Under the pieces are notes generated by a model. The model did no database searches. It saw nothing but the letters and a program-made list of their open reading frames with translations, and was not told the DNA's origin. Shown piece after piece: positions 1 to 39,680 of a stretch of DNA of 39,680 bases. The stretch lies in contig DYTF01000006.1 in NCBI GenBank assembly GCA_020726105.1, forward strand, positions 1 through 39,680, in the 5' to 3' direction. The first letter of the stretch is position 1. Every line of letters starts with the position of its first letter. The stretch comes from Sulfurovum sp. (GTDB taxonomy: Bacteria > Campylobacterota > Campylobacteria > Campylobacterales > Sulfurovaceae). The position numbers were made by a program, and so were the translations under genes.

Positions 1-778
1 TAAATACCTCAGTGGGTGCGTCAGTGTAGCCTAGTAACAAGAGATAGTTGATGATCGCATCAGGGATGAAGCCCTGCTCAAACAGCCATTTTACCGTTAA
101 ATTCTCATCGTCACCTACAAGAGCAGGCAGATGGGCATACTCTGTCTCTTCCTCGTAACCCAGTTGCATTTTGATATGTTTTTGTTTCGCTGTATGTATA
201 ATATCCGCCCCAGTGGAGAGTATCATCGTTACACCCATAAGCATATCAGCACAGGCAGAGGCAAAATCTGGTGTGGATGTACCGTCTGCATTCAGTATCA
301 CAAAGCTGTCTATTATATCTGGTGCTATTTCTATCTCACCCCTAATGTCATCATGGAAAACGACAGGTGCATCAGGTTTTTTAATGCGCACAACAAATGC
401 TGTGCTACTGTCTTTAAGTTTGGAAAGTTCTTCTTTGTCTGTTTCAAAACATCTACCGCTGTAGTGTTTGTTTTTAAGTGCTTCATCCCCACAGGTACAG
501 ACAAAGGCTTTATTTTTTTCCAGCAGCCCAATGGCAAGCGTTTGATAAAGGTGCAGTTTTTCACTCTGATGCAGTACGGTGTCATGTGTAAGGGCAAATT
601 TTTCTAAAATCTGCATCATCTCAGTATCTTTACCTTCGATGACTTTTTCTTTGTCCGTATCGTCTATACGCACCATGAAACGCTCTTGTTTTTGTTGCGC
701 AACAAGGTAAGAAAGTATCGCCACGCGTAGGTCATCACTGTGCATATCACCAACTGGCAACGGGGCAAATCGTAACAT
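1..778 (-). CDS. Catalytically degenerate glutamyl-tRNA synthetase paralogue (GluRS2-like), partial at left edge
   Basis: The first 259 residues are open without a stop and the gene runs off the window. The N-terminus (MLRFAPLPVGDMHSDDLR) aligns with the Helicobacter/Campylobacter GluRS type that begins MLRFAPSPTGDMHIGNLR, recalled as GluRS2, the enzyme that charges tRNA-Gln with Glu. The class I HIGH motif is H13-S-D-D. Where KMSKR should lie, about residues 219-229, the sequence goes directly from AHLPAL to VKWLFEQGF, so about 12 residues including KMSKR are missing. The TYNFA and RGEDH elements around the glutamate/ATP pocket are also altered (TPDFA about 169-173, STGAD about 188-192). A reduced Cys cluster remains (C94, C96, C110). 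Start at 778 is supported by GGAGTAAG eight bases upstream. The intact frame argues against recent pseudogenisation. I infer a non-aminoacylating paralogue; the family is clear, the role unknown. Confidence 0.8.
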   Translation of the reverse strand, partial: MLRFAPLPVGDMHSDDLRVAILSYLVAQQKQERFMVRIDDTDKEKVIEGKDTEMMQILEKFALTHDTVLHQSEKLHLYQTLAIGLLEKNKAFVCTCGDEALKNKHYSGRCFETDKEELSKLKDSSTAFVVRIKKPDAPVVFHDDIRGEIEIAPDIIDSFVILNADGTSTPDFASACADMLMGVTMILSTGADIIHTAKQKHIKMQLGYEEETEYAHLPALVGDDENLTVKWLFEQGFIPDAIINYLLLLGYTDAPTEVF

Positions 779-813
779 CTGTCTTACTCCAAAAGTTTTG
801 CATTTATAAGGAC

Positions 814-824
814 GATATTATAGT
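814..824. promoter_or_regulatory. Divergent promoter with shared symmetric -10 (TATTATA)
   Basis: The string TATTATA at 816-822 reads as TATAAT on the minus strand (822-817), well placed for the GluRS-like gene starting at 778. On the plus strand it reads TATTAT (816-821) and could serve the Uma2 gene at 877. An alternative plus-strand -10 is TAAGAT at 846-851. No good -35 is visible on either side, which is usual for Campylobacterota sigma-70 promoters. Confidence 0.4.
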
Positions 825-876
825 GGGTTTAGATTAGAAGTATGTTAAGATGTTGTAATTAAAAAAGGAGCACCCA

Positions 877-1425
877 ATGGAAGCAATAAGATATGATAAC
901 CTGCCATCTTATACCTATAGCGACTATCAAGAGTGGGAAGGATCTTGGGAACTCATTGATGGTGTAGCCTATGCCATGGCTCCCGCACCGTATCCAAAGC
1001 ATCAAAAAGTAGTTGCTAAAATTTGGCGAGAACTTGACAAAAACCTAGAGTGCTCCAACAAAAACTGTGAAGTCTTTATCTCACCTGTAGATTGGAAGGT
1101 CAATGAAAGTACGGTAGTCCAACCCGATGTGGCACTTTTTTGTGAAGAGATACAGCAGCAGTACTTTTCCAAAACGCCTCCTTTGGTCGTAGAAGTGCTT
1201 TCAAAAGCAACAGCCCTAAAAGATGTCACTACCAAAATGAGCCTTTATGAACGAGAGGGTGTCCAGTTTTACATCATCGTTGAACCACATAGTGAAATAT
1301 CAGATATCTTTAAGCTTATTGATGGTGTGTACACACTGATGAAAAAAGCCACAAAAGAAGACAGCTATGAATTTATCTTATCAGATGAATGCCGCACCAA
1401 AATAGATTTTTCTACGGTTTTTTAA
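877..1425 (+). CDS. Uma2 family (DUF820) endonuclease-like protein
   Basis: This 182-residue protein has the Uma2 restriction-endonuclease-like fold signature: WELIDG with E25, VVQPDVAL with D84, VVEVLS with E106 followed by the usual T-x-x-K-D region and K120, then a YIIVEP strand. Together these form a PD-(D/E)XK-type centre. Uma2 proteins are abundant in cyanobacteria and scattered in other bacteria, and their biological role is poorly defined. AAGGAG lies six bases before the ATG. It stands alone, divergent from the GluRS-like gene, without a visible partner methylase. Family assignment is strong; nuclease activity is inferred. Confidence 0.85.
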   Translation: MEAIRYDNLPSYTYSDYQEWEGSWELIDGVAYAMAPAPYPKHQKVVAKIWRELDKNLECSNKNCEVFISPVDWKVNESTVVQPDVALFCEEIQQQYFSKTPPLVVEVLSKATALKDVTTKMSLYEREGVQFYIIVEPHSEISDIFKLIDGVYTLMKKATKEDSYEFILSDECRTKIDFSTVF

Positions 1426-1456
1426 AGAACAAGAAGGTGCATTTTGATTCACTTCA

Positions 1457-1477
1457 AATTCGTTAGAGATACGAATT
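1457..1477. repeat. Inverted repeat AATTCGT/ACGAATT upstream of the reductase gene
   Basis: A perfect 7-base inverted repeat (1457-1463 and 1471-1477) with a 7-base spacer lies 37 bases before the next start. No U-run follows it, so it looks more like a regulator site than a terminator. This is inference from position only. Confidence 0.35.
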
Positions 1478-1513
1478 CGCCTTTGTTCTAGTTTGATATT
1501 AAGGAATAAAAAT

Positions 1514-2074
1514 ATGAAATGTTCTGTATATATAGCAACAAGTGCCGATGGTTATATTGCAACACCTGATGGAGGTGTTGACTGGCTTCATACAGCAGGC
1601 AATTTGGAAGCCGATATGGGCACTGAAGATATGGGTTTTCAGTCTTTTATAGACTCCGTAGATTGTATGATTATGGGGCGTAAGTGTATGGAAATGATTT
1701 CTGGCATGAACTTAACCTCTATTCAATGGCCTTATGGCGATATTCGTATTGTTGTGTTAAGTAATACAGTCAAAGAGCCGCCCACCAATCTACGAGGGAA
1801 AGTTGAAATGTACTCAGACAACATTCAAGATTTAATTATAAAGCTTGAGAGTTGTGGACTTACGCATGCGTACATCGATGGCGGTTCAATGATTACATCT
1901 TTTATTAACCTCGAACTTATTAATGAAATGACCATTACAAAAGCCCCCGTACTTCTAGGTGAAGGAATTCCACTTTTTGGAAAAATCAAAAAAAATGTAA
2001 AGCTTGAAAATGCTAAGGCATCAGCATTCCAAAATGATTTTATTCAAGTTAAATATAGTGTGAATTACCTATAA
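1514..2074 (+). CDS. Dihydrofolate reductase/RibD C-terminal-fold family reductase
   Basis: This 186-residue protein begins MKCSVYIATSADGYIA, the strand-and-loop opening of the RibD C-terminal/DHFR-like family (S-x-DGYIA). It continues with a CMIMGRK motif, IVVLSNT and YIDGGSMI, which line the NAD(P)H site in this fold. These stand-alone proteins are usually annotated dihydrofolate reductase family, and their substrates are mostly unknown. AAGGAA at 1501-1506 fixes the ATG at 1514; a longer reading from 1493 lacks a ribosome site. The gene looks somewhat more AT-rich than glnS downstream, a weak sign of independent origin. It is not folA by length or active-site pattern. Confidence 0.82.
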   Translation: MKCSVYIATSADGYIATPDGGVDWLHTAGNLEADMGTEDMGFQSFIDSVDCMIMGRKCMEMISGMNLTSIQWPYGDIRIVVLSNTVKEPPTNLRGKVEMYSDNIQDLIIKLESCGLTHAYIDGGSMITSFINLELINEMTITKAPVLLGEGIPLFGKIKKNVKLENAKASAFQNDFIQVKYSVNYL

Positions 2075-2146
2075 GCCCCCTCCTACCACCCGATAAGCAC
2101 AAGTTGGATAAAATAACAACACTTTACATCAAAGGGTTAGACAAGC

Positions 2147-4399
2147 ATGAGTGAGCATAAAGATTTTTTACGGACGATTGTTGAGGAGGACTTGGCTTCG
2201 GGTAAGTATGAAGAGGTGGTGACACGATTTCCGCCTGAGCCCAATGGTTTTCCGCACATCGGACACGCTAAGTCTATCTGCATCAATTTTGGTATAGCCA
2301 AAGCGTACGGCGGTCACTGTAACCTGCGTATGGATGACACCAACCCCACAACCGAAGACACCAAATATGTTGAAGCACTTAAAGATGCCGTAGAGTGGCT
2401 TGGCTTTAAGTGGGAAGATGGGGTGCGTTATACCTCTGACTATTTTCCAAAACTCTATGACTATGCCGTGGAGCTCATCAAGATGGGTGAAGCGTATGTG
2501 GACAGCCTAAGTGAAGAAGAGATACGCGAGTACCGTGGCACAGTGACCCAAGCAGGACGACGCAGCAAGTATGCACAGCGTTCCGTGGAAGAAAACCTAG
2601 CACTTTTTGAGCAAATGAAAAATGGTGAGTGCAAAGAAGGTGAGCATGTCTTAAGAGCAAAGATAGACATGGGTGCTGCCAATATGAAACTAAGAGACCC
2701 ACTTTTGTACCGCATCAGACATGCGCATCATTATAGAGCAGGTGATGTGTGGCATGTTTACCCGATGTATGATTTTGCGCATTGTCTCTCTGACTACATT
2801 GAGGGGATTACACACTCCATTTGCACGCTGGAGTTTGAAAATAACCGCGCTATTTATGATTGGGTTTTAGATACGCTTGGACTCACTGCGCACCGCCCGT
2901 ATCAACATGAGTTTGCACGGCTGGGCATCAACTACACCGTGATGAGTAAAAGATTGCTTTTGGAGCTGGTAAAAAGTGGCAAGGTGAGTGGTTGGGATGA
3001 CCCTCGTCTTCCAACCATCGCTGGGTACAGAAGAAGAGGCTACACGCCTGAGTCTATCATCCACTTTTGTGACAGCATTGGTGTAGCCAAAGCAAACTCC
3101 ACGGTTGATGTGGCACAGCTTGAATTTGCCATCAGAGATGACTTAAACACCAAAGTGCCGCGTGTGATGTGTGTGCTTGACCCGCTTAAAGTTACTCTCA
3201 TTAACTACGAGGGCAGTGAAGTGCTTGATGCCTCGTATTATCCTGAAGATGTGCCAAAAGAGGGAAGCAGAGCTTTGCCTTTTTCAAAAGAGCTTTACAT
3301 CGAGCGTGAGGACTTTAGTCTCAATCCTCCTAAAGACTATAACCGTCTGACACTTGAACAACCTGTAAGACTTAGACATGCCTACATCATCACCTGTAAA
3401 GAAGTAGTGAAAGATGCTGAGGGTAACATCGTAGAGATAAAAGCAGAGTACCATGCAGACTCAAAAAGTGGTGTTGATACGAGTGGCATCAAAGTAAAGA
3501 GTGCCATCCAGTGGGTAGATGCGGCTACGGCAAAAATCGTCGAAGTAAGACTCTACGACAGACTCTTTCAAGATGAAGCACCGCAGAGTTTGGAAGATGT
3601 CAATCCTGATTCGCTACACATCATCAAAAATGCCCTCATCGAACCTGCTGTGATCTTAGATAGACCTGATGAGCGCTTTCAGTTTGAAAGACAAGGGTAT
3701 TTTTATGCCGATCCGGTGGACTATACAGACCAAAACCCTGTGTTTAACAAGATAGTAGGACTGAAAGACTCATGGAGTAAGAAGAAAAAAATAGATACCC
3801 CTATACTAAAGCCTCAAGTTAAAAATGAGCAGATAGAGGGTGAGGTGTCAGCGATGAGTGTAGCAGAACAAGCACTATTTGACAGATACACGGGTGAACT
3901 TCAGCTCAACCCTGAAGTAGCCAATACCTTAGCACGCGACGCAAAACTCTCCTCTTTTTATGAAACGGCTTTAGGTGAATGTGACAGTCCAATAGGTTTA
4001 GCCAATATCATAGCCAATGAGGTAGCGAGGGAACTCAAAGAGAAAGAAGTGCGAGAGCTCAAGTTTACACCTATGCAGATAGCACAACTTGTGAAGATGA
4101 TTGAAGATGAGACTATCTCGACCAAGATTGCCAAACAGGTTTTTGAAGAGATGGTACTTTGTGGTGAAGACCCTACGCACATCGTTGAAGCAAAAGGGCT
4201 AGTGCAGATAAGTGACCCCGCCTTCATTTTACCTATCATTGATGAGGTGATGGCTAAAAATCCTGACAATGTGGAGAAATACAGAGCAGGTAACACAAAA
4301 CTTTTTGGTTTTTTTGTAGGACAGGTGCTCAAAGCCACAGAAGGCAAAGCAAATCCGCAGGTTGTCAATGCACTGATTGAAGAAAAGCTAAAACATTAA
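2147..4399 (+). CDS. glnS: Glutaminyl-tRNA synthetase with C-terminal YqeY/GatB-like domain
   Basis: This 750-residue cytosolic class I synthetase attaches Gln directly to tRNA-Gln. It shows PPEPNGFPHIGH with HIGH at 37-40, DDTNP, the GlnRS-specific YPMYDFAHCLSD and GITHSICTLEF blocks, and VMSKR at 265-269 as the KMSKS loop. After the beta-barrel anticodon-binding region (to about 555) come about 185 extra residues ending GFFVGQVLKATEGKANPQV, the YqeY/GatB tail domain that binds tRNA in GatB and is also fused to Deinococcus GlnRS. The much-studied Helicobacter and Campylobacter use GatCAB instead of GlnRS, so its presence here probably reflects acquisition. The stop overlaps the convergent exonuclease gene. 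A TAAAAT -10 candidate is at 2109-2114. A strong Shine-Dalgarno is not obvious. Confidence 0.97.
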   Translation: MSEHKDFLRTIVEEDLASGKYEEVVTRFPPEPNGFPHIGHAKSICINFGIAKAYGGHCNLRMDDTNPTTEDTKYVEALKDAVEWLGFKWEDGVRYTSDYFPKLYDYAVELIKMGEAYVDSLSEEEIREYRGTVTQAGRRSKYAQRSVEENLALFEQMKNGECKEGEHVLRAKIDMGAANMKLRDPLLYRIRHAHHYRAGDVWHVYPMYDFAHCLSDYIEGITHSICTLEFENNRAIYDWVLDTLGLTAHRPYQHEFARLGINYTVMSKRLLLELVKSGKVSGWDDPRLPTIAGYRRRGYTPESIIHFCDSIGVAKANSTVDVAQLEFAIRDDLNTKVPRVMCVLDPLKVTLINYEGSEVLDASYYPEDVPKEGSRALPFSKELYIEREDFSLNPPKDYNRLTLEQPVRLRHAYIITCKEVVKDAEGNIVEIKAEYHADSKSGVDTSGIKVKSAIQWVDAATAKIVEVRLYDRLFQDEAPQSLEDVNPDSLHIIKNALIEPAVILDRPDERFQFERQGYFYADPVDYTDQNPVFNKIVGLKDSWSKKKKIDTPILKPQVKNEQIEGEVSAMSVAEQALFDRYTGELQLNPEVANTLARDAKLSSFYETALGECDSPIGLANIIANEVARELKEKEVRELKFTPMQIAQLVKMIEDETISTKIAKQVFEEMVLCGEDPTHIVEAKGLVQISDPAFILPIIDEVMAKNPDNVEKYRAGNTKLFGFFVGQVLKATEGKANPQVVNALIEEKLKH

Positions 4400-5133
4400 C
4401 CCAAATAATAATGAAGCGTAAATGCCAGATCTTCATCTAGCTCCATATTTGCCTGCATCCATTTGAGATACCTCGCATCTTCTTTGGCTACTTCTGCTAC
4501 TTCTTTTCCTTTGTATTTACCAAATTTAAAGGTTTTTATCATCACGGGTGTTGTGGTTAGTTTCGAGAGTGTCTCCATCGGATTTTCTCCTGCATACTGC
4601 TCTTTTGCTAGCATCACCAGTTTTGAAAGTAGTAGCTTCATCACCATAACATCCCCGATGGCATCATGTGCTTTGATGGTCACACCCAGTTTCTCGGCCT
4701 CTGCTGTCTCGCTCTGGTAAAGTCCTTGTGCATACCGTAGATACTGAAGCCTGTGGCTGGGGCTATCTGGCAGAAGATGTTTGGCACAACGCAAAGTGTC
4801 TATGAGTGTGTAGTGGTTCTCAAACCCTTCTTTTTGTAACATACCCAAGTCAAATGAGATGTTGTGTGCGATGAGATAGTTTTCGCTTTGGTTGTATTCT
4901 TCAATCTTTTGTGCAAAAGTTGTATCTGCAAAAGGTGCTTTATTTGCAAGTAACTCTGGAGTGATGTTGTGCACCTCCATTGCTTCGATGCTTATGGGTA
5001 CAGGTGTGGCACAGAGTTCATTTATGACTTCAATGGTGTTCTTATCATACACTATCATCGCCCCGATTTGGATGATACGGTCACTTTCTTGATTTCCTGT
5101 GGTCTCTGTGTCGAAAAGGATGTAGATTGGCAT
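4396..5133 (-). CDS. DEDDh 3'-5' exonuclease (ExoX/DnaQ-like) with C-terminal DUF3820-type domain
   Basis: This 245-residue protein opens with FDTETTG (D8, E10; ExoI motif). It carries HNISFD (D95; ExoII) and HDAIGD (H156, D161; ExoIII), which make a DEDDh active site as in the DnaQ epsilon subunit and ExoX. The last 45 residues (FKFGKYKGKEVAEVA, then YLKWMQAN) match the small domain seen at the C-terminus of ExoX-like nucleases. It would trim DNA 3' ends in repair or mismatch processing. The ATG at 5133 is chosen because AAGGAAA lies just upstream and the protein then begins MPIYILFDTE; the longer frame to 5289 overlaps psd regulatory DNA. It is convergent with glnS, overlapping by a few bases. 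Confidence 0.9.
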   Translation of the reverse strand: MPIYILFDTETTGNQESDRIIQIGAMIVYDKNTIEVINELCATPVPISIEAMEVHNITPELLANKAPFADTTFAQKIEEYNQSENYLIAHNISFDLGMLQKEGFENHYTLIDTLRCAKHLLPDSPSHRLQYLRYAQGLYQSETAEAEKLGVTIKAHDAIGDVMVMKLLLSKLVMLAKEQYAGENPMETLSKLTTTPVMIKTFKFGKYKGKEVAEVAKEDARYLKWMQANMELDEDLAFTLHYYLG

Positions 5134-5205
5134 GCATTTTCCTTGGGCTAAATTGGCGTGATGGTAGCGTATTTTGGTTAAAAAGTACTTTTTCATGCTT
5201 GCAGA

Positions 5206-5214
5206 TGCTATAAT
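5206..5214 (+). promoter_or_regulatory. Extended -10 promoter for psd operon
   Basis: TGCTATAAT (TG at 5206-5207, TATAAT 5209-5214) is a perfect extended -10. Initiation would fall near 5221, 25 bases before the psd start. No convincing -35 is seen. Confidence 0.65.
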
Positions 5215-5245
5215 ACTACCCATATTTATTGAGCAGGAAAAACAG

Positions 5246-6061
5246 ATGACAAAACATTTTACCTCCATCCTTTCCACCGCGTTTGGCAAGTTTGCTTCTA
5301 AGGCATTTACGCCTTCGGTTCAAGGGTTTATCAATACTGCCTATGTCAAACTGATGGGGCTTGATATGAGTGAATTTAGAGAACCAAATAGCTATGAGAC
5401 ACTCAATAAACTCTTTACAAGAGCACTTGAAACCCCAAGAGCGTTACCAAAAGAAGAGGATGTACTCATCAGCGGTGTGGATGCACTCATCACGGATGCA
5501 GGAGTTATAAAAGAAGGTAGAGCCTATCAAATCAAAGGAATGAGCTACGCCATAGAAGCCCTTTTTGGGGAGTATCATCAAGAGGCTGCCTTAAAAGTTG
5601 AAGGGGGTGAGTTTATCAACTTTTATCTCTCACCTAAAGACTATCATCGTTACCATGCGCCCATGAAGCTGAAAGTGAACGCTTTGACTCACATACCAGG
5701 TAAACATTTTCCTGTCAATTTTCCCTTGTTGCGCAATAAAGCCAATCTTTTTATTGAAAATGAAAGAGTGGTGCTGGCGTGCGAAGACGAAAAAGGTAGA
5801 GTGCAAGTTTTAGTACTTGTGGCAGCACTGAATGTTGCGCAGATGATTGTGACTTTTGAAGAACGCGTGCGGACAAATTCTGAGATACGCCAACCTGTGC
5901 ATTATGTGTATGAAAATCTATGGCTAGACCAAGGTGAACTCTTTGGCTGGTTTGAGATGGGTTCTACTGTTTTAACATTTAGCGAAAAAGGAAGCATCTT
6001 TCCTGAAGTTGCTATCAATCAAAAAGTAAAATTTACTGATATTTTGGGTAAAGTACTCTAA
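5246..6061 (+). CDS. psd: Phosphatidylserine decarboxylase proenzyme
   Basis: This 271-residue membrane-associated enzyme converts phosphatidylserine to phosphatidylethanolamine. The self-cleavage site is FEMGST, with G239/S240 the junction whose serine becomes the pyruvoyl group; MGST replaces the LGST of E. coli. The catalytic-triad context is present: D79 in SGVDALITDAG, and the histidines of KDYHRYHAP (H134, H137). Length fits the short bacterial form. AGGA seven bases before ATG 5246 sets the start, and an extended -10 lies just upstream. It heads a plus-strand run, with the next gene only 10 bases away. Confidence 0.95.
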   Translation: MTKHFTSILSTAFGKFASKAFTPSVQGFINTAYVKLMGLDMSEFREPNSYETLNKLFTRALETPRALPKEEDVLISGVDALITDAGVIKEGRAYQIKGMSYAIEALFGEYHQEAALKVEGGEFINFYLSPKDYHRYHAPMKLKVNALTHIPGKHFPVNFPLLRNKANLFIENERVVLACEDEKGRVQVLVLVAALNVAQMIVTFEERVRTNSEIRQPVHYVYENLWLDQGELFGWFEMGSTVLTFSEKGSIFPEVAINQKVKFTDILGKVL

Positions 6062-6071
6062 AGGAGCGTTC

Positions 6072-6995
6072 ATGCAGATTAAAGAAATAGAAGAATACGC
6101 CGATATACGCGCCAGAGCCAGAGCCTACTTGTGTTATATTATGGGGCGTCATGTCACCGATACGATTCAAGATGGCGACATTCACACCGTGCTTTCAAAA
6201 CTTGAGACGCTCAATGACAGCATCGAAAAAGCTGAAGCCATCTATGCCTTAGATGCGCATGGTGTACAAATCTTACACAATGTATCGAAAAACAAAGCGT
6301 TAGCAGGCGTAGGGCAAGGCGTTGATCGATCCGATAGAGCCTACTTCTACCGCACAGTCAAAGAGCACCGATGTACTTTGACTGAGCCTTATCCTTCAGA
6401 CATCAGTAACACGATGGTGGTCACCTCCTCTTTCCCTATCTATGATGAGCGAGACAATCTTTTGTGTATCATCTGCGTTGATATTTCCATGGCAAATATC
6501 TTGCGTATGGTACATCCTAGTTCGGTAGATTCATACTTTGGTACATTAACCAAGATTGCGTACGCGGCATTTTCTGTTGCTTTGGCGTTGGTTTCTTTGC
6601 TACTTTTTGTCAAAGGGGCAACGGCGTTTTTGCATTTTGGCACTGACCTTAGAGCCATAGACATCAACGAAATGTTCAGAGCTACTATTCTCTTGACCCT
6701 CTCTTTGGCCATTTTCGATTTGGTCAAAGCGATTTTTGAAGAAGAGGTGTTGGGCAAAGAGAAAAAAGAAGGCACAGGGGGCGGACATCAAACGATGATA
6801 CGCTTTTTAGGCTCGATCATCATAGCCCTTTCCATCGAAGCCTTGATGCTGGTTTTCAAATTTGCACTGACTGATCCTGCCCAGCTTTTGTATTCAGTGT
6901 ATCTCATCGGGGCGGTAGCATTGCTTTTGGTGAGTTTGTCGGTTTATGTTAAGTTTAATGCCAACTCAGATACAAAAACCAAAAGGATGAAGTAG
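6072..6995 (+). CDS. PDC/Cache-domain protein with four C-terminal membrane segments
   Basis: The first 150 residues form a PDC-like Cache sensor: YALDAHGVQILHNV, a DRAYFYRTVKEHR helix, then LTEPYPSD and VVTSSFPIYDERDNLLCIICVDI strands. Four hydrophobic spans follow, at about 162-181, 203-221, 243-264 and 272-293. There is no N-terminal signal or membrane span before the sensor and no kinase, methyl-accepting or GGDEF output. On simple topology the Cache domain would be cytosolic, opposite to the usual periplasmic placement. AAGGAG precedes the ATG. Its stop overlaps the GTG of the HAD gene (TAGTG), so the two are probably translationally coupled. The ligand and partner cannot be told from sequence. 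Confidence 0.8.
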   Translation: MQIKEIEEYADIRARARAYLCYIMGRHVTDTIQDGDIHTVLSKLETLNDSIEKAEAIYALDAHGVQILHNVSKNKALAGVGQGVDRSDRAYFYRTVKEHRCTLTEPYPSDISNTMVVTSSFPIYDERDNLLCIICVDISMANILRMVHPSSVDSYFGTLTKIAYAAFSVALALVSLLLFVKGATAFLHFGTDLRAIDINEMFRATILLTLSLAIFDLVKAIFEEEVLGKEKKEGTGGGHQTMIRFLGSIIIALSIEALMLVFKFALTDPAQLLYSVYLIGAVALLLVSLSVYVKFNANSDTKTKRMK

Positions 6996-7618
6996 TGCGT
7001 CAGCCACTCATTATCTTCGACATGGACGGCACTTTGGTCAACTCCTCTATCACCATAGCTAATGCCATTAACCATGTACGAAAAAACCTCGGTTTTGAGC
7101 CGATGGAGCAGGCACACATTTTGCGTTTGGTGAACGACCACAGCATCAACGCTGCGCAAACCTTTTACCATACGAAAGCATTTGAAGCAGACCATGAACG
7201 ATGGTTTTCGGAGTATTACAGTAAAAACCACGCGGATGAACTCGCACTGTACGAAGGCATCGAGCCTTTACTGTGCGCGCTTAAAGAAAAAGGACACACA
7301 CTGGCCGTAGCGACCAATGCGTATCGCATCTCTACTATGGAGTCTTTGACGCATCTTGGTATTCATGACTTTTTTGATGGCATTGTTTGTTATGACGATG
7401 TTCCTCAGGGTAAACCCCATCCCGATATGCTCCATAAACTCCTTAGCGAACTGAAGTATGAAAGCCATGAAGCACTTTTCATAGGTGATGGTCCCCGTGA
7501 TGCACTGGCTAGCCAAAGAGCAGACATAGACTACATCATGGTAGACTGGGGCTTCACCGAACATACCGACGCGGTACAATCGGTGGGTGATTTGCAGAGG
7601 ATACTTTTGGATGTCTAA
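6995..7618 (+). CDS. HAD-superfamily phosphatase (phosphoglycolate phosphatase-like)
   Basis: This 207-residue protein has the four HAD motifs: IFDMDGTLVNS (D9 nucleophile, D11), VATNAYR (motif II, N in place of the common S/T-N pattern), GKPHPD (motif III Lys) and GDGPRDALASQRA (motif IV acids). The helical cap between motifs I and II is of the Gph/beta-phosphoglucomutase subclass, so a small phosphorylated metabolite is the likely substrate. It starts with GTG that overlaps the preceding stop and ends overlapping the start of the DUF445 gene, giving a chain of coupled genes. The specific substrate is not assignable. Confidence 0.88.
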   Translation: MRQPLIIFDMDGTLVNSSITIANAINHVRKNLGFEPMEQAHILRLVNDHSINAAQTFYHTKAFEADHERWFSEYYSKNHADELALYEGIEPLLCALKEKGHTLAVATNAYRISTMESLTHLGIHDFFDGIVCYDDVPQGKPHPDMLHKLLSELKYESHEALFIGDGPRDALASQRADIDYIMVDWGFTEHTDAVQSVGDLQRILLDV

Positions 7619-8315
7619 ATCACTGCTTACCGACCTTTTTTCACTCTTGCTTATTGGGCTTTCTTTTGTGTTGCCTGTTGCCTATGATGATATGTTGCTT
7701 TTTACAGGGCTTTTTGCCTTCTCTGGTGCGGTGACCAATCAGCTTGCGATTCACATGCTTTTTGAAAAAGTACCGTTGTTGTATGGCTCGGGAGTCATAG
7801 AAAAAAACTTCGATACCTTTAAACTTTCCATCAAAGAGATGATGATGAAACAGTTTTTTACCAAAGAACAGCTGGAAGCATTTTTTCTTAAAGAAGAGCA
7901 AAAGATAGACCTCGCTCCTTTGGTTGAGGCTACAGATTTTTCACCTGCGTTTGACGCACTATCCAAAACGGTGATGGAGTCTAGGTTTGGTGGTGCTATC
8001 GGCTTATTTGGTGGTGAGAGTGCGTTGGAGGGTTTACGCCAGCCTTTTACTCACAAGCTAAAGTCAGCCGTAAGTGCCATCGTTTCTTCTTTGCCCTTTA
8101 AGACACAGCTAGAACAGCACCTACAAGGTGCGGCTTTGAGTGACGAGATGTTACTCTCCATCGAAACACTCATTACCAAGCGTCTTGAAGAGCTAAGCCC
8201 CAGTATGGTTAAAGCTTTGGTGCAAGAACTCATCAAGGAGCATCTGGGTTGGTTGGTTGTGTGGGGTGGTGTATTTGGCGGTCTGATGGGGCTTTTGTCT
8301 GCTTGTGTGATGTAA
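7611..8315 (+). CDS. DUF445 family membrane protein
   Basis: This 234-residue protein has an N-terminal membrane segment (about 6-24), then AFSGAVTNQLAIHMLFEKVPLLYGSGVI, the DUF445 hallmark in which a glycine-rich turn precedes TN-x-LAI-x-MLF. A long helical region of about 120 residues follows, with a second membrane span at the C-terminus (LVVWGGVFGGLMGLLSACVM). Family members sit in the inner membrane and have no firm function. The ATG at 7611 has AGAGGA nine bases upstream and lies inside the last codons of the HAD gene in another frame. An upstream GTG at 7587 is possible but less well supported. Confidence 0.85.
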   Translation: MSKSLLTDLFSLLLIGLSFVLPVAYDDMLLFTGLFAFSGAVTNQLAIHMLFEKVPLLYGSGVIEKNFDTFKLSIKEMMMKQFFTKEQLEAFFLKEEQKIDLAPLVEATDFSPAFDALSKTVMESRFGGAIGLFGGESALEGLRQPFTHKLKSAVSAIVSSLPFKTQLEQHLQGAALSDEMLLSIETLITKRLEELSPSMVKALVQELIKEHLGWLVVWGGVFGGLMGLLSACVM

Positions 8316-8358
8316 AACTTTTGGCTATGATGTCACCCAATAACCTATAAGGACTTAC

Positions 8359-9129
8359 ATGGAGACACTCACTTTTATATCGTGGAATGTCAATGGCATC
8401 AGAGCCGTTGACAAAAAAGAAGCACTACGATGGATAGACGAAGAAGCGGTTGATTTTTTGGGATTGCAAGAGATTAAAGCTGAAGCAGAGGAGATACCAG
8501 AGAGTATCTTTGAGAAAAACTATAAGTTTCAAAGCATCAATGCCTCGTCAAACAAAGGACAGTCAGGCGTAGCACTCTTTACAAACACCAAAGGTGAAGC
8601 CTCGTGTTGCGCGCATGTGGACATCTTGGATGAAGGGCGCATCAATGAGTACCATTTTGGCTCTATTGTTTACTTTAATGTCTATTTTCCAAACGGACAA
8701 CGAGATGATGAACGACTAGCGTACAAGATGGCGTTTTATGAGCGTTTTTTGACATACATTTTAGAGTTACGCGCTCAGGGTAAGTCCATCGTCATCTGTG
8801 GTGATGTCAATACCGCCCACCACCCCATAGACCTCGCACGCCCCAAAGCCAATGAAAAAACATCAGGATTTTTGCCTATGGAACGGGCATGGCAAGACAA
8901 GTTGTTGGCATCTGGCTTTATCGATACCTTTAGGCATGTGCATGGAGATGTGCCAGAGCGTTACAGTTGGTGGAGTTACAGAGCAGGGGCCAGAGCTAAA
9001 AATGTAGGTTGGCGCATAGACTACTTCTATGTCTCAGATGACCTCAAAGACAAGATCGTTGATGCAGACATCCTAGACCACATCACAGGAAGCGACCACT
9101 GTCCCGTGAAGTTGGTTTTAGCACTTTAG
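8359..9129 (+). CDS. xth: Exodeoxyribonuclease III
   Basis: This 256-residue AP endonuclease/3'-5' exonuclease of base excision repair has the exonuclease-endonuclease-phosphatase fold. Motifs are SWNVNGIRAV (N10), FLGLQEIKA (E38, metal ligand), YFPNGQRDDERL, GDVNTAHHPIDLARP, WRIDYFYVS, and the terminal GSDHCPVKL with the catalytic Asp-His pair. Length matches E. coli XthA within a few residues. AAGGA at 8349-8353 precedes the ATG, and TATGAT at 8326-8331 is a plausible -10, so it may be transcribed apart from the psd run. It is convergent with the YehS-like gene, sharing four bases at the stop codons. Confidence 0.95.
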   Translation: METLTFISWNVNGIRAVDKKEALRWIDEEAVDFLGLQEIKAEAEEIPESIFEKNYKFQSINASSNKGQSGVALFTNTKGEASCCAHVDILDEGRINEYHFGSIVYFNVYFPNGQRDDERLAYKMAFYERFLTYILELRAQGKSIVICGDVNTAHHPIDLARPKANEKTSGFLPMERAWQDKLLASGFIDTFRHVHGDVPERYSWWSYRAGARAKNVGWRIDYFYVSDDLKDKIVDADILDHITGSDHCPVKLVLAL

Positions 9130-9608
9130 GCTAAGTCGTCACCCACAAAGTAAAACTCATCCAAGCCTTCCAAAAATGCCAAGAGTAAGGCATCTGAACA
9201 GGGCTTAAAGTTTTTATGATCTTCTTTACGAAAGAGTGAAGAGAGTTGTTGTTTGCTTAGGTTCACATCTGCCAAAGCAAAGATGATTTCTGTCTCCGCT
9301 TCTTTGAGGTTGAGTGCGATGCGAAGTTTTTTAAGTACGAGGTTGTTGTTAAGCTCTAAGGCTTCATCTTCGGTGGATTTTTGGGGAGAAGTGCCTCGTT
9401 TGAGTGTGATGAGACCATCTAAAAAGACACCCAACTCCTCATAACTGCAACGCACAAACGCTTTTTCTTGACGGCGTACCAAAAGTGAAGCCAAATGAGA
9501 GGCTTCCATGGGGTAGTCTTCAAGCGCATAGAGTTTTACTATCTCGGCATCACTGAGATTGAGTGCTTTTTTGATGCGGTAGAGTATCTCGTTGGTGTCA
9601 AGAGACAT
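9126..9608 (-). CDS. DUF1456 family protein (YehS-like)
   Basis: This 160-residue protein consists of two repeats of the DUF1456 unit: residues 1-70 (NEILYRIKKALNLSDAEI, then a C-terminal RCSYEELGVFLDGL) and about 90-156 (NNLVLKKLRIALNLKEAE, then PCSDALLLAFLEGL). E. coli YehS has the same length and architecture. The function is unknown. It lies directly after the DUF302 lipoprotein and ychF on the same strand, with no gap before it, so it is probably the last gene of that transcript. Confidence 0.88.
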   Translation of the reverse strand: MSLDTNEILYRIKKALNLSDAEIVKLYALEDYPMEASHLASLLVRRQEKAFVRCSYEELGVFLDGLITLKRGTSPQKSTEDEALELNNNLVLKKLRIALNLKEAETEIIFALADVNLSKQQLSSLFRKEDHKNFKPCSDALLLAFLEGLDEFYFVGDDLA

Positions 9609-10070
9609 TTATTTCTTCCCTGCTTCTGCAGCTAAAGCACCCAAAGCGATTTTGGCTTTTTTGAGAATCTCTAAACAGTTTGCATTTTTGATGTTGTGTT
9701 TGAGTGACCAGTACTCAGGATTGGTGTAAGTGATAGTCGTGATGCCTTCATAATTGGTGCTAAAAAGCATACGAAGTGGTAAATCAAGCCCCATCGAAGG
9801 GTTGCAGTTCATGAGTACCGTACCCATTTTTGGATTACCAAAGATGACTACGGTTTCAGGCTTTAAGTCCATATTGACAGCCAGAGCATTGGCTTTGTGG
9901 TCGATGGTGCTAAAGTGTACCAGTCCTTGAGACTTGATGAGTGCTTCGAGTTTGGCTACGGCAGTCGGTACATCGTTTTCGCTCTGCACTGTTTCAAGAA
10001 AAGCACTTTTTTTAGCACCGCATCCTAGCAACACGAGCATCATCAAAGCAAAAAATAACAGTTTTTTCAT
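9609..10070 (-). CDS. DUF302-domain lipoprotein
   Basis: This protein of about 153 residues has a lipobox signal (MKKLLFFALMMLVLLGC, C17 the lipidated Cys), so it is exported and anchored. The mature part matches the DUF302 fold: LEALIKSQGLVHFSTIDHKANA, then VVIFGNPKMGTVLM and PLRMLFSTNYEGITTITYTNP. The ATG at 10070 is preferred over one at 10088 because AAAGGGG ends seven bases before it and the protein then begins with the lysines of a signal peptide. That ribosome site overlaps the ychF stop. The ligand of DUF302 proteins is not established. Confidence 0.88.
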   Translation of the reverse strand: MKKLLFFALMMLVLLGCGAKKSAFLETVQSENDVPTAVAKLEALIKSQGLVHFSTIDHKANALAVNMDLKPETVVIFGNPKMGTVLMNCNPSMGLDLPLRMLFSTNYEGITTITYTNPEYWSLKHNIKNANCLEILKKAKIALGALAAEAGKK

Positions 10071-10080
10071 CTCTACCCCT

Positions 10081-11184
10081 TTATACATTAAATCTAAAGT
10101 GCATCACATCGCCATCTTGCACGATGTACTCTTTGCCTTCAAGCCTTGCTTTGCCTGCCTCTTTCGCGCCTGCCTCACCTCCAAAAGCGATGAAGTCAGC
10201 ATAGCCGATGACTTCAGCCCTGATGAAGCCTTTTTCAAAGTCGTTGTGTATGACGGCTGCCGCTTTAGGGGCAGTAGTGCCTTGGCGTATCGTCCATGCA
10301 CGCACCTCTTTTACGCCCGCGGTGAAGTAACTCTGAAGCCCCAGTTTGTCAAATCCTTTACGGATAATCTGCTCCAGCCCACTCTCTAGCACACCCAAGT
10401 CAGCAAGCATTTCATTTTTTTCTGCTTCATCGAAGTCTACCATCTCTTCTTCTACTTTAGCACAGAGTTTGATGACTTCATAGCCTCTTTGTTCCGCATA
10501 AGCCTTGAGTTTTTTCACAAAATCATTGTCTTCGCTTAACCCTGCTTCATCGACATTTGCCCCATACATCGTCTCTTTGGAGGTGAGCAGACGCAAGTCT
10601 TTGTTGATGGCTAGAAAACTCTCACTGTCTTTTTCTGCAAAAGTTGAGACAGGAGAGCCACCTTCGATGTGTAAAAGTAGGGCTTCAGCCACAACCAGTT
10701 GGTCTTTGGCATCTTTGTCATTGCCTTTTGCCTTTTTTTTGAGCAAATCCACGCGTTTAAGTACCGCATCAAGGTCGGCAAAGAGTAGCTCCTGCTCGAT
10801 GATTTCCACATCACGCAAAGGGTCGATAGAGCCTTCTACATGCACAATATTGTCATCAGCAAAACATCTCACGATGTGTAAGATGACATCGGTTTCACGG
10901 ATGTTTGAGAGAAATTTATTGCCCAGTCCTTCGCCTTTGCTGGCACCCTTGACCAGTCCCGCGATGTCCACGAAGTCAAGCGTAGAGTACTGCAGTTTTT
11001 CAGGTTTGACGATGTTAGCGAGGGCTTCAAGTCTCTCATCGGGTACAGGCACAACCGCTTTGTTAGGTTCTATGGTACAAAAAGGATAGTTGGCACATTG
11101 GGCATTTTGTGCTTTGGTGAGTGCGTTAAAAGTGGTAGATTTGCCCACATTGGGTAGTCCTACAAGTCCGATACTTAGTCCCAT
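10081..11184 (-). CDS. ychF: Redox-regulated ATPase YchF (Obg family)
   Basis: This 367-residue P-loop protein shows GLPNVGKST (9-17, Walker A), DIAGLVKGASKGEGLGNKFL (G3/switch II), a coiled-coil helical insertion (about 130-200), and a C-terminal TGS domain ending VQDGDVMHFRFNV. YchF binds ATP rather than GTP and associates with ribosomes, with a role in stress adaptation. A minus-strand TATAAT at 11269-11264 supplies a promoter about 80 bases upstream. It leads a three-gene minus-strand run with the lipoprotein and the YehS-like gene. Confidence 0.97.
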   Translation of the reverse strand: MGLSIGLVGLPNVGKSTTFNALTKAQNAQCANYPFCTIEPNKAVVPVPDERLEALANIVKPEKLQYSTLDFVDIAGLVKGASKGEGLGNKFLSNIRETDVILHIVRCFADDNIVHVEGSIDPLRDVEIIEQELLFADLDAVLKRVDLLKKKAKGNDKDAKDQLVVAEALLLHIEGGSPVSTFAEKDSESFLAINKDLRLLTSKETMYGANVDEAGLSEDNDFVKKLKAYAEQRGYEVIKLCAKVEEEMVDFDEAEKNEMLADLGVLESGLEQIIRKGFDKLGLQSYFTAGVKEVRAWTIRQGTTAPKAAAVIHNDFEKGFIRAEVIGYADFIAFGGEAGAKEAGKARLEGKEYIVQDGDVMHFRFNV

Positions 11185-11263
11185 GCTTACTCCGCCTTAA
11201 AAATATGATGCTCTAAAACACAGGCACAAAAGAGATACAAGCGAACAGAGTTTTGATAAAGCA

Positions 11264-11269
11264 ATTATA
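11264..11269 (-). promoter_or_regulatory. -10 element for ychF
   Basis: The minus strand reads TATAAT here, which would start transcription near 11257, with a leader of about 70 bases to the ychF ATG. No clear -35 is visible. The rest of the 11185-11335 gap shows no gene or strong hairpin. Confidence 0.5.
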
Positions 11270-11335
11270 CTCTTCAAACCTTTTAAGCATCACAAAACTG
11301 CATCTACGAAGCAGACGCGTAGTCATGCGATGGCA

Positions 11336-13771
11336 CTAGTCTTTTAAAAATCCATACGCATAGACTTTGGGTTTGATGGTGTCGGCTAAGATGGCGAGTT
11401 TGTTTCGTAGTAGCCCGATGCGTGCCATGTAAGTCGCATCGTCGCTTTTGGCGTTCATCCTGCCTTTATCATTTCTGCCTTGGAAGTGTTCTCGTATGTC
11501 GTAGAGGCTAGCGTTGACATTGACCCCTGTTTGGCTGTGGTAGTACTTCCAAAGCGCACGACCTGCGTCAAATACCGCTGTGGCATCTTCTGAAAAGACT
11601 CTTTTTAAGGCTTGGTTTTGAGGTGCCTCAAAGAGGGTGGCGTCGTTTTCTATGCTGAGTTTACCGTTCATGAAGTCAGTCATAAAATGGCTCTCAAACC
11701 TGTTCTTAGCATCGACCTCTTGCTCGCTAAAGGGTATCCAGTGGTTGATGCCAAAACTTGATGAAATATTATTGCTATTGTCGAACAAGCAAAAAGTTAA
11801 ACAATCACTTTGAAATTCTGTATCATATTTCCAATCATTATTTGGATAAGTAAACTGGTCTCTATCGTTTAACCAAGTAGCCTGTATGCAATGACGAACA
11901 GAAATATATACTGAAATTTCTATAATATTTTTATCTGTTACCCACGTGCCTCTTGGGTGCGGTAATTGATTTTTGTCATTAATAATAAATATAAAATTTG
12001 CGTTTTGGAAATCATTGCCTTTTGCAGACATAAAACCAATATTGATTTCATTGACTTTATTTCTTGTTGTAATTATCCAATCATTTATTGATTTGAAAAT
12101 TGAGGTATTAAGAAATCGTTTATTACCAATAAAATCACCTTTAGAGTTATATATATCACTTTTTATTTCTTTAAAATCTTCTTTGATATCATTATTCCAT
12201 ATGAAAAATCCAATAGGAAATTTCCCCTTAACATTATCGAAAGAGTCTGCTGGAACAACAAATAAATTTTCAAGCTTTGCTCGAAAAAAACTTCTAAAAT
12301 CGGAGAAGTTTGGTGCTTGCAGAATTTTCAAAGTTGAAAATTCTGCAAGCACGGTATTGGGGATTTCAGCGTTAATTCTTGTAAGAAATTGAACAAAAAG
12401 TTCACGTCCGCCAATTCCAATTTTGCTTTTATATTTTTCATAAACTTTTGTAGTAACAGCAACATCTGTTTTGTTTGTTCCTGTATTTGATACAGTGCCT
12501 TTACTTGCCGCCTCAGCATACGGCGGGTTAATATAAATCACCAACTTCTTCCTTTTTGCTTCGTCGCCGATGATGTCTTGCAGGCTTTGGGGTAGTTTGC
12601 TGAAGTCATCATTTAAGAAGTCAAACTGAAAGACATGGGCTTTGAGTAAGTTAGCCCCATGGTCTATGCGTTCGTGCATGACATTGATGTCTGCTTGGTC
12701 TAGGGTACTGGCGTAGATGTTGTACTTGTTGGTAAGTCCTGCTAAAAGGTTGCCCGTGCCAGCGGCACAGTCCCAAATGTAGTACTCATCCTGCCAGTCT
12801 TCACCCAGATAATCCCTGAGGTACTTCTGTGAAAGCTCTACCCAGATACGAGGGGTAAAAAACGCACCTTTTCGTTCTCTGATGTCTTGGGGAACGAGCA
12901 AATCCCTTCGTTCTATGATGTAGTCTTGAAAGGCTGCTATAGGCGGGCGTTTGTAGAGTTTCCAAAACTGCAAATAGGCGTTTTTTTCGCGGATGTTGAT
13001 GGTGGCATCAAACATTTGATTGAGGTTTTCCTTGGCTATGGTGTAACCTTGATTTTGAAAAACCACAAAAAGATTGTCTCTGATGCTTAAGTCATCTTCT
13101 ATATCTTGCGTGTCTTTGTCGTCTACAAATATATCTGCCAAATAAAAATCGCTATCAAAGATATTGGCTTTTTTGAGTTCATCCCAGTTGACATCGATGA
13201 TGGGTTTTACACTCTCTATCCAGCGCAGATAGATGGGGATGAAGTTGTTTTTGTCTATCCTGATTTTACTTTTTGTCGTGGCATTGGCTACATTGTTTTT
13301 GATGAATGTTTGGAGTTCTTTTTCGTCTTTTTCGTAGTCAAAGACATAGGTATTTCGCTTGAGTGTACTTTCGATGCGTTCTTTTATGAGTTGAAACTCT
13401 TTTGTGTCGTGCTTGCTTGGGGTGACATTCCAGTTGAAGTCATTGAGATAAAAAATATCTTGGATATTGACATAGTCCACAAAGGCAATCTTCTTGAAGT
13501 CAAATGCACCCAAAAAGGCAGGGGGCAAAGTTTTGTCAAAAGTACGCGCTTTGCCGATGGTAAGGATGAGTTGCACAAACATAGCAGCGATGCCAAAATC
13601 ACCCGTTTTAGCCTCTGCCCACAAAAGTGGTGTTCGTCCAAACAGATTGTCTTGTTTTGGAAAAACCGTAAAGTCGATATTGCCTAAAATTTCGGTCGTA
13701 TCAAAAGACTTAAACCAGTCTGCACCTACTTTGTTTTTGAGTTCTTCTTCTCTGATGTTTTTGTATTTCAT
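11336..13771 (-). CDS. Type IIG restriction-modification enzyme (nuclease + N6-adenine methylase + specificity in one chain)
   Basis: This 811-residue protein has an N-terminal PD-(D/E)XK nuclease (D33 in NIDFTVFP, then WAEAK with E53 and K55). A helical connector follows, then an amino-methyltransferase with motif I DCAAGTGNL (about 334-342) and motif IV NPPY (415-418). The C-terminal half should hold the target-recognition domain. This order is that of type IIG enzymes (Eco57I-like), which cut and methylate from one polypeptide. The region from about 11750 to 12540, residues about 410-674, is visibly more AT-rich than both ends, consistent with exchange of the specificity region. A TATAAT lies upstream. 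No separate methylase or R gene is adjacent. The recognition site cannot be predicted. Confidence 0.87.
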   Translation of the reverse strand: MKYKNIREEELKNKVGADWFKSFDTTEILGNIDFTVFPKQDNLFGRTPLLWAEAKTGDFGIAAMFVQLILTIGKARTFDKTLPPAFLGAFDFKKIAFVDYVNIQDIFYLNDFNWNVTPSKHDTKEFQLIKERIESTLKRNTYVFDYEKDEKELQTFIKNNVANATTKSKIRIDKNNFIPIYLRWIESVKPIIDVNWDELKKANIFDSDFYLADIFVDDKDTQDIEDDLSIRDNLFVVFQNQGYTIAKENLNQMFDATINIREKNAYLQFWKLYKRPPIAAFQDYIIERRDLLVPQDIRERKGAFFTPRIWVELSQKYLRDYLGEDWQDEYYIWDCAAGTGNLLAGLTNKYNIYASTLDQADINVMHERIDHGANLLKAHVFQFDFLNDDFSKLPQSLQDIIGDEAKRKKLVIYINPPYAEAASKGTVSNTGTNKTDVAVTTKVYEKYKSKIGIGGRELFVQFLTRINAEIPNTVLAEFSTLKILQAPNFSDFRSFFRAKLENLFVVPADSFDNVKGKFPIGFFIWNNDIKEDFKEIKSDIYNSKGDFIGNKRFLNTSIFKSINDWIITTRNKVNEINIGFMSAKGNDFQNANFIFIINDKNQLPHPRGTWVTDKNIIEISVYISVRHCIQATWLNDRDQFTYPNNDWKYDTEFQSDCLTFCLFDNSNNISSSFGINHWIPFSEQEVDAKNRFESHFMTDFMNGKLSIENDATLFEAPQNQALKRVFSEDATAVFDAGRALWKYYHSQTGVNVNASLYDIREHFQGRNDKGRMNAKSDDATYMARIGLLRNKLAILADTIKPKVYAYGFLKD

Positions 13772-13830
13772 CTTGCTTTTTACCCTTTGTGCTTTTACTT
13801 TTTTGGTATGTAAGGCTTTATTTGAGAGGT

Positions 13831-13836
13831 ATTATA
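13831..13836 (-). promoter_or_regulatory. -10 element for the type IIG gene
   Basis: The minus strand reads TATAAT at 13836-13831, predicting initiation near 13824 and a leader of about 50 bases to the start at 13771. Confidence 0.5.
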
Positions 13837-13890
13837 TACTAAAACAGAGGCAGGAAGCATTGGGGCAAGATGCGAAGAGGAGGGCTTTAC

Positions 13891-14205
13891 CTAGTCTTCA
13901 TAAGTCGGAGAGGTGTAGTTGTAGCCAAACTTGGTATGTTGGCTAACCTCTTCTTCGACGGCATCGATTATCTCATCGGTTTTATCTTCTACGGATTGGA
14001 TGAAGCGGTCTTTGTCGCGCTGGGTTTTGAAGCTGTGGATTTGGTAGGGTTTCTCAGGGCTGTAGGTTTCAAAAAATGCCTCTAAGCTTTCATCCCACAC
14101 GAGGGTGAGTTCTCTGCTTATCTGATCGGGTTCTTCTTGGTCTGGTAGTGTGTAAGCAAAAGTAGCAGTGTCTTCGTAGGTGATGACTTCAAAAGGGGCG
14201 GACAT
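13891..14205 (-). CDS. Small acidic protein of unknown function upstream of the type IIG gene
   Basis: I do not recognise this 104-residue protein. It is acidic and has no membrane span or signal. Its centre (ELTLVWDESLEAFFETYSPEK) suggests an alpha/beta fold, and the C-terminal half is helical (RDKDRFIQSVEDKTDEIIDAVEEE). AAAGG precedes the ATG at a reasonable distance. It lies in the same direction as the restriction enzyme but has its own space and the enzyme has its own -10, so co-function is possible but not shown. Antisense readings here are weaker. Confidence 0.6.
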   Translation of the reverse strand: MSAPFEVITYEDTATFAYTLPDQEEPDQISRELTLVWDESLEAFFETYSPEKPYQIHSFKTQRDKDRFIQSVEDKTDEIIDAVEEEVSQHTKFGYNYTSPTYED

Positions 14206-14340
14206 GGTTGTAACCTTTATGGAGGCAAGAGCCTTTTATTGTAGGCTTATATATACACTAAAAGCCCTGTACATCAAACTATTTTTTGAAATTTGCCTAA
14301 GGCTATGGCATGATGTAACCTATCTTCACAAAACACCAAA

Positions 14341-14355
14341 GAGGCATGAAGCCTC
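14341..14355. repeat. Short hairpin GAGGC/GCCTC upstream of the hydrolase gene
   Basis: A perfect 5-base stem with a 5-base loop lies 20 bases upstream of a TAAAAT -10 (14374-14379) for the hydrolase gene. No U-run follows. Regulatory meaning is uncertain. Confidence 0.3.
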
Positions 14356-14407
14356 AGAACAGTCGCTTTATGTTAAAATAAGCGCAATCTAAACACAACG
14401 GTGAACC

Positions 14408-15136
14408 ATGGCTCTAAAAGAAATCTACTACAAAGAACAGTGCTTTAACCTCTCTTATGAGATACTTAACCCCACGCAAGAAACAGTCTTGCTTGTTTTG
14501 CACGGATGGGGAAGCAACAAAGAGATCATGAAACAGGCATTTGCTAAAACACTTCCTAGTTACAGACACCTCTATCTTGATTTGCCAGGATTTGGACACT
14601 CAAACAATGAGATGGTCTTAACCACGCAAGACTACGCGGCCATCGTGAAGCTTTTTTTACAGGCATTGGGTGTCGTGCCAACCATCGCCATGGGACACTC
14701 CTTTGGCGGTAAGGTCTCTACACTGCTGGCAGCACCGTGTTTGGTGCTCTTGTCTTCTTCTGGGGTACGAGTCAAAAAACCTTTGTCAGTGAAGTTCAAG
14801 ATAGCTCTTGTCAAACTCCTCAAGCCGTTAGGTTTGGCAAAGCTGCGCGCGTGGTTTGTAGCACCCGATGCCAAAGGGATGAGCCACGCGATGTACGAGA
14901 CTTTTAAAAATGTAGTCAATGAACACTTTGAAGACAACTTTAGCGCATCTAAGAGCAAGGCGCTGTGTTTTTGGGGTAAAGCAGATACCGCGACACCGCT
15001 TTTTACGGGTGAAAAGATAGCAGAGTTGATTGGGGACAGTCACTTTTATGCGCTTGAGGGGGATCACTTTTTCTTCTTGCAACACACGGCATTTATAGAA
15101 CACACCATCTTAGAACACTGTAAAGGAACTCACTAA
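14408..15136 (+). CDS. Alpha/beta-fold hydrolase next to murF
   Basis: This 242-residue protein has the alpha/beta hydrolase layout: LVLHGWGSN (oxyanion loop), LDLPGFGHS, nucleophile elbow GHSFGG with S98, probable acid D193 in WGKADTATP, and H220 in GDHFFF. It has no signal peptide. The stop TAA overlaps the ATG of murF (TAATG), indicating translational coupling. As recalled, Campylobacter jejuni also has a hydrolase gene beside murF, so an envelope-related substrate is plausible but unproven. A TAAAAT -10 at 14374-14379 fits. The Shine-Dalgarno is weak. Confidence 0.88.
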   Translation: MALKEIYYKEQCFNLSYEILNPTQETVLLVLHGWGSNKEIMKQAFAKTLPSYRHLYLDLPGFGHSNNEMVLTTQDYAAIVKLFLQALGVVPTIAMGHSFGGKVSTLLAAPCLVLLSSSGVRVKKPLSVKFKIALVKLLKPLGLAKLRAWFVAPDAKGMSHAMYETFKNVVNEHFEDNFSASKSKALCFWGKADTATPLFTGEKIAELIGDSHFYALEGDHFFFLQHTAFIEHTILEHCKGTH

Positions 15137-16593
15137 TGTTTTTTGCACTCAACACACTTTTTTATGCGCTTTTTGTCTTGGCTATGGGCTACTACTTCAT
15201 CACCAACTTGCAATGGTACTCTTACAAGCTAAACCGCGCACTCTTTCATCACACCAAAACATGGTGGCATGCAGTTTACTTTTTACTGCCCTATGGTCTG
15301 TATGCGGTGGCTGTGAAGACAGGTGAGTTTAGTTTTGTGGTGGTCATGGTCTATCTTGTGATGCTCTACTTTTGGCACAAAGGACTGGATAAACCTCTGG
15401 TATTTACAGGTAGAGTGAAACGCTTTTTTGCCGCTTTGGTACTCTTTGCACTTTTTGTTTTTGTGGTGTTTCACCATGCCATGCTCATCGTGCCGTTGTT
15501 TTTGGCGTATGTGGTCTCGATGCTCATCGAAAAGATGCTTTTTCACGGGTTTAAACGCAAAGCACAGCAGAAGATAGAAGCGATGGAAGAACTCATCGTA
15601 GTAGGCATCACGGCTAGCTACGGTAAGACCAGCATCAAAAACTACACCCAACATCTGCTGAGTAGCAAGTACAAAACCTACGCTACCCCACGCTCGGTCA
15701 ATACCTTGGGTGGCATCATGAAAGACATCAATGAGGATTTGCCCTCAGATACGCAGGTGTATGTGGTAGAGATGGGTGCAAGAGGTGAGGGTGACATCGC
15801 GGAGATCAGCACCTTTGTCAATCCACACTTCGTAGTAGTGGGCAAGATAGGCCCTGCACACATTGAGTACTTTAAGACCATCGAAAACATCCGTAACACC
15901 AAGATGGAGATACTCAAAACCGCTAGACTTCAAAAAGCATGGGTGCATGAGAGTGCCAGAGTCAAGCCTGAAGCCATGGTGCATACCTTTGGAAGTTTAG
16001 AGCATCTGGACATACGCAGCAAAGATACGCCACCGCAGTTTGTCATAGAAAATGTAGAAGCAACGCTTGAGGCGACTTGTTTTGTGCTAGATGGTGTGCG
16101 CTACTGTGCTAGCATCTTAGGGGCGTTTAACGCGATGAACCTCGCGGCAGCCGTACTGGTTGCCAAAGAACTTGGACTAAGCGAAGAAGAGATACAACAA
16201 GGACTCTCTACTCTCAAACCAGTTGCCCACCGACTGCAACGCATCGATGCAGGTGGCAAGGTGATACTCGATGACAGTTTTAACGGTAACATCGACGGGA
16301 TGATGGCTTCTTTTGAGTTGGCAAGCACCTACCAAGGACGCAAGGTCATCATCACACCAGGGCTAGTTGAGGTAGATGACACACTCAATGTACAAGTAGC
16401 CAAAAGAGCCAATGAAGTCTTTGATGTAGTAGTGGTCACAGGAGAGTTAAACTACGCCATTTTTAAAGCACATATTGATGCCGATAAACTGGTCAAACTT
16501 GCCACCAAAGCACAGATGCAAGAGATGCTCATAGAACAAACCCGCACAGGTGACCTCATACTCTTCGCCAACGATGCACCGAGTTTTGTGTAG
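15136..16593 (+). CDS. murF: UDP-N-acetylmuramoyl-tripeptide--D-alanyl-D-alanine ligase with N-terminal membrane domain
   Basis: This 485-residue peptidoglycan precursor ligase adds D-Ala-D-Ala to UDP-MurNAc-tripeptide. The first 130 residues hold several membrane spans (about 1-24, 45-60, 65-80, 97-130), an extension characteristic of epsilonproteobacterial MurF. The Mur ligase core follows: ATP loop GITASYGKTS (157-166), TLGGIMKDIN, VVEMGARGEGDIAEI, VVGKIGPAHIEYF, LGAFNAMNLAAAV and LDDSFNGNIDGM. The membrane anchor would place the last cytosolic stem-peptide step at the inner face of the membrane. It is coupled to the hydrolase upstream and convergent with the nucleotidyltransferase gene. 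Confidence 0.93.
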   Translation: MFFALNTLFYALFVLAMGYYFITNLQWYSYKLNRALFHHTKTWWHAVYFLLPYGLYAVAVKTGEFSFVVVMVYLVMLYFWHKGLDKPLVFTGRVKRFFAALVLFALFVFVVFHHAMLIVPLFLAYVVSMLIEKMLFHGFKRKAQQKIEAMEELIVVGITASYGKTSIKNYTQHLLSSKYKTYATPRSVNTLGGIMKDINEDLPSDTQVYVVEMGARGEGDIAEISTFVNPHFVVVGKIGPAHIEYFKTIENIRNTKMEILKTARLQKAWVHESARVKPEAMVHTFGSLEHLDIRSKDTPPQFVIENVEATLEATCFVLDGVRYCASILGAFNAMNLAAAVLVAKELGLSEEEIQQGLSTLKPVAHRLQRIDAGGKVILDDSFNGNIDGMMASFELASTYQGRKVIITPGLVEVDDTLNVQVAKRANEVFDVVVVTGELNYAIFKAHIDADKLVKLATKAQMQEMLIEQTRTGDLILFANDAPSFV

Positions 16594-16621
16594 GGTGGGT
16601 TAGAGGGATTTCTTTGCCTCG

Positions 16622-17086
16622 TCAAGCCTTTTTATTTAATGTTTGAATTCTCATCAACTCCAACACATCGTATTTGTCTTTAGGTCTGTTGGTGGCAGTT
16701 TTGTTTTTGATGAGGTCATGTAGGCTTATAAAATGAATTGTTTCACCAAATAGACTATTATTGGTTTTGTTCTTCCATGCTTGCGAAAATTCAACACCAT
16801 CAATATCGGTTAGTACATCGATACGCATAGGCTCTAAACCTATTTGTAGTACCATATTTTCCGTGTTGAGTTCATCAACTGTAATCTCATAAGGAATAGG
16901 GAACTCATTAAAAGCTTTTTGTATATTTTTTGCATTATCTACAGACTTTTCAATCCATAGGTCTATATCAAGAGTGTGTCTACTGTAACCATAGTTACCC
17001 ATAGCATACGCACCAACCACTAGATACTTGACATTGTGTTTGTTGAAGAGTTGTAGCATATCCTTATAATCATCAAAATAATCCAT
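16622..17086 (-). CDS. Nucleotidyltransferase-fold protein (AbiEii/DUF6036-like)
   Basis: This 154-residue protein contains VGAYAMGNYGYSRHTLDIDLWI (given as positions 24-45): the glycine-rich loop then D40-x-D42, the metal-binding pair of the minimal nucleotidyltransferase fold. It continues with MRIDVLTDIDG and SLHDLIKNKTA...RPKDKYDV, as in AbiEii- and DUF6036-type proteins of accessory loci. It begins four bases after a 66-residue gene. The sequence is more AT-rich than murF beside it. A toxin or defence role is possible from the family; activity is inferred. Confidence 0.75.
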   Translation of the reverse strand: MDYFDDYKDMLQLFNKHNVKYLVVGAYAMGNYGYSRHTLDIDLWIEKSVDNAKNIQKAFNEFPIPYEITVDELNTENMVLQIGLEPMRIDVLTDIDGVEFSQAWKNKTNNSLFGETIHFISLHDLIKNKTATNRPKDKYDVLELMRIQTLNKKA

Positions 17087-17090
17087 CTAT

Positions 17091-17291
17091 TTAAACTTTT
17101 GTGGTTCTGATTGATATTTTAGTTTTATCTAATCGTGGTGGGTATTTACCGTGTATTTCAAAATAGTGTTGTGCTGTCATTGCAGTCATCATCTTAAATA
17201 GCTCATCACCCGTTAATCCAAAGATAAAACTATGGTGCGCCTCATCATGGATGGACATTTTGTTTACAGTAATTACCCTATCTTTTTTCAT
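17091..17291 (-). CDS. Small protein cotranscribed with the nucleotidyltransferase
   Basis: This 66-residue protein (MKKDRVITVNKMSIHD start, SFIFGLTGDELFKMM middle, basic C-terminus KTKISIRTTKV) is not recognised. The gap to the nucleotidyltransferase start is four bases, so the two form a transcription unit, the size pattern of an antitoxin-toxin pair. A minus-strand TATAAT lies at 17329-17324. No DNA-binding fold is obvious, so regulator function cannot be claimed. Confidence 0.6.
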   Translation of the reverse strand: MKKDRVITVNKMSIHDEAHHSFIFGLTGDELFKMMTAMTAQHYFEIHGKYPPRLDKTKISIRTTKV

Positions 17292-17399
17292 TTTATATCT
17301 TTTTTAGTGATGTATTTATAATGATTATAGACAAATCTTTATAAAACTTTTCTCTTATAGTGTTTTAAGGAGGTAATATCTCGAAATGTTCAGATAAAT

Positions 17400-17939
17400 T
17401 TAGAGAGATTCTTTGCTTTCATTGCTCTTTGTGTCATTGTCATCTGAGCCAAAGTCAAAATGAGTATCCAAATCAACATCAAACTCATACCACGCTTTGG
17501 GCTTTTCTTCACCACCCATTTTTTTGAAAAAGAGTTGATGGTGTTGGCCCTTAAGCAAGATGCCATCTACGCCGTTACTGCTGGCACGCACTACGCTAAA
17601 ACCTTCTGCTAGTGTTTCATGGAGTGCATGGCTTGCTAGAGCCTGCTTTTGGTTTCTGCACCCCATTTTCGTGGCGATGAGCATTGAGGACATGTTGTTT
17701 TCAGAGCTTGCATTGAGTCTACCCGAGATTTTGTTGCACCCGTCAAATCCACTGATATGCATTTTAGTAGAGTCAAATTCTAAAATGGTGCGAGATTTTC
17801 GCGTCCCATTACCGTCTACACTGCGTAGATGCCAGTTTCCGTCAAGCTCTTTGAGCTTTACACTGTTTTCCTCTGCCAAAAGTGCGCTACTGGTGATGAT
17901 GGTGAGGAGACAAAGAACAGCCATTTTTTGGTAAAACAT
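17400..17939 (-). CDS. Exported META-domain (HslJ-like) protein
   Basis: This 179-residue protein has a Sec signal peptide (MFYQKMAVLCLLTIITSSAL, cleavage near LLA-EEN). Its META domain has LDGNWHLRSVDG at its start, MHISGFDGCNKISGRLN (the conserved G-x-x-GCN-x-x-G core) and MLIATKMGCRNQKQALA. META domains occur in HslJ, a novobiocin-resistance-associated outer-membrane lipoprotein, and in secreted proteins of unknown mechanism. The final 40 residues are strongly acidic and repetitive (SDDNDTKSNESKESL). AAGGAAG lies upstream of the ATG. It is divergent from the lysozyme-like gene across a shared promoter. Confidence 0.85.
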   Translation of the reverse strand: MFYQKMAVLCLLTIITSSALLAEENSVKLKELDGNWHLRSVDGNGTRKSRTILEFDSTKMHISGFDGCNKISGRLNASSENNMSSMLIATKMGCRNQKQALASHALHETLAEGFSVVRASSNGVDGILLKGQHHQLFFKKMGGEEKPKAWYEFDVDLDTHFDFGSDDNDTKSNESKESL

Positions 17940-17965
17940 GAAAAATCTTCCTTATAAAACTTTTT

Positions 17966-17977
17966 TGCTATTATAGT
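17966..17977. promoter_or_regulatory. Divergent promoter with shared symmetric -10 (TATTATA)
   Basis: On the plus strand TGCTATTAT (TATTAT 17969-17974) forms an extended -10 for the gene at 18001. On the minus strand TATAAT (17975-17970) serves the META-domain gene at 17939. Both elements use the same seven base pairs. The same heptamer followed by GT also lies between the genes at 778 and 877. Confidence 0.5.
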
Positions 17978-18000
17978 AAAACTTGTATTATGGAGTCTCT

Positions 18001-18795
18001 ATGCGTTTATTTTTTTTCTTTATTTTTTCTTTTTCAGTACTTTTTGCTACACCACTGACTTTGAGTGACAAGCAAGCAGCGTTTATAGCACAAAAGGTAT
18101 GGCAAAATGAAGGCGCAGGGCTGGACAAGTATCTGGTGCACTGGAACGAAGGTGAAGACTTTGCATCGGTGGGCATCGGGCATTTTATTTGGTTTCCGAA
18201 GGGACATACGGAACGATTTAGGGAGGTGTTTCCTTTGGTGTTGGCATTTATGGAGGAAAAGTCTATTGAGATGCCCCGATGGCTCAACGCTCAAACACCG
18301 TTTCCTTGGCACACCAAAGTGGAATTTTTTGCTGCTAAAAATGCACAAAACAAGCAATATAGGGAGTTATTTGCATTTTTAAAGCGTACTATGTCCACTC
18401 AAGCTGCTTATATGGCAAAACGCCTTAATGATGCCTTGCCACAAATGCTCAGCACTCTTAAAGATATACAACAAAAAGAACTGATTGAAAAGCGTTTTTA
18501 TGAAGTGATGCACCATGCGAATGGCACCATCAGCGAACAAGGTGTGTATGTACTTTTGGACTATACTAACTTCAAGGGCGAGGGTACACTCAAGAGTGAA
18601 CGCTACAAGGGGCAAGGGTGGGGTTTGTTGCAAGTGCTTGAACACATGAACCCGCAAGAACCAAACAAACAAAAAGCTTTTGCGCTCTCAGCCAAAGCGA
18701 TGTTAAGCAGACGCATCAAAAACTCCCCACCTGCTAGAGGTGAAGAGCGTTGGCGCGCAGGGTGGAACAAGCGGCTAGAGACCTATTGGAAATAA
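18001..18795 (+). CDS. Secreted protein of a conserved family with a lysozyme-like signature
   Basis: This 264-residue protein has a Sec signal peptide (cleavage near residue 16-17). The mature N-terminus has WQNEGAGLDKYLVHWNEGED then FASVGIGHF. E37-G and G58-I-G-H61 recall the E...G-x-G-H pattern of GH24/T4-type lysozymes. Other conserved-looking blocks are LLDYTNFKGEGT, ERYKGQGWGLLQVLEHM and NSPPARGEERW. I recall the family as widespread in Proteobacteria and uncharacterised. A cell-wall hydrolase role is inference. GGAG precedes ATG 18001, which is a better start than TTG 17983. It is divergently paired with a META-domain exported protein, so both may act in the periplasm. Confidence 0.75.
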   Translation: MRLFFFFIFSFSVLFATPLTLSDKQAAFIAQKVWQNEGAGLDKYLVHWNEGEDFASVGIGHFIWFPKGHTERFREVFPLVLAFMEEKSIEMPRWLNAQTPFPWHTKVEFFAAKNAQNKQYRELFAFLKRTMSTQAAYMAKRLNDALPQMLSTLKDIQQKELIEKRFYEVMHHANGTISEQGVYVLLDYTNFKGEGTLKSERYKGQGWGLLQVLEHMNPQEPNKQKAFALSAKAMLSRRIKNSPPARGEERWRAGWNKRLETYWK

Positions 18796-18832
18796 GCTAC
18801 TCTAAAGATTAAAATCTTCTGTTTTGAAGTGA

Positions 18833-19021
18833 TGCAGTTTTTTTCATGATTGTTTCGAGTGTCTCATCTTTAGCTTGAGGAAAAAAAGCAGTAGGTACAT
18901 CATTACTAATGATGAGATGATGCTGTTCATTGTTTTTACAAAAAAGATCAATAAGATTCGTATCATCTGTGCAAGACTTATGAATAAAAAAGAGAGGATA
19001 GCTTATGAAAACCATTCCTAA
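18833..19021 (+). pseudogene. BrnT-family toxin remnant (C-terminal part only)
   Basis: This open frame, which has no credible start codon, encodes ...DEMMLFIVFTKKINKIRIICARLMNKKERIAYE, matching the C-terminal strands and helix of BrnT toxins (IRIISAR...KKER..YE). The N-terminal half, with the usual HGISFEEA segment, is not found upstream; a stop lies at 18830-18832. The 3' end overlaps the antitoxin start at 19005, exactly the arrangement in intact brnTA loci. It is interpreted as a decayed toxin gene. Confidence 0.65.
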
Positions 19022-19205
19022 ATTTACGACAGTAGAAGAAGAACAAACATTTTGGGAGAGCCATGACAGTACTGAGTTTCTGGATTGGGAAAAAGCAAAA
19101 AAAGTCAAACTTCCAAACCTAAATAAGAGTACAAAAACCATCTCGTTAAGGCTACTTGATCAGTCACTCATCAAGATGTTTTTGCAAAAAGAGTTAGGTT
19201 CTTAA
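19005..19205 (+). CDS. BrnA/CopG-type antitoxin with internal deletion
   Basis: This 66-residue protein begins MKTIPKFTTVEEEQTFWESHD, then LDWEKAKKVKLPNL and STKTISLRL, the standard opening of the CopG-type antitoxin family (PF12441) paired with BrnT. Family members then have about 15-18 residues of ribbon-helix-helix (a P-x-x-L...LA-x-x-x-x-VPYQ-like stretch) before SLIKMFLxE. Here ISLRLLDQ runs straight into SLIKMFLQKEL, an in-frame loss of the first RHH helix. DNA binding is therefore doubtful. The start overlaps the toxin remnant. Confidence 0.78.
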   Translation: MKTIPKFTTVEEEQTFWESHDSTEFLDWEKAKKVKLPNLNKSTKTISLRLLDQSLIKMFLQKELGS

Positions 19206-19225
19206 CCAAGATAGGTGACTTTTAG

Positions 19226-20860
19226 TTAAAAAAGTGCAGACACTATCTCTTGCGCTTCATCTTGTATCTGATTTAGATGTGCTTCGTCGATGAAGCTTTC
19301 GGCGTAGATTTTGTAGATGGGTTCTGTGCCTGAGGGGCGTAGGGCGAACCATCCGTTTTTGGCTACGACTTTGAGTCCACCTATGGCTGCACCATTGCCT
19401 GAGGCATGGGTTAAGATGGCTTCTATGGTTTCACCTGCAAGTGTGGTTGCTTTGATGTCAAGGGCGTTAAGGTTTTTTAGTTTTTTAGCCTGTTCGAGCG
19501 TGGCAGGTGCATCGATGCGTGCATAAATAGGCGCACCAAATTTTTGGGTAAGCTCTAGGTAGTGCACCCCTGGGTCACGGCCTGTGGTTGCGAGTATCTC
19601 AGCAGACAAGAGAGTCATGATGATGCCGTCTTTGTCAGTACTCCACACGCTTCCGTCTTTACGCAAGAAACTAGCACCTGCACTCTCTTCCCCCCCAAAA
19701 AAGACAGTACCGTTGGTCAGCCCCTCAACAAACCACTTAAACCCAACAGGCACTTCGATGACTTTTTTGCCCAGTGCATCTGCCACACGGTCTATCATCG
19801 AGCTGCTTACTAAAGTTTTGCCTATGCCAAGATTAGATTTCCAAAGTGGGCGGTTTTGGGCTAGGTAATTGATAGCAACACTGAGATAATGGTTGGGGTT
19901 CATGAGTCCTACACTTTTGGTGACGATGCCGTGACGGTCAAAGTCGGTGTCGTTTCCAAAAGCGATGTCGTACTTCTCTTTCATTGCCACCAGTCCTGCC
20001 ATAGCGTAGGAAGAGGAGCAGTCCATACGAATTTTGCCGTCTTTGTCACAGTGCATGAACGAAAAAGTGGAGTCAAGCGTATCGTTGAAAACCTCCATGT
20101 TGAGACCATATCGTTCTTTGATGGCAGAGTAGTACGCCATCCCAGAGCCACCCATCGCATCAGCACCGATGAAGATGCCCGACTTTGCAATGGCTTCCAT
20201 GTCGATGACATTTTGCAAATCATCGACATAAGGGGTAACATAGTCATACTCTACAAAATACGCTGAAGCAAATGCCTCATCTAGCGTGATTTTTTTGACC
20301 TCTTGGAGTCCATTTTCCATCAGTGCATTGGCGCGTTTTTCTGTCCAGTCTGTGACATCAGTATCAGCAGGCCCACCATGTGGCGGGTTGTACTTGAAGC
20401 CTCCATCTGAGGGAGGGTTGTGTGAAGGGGTGATGACGATGCCGTCACAGAGCACATCGGAGTTTTTATTGTGTGTCAAAATGGCATGGGAGATGACGGG
20501 CGTAGGGGTGTAAGCTAAATCTTTGGCGATGTACACGCTCACCCCATTGGCGCAGAGTACTTGCAAAGCAGAGAGCTGTGCAGGATACGAAAGCGCATGG
20601 GTATCCATCCCCATAAATAAAATCCCCGTGATGCCAGCTTCTCTTCGGTAATCGCAGACGGCTTGTGTGACGGCTAGTATGTGGTTTTCGTTAAAACTAC
20701 CTAAAAGCGAAGAGCCACGGTGACCTGAAGTACCAAACGCGATGCGCTGTGTTGGGTTTTTGGTGTCGGGTATTTTGGTGTAGTATTCACTGATGAGCCT
20801 TGGAATATTAACAAGGATTGATTTGGGTGCCAGCTTGCCTGCATCGGGATGAAGAGCCAT
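19226..20860 (-). CDS. pgm: Phosphoglucomutase (alpha-D-glucose-specific)
   Basis: This 544-residue cytosolic enzyme interconverts glucose-1-phosphate and glucose-6-phosphate, linking glycogen and nucleotide-sugar synthesis to glycolysis. It shows FGTSGHRG (42-49), the phosphoserine loop TPSHNPP with S146, the magnesium loop [12 protein letters not shown], the sugar-binding [10 protein letters not shown] and the C-terminal phosphate-binding [12 protein letters not shown]. Length and motif order match E. coli Pgm. It is convergent with the antitoxin gene and divergent from the TRAP gene. Confidence 0.97.
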
Positions 20861-21084
20861 GATATGCCTTTTAAAGTGTAAGATGAGTGACAGTTTAGCG
20901 TTTCTATTTTATGATTATGCATAAAGAAGTGCCATAAAACTAAAATGATAGTCTTAATCTTTCAATACTTTTTACGCTAAAATACACGACTTTAAACAGG
21001 CAAGGGATGGTGCAATTATACATAGCACTCTTATTAAAAAAGGAAAATTTTGGAACAAAAAATAAACACCGTTGCGGGTATGGT

Positions 21085-22962
21085 ATGAATCTTAAAATTG
21101 CAAGCCATATAGACACAATAAGTAAATACGCAGGCGCTATGGCGGCGTTTTTGGTGGTGCTTCTTTCTTTGTTGGTGTTTTATGATGCCACTGCGCGTTA
21201 TCTGTTTGGTTCGGGGTCTATAGCGTTACAGGAGATAGAGTGGCATCTCTTTGATGCTGTTTTTTTGCTGGGTCTTAGTTATGCACTCAAACATGACAAA
21301 CATGTCAGGGTGGACATCTTTTTTGAGCACTATAGTAAAGAAACAAAAGCTGTTGTGCAGATACTCTCGATGCTGTTTTTGGTCATCCCTTTTTCTGCGG
21401 TGTTTTTGGCAGATGCTTGGGGTATGTTTTGGCAGAGTTATCTACAACAGGAGATCTCAAGCGACCCAGGCGGACTGACACACCGTTACATCATCAAGGG
21501 TGTGTTGGTATTGGCGTTTGTTCTGCTGGTGTTGCAGGCACTGAGTGAAGTGCTCAAAGCCTATCATAAACTGGAGAGTAAAAAGCGTTTCGTTAAAGCT
21601 TTAAGTGTTTCTGCGTTACTGGTAGGCAGTGTTTTTGTGGCTCACTATGGGGATGTGGCATTTTGGATAGAGCCGGTGTGGTTAATGTTTATCTTCTCTT
21701 TGGTGCTGCTCTTGGCAGGCTTTCAGGTGGCATTTGTGTTTGGTGCATCGGGACTTCTTTTTGCATTTATCTCTGATGAAGTAGGGCTGCACACTTTGGA
21801 GATGCTTCCCTACAGAACCTACGGCATCATGGAAAATGCCACTTTGATGGCAGTACCGCTTTTTGTCTTCATGGGGCTTGTGTTGGAGCGTTCAAAGATG
21901 GCGGAAGGTTTGCTGCTTTCCATGGGAAAACTCTTTGGTTCAGTGCGAGGAGGTTTGGCTATCTCTGTGGTGATTGTGGGCGCGATACTGGCTGCTAGTA
22001 CCGGCATTGTAGGTGCATCGGTGGTGATGATGAGCCTCATCGCACTTCCTTTGATGCTCAAACACAACTACAGTCCTGCTTTGGTTTCGGGGGTTATTAC
22101 CGCAAGCGGTACGCTGGGGCAGATCATACCGCCATCGGTGATACTCATCATCTTGGGTGATCAGATGCATCTTCCTGCGGGAGATTTGTTTCGTGCGGCG
22201 GTCGTACCAGGGTTACTTCTGGTAGTACTCTATATCGTCTATATCTTTTTTGCCGCACTGCTAAACAAAGAGCTTGCGCCTGCTATTGTGCTAGATGAGC
22301 CTTATATGCAGATACTTAAGACTGCCATCAAAGAGATTATCCCTGTGTCGTTACTCATAGCCGTGGTATTGGGTAGTATCTTTGCGGGCATTGCATCTCC
22401 GACTGAGTCTGCTGCTATCGGGGTCTTGGGGTCTGTGTTACTTGCTTTGGGTAAGGGAAGTTTTTCGTATGCGTTACTTCGCTATGCAGCCATAGAGACT
22501 GTGAAGCTCACCGCGATGATATTTATGATACTCATCGGTGCTACGGCTTTTTCTTTGGTGTTTAACGAACTGGGCGGACAAGAGATGGCGGTTGCGTTTT
22601 TTGCGCAAGACATGAACGACAAATGGATGTTTGTAGGGCTGGCTATGCTGGTCATTTTTATACTAGGATTTTTCATAGACTTCATTGAGATAGCGTTTAT
22701 TGTAGTGCCCATCTTAGTGCCCATCGTGGCATTGTTGGGGATTGACCCTCTATGGTTTGGCATACTCATCGCGATGAACCTGCAGGCTTCTTTTTTGACA
22801 CCACCTTTTGGGTTTGCGTTGTTTTATCTTAAAGGTGCAGCAGGTGACAAGGTGAGCACTGCAGCTATCTATAAAGGGGTTGTACCTTTTATACTTTTGC
22901 AGATTGTGGCATTGCTCATTGTGGTAGTGTTTCCTGAACTTATCTATCTGTTTGATAAGTGA
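21085..22962 (+). CDS. TRAP transporter permease, fused small (DctQ) and large (DctM) subunits
   Basis: This inner-membrane protein of about 625 residues has a DctQ part (about 1-190) with YDATARYLFGSGSIALQEIEW and HVRVDIFFEH, joined to a DctM part with AAVVPGLLLVVLYIVY, ITASGTLGQIIPPSVILIIL, FADP-like SPTESAAIGVLG and a C-terminal NLQASFLTPPFGFALFYL. TRAP carriers use ion gradients and a periplasmic DctP to take up organic acids. No DctP gene is adjacent. The start is uncertain: ATG 21085 gives a normal DctQ N-terminus, while an in-frame ATG at 21007 adds 26 residues. A TAAAAT -10 candidate lies at 20978-20983. Confidence 0.92.
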   Translation: MNLKIASHIDTISKYAGAMAAFLVVLLSLLVFYDATARYLFGSGSIALQEIEWHLFDAVFLLGLSYALKHDKHVRVDIFFEHYSKETKAVVQILSMLFLVIPFSAVFLADAWGMFWQSYLQQEISSDPGGLTHRYIIKGVLVLAFVLLVLQALSEVLKAYHKLESKKRFVKALSVSALLVGSVFVAHYGDVAFWIEPVWLMFIFSLVLLLAGFQVAFVFGASGLLFAFISDEVGLHTLEMLPYRTYGIMENATLMAVPLFVFMGLVLERSKMAEGLLLSMGKLFGSVRGGLAISVVIVGAILAASTGIVGASVVMMSLIALPLMLKHNYSPALVSGVITASGTLGQIIPPSVILIILGDQMHLPAGDLFRAAVVPGLLLVVLYIVYIFFAALLNKELAPAIVLDEPYMQILKTAIKEIIPVSLLIAVVLGSIFAGIASPTESAAIGVLGSVLLALGKGSFSYALLRYAAIETVKLTAMIFMILIGATAFSLVFNELGGQEMAVAFFAQDMNDKWMFVGLAMLVIFILGFFIDFIEIAFIVVPILVPIVALLGIDPLWFGILIAMNLQASFLTPPFGFALFYLKGAAGDKVSTAAIYKGVVPFILLQIVALLIVVVFPELIYLFDK

Positions 22963-22982
22963 TAGTTGGATGCAAGAGAGTC

Positions 22983-23681
22983 ATGACAAAATATAATAGC
23001 CTCAAAAGAATAGACGCACACCTCTCAAGTCTTGGTTACTGCTCACGAAGTGAAGCAAAGCGATTTTTGACTCACTTCGATGTGAGGGTAGATGGCGTGC
23101 GCGTTTTTGATGGAAGTAAAAAAGTACGACACGGTAGCTTAAGCGTGGATGGTGAAGCACTAGACCCAGAACAGTTGTTCATCCTGATGCATAAGCCCTC
23201 AGGCGTCATCTGCTCCCATGATGATGCAGGGGTACTCATTTATAGCCTACTACCCTTGCGCTATCAACGAAGAAACCCCAAAATCGCCACCATAGGAAGG
23301 CTCGATGCTGACACGACAGGCGTGATACTCCTCACCGACAACGGTACACTCAACCACCAACTTAGTAGCCCCAAAAGCGATATTAGTAAGGTGTATGAAG
23401 TCACACTTGTCCAAGCACTTAGAGGGGATGAAGCAGAGATTTTTGCTTCAGGTGAGTTAGTGTTGCGTGGTGAGAGCAAGGCTTTGCTGCCTGCAAACAT
23501 GCAAGTGCTTTGCACAACACAGGTGCGACTAGAGATAGATGAGGGCAGATACCATCAAGTAAAAAGAATGTTTGGCGCTGTAGGCAATAGGGTTGTAGCG
23601 TTGCATCGTGTGCGTTTTGGTGAGTATGATGTTGAGAATCTTGCACTTGGGGAGTATAGGGTTTTGGATTTTCCTGTATAA
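22983..23681 (+). CDS. rsuA: RsuA/RluB-type rRNA pseudouridine synthase
   Basis: This 232-residue protein has an N-terminal S4 RNA-binding domain (IDAHLSSLGYCSRSEAKRFL, VRVDGVRV) and the catalytic core with GRLDADTTGV (D108 the catalytic Asp), LMHKPSGVICSHDD and YEVTL. The C-terminal EGRYHQVKRMFGAVGN and VVALHR resemble RsuA, which modifies U516 of 16S rRNA. Assignment to RsuA over RluB/RluE rests on these C-terminal blocks and is moderately sure. The ATG at 22983 is preferred; a GTG at 22959 overlapping the TRAP stop is possible. Its last codons contain the -10 of the next gene. Confidence 0.88.
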   Translation: MTKYNSLKRIDAHLSSLGYCSRSEAKRFLTHFDVRVDGVRVFDGSKKVRHGSLSVDGEALDPEQLFILMHKPSGVICSHDDAGVLIYSLLPLRYQRRNPKIATIGRLDADTTGVILLTDNGTLNHQLSSPKSDISKVYEVTLVQALRGDEAEIFASGELVLRGESKALLPANMQVLCTTQVRLEIDEGRYHQVKRMFGAVGNRVVALHRVRFGEYDVENLALGEYRVLDFPV

Positions 23682-23682
23682 T
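23677..23682 (+). promoter_or_regulatory. -10 of a probable leaderless transcript
   Basis: TATAAT at 23677-23682 overlaps the rsuA stop. Initiation seven bases downstream would fall on or next to the A of the ATG at 23689. No ribosome-binding sequence lies between, which predicts leaderless translation. Confidence 0.5.
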
Positions 23683-23688
23683 ACATAC

Positions 23689-23916
23689 ATGGAAAAACAG
23701 ATACACATTACTTTTACCCAAAGCACCATAGATAATCTTCAGACATACTCTGAAATACTAGGCAAAGACATAGACAGCATGTTACATGAAGCATTAGAAG
23801 CGTACTTTGAAGCGCAACACCAAAAGCTGATGCAAAAAAACCAACAAGATGATAGTGCTTTAACCAATCTGGACTTTGATGAGTTTTGGAGTGGCGTAGA
23901 TGTGGACGAGGTGTAG
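23689..23916 (+). CDS. Small ribbon-helix-helix-like protein
   Basis: This 75-residue protein starts with one strand followed by two helices (IHITFTQSTIDNLQTYSEIL, then DIDSMLHEALEAYFEAQ), the layout of CopG/Arc-type ribbon-helix-helix regulators. An acidic tail follows (LDFDEFWSGVDVDEV). It has no Shine-Dalgarno and a TATAAT placed for initiation at the ATG. The next gene, a thioredoxin-like protein, starts three bases after its stop. It may regulate its own unit; it could also be an antitoxin, but no toxin is adjacent. Confidence 0.7.
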   Translation: MEKQIHITFTQSTIDNLQTYSEILGKDIDSMLHEALEAYFEAQHQKLMQKNQQDDSALTNLDFDEFWSGVDVDEV

Positions 23917-23919
23917 ACG

Positions 23920-24411
23920 ATGCAAAAGTGGCACATAAAAAGCATAGCTAAAGAGATACTCATCATGGCGCTGCTTGTTTTTGTGTTGAGTAATGTCATA
24001 AGCTACATTCGCAAACCAACACTTGACTCAGCACAACTCCCACCCTTAGAAGTAAATCTCATAGACGGCAGTGAATTTAAAGTATCAACAGGTAAACCCT
24101 TACTCATCCATTTTTGGGCAACATGGTGTCCCACCTGCAAGCTTGAAGCAGCCAATATAGAGCGGGTATCTAAGAGTTATGAGGTGCTTACCGTAGTGGT
24201 AAACTCAGGCTCAGATGGTGACATCCAAACATATATGAAGGAAAACAAACTCACTTTTAGAGTCCTAAACGATGCAAAAGGCATCTGGGCAAAAAAGTTT
24301 AAAGTACAAGCCTATCCTACAAGCTTTATCTATGATGCAAATGCAACTCTCAAGTTTACAGAAGTGGGCTATACCTCCACAGTAGGACTGATGGGTCGCT
24401 TAGCATTATAA
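23920..24411 (+). CDS. Membrane-anchored TlpA/ResA-like thioredoxin
   Basis: This 163-residue protein has an uncleaved N-terminal membrane anchor (about 12-30) and a periplasmic thioredoxin domain: LIHFWATWCPTCKLEAANI with the redox pair C70/C73, LTVVVNSG, and a cis-Pro loop in VQAYPTSFIYD. Such TlpA/ResA-type proteins reduce disulfides in periplasmic proteins, commonly for cytochrome c maturation. The start lies three bases after the stop of the small RHH gene, so they are likely cotranscribed. The partner protein is not identifiable from the window. Confidence 0.9.
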   Translation: MQKWHIKSIAKEILIMALLVFVLSNVISYIRKPTLDSAQLPPLEVNLIDGSEFKVSTGKPLLIHFWATWCPTCKLEAANIERVSKSYEVLTVVVNSGSDGDIQTYMKENKLTFRVLNDAKGIWAKKFKVQAYPTSFIYDANATLKFTEVGYTSTVGLMGRLAL

Positions 24412-24444
24412 GGTGTGTGTGGGCAAGTCTGTGTGCAACATTTG

Positions 24445-24453
24445 TGCTATAAT
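24445..24453 (+). promoter_or_regulatory. Extended -10 promoter for the TauE/SafE gene
   Basis: TGCTATAAT (TATAAT 24448-24453 preceded by TG at 24445-24446) is a perfect extended -10, predicting initiation near 24460. AAGGAG at 24475-24480 precedes the ATG at 24486. Confidence 0.65.
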
Positions 24454-24485
24454 CCTGCCATGTTTTGTGTATCTAAGGAGTGGAG

Positions 24486-25223
24486 ATGGATTTTATACTG
24501 ATTGGTGTTGGTGTTGTTGTAGGGGTTTTTTCTGGTTTTTTTGGCATAGGTGGCGGGACGGTGTCTGTGCCTATCTTGCTTTATCTAGGGTTTGACATCA
24601 AACAAGCCATCGGCATCTCAGTGTTTCAGATGCTTGTGAGTTCTTATGTGGGGTATCTTATCCACCGTAAACACCAAACTTACGCCACAAGTGACATGAA
24701 ATACTTCGGTTATGGTGGCATCGCGGGTGCTGTTTTGGGGGCGTATTTGGTTAAGATACTCGATGCTACGCTTTTGGCTTGGTTCTTTTTGTCCTTGGTG
24801 CTTTTTACGCTCATCAAACTTTTTTTAGCCAGTCCCATACCGACAAAAGAAGAAATCATTAACCATCCCATCTATACTTCCATAGGAGCTGGTATCGGTG
24901 TATTTTCAGGGTTACTCGGTGTTGGTGGGTCTATTTTGATGACACCTATATTGGTTAGTTTTTTAGGATTTCCGCTTAAAAAAGCTTCAGCGGTAGGGTT
25001 GTATTTCGTGATGTTTAGCTCCATCGCTTCTTTTGTAACACTTTCGTATTTGGGTTTGATGGACTTCAAATCTGGTGCACTGATGGCGGTAGGTTCTGTA
25101 GGAGGCATTCTTGTAGGGATTTGGCTGATGAATAAAATTAAAATCACCCACTATAAACAGATGCTAGTCATATTTTATGTCATCATTTTTGTAGCGACTG
25201 CAAAGAAGCTAATCATCGGATAA
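24486..25223 (+). CDS. TauE/SafE (TSUP) family sulfite/sulfonate exporter-like permease
   Basis: This inner-membrane protein of 245 residues has about eight spans in two repeats. Each repeat opens with the family glycine motif: GVFSGFFGIGGGTVSVPIL (about 13-31) and GVFSGLLGVGGSILMTPIL (about 140-158). TSUP proteins move sulfite, thiosulfate, sulfoacetate or similar anions. A sulfur compound is plausible in a Sulfurovum/Sulfurimonas-like organism but not shown. AAGGAG five bases before the ATG at 24486 sets the start over the GTG at 24480. Confidence 0.9.
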   Translation: MDFILIGVGVVVGVFSGFFGIGGGTVSVPILLYLGFDIKQAIGISVFQMLVSSYVGYLIHRKHQTYATSDMKYFGYGGIAGAVLGAYLVKILDATLLAWFFLSLVLFTLIKLFLASPIPTKEEIINHPIYTSIGAGIGVFSGLLGVGGSILMTPILVSFLGFPLKKASAVGLYFVMFSSIASFVTLSYLGLMDFKSGALMAVGSVGGILVGIWLMNKIKITHYKQMLVIFYVIIFVATAKKLIIG

Positions 25224-25293
25224 AGTAACTGTGGTCATACCAAGCGACAGCAAAACACTATGAATAAACTGCAAATCATTGCATAATGGGACT

Positions 25294-25398
25294 ATGAAAC
25301 AGACATTAGTATTTGAAACCCCATTGGCATGTAGCGTTGAGAGACTCTTTGGGTTTCCTGCAGATACCAACAATCGAGTATTTTTTTATCTAATGTAG
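25294..25398 (+). pseudogene. N-terminal fragment of an SRPBCC-family gene
   Basis: A 34-codon frame reads MKQTLVFETPLACSVERLFGF then PADTNNRVFFYLM-stop. The segment resembles the first strand and helix of SRPBCC/cyclase-like proteins (CSVERLFxFHxDTNNLPxITPP). It breaks just where the family continues with the NLPxITPP segment. No downstream continuation was found in any frame before the ABC1 gene. The surrounding 25224-25492 gap otherwise shows nothing recognisable. Confidence 0.5.
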
Positions 25399-25492
25399 GG
25401 GTTCGGGAGAGTATCCAAAAGTAAGAGAGATCGGACTCACTTACCATGGTATAGGTTTTATGTCACTTTATGTCCGCTCATATACTTACTAT

Positions 25493-27040
25493 TTATTTTC
25501 TAAATACCAAACGCAATAAACCCATACCAAAGAGTACGAGTGCCACAGGCTCATAGGTGCGGTCAAGCACAAGTACAAACAATGCACTAAAGAGTAAAAC
25601 CATGCCCGTGATGATGGGCGAGAGTGTCTCTTGCAGGGATTTTTTAAGCACATCAAGCTGAGGTTTGGAGAGTTCTACGCTGAGATTCTCTTCGCTGATG
25701 CGGTAGAGTGCGGTTTTAAATGCACGCAAATCCATAGGAAGGCTTTTAAACTCTGCTTTGATGCTCTCCACAATGCTTTTATCTGCACCCAGTGCCCTTG
25801 GGATGTTTTGTTGTAGGATGGGCAGGATGTCTTTGATGCCGTTAAAGTTTTCGATGTAAGTTATGCCCAATCCTTCAATAATGGCACTGACTCTTAAAAT
25901 GTAAATCGCCTCTTGAGGGAGTTTAAACGGCAGGTTTTTGGTCTGCTCTAATACTTCAAAAGCCAGCTCTTGCATACTCGAACTGTCTAGTGCATCATTT
26001 TCAAAGATGTCAAACATCCGTTCCGTAAACTCTGCTAACTCGCCGAGCGGTGCATCGTAGGCGACTGTTCCCATGCGTTTGGATGCGCTAACATAACGCT
26101 CATAGTCTCGTTCATTGGCAGCTTTGAGCATCTCGATGATGGCGATGCGCGTTTCATTAGGTACGCGTTTGACCATACCAAAATCAAGCAATATAAGCTC
26201 TCCTTCCTTGGAGACAAGAAGGTTTCCAGGGTGTGGGTCGGCGTGAAAAAACCCTTTGACAAGCATCTGTTCAGTGTAAAAGCGCACCAAGGTCTCGATG
26301 AGCGGTTTGATGTCGATATGGGCTGCTTCGATGGCTGCTTTGTCATCAAAGCGAAAGCCTTCTTCATAACTCATCACCAGCGCATCATCGCAGCAAAGTG
26401 TCTCATAGACAAGTGGAAAACGGACATTTTGGTCTGCATACATCTGCGAAAACTTGATGAGATTTGCGCGTTCTTGGTTGAGGCTGACCTCTTTTTGTAT
26501 CATGGAGCCAAACTCAGCGATAACCGCTTCTATGGAGTGTTTGGTGTAGTGAGAAAAAAGTGGACGAAAGAGTGCATTAAAAGCGGTGAGGATGCGTATA
26601 TCGGCTTTGACCTGTTTTTGTATGCCTTTGCGTCTGAGTTTGACGGCTACTTTTGTGTGCTCATCCAGCCATGCTTCATGTACCTGTCCGATGGAAGCTG
26701 AAGCGATGGGCCGTGTTTCAAACCGATAAAAAGGGTTTGTCTCAAAAGCCCTGTCGAAAATCTCTTGCATCTCTTTTTGCTTCATCGCAGGCAGTTCATC
26801 ATGCAGAGTTTTAAGTACATGGAGGTACTCAGGCGGGAAAAAGTCATTGCGCGTTGCGAGCACTTGGGCTAGTTTGATGAATGTGGCTCCCAAACGCGAA
26901 ATAGTTTGAACCAGTTTGGGAGCACTCAAAGGTGAAAACAGTAAAAACCGTTCACGCTTCCTGATGAGCATATACAGTGTGAGTAATACCTTGAAAACAT
27001 ACCAAACCCGAAGCGGAGAATAAAAAGCGATAGTCCTCAC
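25493..27040 (-). CDS. ABC1/ADCK (UbiB-like) family atypical kinase
   Basis: This 515-residue protein has the hallmarks of the UbiB/ADCK family: a KxGQ-type motif (KLAQ, 56-59, with Ala in place of Gly), the Ala-rich loop ASASIGQVHEAW (about 113-124), VAVKLRR (K134), a HADPHPGN catalytic loop and LLDFGMVKR as the DFG element. Two C-terminal hydrophobic spans (about 470-515) anchor it. UbiB supports ubiquinone synthesis, but Campylobacterota use menaquinone, so I do not apply the name ubiB. GTG 27040 overlaps the stop of the coiled-coil gene (GTGA), implying coupling. Confidence 0.9.
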   Translation of the reverse strand: MRTIAFYSPLRVWYVFKVLLTLYMLIRKRERFLLFSPLSAPKLVQTISRLGATFIKLAQVLATRNDFFPPEYLHVLKTLHDELPAMKQKEMQEIFDRAFETNPFYRFETRPIASASIGQVHEAWLDEHTKVAVKLRRKGIQKQVKADIRILTAFNALFRPLFSHYTKHSIEAVIAEFGSMIQKEVSLNQERANLIKFSQMYADQNVRFPLVYETLCCDDALVMSYEEGFRFDDKAAIEAAHIDIKPLIETLVRFYTEQMLVKGFFHADPHPGNLLVSKEGELILLDFGMVKRVPNETRIAIIEMLKAANERDYERYVSASKRMGTVAYDAPLGELAEFTERMFDIFENDALDSSSMQELAFEVLEQTKNLPFKLPQEAIYILRVSAIIEGLGITYIENFNGIKDILPILQQNIPRALGADKSIVESIKAEFKSLPMDLRAFKTALYRISEENLSVELSKPQLDVLKKSLQETLSPIITGMVLLFSALFVLVLDRTYEPVALVLFGMGLLRLVFRK

Positions 27041-27297
27041 TTGTCTTCTTTGAGTGCCTCGATGTCTGCTTTGGTCGCGAGTCCCAGCTCATTTATGGCT
27101 TCTTTGAGTGCCTCTTTGATGTGCTGTTTGAGTTTATCTTCCTCTTCTTGTCCGCGCGTTTTGAGTTTCTCAAGTAATGCTTGCGCATCCTCTTTGCCGA
27201 GTTTCCCGTGTTCTTGGAGTTTGTTTATCTCTTTATCCACACGCTCTTTAAGCAGCAACGCAGCACCTAGCCCTGTTGTTAAAAATTCTTGTATCAT
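27037..27297 (-). CDS. Small coiled-coil protein coupled to the ABC1 kinase
   Basis: This 86-residue protein has a short hydrophobic start (MIQEFLTTGLGAALLL), then charged amphipathic helices (KEINKLQEHGKLGKEDAQAL, KTRGQEEEDKLKQHIKEALK) ending LATKADIEALKEDK. The last part resembles phasin/UbiK-like accessory helices, a weak match. AAGGAG six bases before ATG 27297 decides the start, and a minus-strand TATAAT lies at 27322-27317. It overlaps the kinase start, so it is a likely partner or regulator of that protein. Confidence 0.75.
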   Translation of the reverse strand: MIQEFLTTGLGAALLLKERVDKEINKLQEHGKLGKEDAQALLEKLKTRGQEEEDKLKQHIKEALKEAINELGLATKADIEALKEDK

Positions 27298-27453
27298 GCT
27301 GTACTCCTTTTTATGCATTATATACTATTTTGTGTGGTTTTGGTAGGCTTGATTTGACTGTTGAGTGTGACGGGTTTACTGAAGTCTTGGTTTGTGTTTG
27401 GATTGAACAATATGTTGAGTGTTTGAACAAGAAACGGGGCATTGATAATGCAC

Positions 27454-27482
27454 TTGACAAAGAGTTTTATTTGTCGTATAAT
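27454..27482 (+). promoter_or_regulatory. Consensus sigma-70 promoter of a toxin-antitoxin module
   Basis: TTGACA (27454-27459), a 17-base spacer and TATAAT (27477-27482) make a perfect consensus promoter, the strongest in the window. Initiation would be near 27489, with AAGGAG at 27504-27509 before the ATG at 27516. Confidence 0.85.
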
Positions 27483-27504
27483 AAATAAAAAAATATACGA
27501 CAAA
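27470..27504. promoter_or_regulatory. Inverted-repeat operator over the TA promoter
   Basis: An 11-base perfect inverted repeat, TTTGTCGTATA (27470-27480) and TATACGACAAA (27494-27504), spaced by 13 bases, covers the -10, the start site and the front of the ribosome site. This is the expected position for autorepression by the RHH antitoxin. Confidence 0.75.
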
Positions 27505-27515
27505 AGGAGTAGCCT

Positions 27516-27767
27516 ATGACTTCAAAAATAACACTCTATTCGGATAAGGCACTGATAGAACAGATAAAAGTGTATGCTAAGGAGCAGAACAGTTCGGTTT
27601 CTAAAATTGTGAATGAGTTCTTTATTAATCTTCTTGAAGCCAAAAAACCTCTTCACCAAAACGATCATAAAAAAAGCAAAATTACCGATAGCCTTTTAGG
27701 AAGATTGGAGGGTGCAGATAGTGATGAAAAGCTATATCACAAACATTTAGAAGATAAATATCTATGA
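27516..27767 (+). CDS. RHH-type antitoxin (DUF6364-like) of a PIN toxin
   Basis: This 83-residue protein starts KITLYSDKALIEQIKVYAKEQNSSVSKIV, a ribbon-helix-helix motif with a strand then two helices. Its C-terminal toxin-binding tail is KKSKITDSLLGRLEGADSDE, as in DUF6364-type antitoxins. It should bind the inverted repeat over its own promoter and neutralise the PIN toxin. Its stop overlaps the toxin start (ATGA at 27764-27767), the usual coupling in such pairs. Confidence 0.85.
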   Translation: MTSKITLYSDKALIEQIKVYAKEQNSSVSKIVNEFFINLLEAKKPLHQNDHKKSKITDSLLGRLEGADSDEKLYHKHLEDKYL

Positions 27768-28183
27768 AAGTTCTTTTAGATACCAATGTGGTACTCGATT
27801 TACTCTTAAATCGCAAACCGTTTGTCGATATGGCACGAGAGATTTTTATATTGGTTGAGAATGAAGAGATAGAGGGGTATCTTTGTGCTACTTCCGTAAC
27901 CACACTGCATTATCTTGTCGGAAGAGAAACTACTAAAACGCAAGCTGATGAAATTATAAAAAATCTTTTAACACTTTTTAAAGTTGCACCTGTCACCAAA
28001 GAAATTTTACGAGATGCATGTGCCAATAACGGTAGTGATTATGAAGACAGCGCCATCTACACCGCAGCAGAGCATTTGGCGATTAATATCATTGTTACCA
28101 GAGATAAAAAGGGATTTAAGGAGTCAAATGTTTCGGCTTTGACACCTAAGGAGTTTTTAGCTTTTTTTAATGTGAGAGGATGA
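27764..28183 (+). CDS. PIN-domain ribonuclease toxin
   Basis: This 139-residue protein has the PIN acidic centre: LLDTNVVLDLL (first Asp), the conserved E in the middle helix region, YEDSAIYTAAEH (paired acids) and IIVTRDKKGF (last Asp). VapC-type PIN toxins cleave tRNA or rRNA and are held inactive by the antitoxin encoded just upstream. It is about average length for the family and all four catalytic positions appear intact, so the module is probably functional. Confidence 0.88.
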   Translation: MKVLLDTNVVLDLLLNRKPFVDMAREIFILVENEEIEGYLCATSVTTLHYLVGRETTKTQADEIIKNLLTLFKVAPVTKEILRDACANNGSDYEDSAIYTAAEHLAINIIVTRDKKGFKESNVSALTPKEFLAFFNVRG

Positions 28184-28198
28184 TAGAGACCAAGGCGC

Positions 28199-28222
28199 TT
28201 TGATGCGCTACGCTAGCGTTTT
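28199..28222 (+). terminator. Weak hairpin with short U-run after the PIN toxin gene
   Basis: The stem CGCTA (28206-28210)/TAGCG (28214-28218) with a 3-base loop is followed by TTTT (28219-28222). It lies between the toxin gene and the ModE promoter. The stem is short, so termination would be partial. Confidence 0.35.
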
Positions 28223-28235
28223 AAGTCTATCAGGT

Positions 28236-28241
28236 TATAAT
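28236..28241 (+). promoter_or_regulatory. -10 element for the ModE gene
   Basis: TATAAT at 28236-28241 lies 22 bases before the ATG at 28264, with GAAGGGG between as ribosome site. It separates ModE expression from the TA module. Confidence 0.55.
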
Positions 28242-28263
28242 TGTGACCTTTTGAAGGGGCATT

Positions 28264-29046
28264 ATGGAATTGACATCAAAACTGACATTGGAAATGCTGG
28301 GTGAGCCTTTTTTGCTCGATAAACGCATCGCTTTGCTCTATGCCATAGAAGAACACGGCTCTATCATCAAGGCGGCTAAAGCTGTGCCTATGAGTTACAA
28401 AAGTGCGTGGGAAGCGGTCGATACGATGAATACTCTCTCCATTCAACCCATAGTTAAAAGAGAAACAGGTGGTAAAGATGGAGGCGGTACGACTATCACC
28501 GAGTATGGCAGGAAATTGATCCAAACTTATGAAGTGCTCAAGGCTGAACATGCGCATTTTTTGGAACGACTCTCAAAGGTCACAGACATACATAGTGGAG
28601 AATTTAAAACCATAGGAAGGTTAGCCATGCAACTCTCAGCAAGAAATCAGATACAAGCAAAAGTGGAATCCTTAGAGCTGGGTGCGGTGAATGCGCAAGT
28701 GGGTCTGAGACTCAAAAGTGCTGTGCTACTTGTCTCCGTCATCACCAAACAAGCGGTTGAAAACCTCGGACTTGTCGTGGGTGAAGATGCTACCGCTATC
28801 TTTAAGTCTAGTACTGTGATGTTAGCACTGCCTGCTAAGATGAAATTGAGTGCTAGAAACCAGATAAGTGGTGTTATCAGTCGTATCACTATGGGTGCGG
28901 TAAATGCTGAAGTTGTTGTCGATATTGGTGAAGAGGATGTACTTGTGGCAGTGGTAACTACTGGTGCACTAGAAGCACTACATCTTGTTGAGGGTAGTAA
29001 AGTGATTGCTGTTATCAAATCCAATGATGTGATGCTGGGTAAATAA
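28264..29046 (+). CDS. modE: ModE-family molybdate-responsive regulator with two molbindin domains
   Basis: This 260-residue protein has an N-terminal winged helix (KRIALLYAIEEHGSIIKAAKAVPMSYKSAWEAVDTM in pieces at about 20-56). It then has tandem MOP/TOBE domains: first LSARNQIQAKVESLELGAVNAQV (about 125-147), second LSARNQISGVISRITMGAVNAEV (about 198-220). The repeated SARNQ and GAVNA elements form the oxyanion sites. ModE represses molybdate uptake genes and activates molybdoenzyme genes. No modABC lies in the window, so it acts in trans or on its neighbours. PhnA follows 14 bases later. Confidence 0.93.
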   Translation: MELTSKLTLEMLGEPFLLDKRIALLYAIEEHGSIIKAAKAVPMSYKSAWEAVDTMNTLSIQPIVKRETGGKDGGGTTITEYGRKLIQTYEVLKAEHAHFLERLSKVTDIHSGEFKTIGRLAMQLSARNQIQAKVESLELGAVNAQVGLRLKSAVLLVSVITKQAVENLGLVVGEDATAIFKSSTVMLALPAKMKLSARNQISGVISRITMGAVNAEVVVDIGEEDVLVAVVTTGALEALHLVEGSKVIAVIKSNDVMLGK

Positions 29047-29060
29047 AATAAAGGGATATA

Positions 29061-29600
29061 ATGGGCGTAGATAAAATACTACAAGAAAGAAGTGGTGGAT
29101 GCTGTGAACTCTGTGGCGCGACAGAGGGCTTAGAAGCCTACATCGTAGCACCTAAAGAGGAGGCAATTGTCATTTGTTCCACCTGTGCTGCTACTATTGA
29201 TACGCCGCTAGAAGATGCAAAACACTGGAACTGTCTGCATGACAGTATGTGGAGCGTGGTGCCTGCTGTGCAAGTGATGGCGTTTAGGCTGCTTACGCAA
29301 CTGGGCGCGCAAGAGCAGCTCGATATGCTCTACTTAGAAGATGAGGCTAAAGCGTGGGCAGAGGCAGGTTTGATGGCAGAGGCACAAGAGCCTACACGAG
29401 ATGCTAATGGGACTATTTTAGCCGAAGGTGACTCTGTGAGCATCATCAAAGACCTTGTGGTAAAAGGTGCAGGTTTTACCGCCAAACAAGGTACAACGGT
29501 GAAAAATATCCGTATGGTCTCAGGTGATTCCACTCACATACAGGGGCGCGTAAATGGTACGGTGATTTTTATTATCGCGGCTTATTTGAAAAAACTTTAA
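29061..29600 (+). CDS. PhnA-domain zinc-ribbon protein
   Basis: This 179-residue protein has an N-terminal zinc ribbon (GGCCELCGATEG and ICSTCAA, Cys at 15, 18, 39 and 42). Its C-terminal PhnA domain has GDSVSIIKDLVVKGAGF, then KQGTTVKNIRMVSGD and HIQGRVNGTVIFIIAAYLKK. Despite the gene name, PhnA-domain proteins are usually not tied to phosphonate use and the function is unclear. It is 14 bases downstream of ModE in the same direction, probably one transcript. Confidence 0.9.
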   Translation: MGVDKILQERSGGCCELCGATEGLEAYIVAPKEEAIVICSTCAATIDTPLEDAKHWNCLHDSMWSVVPAVQVMAFRLLTQLGAQEQLDMLYLEDEAKAWAEAGLMAEAQEPTRDANGTILAEGDSVSIIKDLVVKGAGFTAKQGTTVKNIRMVSGDSTHIQGRVNGTVIFIIAAYLKKL

Positions 29601-29605
29601 AAAAT

Positions 29606-29630
29606 GGTGCATGCAAAAACAGCTTGCACC
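29606..29630. repeat. Hairpin-forming inverted repeat before the RND gene
   Basis: GGTGCATGC (29606-29614) and GCTTGCACC (29622-29630) form a 9-base stem with one mismatch, five bases before the AAGGA ribosome site of the RND gene. No U-run follows, so it is better read as an operator or translational control element than a terminator. Confidence 0.45.
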
Positions 29631-29647
29631 CCGCTAAGGAAAAGCGT

Positions 29648-32600
29648 ATGATGCGCATGATTAACTATTTTACTCAAAACAAAACACTCAATCATGCATT
29701 GTTTTTTTTCATTCTATTTTTAGGCGTTGTGTCCTATCAGAAAATCCCCAAAGAACTTTTTCCAGAGATTGCCTTAGATAAGATAGCCATCACAGGTGTG
29801 TATGCGGGTGCGAGTGCTGAAAATTTTGACAAAATGGCAGTACGGGACATCGAAGATGAGTTGGGTAACATTCAAAATATTGATAAGATAGAAACCGTCA
29901 TCAAGCCAGGTGTTTTTACTATCTTACTCAGTCTAACCGAAGATGCAGACAAAACAGACGCGCTCAATAAAGCCAAAGATGCCATCGCCAGAAGTAGGCA
30001 GTATCTACCTGCCGATATGATAGAGCCGACCGCGCAGATACTCACCCATATTCGTCCGCTTTTAAGCTTATCGCTCTCAAGCAGCACACTCAGTAGTGGC
30101 GCACTTATCGAGGCCGCTAAAGAAATCAAATCTAAGATTGCCAGAAACCCTTTCGTGAGTGAAGTGAAGATTTATGGGGATGCAGACGAGGAAGTCTCAG
30201 TACAGATAAATGAAGAGAGCTTGAGAGCTTATGGGCTTGATGCTCAAGCGGTGATTGGAGCGGTATCGCAACTCTCTTATATCTATCCTATTGGTGACAT
30301 CAAACAAAGTGGTCACTATATCTTCCTCTCCACCGTCAACGGTAAAGCGGACAAAAACGAATGGGAAAGCACCCTCATCAAGATAAATGATAAACAGGTG
30401 AGGTTGGGGGATGTAGCAAGTGTGCAGATAGCTTACCCCCAAAACACCACACTTTCTACTTTTAACGGGCGTAAAAACATTACCTTACTTATCTCGCAAG
30501 GTGAATCAGGTAATGCCATAGAGATAGCCAAAGAGCTGCGTAGCTATGCAAAAGAAGATTTAAGTAAAACCTACAAAGATATCTATTTTGATGTCTATCA
30601 AGACACTTCTAAGCCCGTTAAAGAGAGGCTTAACACGGTGATTTCTAACCTGATGTTTGGACTCATCTTGGTTTTTGTCTCCATGGCACTGATGATTAAC
30701 CTGCGCATCGCTTCGGTGGTGACTTTGGGTATCCCTAGTGCCTTTGCGGTGGGGATTATCTTCATCTACTATACAGGCTATTCTATCAACATTGTCTCTT
30801 TGCTGGGCGCACTCATTGTCATCGGTATCGTGGTGGATGATGCGGTGGTGGTCGCTGAAAATATCCAACGGCTTCTCAACGAAGGCATGGAGCCTAAAAA
30901 AGCCGTCATGGAGGGTACTAAAGAGATGCTTTTGCCTGTGACTTTGGCGACTATGACGACTATCGTGGCCTTTTTACCCCTGTTTATGCTTACAGGTGAG
31001 ATTAAAAACTTTATTATTCTTATCCCGATTGCTGTGATTATGATACTAGTTGGCTCTTTGGTGGAATGTTTTTTATTTTTGCCTCTACATGCACAAGAGA
31101 CACTTATCAAACAAAACAATTTTATGAACTGGAAACCACTACAAGATGCCTATGAGAGGCTGTTGCATCACATTATCCGTTATAAAAAACTATTTTTACT
31201 TACTTTTGTGCTAGTCATACCGATTTTAACCATCATGACAGCGAAGATGCTACATTTTCAGTTTTTCCCCACTTTTGATGGCAATTACCTCTATATCACG
31301 GGTAAAACTACGGTCGATACCACCCTAGAAGAGACGCAAAAGATAGCCAAAGTGCTGGAAGAACATGTTTTGGCACACAAAGATGTGTATGCGCTTAAGG
31401 CAACTTCAACAGTCATAGGCTCACGAAGAGCGCTCTCAGGTGACAATGAAGCAGGGGATAATATGTTTTACATCACCCTTGAGCTTTTTGACATGGAGCC
31501 ACAAAACTTCATCGATGCATACCTGAGTCCTCTGTTGACTTTTGACTTTGATTTTAATAACCCTGAAAAAATACGAAAAGACCATACTTATGATTTGTCG
31601 CAAAAACTGCAAAAAGAGATAGAGCCTTTGATGCAAAAGTACACACTGGATGAACTGGGTGTAACAGAAGATAAAGCAGGACTCATTAAAACAGATATAC
31701 AAGTCAATTTTGCAGGTAAAAACAGCGAAGCCATAACCGAAGCGATGCAAAAAGTAGAAGAAAAACTCTCTTCCATCCCTCATGTCAAAGATGCAAGCAA
31801 CAACGCCCAACTCGGGAAAATGGAGTATAAACTACGCATCAACAGCTATGGTGAACAGTTGGGGCTGAGTGAAGGGATGATAGCCCAAACACTCTCAGGC
31901 TATTTTCTTGATAGCCGTAAAGCCATGACCTTTGGTGACAATGGCGTGATGGAGATACGCACTAAGGCCATCAATAAAGACTCAGAAGATGCCCTTTTGA
32001 ACTTTATGATGCCTACACCACAGGGCAGTTTTGTCAAACTCACCGATGTGGTAAACATCGAAAAGAGTCGTGCTTATGAAAAGATAGAAAAAAGAGATGG
32101 CAATGTCGTTAAATCAGTCTTTGCAAACATCGACAAAAAACAAACCACCGCAGTGGATGTGCTTAAAGAGATAAAACCTCTACTTGAAGAAGCAAAAGCA
32201 CAAGGGGTACGAGTGAGTCTTTTGGGTGAAGATGAGAAAAACAAACAATTTAAAAATGATATGATTCAAGCTTCCATTATCGCGCTTTTTTTGATTTTGA
32301 TTACGCTACTGCTCATCTTTCCTAAAATCTCTTCAGTGCTAATGGTGATGTCGGTCATACCGTTTAGTATGTTAGGTGCTTTGTTGGGGCATCTGTTTTT
32401 GGGTGTCAATCTCTCCATGACATCCATGATAGGAATGTTAGGGTTAGCAGGGGTGGTCATCAACGACGGCATCATCATGCTTGACTTTTTGCATGGTACA
32501 CGGGACACTGAAGCCTTTTACACCAGAGCCAAACTCAGACTGCGCCCCATACTCATCACTTCCATCACTACCTTTTTGGGACTCTTTACGCTTATCTTCT

Positions 32601-32746
32601 ATGCCACAGGGCAAGCCGTTTTACTCCAGCCCATCGCCATCTCCATAGGCTTTGGACTACTCTGGGGAACTGCACTCAATCTTGTCTACTTACCCGCACT
32701 TTATGCCGTGGTCAACAAGATAAACCCCAAGAGAGATGACAGATAG
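29648..32746 (+). CDS. RND-family efflux permease (HAE1/AcrB-like)
   Basis: This inner-membrane protein of 1032 residues has the RND 12-span plan: one N-terminal span, a large periplasmic loop (about 35-330), a bundle of spans, a second loop, and final spans. Motif D appears as GIVVDDAVVVAENIQRLL with the proton-relay pair D397-D398. Repeated SMTSMIGMLGLAGVVINDGI is in the C-terminal half. It exports hydrophobic compounds by proton antiport. Neither a periplasmic adaptor nor an outer-membrane channel gene is adjacent. AAGGA seven bases before ATG 29648 decides the start over TTG 29624. Confidence 0.92.
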   Translation: MMRMINYFTQNKTLNHALFFFILFLGVVSYQKIPKELFPEIALDKIAITGVYAGASAENFDKMAVRDIEDELGNIQNIDKIETVIKPGVFTILLSLTEDADKTDALNKAKDAIARSRQYLPADMIEPTAQILTHIRPLLSLSLSSSTLSSGALIEAAKEIKSKIARNPFVSEVKIYGDADEEVSVQINEESLRAYGLDAQAVIGAVSQLSYIYPIGDIKQSGHYIFLSTVNGKADKNEWESTLIKINDKQVRLGDVASVQIAYPQNTTLSTFNGRKNITLLISQGESGNAIEIAKELRSYAKEDLSKTYKDIYFDVYQDTSKPVKERLNTVISNLMFGLILVFVSMALMINLRIASVVTLGIPSAFAVGIIFIYYTGYSINIVSLLGALIVIGIVVDDAVVVAENIQRLLNEGMEPKKAVMEGTKEMLLPVTLATMTTIVAFLPLFMLTGEIKNFIILIPIAVIMILVGSLVECFLFLPLHAQETLIKQNNFMNWKPLQDAYERLLHHIIRYKKLFLLTFVLVIPILTIMTAKMLHFQFFPTFDGNYLYITGKTTVDTTLEETQKIAKVLEEHVLAHKDVYALKATSTVIGSRRALSGDNEAGDNMFYITLELFDMEPQNFIDAYLSPLLTFDFDFNNPEKIRKDHTYDLSQKLQKEIEPLMQKYTLDELGVTEDKAGLIKTDIQVNFAGKNSEAITEAMQKVEEKLSSIPHVKDASNNAQLGKMEYKLRINSYGEQLGLSEGMIAQTLSGYFLDSRKAMTFGDNGVMEIRTKAINKDSEDALLNFMMPTPQGSFVKLTDVVNIEKSRAYEKIEKRDGNVVKSVFANIDKKQTTAVDVLKEIKPLLEEAKAQGVRVSLLGEDEKNKQFKNDMIQASIIALFLILITLLLIFPKISSVLMVMSVIPFSMLGALLGHLFLGVNLSMTSMIGMLGLAGVVINDGIIMLDFLHGTRDTEAFYTRAKLRLRPILITSITTFLGLFTLIFYATGQAVLLQPIAISIGFGLLWGTALNLVYLPALYAVVNKINPKRDDR

Positions 32747-32819
32747 TATGTTTGAATCATTTTTATAGAGTTATTTTCCGACTCAATGAAAAATTTTGGT
32801 GTATTATACTTTGGATTGA

Positions 32820-32848
32820 TTGACAATATATTTATATAGTTGTACAAT
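32820..32848 (+). promoter_or_regulatory. Near-consensus promoter and palindrome of the second TA module
   Basis: TTGACA (32820-32825), a 17-base spacer and TACAAT (32843-32848) form a near-consensus promoter. The perfect palindrome TTGTACAA (32840-32847) covers the -10, and GTTGT/ACAAC (32839-32843, 32859-32863) is a wider repeat, suggesting an autorepression site. Confidence 0.75.
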
Positions 32849-32876
32849 AATACAAAAGACAACATAAGGAGTAAAG

Positions 32877-33158
32877 ATGACAATAGGCATCAGAGAATTG
32901 GCTAGAAATACTAAAATCATGGAGCAATACGACTATGTCGAGATAGAAGACAAAAAAACCCATGAAAAAAAAGGATTATTAATCTCCCCCAAATATGCCG
33001 ATGAGTTTAAAGCCCTGTTGGAGCAAAAGATAAGCGCGGAAAAACAAACCAAGCTAGACAAAATCATGCAATTTGCAGGCATCGCCAATGGAGAATTCAC
33101 AAACTTGACCAAAGATGATATCAGAAAAATGAAAGCCCAAAAATACATCCATGATTAA
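32877..33158 (+). CDS. Phd/YefM-like antitoxin of a PIN toxin
   Basis: This 93-residue protein begins MTIGIRELARNTKIMEQYDYVEIED then GLLISPKYADEFKAL, resembling the Phd/YefM fold in which an N-terminal strand-helix forms the DNA-binding dimer. The C-terminal half is helical and charged, as toxin-binding tails are. AAGGAG five bases before the ATG and a near-consensus promoter drive it. The 3' end overlaps the PIN gene by eight bases. The Phd assignment is moderate; the antitoxin role comes mainly from context. Confidence 0.75.
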   Translation: MTIGIRELARNTKIMEQYDYVEIEDKKTHEKKGLLISPKYADEFKALLEQKISAEKQTKLDKIMQFAGIANGEFTNLTKDDIRKMKAQKYIHD

Positions 33159-33564
33159 GAAGATTTATCTCGATACCAATGTCATCATCAGTCTTTTTGA
33201 TAAGACAAGAACAGATTATAGTGTGTCACAGTCTTTACTCGAATATGCCATCATCAACGAGATAACACTCGTCATAAGCGAAGATATGCTGAGTACCATT
33301 TTCTATATCGTTAAAGATAAAAAATCAGTATTGGAATTTTTCAAACTCATCATAAACGATTGGCACATCGTCCCCTTTAGCAAAGAGGTGATAAGCGCTG
33401 CACTCGACATCGCCCTGCACAATGCCTGTGATTTGGAAGATATCATGCAGTGCCTCTGCGCCAAAGAAAATGGCTGTGATGCACTCATCACCAATGATAA
33501 AGATTTTTATAGCTGTGGTATAGCGTGTTTAAGTGCGGATGAGTTTATGCGCAGAGTGGTGTAG
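33151..33564 (+). CDS. PIN-domain toxin (second module)
   Basis: This 137-residue protein has the PIN centre: KIYLDTNVIISLF (first Asp), a middle-region acid at E42 or later, CDLEDIMQCLCAKENG (paired acids) and ALITNDKDF (last Asp). It is Cys-rich for the family (C-x-x-C-like pairs near the third acid). Antitoxin overlap and operator placement match the first module, but the antitoxins belong to different fold families, so the two modules are independent acquisitions rather than duplicates. Confidence 0.86.
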   Translation: MIKKIYLDTNVIISLFDKTRTDYSVSQSLLEYAIINEITLVISEDMLSTIFYIVKDKKSVLEFFKLIINDWHIVPFSKEVISAALDIALHNACDLEDIMQCLCAKENGCDALITNDKDFYSCGIACLSADEFMRRVV

Positions 33565-33569
33565 GTATC

Positions 33570-33583
33570 ATTTAAGCTTAAAT
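33570..33583. repeat. 14-base palindrome after the second PIN toxin
   Basis: ATTTAAGCTTAAAT is a perfect palindrome six bases after the toxin stop codon. It could be a weak bidirectional stem or a binding site; nothing more can be said. Confidence 0.3.
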
Positions 33584-33696
33584 TATTGAGAATCTTTAAT
33601 GTTTTTGTCTGAATAGGTGGTAGCAGATTACCAATCCCCCTCAAAAGCTTAACTATGCTATAGTCACCCCATTAAATTATAGATGAGAGTTAAAAC

Positions 33697-36177
33697 ATGA
33701 TGGTAAAACGCTATACGGATTTTGTTACGGGTTATGCGAGAGCGATTGTATTTTTTGTAGTGCTTGCTACGGCTATCTTGGGGTATTATGCGCAGTATTT
33801 GAGCATCGATGCTTCGGCTGAAACACTCTTGCTTGAAAATGATGCAGATTTAAAGCTCACGCGTGAAGTGCATGGGCGCTACATCAGTCCTGATTATCTG
33901 CTGGTTGCCTATACGCCTTCTTCTGACATGCTTTCAGATACGACTATTAAGACGATACACACACTTAAAGCATCTCTTTTAGACATCAAGGGCGTAGAGA
34001 GTGTGACGACACTTTTAGATGTGCCATTGCTTGAGAGTCCACCCATCGCCATCACCGAAGTGGTCAAAAATGTTCGTACACTCAGCACGCCAGATACCAA
34101 CAGAACCTTAGCCCAAAAAGAGCTAAGCACAAGCCCCTTGTATGCGAACAATCTTGTCAGTGGGGACTTTAAAACTACCGCCATCCTCATCAACCTCAAA
34201 GAAGACAGTGTCTACACGAAGCTACTTCAAGCGCGCAATGCTTTTATAGAGCTACAGGCAACACGCGAACTCAGTCCTGAAGAGCAGAAGCAGTTTAGCG
34301 AAGCTAAGATGAAGTTTAAAGCATACAATGATGCTAATCGCGACACCATGCACCAGCTCATCGAAAATGTACGCAGGACTTTAAAACCATTTCAGGAAAA
34401 AGAAGAACTTTTCTTGGGTGGCGTGATGATGATTTCTGATGATATGATTGGTTTTGTCAAAAATGACATCGCTTTGTATGGAACGGCGATTGTGCTGATT
34501 ATGATACTGATGCTGTGGATTATCTTTAGGCAGTTGCGCTTTGTTGTGTTGCCGATACTCATCTCTGCTGCTGCGCTTATCATCACTACGGGGATTAACG
34601 CGCTTTTGGGCATCGAGATAACGGTTGTCTCATCTAACTATGTCGCGATGCAACTCATCACCACACTCTCTTTGGTGATTCACCTCATCGTCAGTTACCG
34701 TGAAGAGTACTTGTTATTCCCCGATGCTACCCAAAAAGAGCTCATAGGCATCACACTTAAGCGGATGTCCATCCCTTCTGTATTCATCATCTTGACCTCT
34801 TATGCGGGGTTTGGCTCGTTGATGACTTGTGATATTTTACCCATCATTGATTTGGGGATTATGATGAGTATCGGTGTGACTATCTCGCTGGTGGTTGCGT
34901 ATCTACTCTTCCCTGCGATTATGATGCTTTTGGCAAAAAAACCTCCTGTTATGGTGTTTGATAAATCGTTTACACTCAATACCACATTTGCCCATATCGT
35001 TGAGCACCATGCCAAAAAAGTCATCGCCGTTGTTCTTTTGCTCTTGGTGTTGAGTGCGTATGGCGTGACGCAGTTGTTTGTTGAAAACAGTTTCATTAAC
35101 TACTTTAAACAAGACACCGAAATCTACAAAGGCATGCAAAAGATAGACCATGAACTAGGGGGGACAACGCCTTTAGAGATTGTCGTTACTTTCCCTGAAG
35201 TTAAGACTGAAGCCAAAGCAAGCGATGCCCAAAGTGACGATTTACTCGATAGTTTTGAAGATGAGTTTGCGCAAAATACCAATGACGCGAAGTATTGGTT
35301 TACACCAGAAAAGATGCAGACGATTGAGCGGGTGCATAACTATCTTGATGCTCTGCCACAAGTGGGCAATGTCTCTTCACTCGCAACCCTCTCCAAAGTA
35401 GGACGCATCGTCAAAGAAGGTAAAGACTTTGACAATTTTGAGTATGCACTACTCTATAACGAACTCTCACTAGAGTACAAAAAGATTTTACTCCTTCCCT
35501 ATGTCAACACCGAACACAATGAAGCCCGTTTTGTGATACGCCTGATTGACTCCGACCCCCATCTAAGACGCAATGCACTCTTGGCTCAAATCAAAGAGGA
35601 GTTGGTCACCAAAGTAGGGCTAGAACCCCAAAATGTGAAACTAGTCGGCATGATGGTACTCTATAACAATATGCTTCAGTCGCTTTTTAATTCGCAGATA
35701 GCCACGCTAGGACTTGCTTTGCTTCTGCTTGGCTCTATGTTTTTGTTTTTGTTTCGCTCATTTAAGATTGCTTTGTTGGCTATGACGGTCAATATGGTGC
35801 CTATTAGTATCATCTTTGGCATCATGGGCATAGCAGGCATTCCACTTGACATGATGAGTATCACCATCGCTTCCATCGCCCTTGGTATCACAGTAGACAA
35901 CACCATCCACTACCTCTACCGCTTCAGAGAAGAGCTTGGGCATGATGGTGATTATGTGGCTTCCATGCACCGAGCACATGGGACGATAGCCTTTGGTATG
36001 TTTTATTATTCGCTGGCAACCATCGTAGGGTTTTTGGTGTTGGTGACATCCAACTTTATACCAACACTCATTTTTGGTTTGCTAACAGTGATTGTACTGC
36101 TTGTAGCAACAGTCTCTGACCTTGTCTTTTCACCGCTTTTGGTTCTCATCTTCAAGCCATTTGGCAGCAAGAAGTAG
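33697..36177 (+). CDS. MMPL/RND-superfamily exporter (HpnN-like layout)
   Basis: This inner-membrane protein of 826 residues has two MMPL units: a span at about 15-33, a periplasmic loop, five spans to about 415, then a second span, loop and C-terminal bundle with SITIASIALGITVDNTIHYLYRF. The last motif carries the conserved D of the RND proton relay. MMPL-type exporters transport lipids, hopanoids or similar hydrophobic molecules. Length is short of HAE1 pumps and typical of the predicted exporter class. TGCTATAGT (33656-33664) is a good extended -10. No partner gene is adjacent. Confidence 0.9.
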   Translation: MMVKRYTDFVTGYARAIVFFVVLATAILGYYAQYLSIDASAETLLLENDADLKLTREVHGRYISPDYLLVAYTPSSDMLSDTTIKTIHTLKASLLDIKGVESVTTLLDVPLLESPPIAITEVVKNVRTLSTPDTNRTLAQKELSTSPLYANNLVSGDFKTTAILINLKEDSVYTKLLQARNAFIELQATRELSPEEQKQFSEAKMKFKAYNDANRDTMHQLIENVRRTLKPFQEKEELFLGGVMMISDDMIGFVKNDIALYGTAIVLIMILMLWIIFRQLRFVVLPILISAAALIITTGINALLGIEITVVSSNYVAMQLITTLSLVIHLIVSYREEYLLFPDATQKELIGITLKRMSIPSVFIILTSYAGFGSLMTCDILPIIDLGIMMSIGVTISLVVAYLLFPAIMMLLAKKPPVMVFDKSFTLNTTFAHIVEHHAKKVIAVVLLLLVLSAYGVTQLFVENSFINYFKQDTEIYKGMQKIDHELGGTTPLEIVVTFPEVKTEAKASDAQSDDLLDSFEDEFAQNTNDAKYWFTPEKMQTIERVHNYLDALPQVGNVSSLATLSKVGRIVKEGKDFDNFEYALLYNELSLEYKKILLLPYVNTEHNEARFVIRLIDSDPHLRRNALLAQIKEELVTKVGLEPQNVKLVGMMVLYNNMLQSLFNSQIATLGLALLLLGSMFLFLFRSFKIALLAMTVNMVPISIIFGIMGIAGIPLDMMSITIASIALGITVDNTIHYLYRFREELGHDGDYVASMHRAHGTIAFGMFYYSLATIVGFLVLVTSNFIPTLIFGLLTVIVLLVATVSDLVFSPLLVLIFKPFGSKK

Positions 36178-36179
36178 CC

Positions 36180-36644
36180 TTAGCCCTCAAAAGGCACTTC
36201 TTCTAAAGAAAAATGGCTCAGTTTTTCTAGCAGCCAGATATGCAACGCAGAGTGTGCTTCTACGAACAAAAAGAGTCCCACACCTTCTGCGTCATTTTGT
36301 ATGAGCATTCCATCCTGTGCATTCTCAGCCCATTGTGTCGCGGTGTCATAAGCGATGGGCTTACTTTGTACCACAAAAGTTTGCATCAGCATCTCTTTTT
36401 CTAGTGAGTAAAACAGAAACCTTCTATGTGCCACATCATCGGTGGCTACAGGAGTGTTTTGGTTCAATCTGTAGATGCCGTAGTTGTAGGTTTGCACCAT
36501 CTCATCCAAAAGTGCTTTGAGCCACTCTAGCACCTGTGTCATGCAGACGATGGTCTCTTTGTCTGTGTTGTCTCTATCGAGATACATCGTATTGTAGTCT
36601 TTGCAGATATTACTAAAGTCTATGCCTATGCCGATTTTATTCAT
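36180..36644 (-). CDS. Unknown 154-residue protein
   Basis: I do not recognise this soluble protein. It opens MNKIGIGIDFSNICKDYNTMYLDRDN, with an Asp-rich strand-loop that could be metal-binding. It ends with a hydrophobic helix-strand (GVGLFLFVEAHSALHIWLLE). It has no signal peptide. It is convergent with the exporter gene, almost touching its stop, and stands alone on this strand. The gap 36645-36933 upstream should hold its promoter, but none is clear. Confidence 0.6.
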   Translation of the reverse strand: MNKIGIGIDFSNICKDYNTMYLDRDNTDKETIVCMTQVLEWLKALLDEMVQTYNYGIYRLNQNTPVATDDVAHRRFLFYSLEKEMLMQTFVVQSKPIAYDTATQWAENAQDGMLIQNDAEGVGLFLFVEAHSALHIWLLEKLSHFSLEEVPFEG

Positions 36645-36933
36645 ATTTTATTGCCTTGTTGAGTAGATAATGTCTTCATCGAAGCCATCATACAAGAAAA
36701 AGATAAAAGTAGGCGGTGGCGCTAAAGACCCAATTGGATCATTTAAGATTTTGTGTCAATCGAATAAAATTATATAAATTTATGTTCTGTTATTAAAAAT
36801 AGGAATGGATGTAGAGAAATTTACTCGCAACATTAAAGCTAGTAAAAGTATCTGCAATAACGATGGGATGCCAATTGTATGATATGACAAGAAATAACAC
36901 ATATCAAGTTCAATCTAAAATAGGTATATGGGT
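36645..36933. other. AT-rich intergenic stretch without a recognisable gene
   Basis: Between the unknown protein and the DUF1501 gene lie 289 bases of AT-rich DNA. A 35-codon frame at 36670-36777 and a short frame near 36805 exist, but neither has a good ribosome site or a recognisable product. No hairpin with U-run or tRNA shape was seen. Confidence 0.4.
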
Positions 36934-38085
36934 CTAAGAAAATAAAGAAATAGTAGGACATGAAGACAATCTTTCAGACGATGCACCCAAGAACTCTTTT
37001 GCAATACTGTTGTAGATAGACCGAAAATCTGTGGTGTAGATAAGGTCGCCGTTTGAATCTAAGGTACTTAGAGATGGATGTTCGCCGTAGACCCCGCCTT
37101 TTACTCTCCCCCCTACTATAAAATGTGGTGCCGCTGTACCGTGGTCTGTGCCGCCACTTGCATTTTGGGCTACTCTCCTGCCAAATTCAGAGTAGGTCAT
37201 GATGACAATATTTTCCCATTTCCCACTTGCTATGAGGTTTTTCCTCATGGTAGAGATACCTTCACAGAGTGTTTCTAAAAGTTTTGCATGCTGCATGGGT
37301 TGATTGGTGTGTGTATCGAAAGAACCGAGACTGAGTTTAAAAAATGGTATGTTTGAGCCACCATTTATCAGCTCCGTGGTCGTGTGCATCTGATTGCCGA
37401 AGTCAGATTTGTCGAAGGTAAAAGCGAGAGGTTTTGTGCTGCGAAGTGACTGTCGCAATGTATCGGCTCCTTTGCGTATTTCTGTTTCTGTTTGGAGTAT
37501 GTGAAGCAGTGCATTGTTTTCTCCCGTCATGGTAATTCTGCTATGTACCTGATTGGATTGTTGTAAAAAACCTTTGATGTTATTGAGCATTATGACACCT
37601 TTTGCAGAACCTTCTAGCGGCCCATACTCTCCTGAGAGTATGACACCTGTTAATTTATCTTCTTGACTAAAATGAAGGGCATTAATCCAGCCCTCATCAA
37701 GATACTCTTCTGCATTTGAAGCGGTATCCCAAATCTCAATAGAGCGAAAATGTGAACGATTGGGGTCTGGATACCCAACACCTTGGATGATGGCAAGTTC
37801 ATGATTGTCATAGATATTTTTCAGCGCTTGCATGGCAGGATGCATACCAATTTGCTTATCAATAGGTAAAACCTGATTTTTAGCAATGCCGATAGTCGGA
37901 CGGTTTTGATAGTAAAGAGGATCGCTATAGGGGATGATGGTATTAAGCCCGTCATTTCCTCCTTTGAGTTCTATGAGTATGACATTTTTATGAAATGCTG
38001 GCGTTTTTTCGTTGCGTGCGTGCAGCCATAAAGGCAGTGTGAGTGAGTGGTATGCAATATATTTGAGTAGGGTTCGTCTGTCCAT
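36934..38085 (-). CDS. DUF1501 family exported protein
   Basis: This 383-residue protein has a Tat-type leader (MDRRTLLKYIAYHSLTLPLWLHA, with R3-R4). It then has the DUF1501 sequence: VILIELKGGNDGLNTIIPYSDP, IGMHPAM, ILQGVGYPDPNRSHF (seen as IIQGVGYPDPNRSH), TYSEFGRRVAQNASGGTDHG and HFIVGGRVKGGVYG. The family has an alkaline-phosphatase/sulfatase-like fold with unknown activity. It follows the DUF1800 gene by six bases on the same strand, the standard pairing for these two domains, so the two are expected to work together outside the cytoplasm. Confidence 0.92.
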   Translation of the reverse strand: MDRRTLLKYIAYHSLTLPLWLHARNEKTPAFHKNVILIELKGGNDGLNTIIPYSDPLYYQNRPTIGIAKNQVLPIDKQIGMHPAMQALKNIYDNHELAIIQGVGYPDPNRSHFRSIEIWDTASNAEEYLDEGWINALHFSQEDKLTGVILSGEYGPLEGSAKGVIMLNNIKGFLQQSNQVHSRITMTGENNALLHILQTETEIRKGADTLRQSLRSTKPLAFTFDKSDFGNQMHTTTELINGGSNIPFFKLSLGSFDTHTNQPMQHAKLLETLCEGISTMRKNLIASGKWENIVIMTYSEFGRRVAQNASGGTDHGTAAPHFIVGGRVKGGVYGEHPSLSTLDSNGDLIYTTDFRSIYNSIAKEFLGASSERLSSCPTISLFS

Positions 38086-38091
38086 GATGTC

Positions 38092-39435
38092 TCACTTTAA
38101 TTGGTAAAGAGGATGTTGTAAAATGGTACGCACTGTATCATCAAATGTATTGCCGGGTGTGATTAAGACTTTTATTGGCAGCAAAATGGCAGCGGCACGC
38201 TCTTCTTTGGTGTTGCCAAAAAGGTTCAAGTTAAATAGATCATAGTGTAAATGTTTCATCGCATCACCACGGCTTAGGCGATTTAGGAATCCTTTTCGGA
38301 TGAGGAGGGTATTGGTATTGATCCAAGTCTCTTTTCCTTCCCAGCCTTTTACATTGGGAGGGTCAAAAAGATTTTGACCTAAACGATTTGAAAACTGAAT
38401 ACCCAACTGGGTATCAAAATCTTCATACCCAAAACTACGCAAAGTTCCGATGATTAACTCTATGGGTGATTTTATCATTGTTGCTCTAGCTGAAGACGCT
38501 GTAAAATAGGGTGAAGTAAACAGTGCAACCATGAGCGGTTTAAGCTCATAATGGTTATCTCTTAATAGCTTTGCCAATCGTTGAACTTCCTTTGCATCAG
38601 GTTCGTATCCTATATACTCGTACCACAATTTTTTAACAATAAAAAGAGATGTGGCATCTTGCTCTAGGATGATATCAATCATTTCATCCGCATCAAAGTT
38701 GCCGCTTTTTCCTAAAAATGTTTTTTCCCCTTGGTCATGTATGTTTTTGTTGAATCGAAAATTAAAATTTTGATCAATGCCATACCCTGTTAATCCTCTC
38801 GCGAGTGCTTTAATATCACTCTCTTTATAATTTCCTTCACCAAGAGTAAAGAGCTCTAAGAGTTCACGGGCGAGGTTTTCGTTGGGGTGCGATTTTTTAC
38901 TGGCACGGTTATCTAGGTAGATGAGCATTGCCGGGTCTTTGATAATGTCGTGTAAAAAGGCGGCAAAATTGCCTAAAGCGTTTTCTTTCAGTAACTCATG
39001 CTGTCGGTAGATCAAGGCAGCTTGACCCACTTTTTTAAGACTGGAAGTGAAGTGGTTATGCCAAAAAAGGAGCATGTGTTCTTCGAAAGGATTGTTTGTT
39101 TTGAGCATGGTCTCAAACAACCATGTTTTTAGTAACATATGGCTGGATTGGCGTTTTTGATTAAATGTCATGCGTTCAGTTGCGTTAAGTTCGGTTACAT
39201 TTTTGGGTGGTTTTATGAGTGTATTTGCAGTAAAAACAGGGGGTTGTTCTAAAGCATTTTTGGGTGTATAGACCATATCTTCGACAAAGTGTTCGTAGCT
39301 GTTAGATTTAAGACAAGCAGTGAGTTGATGTTTGTCTATACCAAAAGCACTGCGGTTGAGCAAATGGATGCAGAGTGATGGTTCGCTAGCGAAAAGTCCC
39401 AACTGAACAGAAAAGAAGAATAAAATTGATTTCAT
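38092..39435 (-). CDS. DUF1800 family exported protein
   Basis: This protein of about 447 residues has a Sec signal peptide (MKSILFFFSVQLGLFASEP). The mature sequence shows the family blocks LLNRSAFGID, MLLFWHNHFTSSLKKVG, LIYLDNRASKKSHPNENLARELLELFTLG, ARGLTGYGID and NLFDPPNVKGWEG. DUF1800 proteins are large helical extracytoplasmic proteins usually encoded with DUF1501. ATG 39435 is preferred; an upstream ATG at 39447 adds four residues. A minus-strand extended -10 (TGCTAGAAT, about 39475-39467) would start transcription near 39460. Shine-Dalgarno is weak. It is the first gene of a two-gene unit. Confidence 0.9.
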   Translation of the reverse strand: MKSILFFFSVQLGLFASEPSLCIHLLNRSAFGIDKHQLTACLKSNSYEHFVEDMVYTPKNALEQPPVFTANTLIKPPKNVTELNATERMTFNQKRQSSHMLLKTWLFETMLKTNNPFEEHMLLFWHNHFTSSLKKVGQAALIYRQHELLKENALGNFAAFLHDIIKDPAMLIYLDNRASKKSHPNENLARELLELFTLGEGNYKESDIKALARGLTGYGIDQNFNFRFNKNIHDQGEKTFLGKSGNFDADEMIDIILEQDATSLFIVKKLWYEYIGYEPDAKEVQRLAKLLRDNHYELKPLMVALFTSPYFTASSARATMIKSPIELIIGTLRSFGYEDFDTQLGIQFSNRLGQNLFDPPNVKGWEGKETWINTNTLLIRKGFLNRLSRGDAMKHLHYDLFNLNLFGNTKEERAAAILLPIKVLITPGNTFDDTVRTILQHPLYQLK

Positions 39436-39579
39436 GATTGTTGCCATTTTGTTTTATAGTTTTAGTATTCTAGCATAAAATAAAGAAGCTAAGACATGAG
39501 ACGGGTACTTCATGTTTTATTAGTCTGCATCCAATAAAGTGTTGACAGATTTTAGAGATAAAAAATTTCTTAATAAGTG

Positions 39580-39610
39580 TTGAGAAACTTAGTATTACAT
39601 AGTATATAAT
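39580..39610 (+). promoter_or_regulatory. Promoter for the gene at the right edge
   Basis: TTGAGA (39580-39585) and TATATAAT (39603-39610) sit with a 17-base spacing to the first T of the -10. GAGGAG at 39625-39630 gives a strong ribosome site before ATG 39636. Confidence 0.6.
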
Positions 39611-39635
39611 GCTTTTACAAATTTGAGGAGAAAGC

Positions 39636-39680
39636 ATGATAAGCAAAGAACGACTTACCCACCTGAGGCAGCTTGAAGCA
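39636..39680 (+). CDS. Start of an unidentified gene, cut by the right edge
   Basis: The first 15 codons read MISKERLTHLRQLEA, with a consensus ribosome site (GAGGAG) five bases upstream and a plausible promoter. The protein cannot be identified from this length. The start of a basic/amphipathic helix is all that can be said. Confidence 0.6.
   Translation, partial: MISKERLTHLRQLEA

Follow-up and report, generated by a model that had tools for sequence, protein, structure and literature searches.

An exported, unnamed bacterial protein family with a predicted lysozyme-superfamily fold and a candidate role in peptidoglycan turnover

Introduction

The open reading frame at positions 18001-18795 (+ strand) of a 39,680-nucleotide stretch of Sulfurovum sp. 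DNA (contig DYTF01000006.1, hereafter the window) raises the question of whether its product is a lysozyme and, if so, of which kind. A preliminary description had noticed a Glu at position 37 and a GIGH element further on, likened both to the catalytic region of GH24 lysozymes, and suggested an undescribed peptidoglycan-active enzyme to be compared with GH24 and GH104. In the lysozyme superfamily the catalytic Glu lies on a core helix and is followed by a β-hairpin that lines the cleft; in its inverting members the helix Glu is the acid, a carboxylate on the hairpin is the base, and a Ser or Thr positions the water (PMC2976769).

Results

Homologue searches place the 264-aa product in a family of exported proteins with a predicted lysozyme fold. 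Translation starts at the ATG at 18001, with a ribosome-binding-site-like GGAG (17992-17995, +) five bases upstream. The TTG at 17983, taken as the start in a mechanical ORF call, is unnecessary. The N-terminus, MRLFFFFIFSFSVLFA-TPL followed by TLS, is hydrophobic and signal-peptide-like, and residues 1-16 (18001-18048, +) have low pLDDT in the structural model described below. An export-type hydrophobic N-terminus is found in 166 of 176 relatives, most of the other ten being truncated by contig ends, fused to NagZ or borderline in score, and a lipobox is present in some members. A cytoplasmic location for some gammaproteobacterial members, implied by automatic start calls, was rejected because earlier in-frame starts yield signal peptides. 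The protein is confirmed as an exported member of a discrete, single-domain family.

The family is sharp-edged, since match scores of hundreds of bits give way to scores near zero. Of 25 sampled genomes of the window's genus, 20 have a relative, as do 7 of 200 drawn from its class, and a pattern-and-tblastn scan of species genomes returned at least 561 relatives among at least 577 candidate stretches. They span at least eight phylum-level groups, with hosts among the matches listed that include Sulfurovum, Nitratifractor, gammaproteobacterial sulfur oxidisers, Verrucomicrobiota, Chlamydiota, Omnitrophota, Elusimicrobiota, Melainabacteria and Kapaibacteria. Profile searches of genomes from the phyla of one gammaproteobacterial, one verrucomicrobial and one chlamydial host found the family in 50 of 299, 24 of 145 and 18 of 79, respectively. 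One record titled as a Chlamydia trachomatis MAG (L083) contains the family gene together with a GH3 gene; its divergence suggests an environmental chlamydia and a misleading title. The gene is usually single-copy per genome, and the family tree sorts mostly by phylum, with a few misplacements. Parabeggiatoa has tandem paralogues (L074:3903-5711 and L085:506-2312).

The preliminary description had taken the family to be unannotated, and so it proved: neither the protein nor any of 45 aligned relatives matched a Pfam, NCBIfam or PHROG model, PDB sequence searches with the same sequences gave no match, and a literature search for the family motifs found nothing. We found no relative in viral contigs, phage records or plasmids, and on these grounds rejected an origin as a phage endolysin or a phage- or plasmid-borne cargo gene. 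A defence role was also set aside, PADLOC giving no match for the protein. The family is widespread in bacteria, unnamed and chromosomal.

Conservation was counted in 177 relatives from several phyla, scoring only the rows that cover a position. E37 (codon 18109-18111, +) is present in 174 of 174, and E52 (18154-18156, +), S56 (18166-18168, +), G58 and H61 in 175 of 175 each. E37 and the GIGH element had been placed correctly and are family-wide rather than chance features, and the conservation of E37 and H61, on which the preliminary description had made its reading depend, is complete. Also invariant in all covering rows are N36, L45, W48, F54, W64 and W103 and, in the second half of the protein, G181, D187, Y188, F191, G195, Y202, W207, G208, W255, R258 and Y262; E200 has a single exception. 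A few rows differ at N49 and, as judged by eye, at G51 and G60, whereas E52, S56 and H61 never do. The resulting signature, E52-x-F-x-S56-x-G58-I-G-H61-F-I-W64, includes a Ser at what would be the water-positioning place, and its G58-I-G-H61 core is encoded at 18172-18183 (+). As for the stretches that had been called family-specific, DYxNFKGxG (residues 187-195; 18559-18585, +) and GWG (206-208), the latter within the longer motif ERYxGxGWGL (200-209; 18598-18627, +), are invariant or almost so. "NSPPARGE" is kept only in part (P243, R246), and G38, the Gly of the reported "E37-G", is variable and replaced by C, T, A or I. R246 opens a conserved C-terminal helix motif, RxExRWxxGWxxRxxTY (246-262; 18736-18786, +).

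A first AlphaFold model, built from 8 sequences, had a pLDDT of 85 and a poorly predicted hairpin region, and a fold search with it gave no significant match and no lysozyme. It was replaced by a model from 45 sequences (pLDDT 94.0, pTM 0.87), which is confident except for the signal peptide. This model has a helix at 23-38 that carries E37 at its end, strands at 46-47, 55-57 and 62-64, and then further helices; S56-x-GIGH sits on the β-hairpin (strands 55-57 and 62-64) that follows the first helix. The predicted structure therefore shows the superfamily layout of a Glu on a core helix and then a β-hairpin. A Foldseek search of the PDB (350,542 chains) returned GH46 chitosanases at ranks 1-4, each aligned over about 260 columns (7xh0, probability 1.00; 1qgi, 0.96; 5hwa, 0.96; 4ily, 0.85), with E-values of 0.02-0.2 and TM-scores of about 0.4. 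The fifth match was the lytic transglycosylase MltC, which was weak (probability 0.09), followed by a weakly matched phage endolysin; matches in the BFVD viral library included a phage glycoside hydrolase and endolysins. Since no E-value was below 0.001 and TM-scores were about 0.4, these matches indicate likeness at the level of the superfamily and not membership of a family. The prediction that the fold would be lysozyme-related is borne out in the model, and we assign the protein, as a structural prediction, to the lysozyme superfamily fold class.

The narrower GH24/GH104 label did not hold. PF00959 (GH24) matched neither the protein nor any of the 45 members, and PF01374 (GH46) matched none of the 45. 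We also compared profiles by hhalign with GH24 (15 sequences) and GH46 alignments and 40 decoy families, repeating the comparison with enlarged alignments and in global mode; the GH24 alignment finds T4 lysozyme at 1e-36 and the GH46 alignment finds chitosanases, which validates both. Against GH24 the family scored P 0.021-0.029, with decoys equally high, and against GH46 P 0.5-0.9, again not above decoys. Sequence homology to either family was accordingly rejected at the level of profile-profile comparison. The GH24 alignment did pair E37 with the GH24 Glu and S56-x-GIGH with T-I-G-Y-G-H, the register expected, at a score within the decoy range. The second carboxylate is spaced differently, E52 lying four residues before the Ser and the GH24 Asp six before the Thr. 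The resemblance to GH24 stands locally, as a helix Glu followed by S/T-x-G-x-G-H on a hairpin, but not as membership. On its predicted fold, the family is a separate one within the lysozyme superfamily, with no sequence link to GH24 or GH46. The window's genome does encode a genuine phage-type GH24 lysozyme elsewhere (L121, G000:C44:2373-2696), which is separate from the family.

Of 51 distinct loci in Sulfurovum-type Campylobacterota, 38 have murF upstream of the family gene and in the same orientation; several of the others lack murF only because their contigs end. The two genes are usually separated by a divergent gene for an exported META/HslJ-domain protein, which is a neighbour in most Sulfurovum loci; in L023, L050, L051, L054, L055 and L056 murF overlaps or abuts the family gene. 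The window contains this conserved cluster as an EstV-family α/β hydrolase gene (14408-15136, +), murF (15136-16593, +; the genome's best MurF match) and the META/HslJ gene (17400-17939, -). Here murF ends about 1.4 kb upstream of the family gene, a wider gap that results from the insertion, between murF and the META gene (16622-17291), of a DUF6036 nucleotidyltransferase gene with weak AbiEii matches and a 66-aa ORF, possibly a toxin-antitoxin-type pair. Farther away, the window encodes an 811-aa ORF (11336-13771, -) that matched nothing in Pfam, NCBIfam or PADLOC and a glutaminyl-tRNA synthetase (class I E/Q) with a C-terminally fused GatB/Yqey domain (2147-4399).

In Chlamydiota, a GH3 enzyme is encoded directly upstream of the family gene or fused to it in 7 of 21 distinct loci: it is adjacent in L079, L083, L193, L195 and L199, and fused, identified as Glyco_hydro_3, in L201 (1492-3705) and L207 (1-2220). 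In L201 and L079 the GH3 part scores above the NCBIfam cutoff for β-N-acetylhexosaminidase. Long N-terminal extensions in Verrucomicrobiota (L176-L188) are likely stop-to-stop artefacts, and only the chlamydial GH3 fusions stand. In two Verrucomicrobiota (L064, L166) a YkuD L,D-transpeptidase gene lies downstream. GH3 enzymes occur in 22 of 25 genomes of the genus; that of the window's own genome has a signal-like N-terminus and is encoded away from the family gene. In Gammaproteobacteria and most Verrucomicrobiota the neighbours are not peptidoglycan genes, and the murF linkage may be no more than conserved gene order.

Discussion

We consider it probable that these proteins form a new family within the lysozyme superfamily and that its members are exported endo-β-1,4-glycan hydrolases with peptidoglycan as the likeliest substrate; catalysis and substrate are both deduced from conservation, predicted fold and gene context. 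E37, E52 and S56 are invariant and follow one another in the order E...E/D...S/T-x-G, and so fit the acid/base/water scheme of the superfamily. We infer a mechanism like that of an inverting lysozyme or chitosanase, with a Glu37/Glu52/Ser56 centre in which E37 is the proposed general acid, E52 the proposed general base (the counterpart of the GH46 Asp, T4 lysozyme D20 and DslA E154) and S56, from its place before GxGH, the proposed water-positioning residue (counterpart of T4 lysozyme T26). Once the protein is exported, a glycan chain would occupy a cleft bounded by the β-hairpin and the helical lobe. E37, with which the first helix ends, would donate a proton to the glycosidic oxygen. E52 and S56, both on the hairpin, would hold a water molecule and activate it for attack on the sugar from the other side. 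H61, W48, W64, D187/Y188, E200 and W207 may shape the sugar-binding cleft.

The suggestion of an undescribed peptidoglycan-active enzyme is probably right, being supported by the context of murF, the NagZ fusion and the L,D-transpeptidase. Soluble fragments are the substrates of NagZ, an exo-acting enzyme (PMC6572805), and an exported endo-acting partner would therefore be a natural role for the family. The soluble fragments that this partner releases would be trimmed by the exported NagZ-type GH3, which in Chlamydiota is fused to it or encoded next to it and in Sulfurovum has its gene elsewhere in the genome. The full proposal is of a new glycoside hydrolase family that uses an inverting Glu/Glu/Ser centre and acts as an endo-muramidase (or endo-glucosaminidase) encoded on the chromosome. 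It would partner exported NagZ from Campylobacterota to Chlamydiota and Verrucomicrobiota and be co-expressed with murF, and so with peptidoglycan synthesis, in Sulfurovum. We advance this proposal tentatively, at somewhat under an even chance.

Other readings have to be weighed against an inverting hydrolase. The protein could be a lytic transglycosylase-like enzyme in which E37 alone catalyses and 1,6-anhydroMurNAc products are released. MltC is its fifth structural match, the lipobox of some members and the periplasmic location recall the Mlt enzymes, and NagZ accepts anhydro-muropeptides (PMC6572805). However, the MltC match is the weak one noted above, and lytic transglycosylases lack a second catalytic residue (PMC7511926), whereas the family has an invariant second carboxylate and Ser on the hairpin, as inverting hydrolases do; GH23 enzymes are marked by one catalytic Glu with no further carboxylate on the hairpin, a pattern that the invariant E52 and S56 do not fit. 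We judge this reading unlikely. A truly GH24, T4-type lysozyme that has diverged strongly is very improbable: the hhalign register speaks for it, but the score lies inside the decoy range, PF00959 matches 0 of 45 members, GH46 and not GH24 tops the fold search, and the protein, at 264 aa, has extra helices between the hairpin and the C-terminal helices.

Two further readings seem to us about equally improbable, and slightly more so than a transglycosylase. One would have the protein secreted for nutrition, as a chitosanase- or chitinase-like enzyme whose substrates are GlcN/GlcNAc polymers and not peptidoglycan. The GH46 folds point to this reading, as does the Glu-Glu pair found in one chitosanase group and in DslA, both of which act on deacetylated substrates (PMC7511926). 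Against it, Sulfurovum-type bacteria, of a genus described as sulfur-oxidising chemolithoautotrophs (PMC8759385), and Chlamydiota are unlikely polymer feeders, the genes are linked to murF and L,D-transpeptidase, and no polysaccharide deacetylase (PF01522) was found in the window's 84%-complete genome. The other is a member of the fold that is non-catalytic or acts differently, as an envelope glycan-binding scaffold or regulator. Inactive lysozyme-fold proteins such as α-lactalbumin exist (PMC7511926), and sequence likeness to known enzymes is undetectable here; but the catalytic-type Glu, Glu and Ser are strictly invariant across several phyla, the pseudo-enzymes named in that work have the first Glu replaced, and the fusion to an exo-glycosidase also argues for an active enzyme.

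Hundreds of genomes (at least 561 matching stretches) carry this protein without a family model. If it is the cell-wall hydrolase proposed here, it would fill a gap in envelope turnover in Sulfurovum, environmental chlamydiae and Verrucomicrobiota, and the chlamydial NagZ fusion would gain a testable endo-plus-exo mechanism. The fusions L201 and L207 would be useful as two-enzyme chimeras. The lysozyme superfamily would likewise gain a family with a Glu-Glu centre; it counts against this reading that, to our knowledge, Glu as general base is unusual among characterised lysozymes.

Among known systems, the GH46 chitosanases are similar in size and give the best fold match. Their order of first-helix E20, D37 and then T/S42-Y-G44 on the hairpin is similar to that of the family, whose second carboxylate, however, is Glu and not Asp, and which has the GxGHFIW, DYxNFKGxG and GWG motifs that the GH46 set lacks, an envelope gene context, and no sequence or profile likeness to it. 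GH24 lysozymes likewise have a Glu where the first helix ends and T/S-x-G-x-G-H on a hairpin, but the family is bacterial and chromosomal, without phage relatives in the collections searched. DslA, the Bdellovibrio lysozyme, has a Glu-Glu-Ser centre (E143, E154, S166; PMC7511926) and shares with the family this active-site make-up, export and a peptidoglycan context; it differs in most resembling GH23/MltF, and it is not among the family's fold matches. DslA acts on deacetylated wall; no PF01522 deacetylase was found in the window's own genome, which is 84% complete. Finally, the GH3 β-N-acetylhexosaminidase NagZ, an exo-acting enzyme with an unrelated TIM barrel fold, would be a partner of the family and not a relative.
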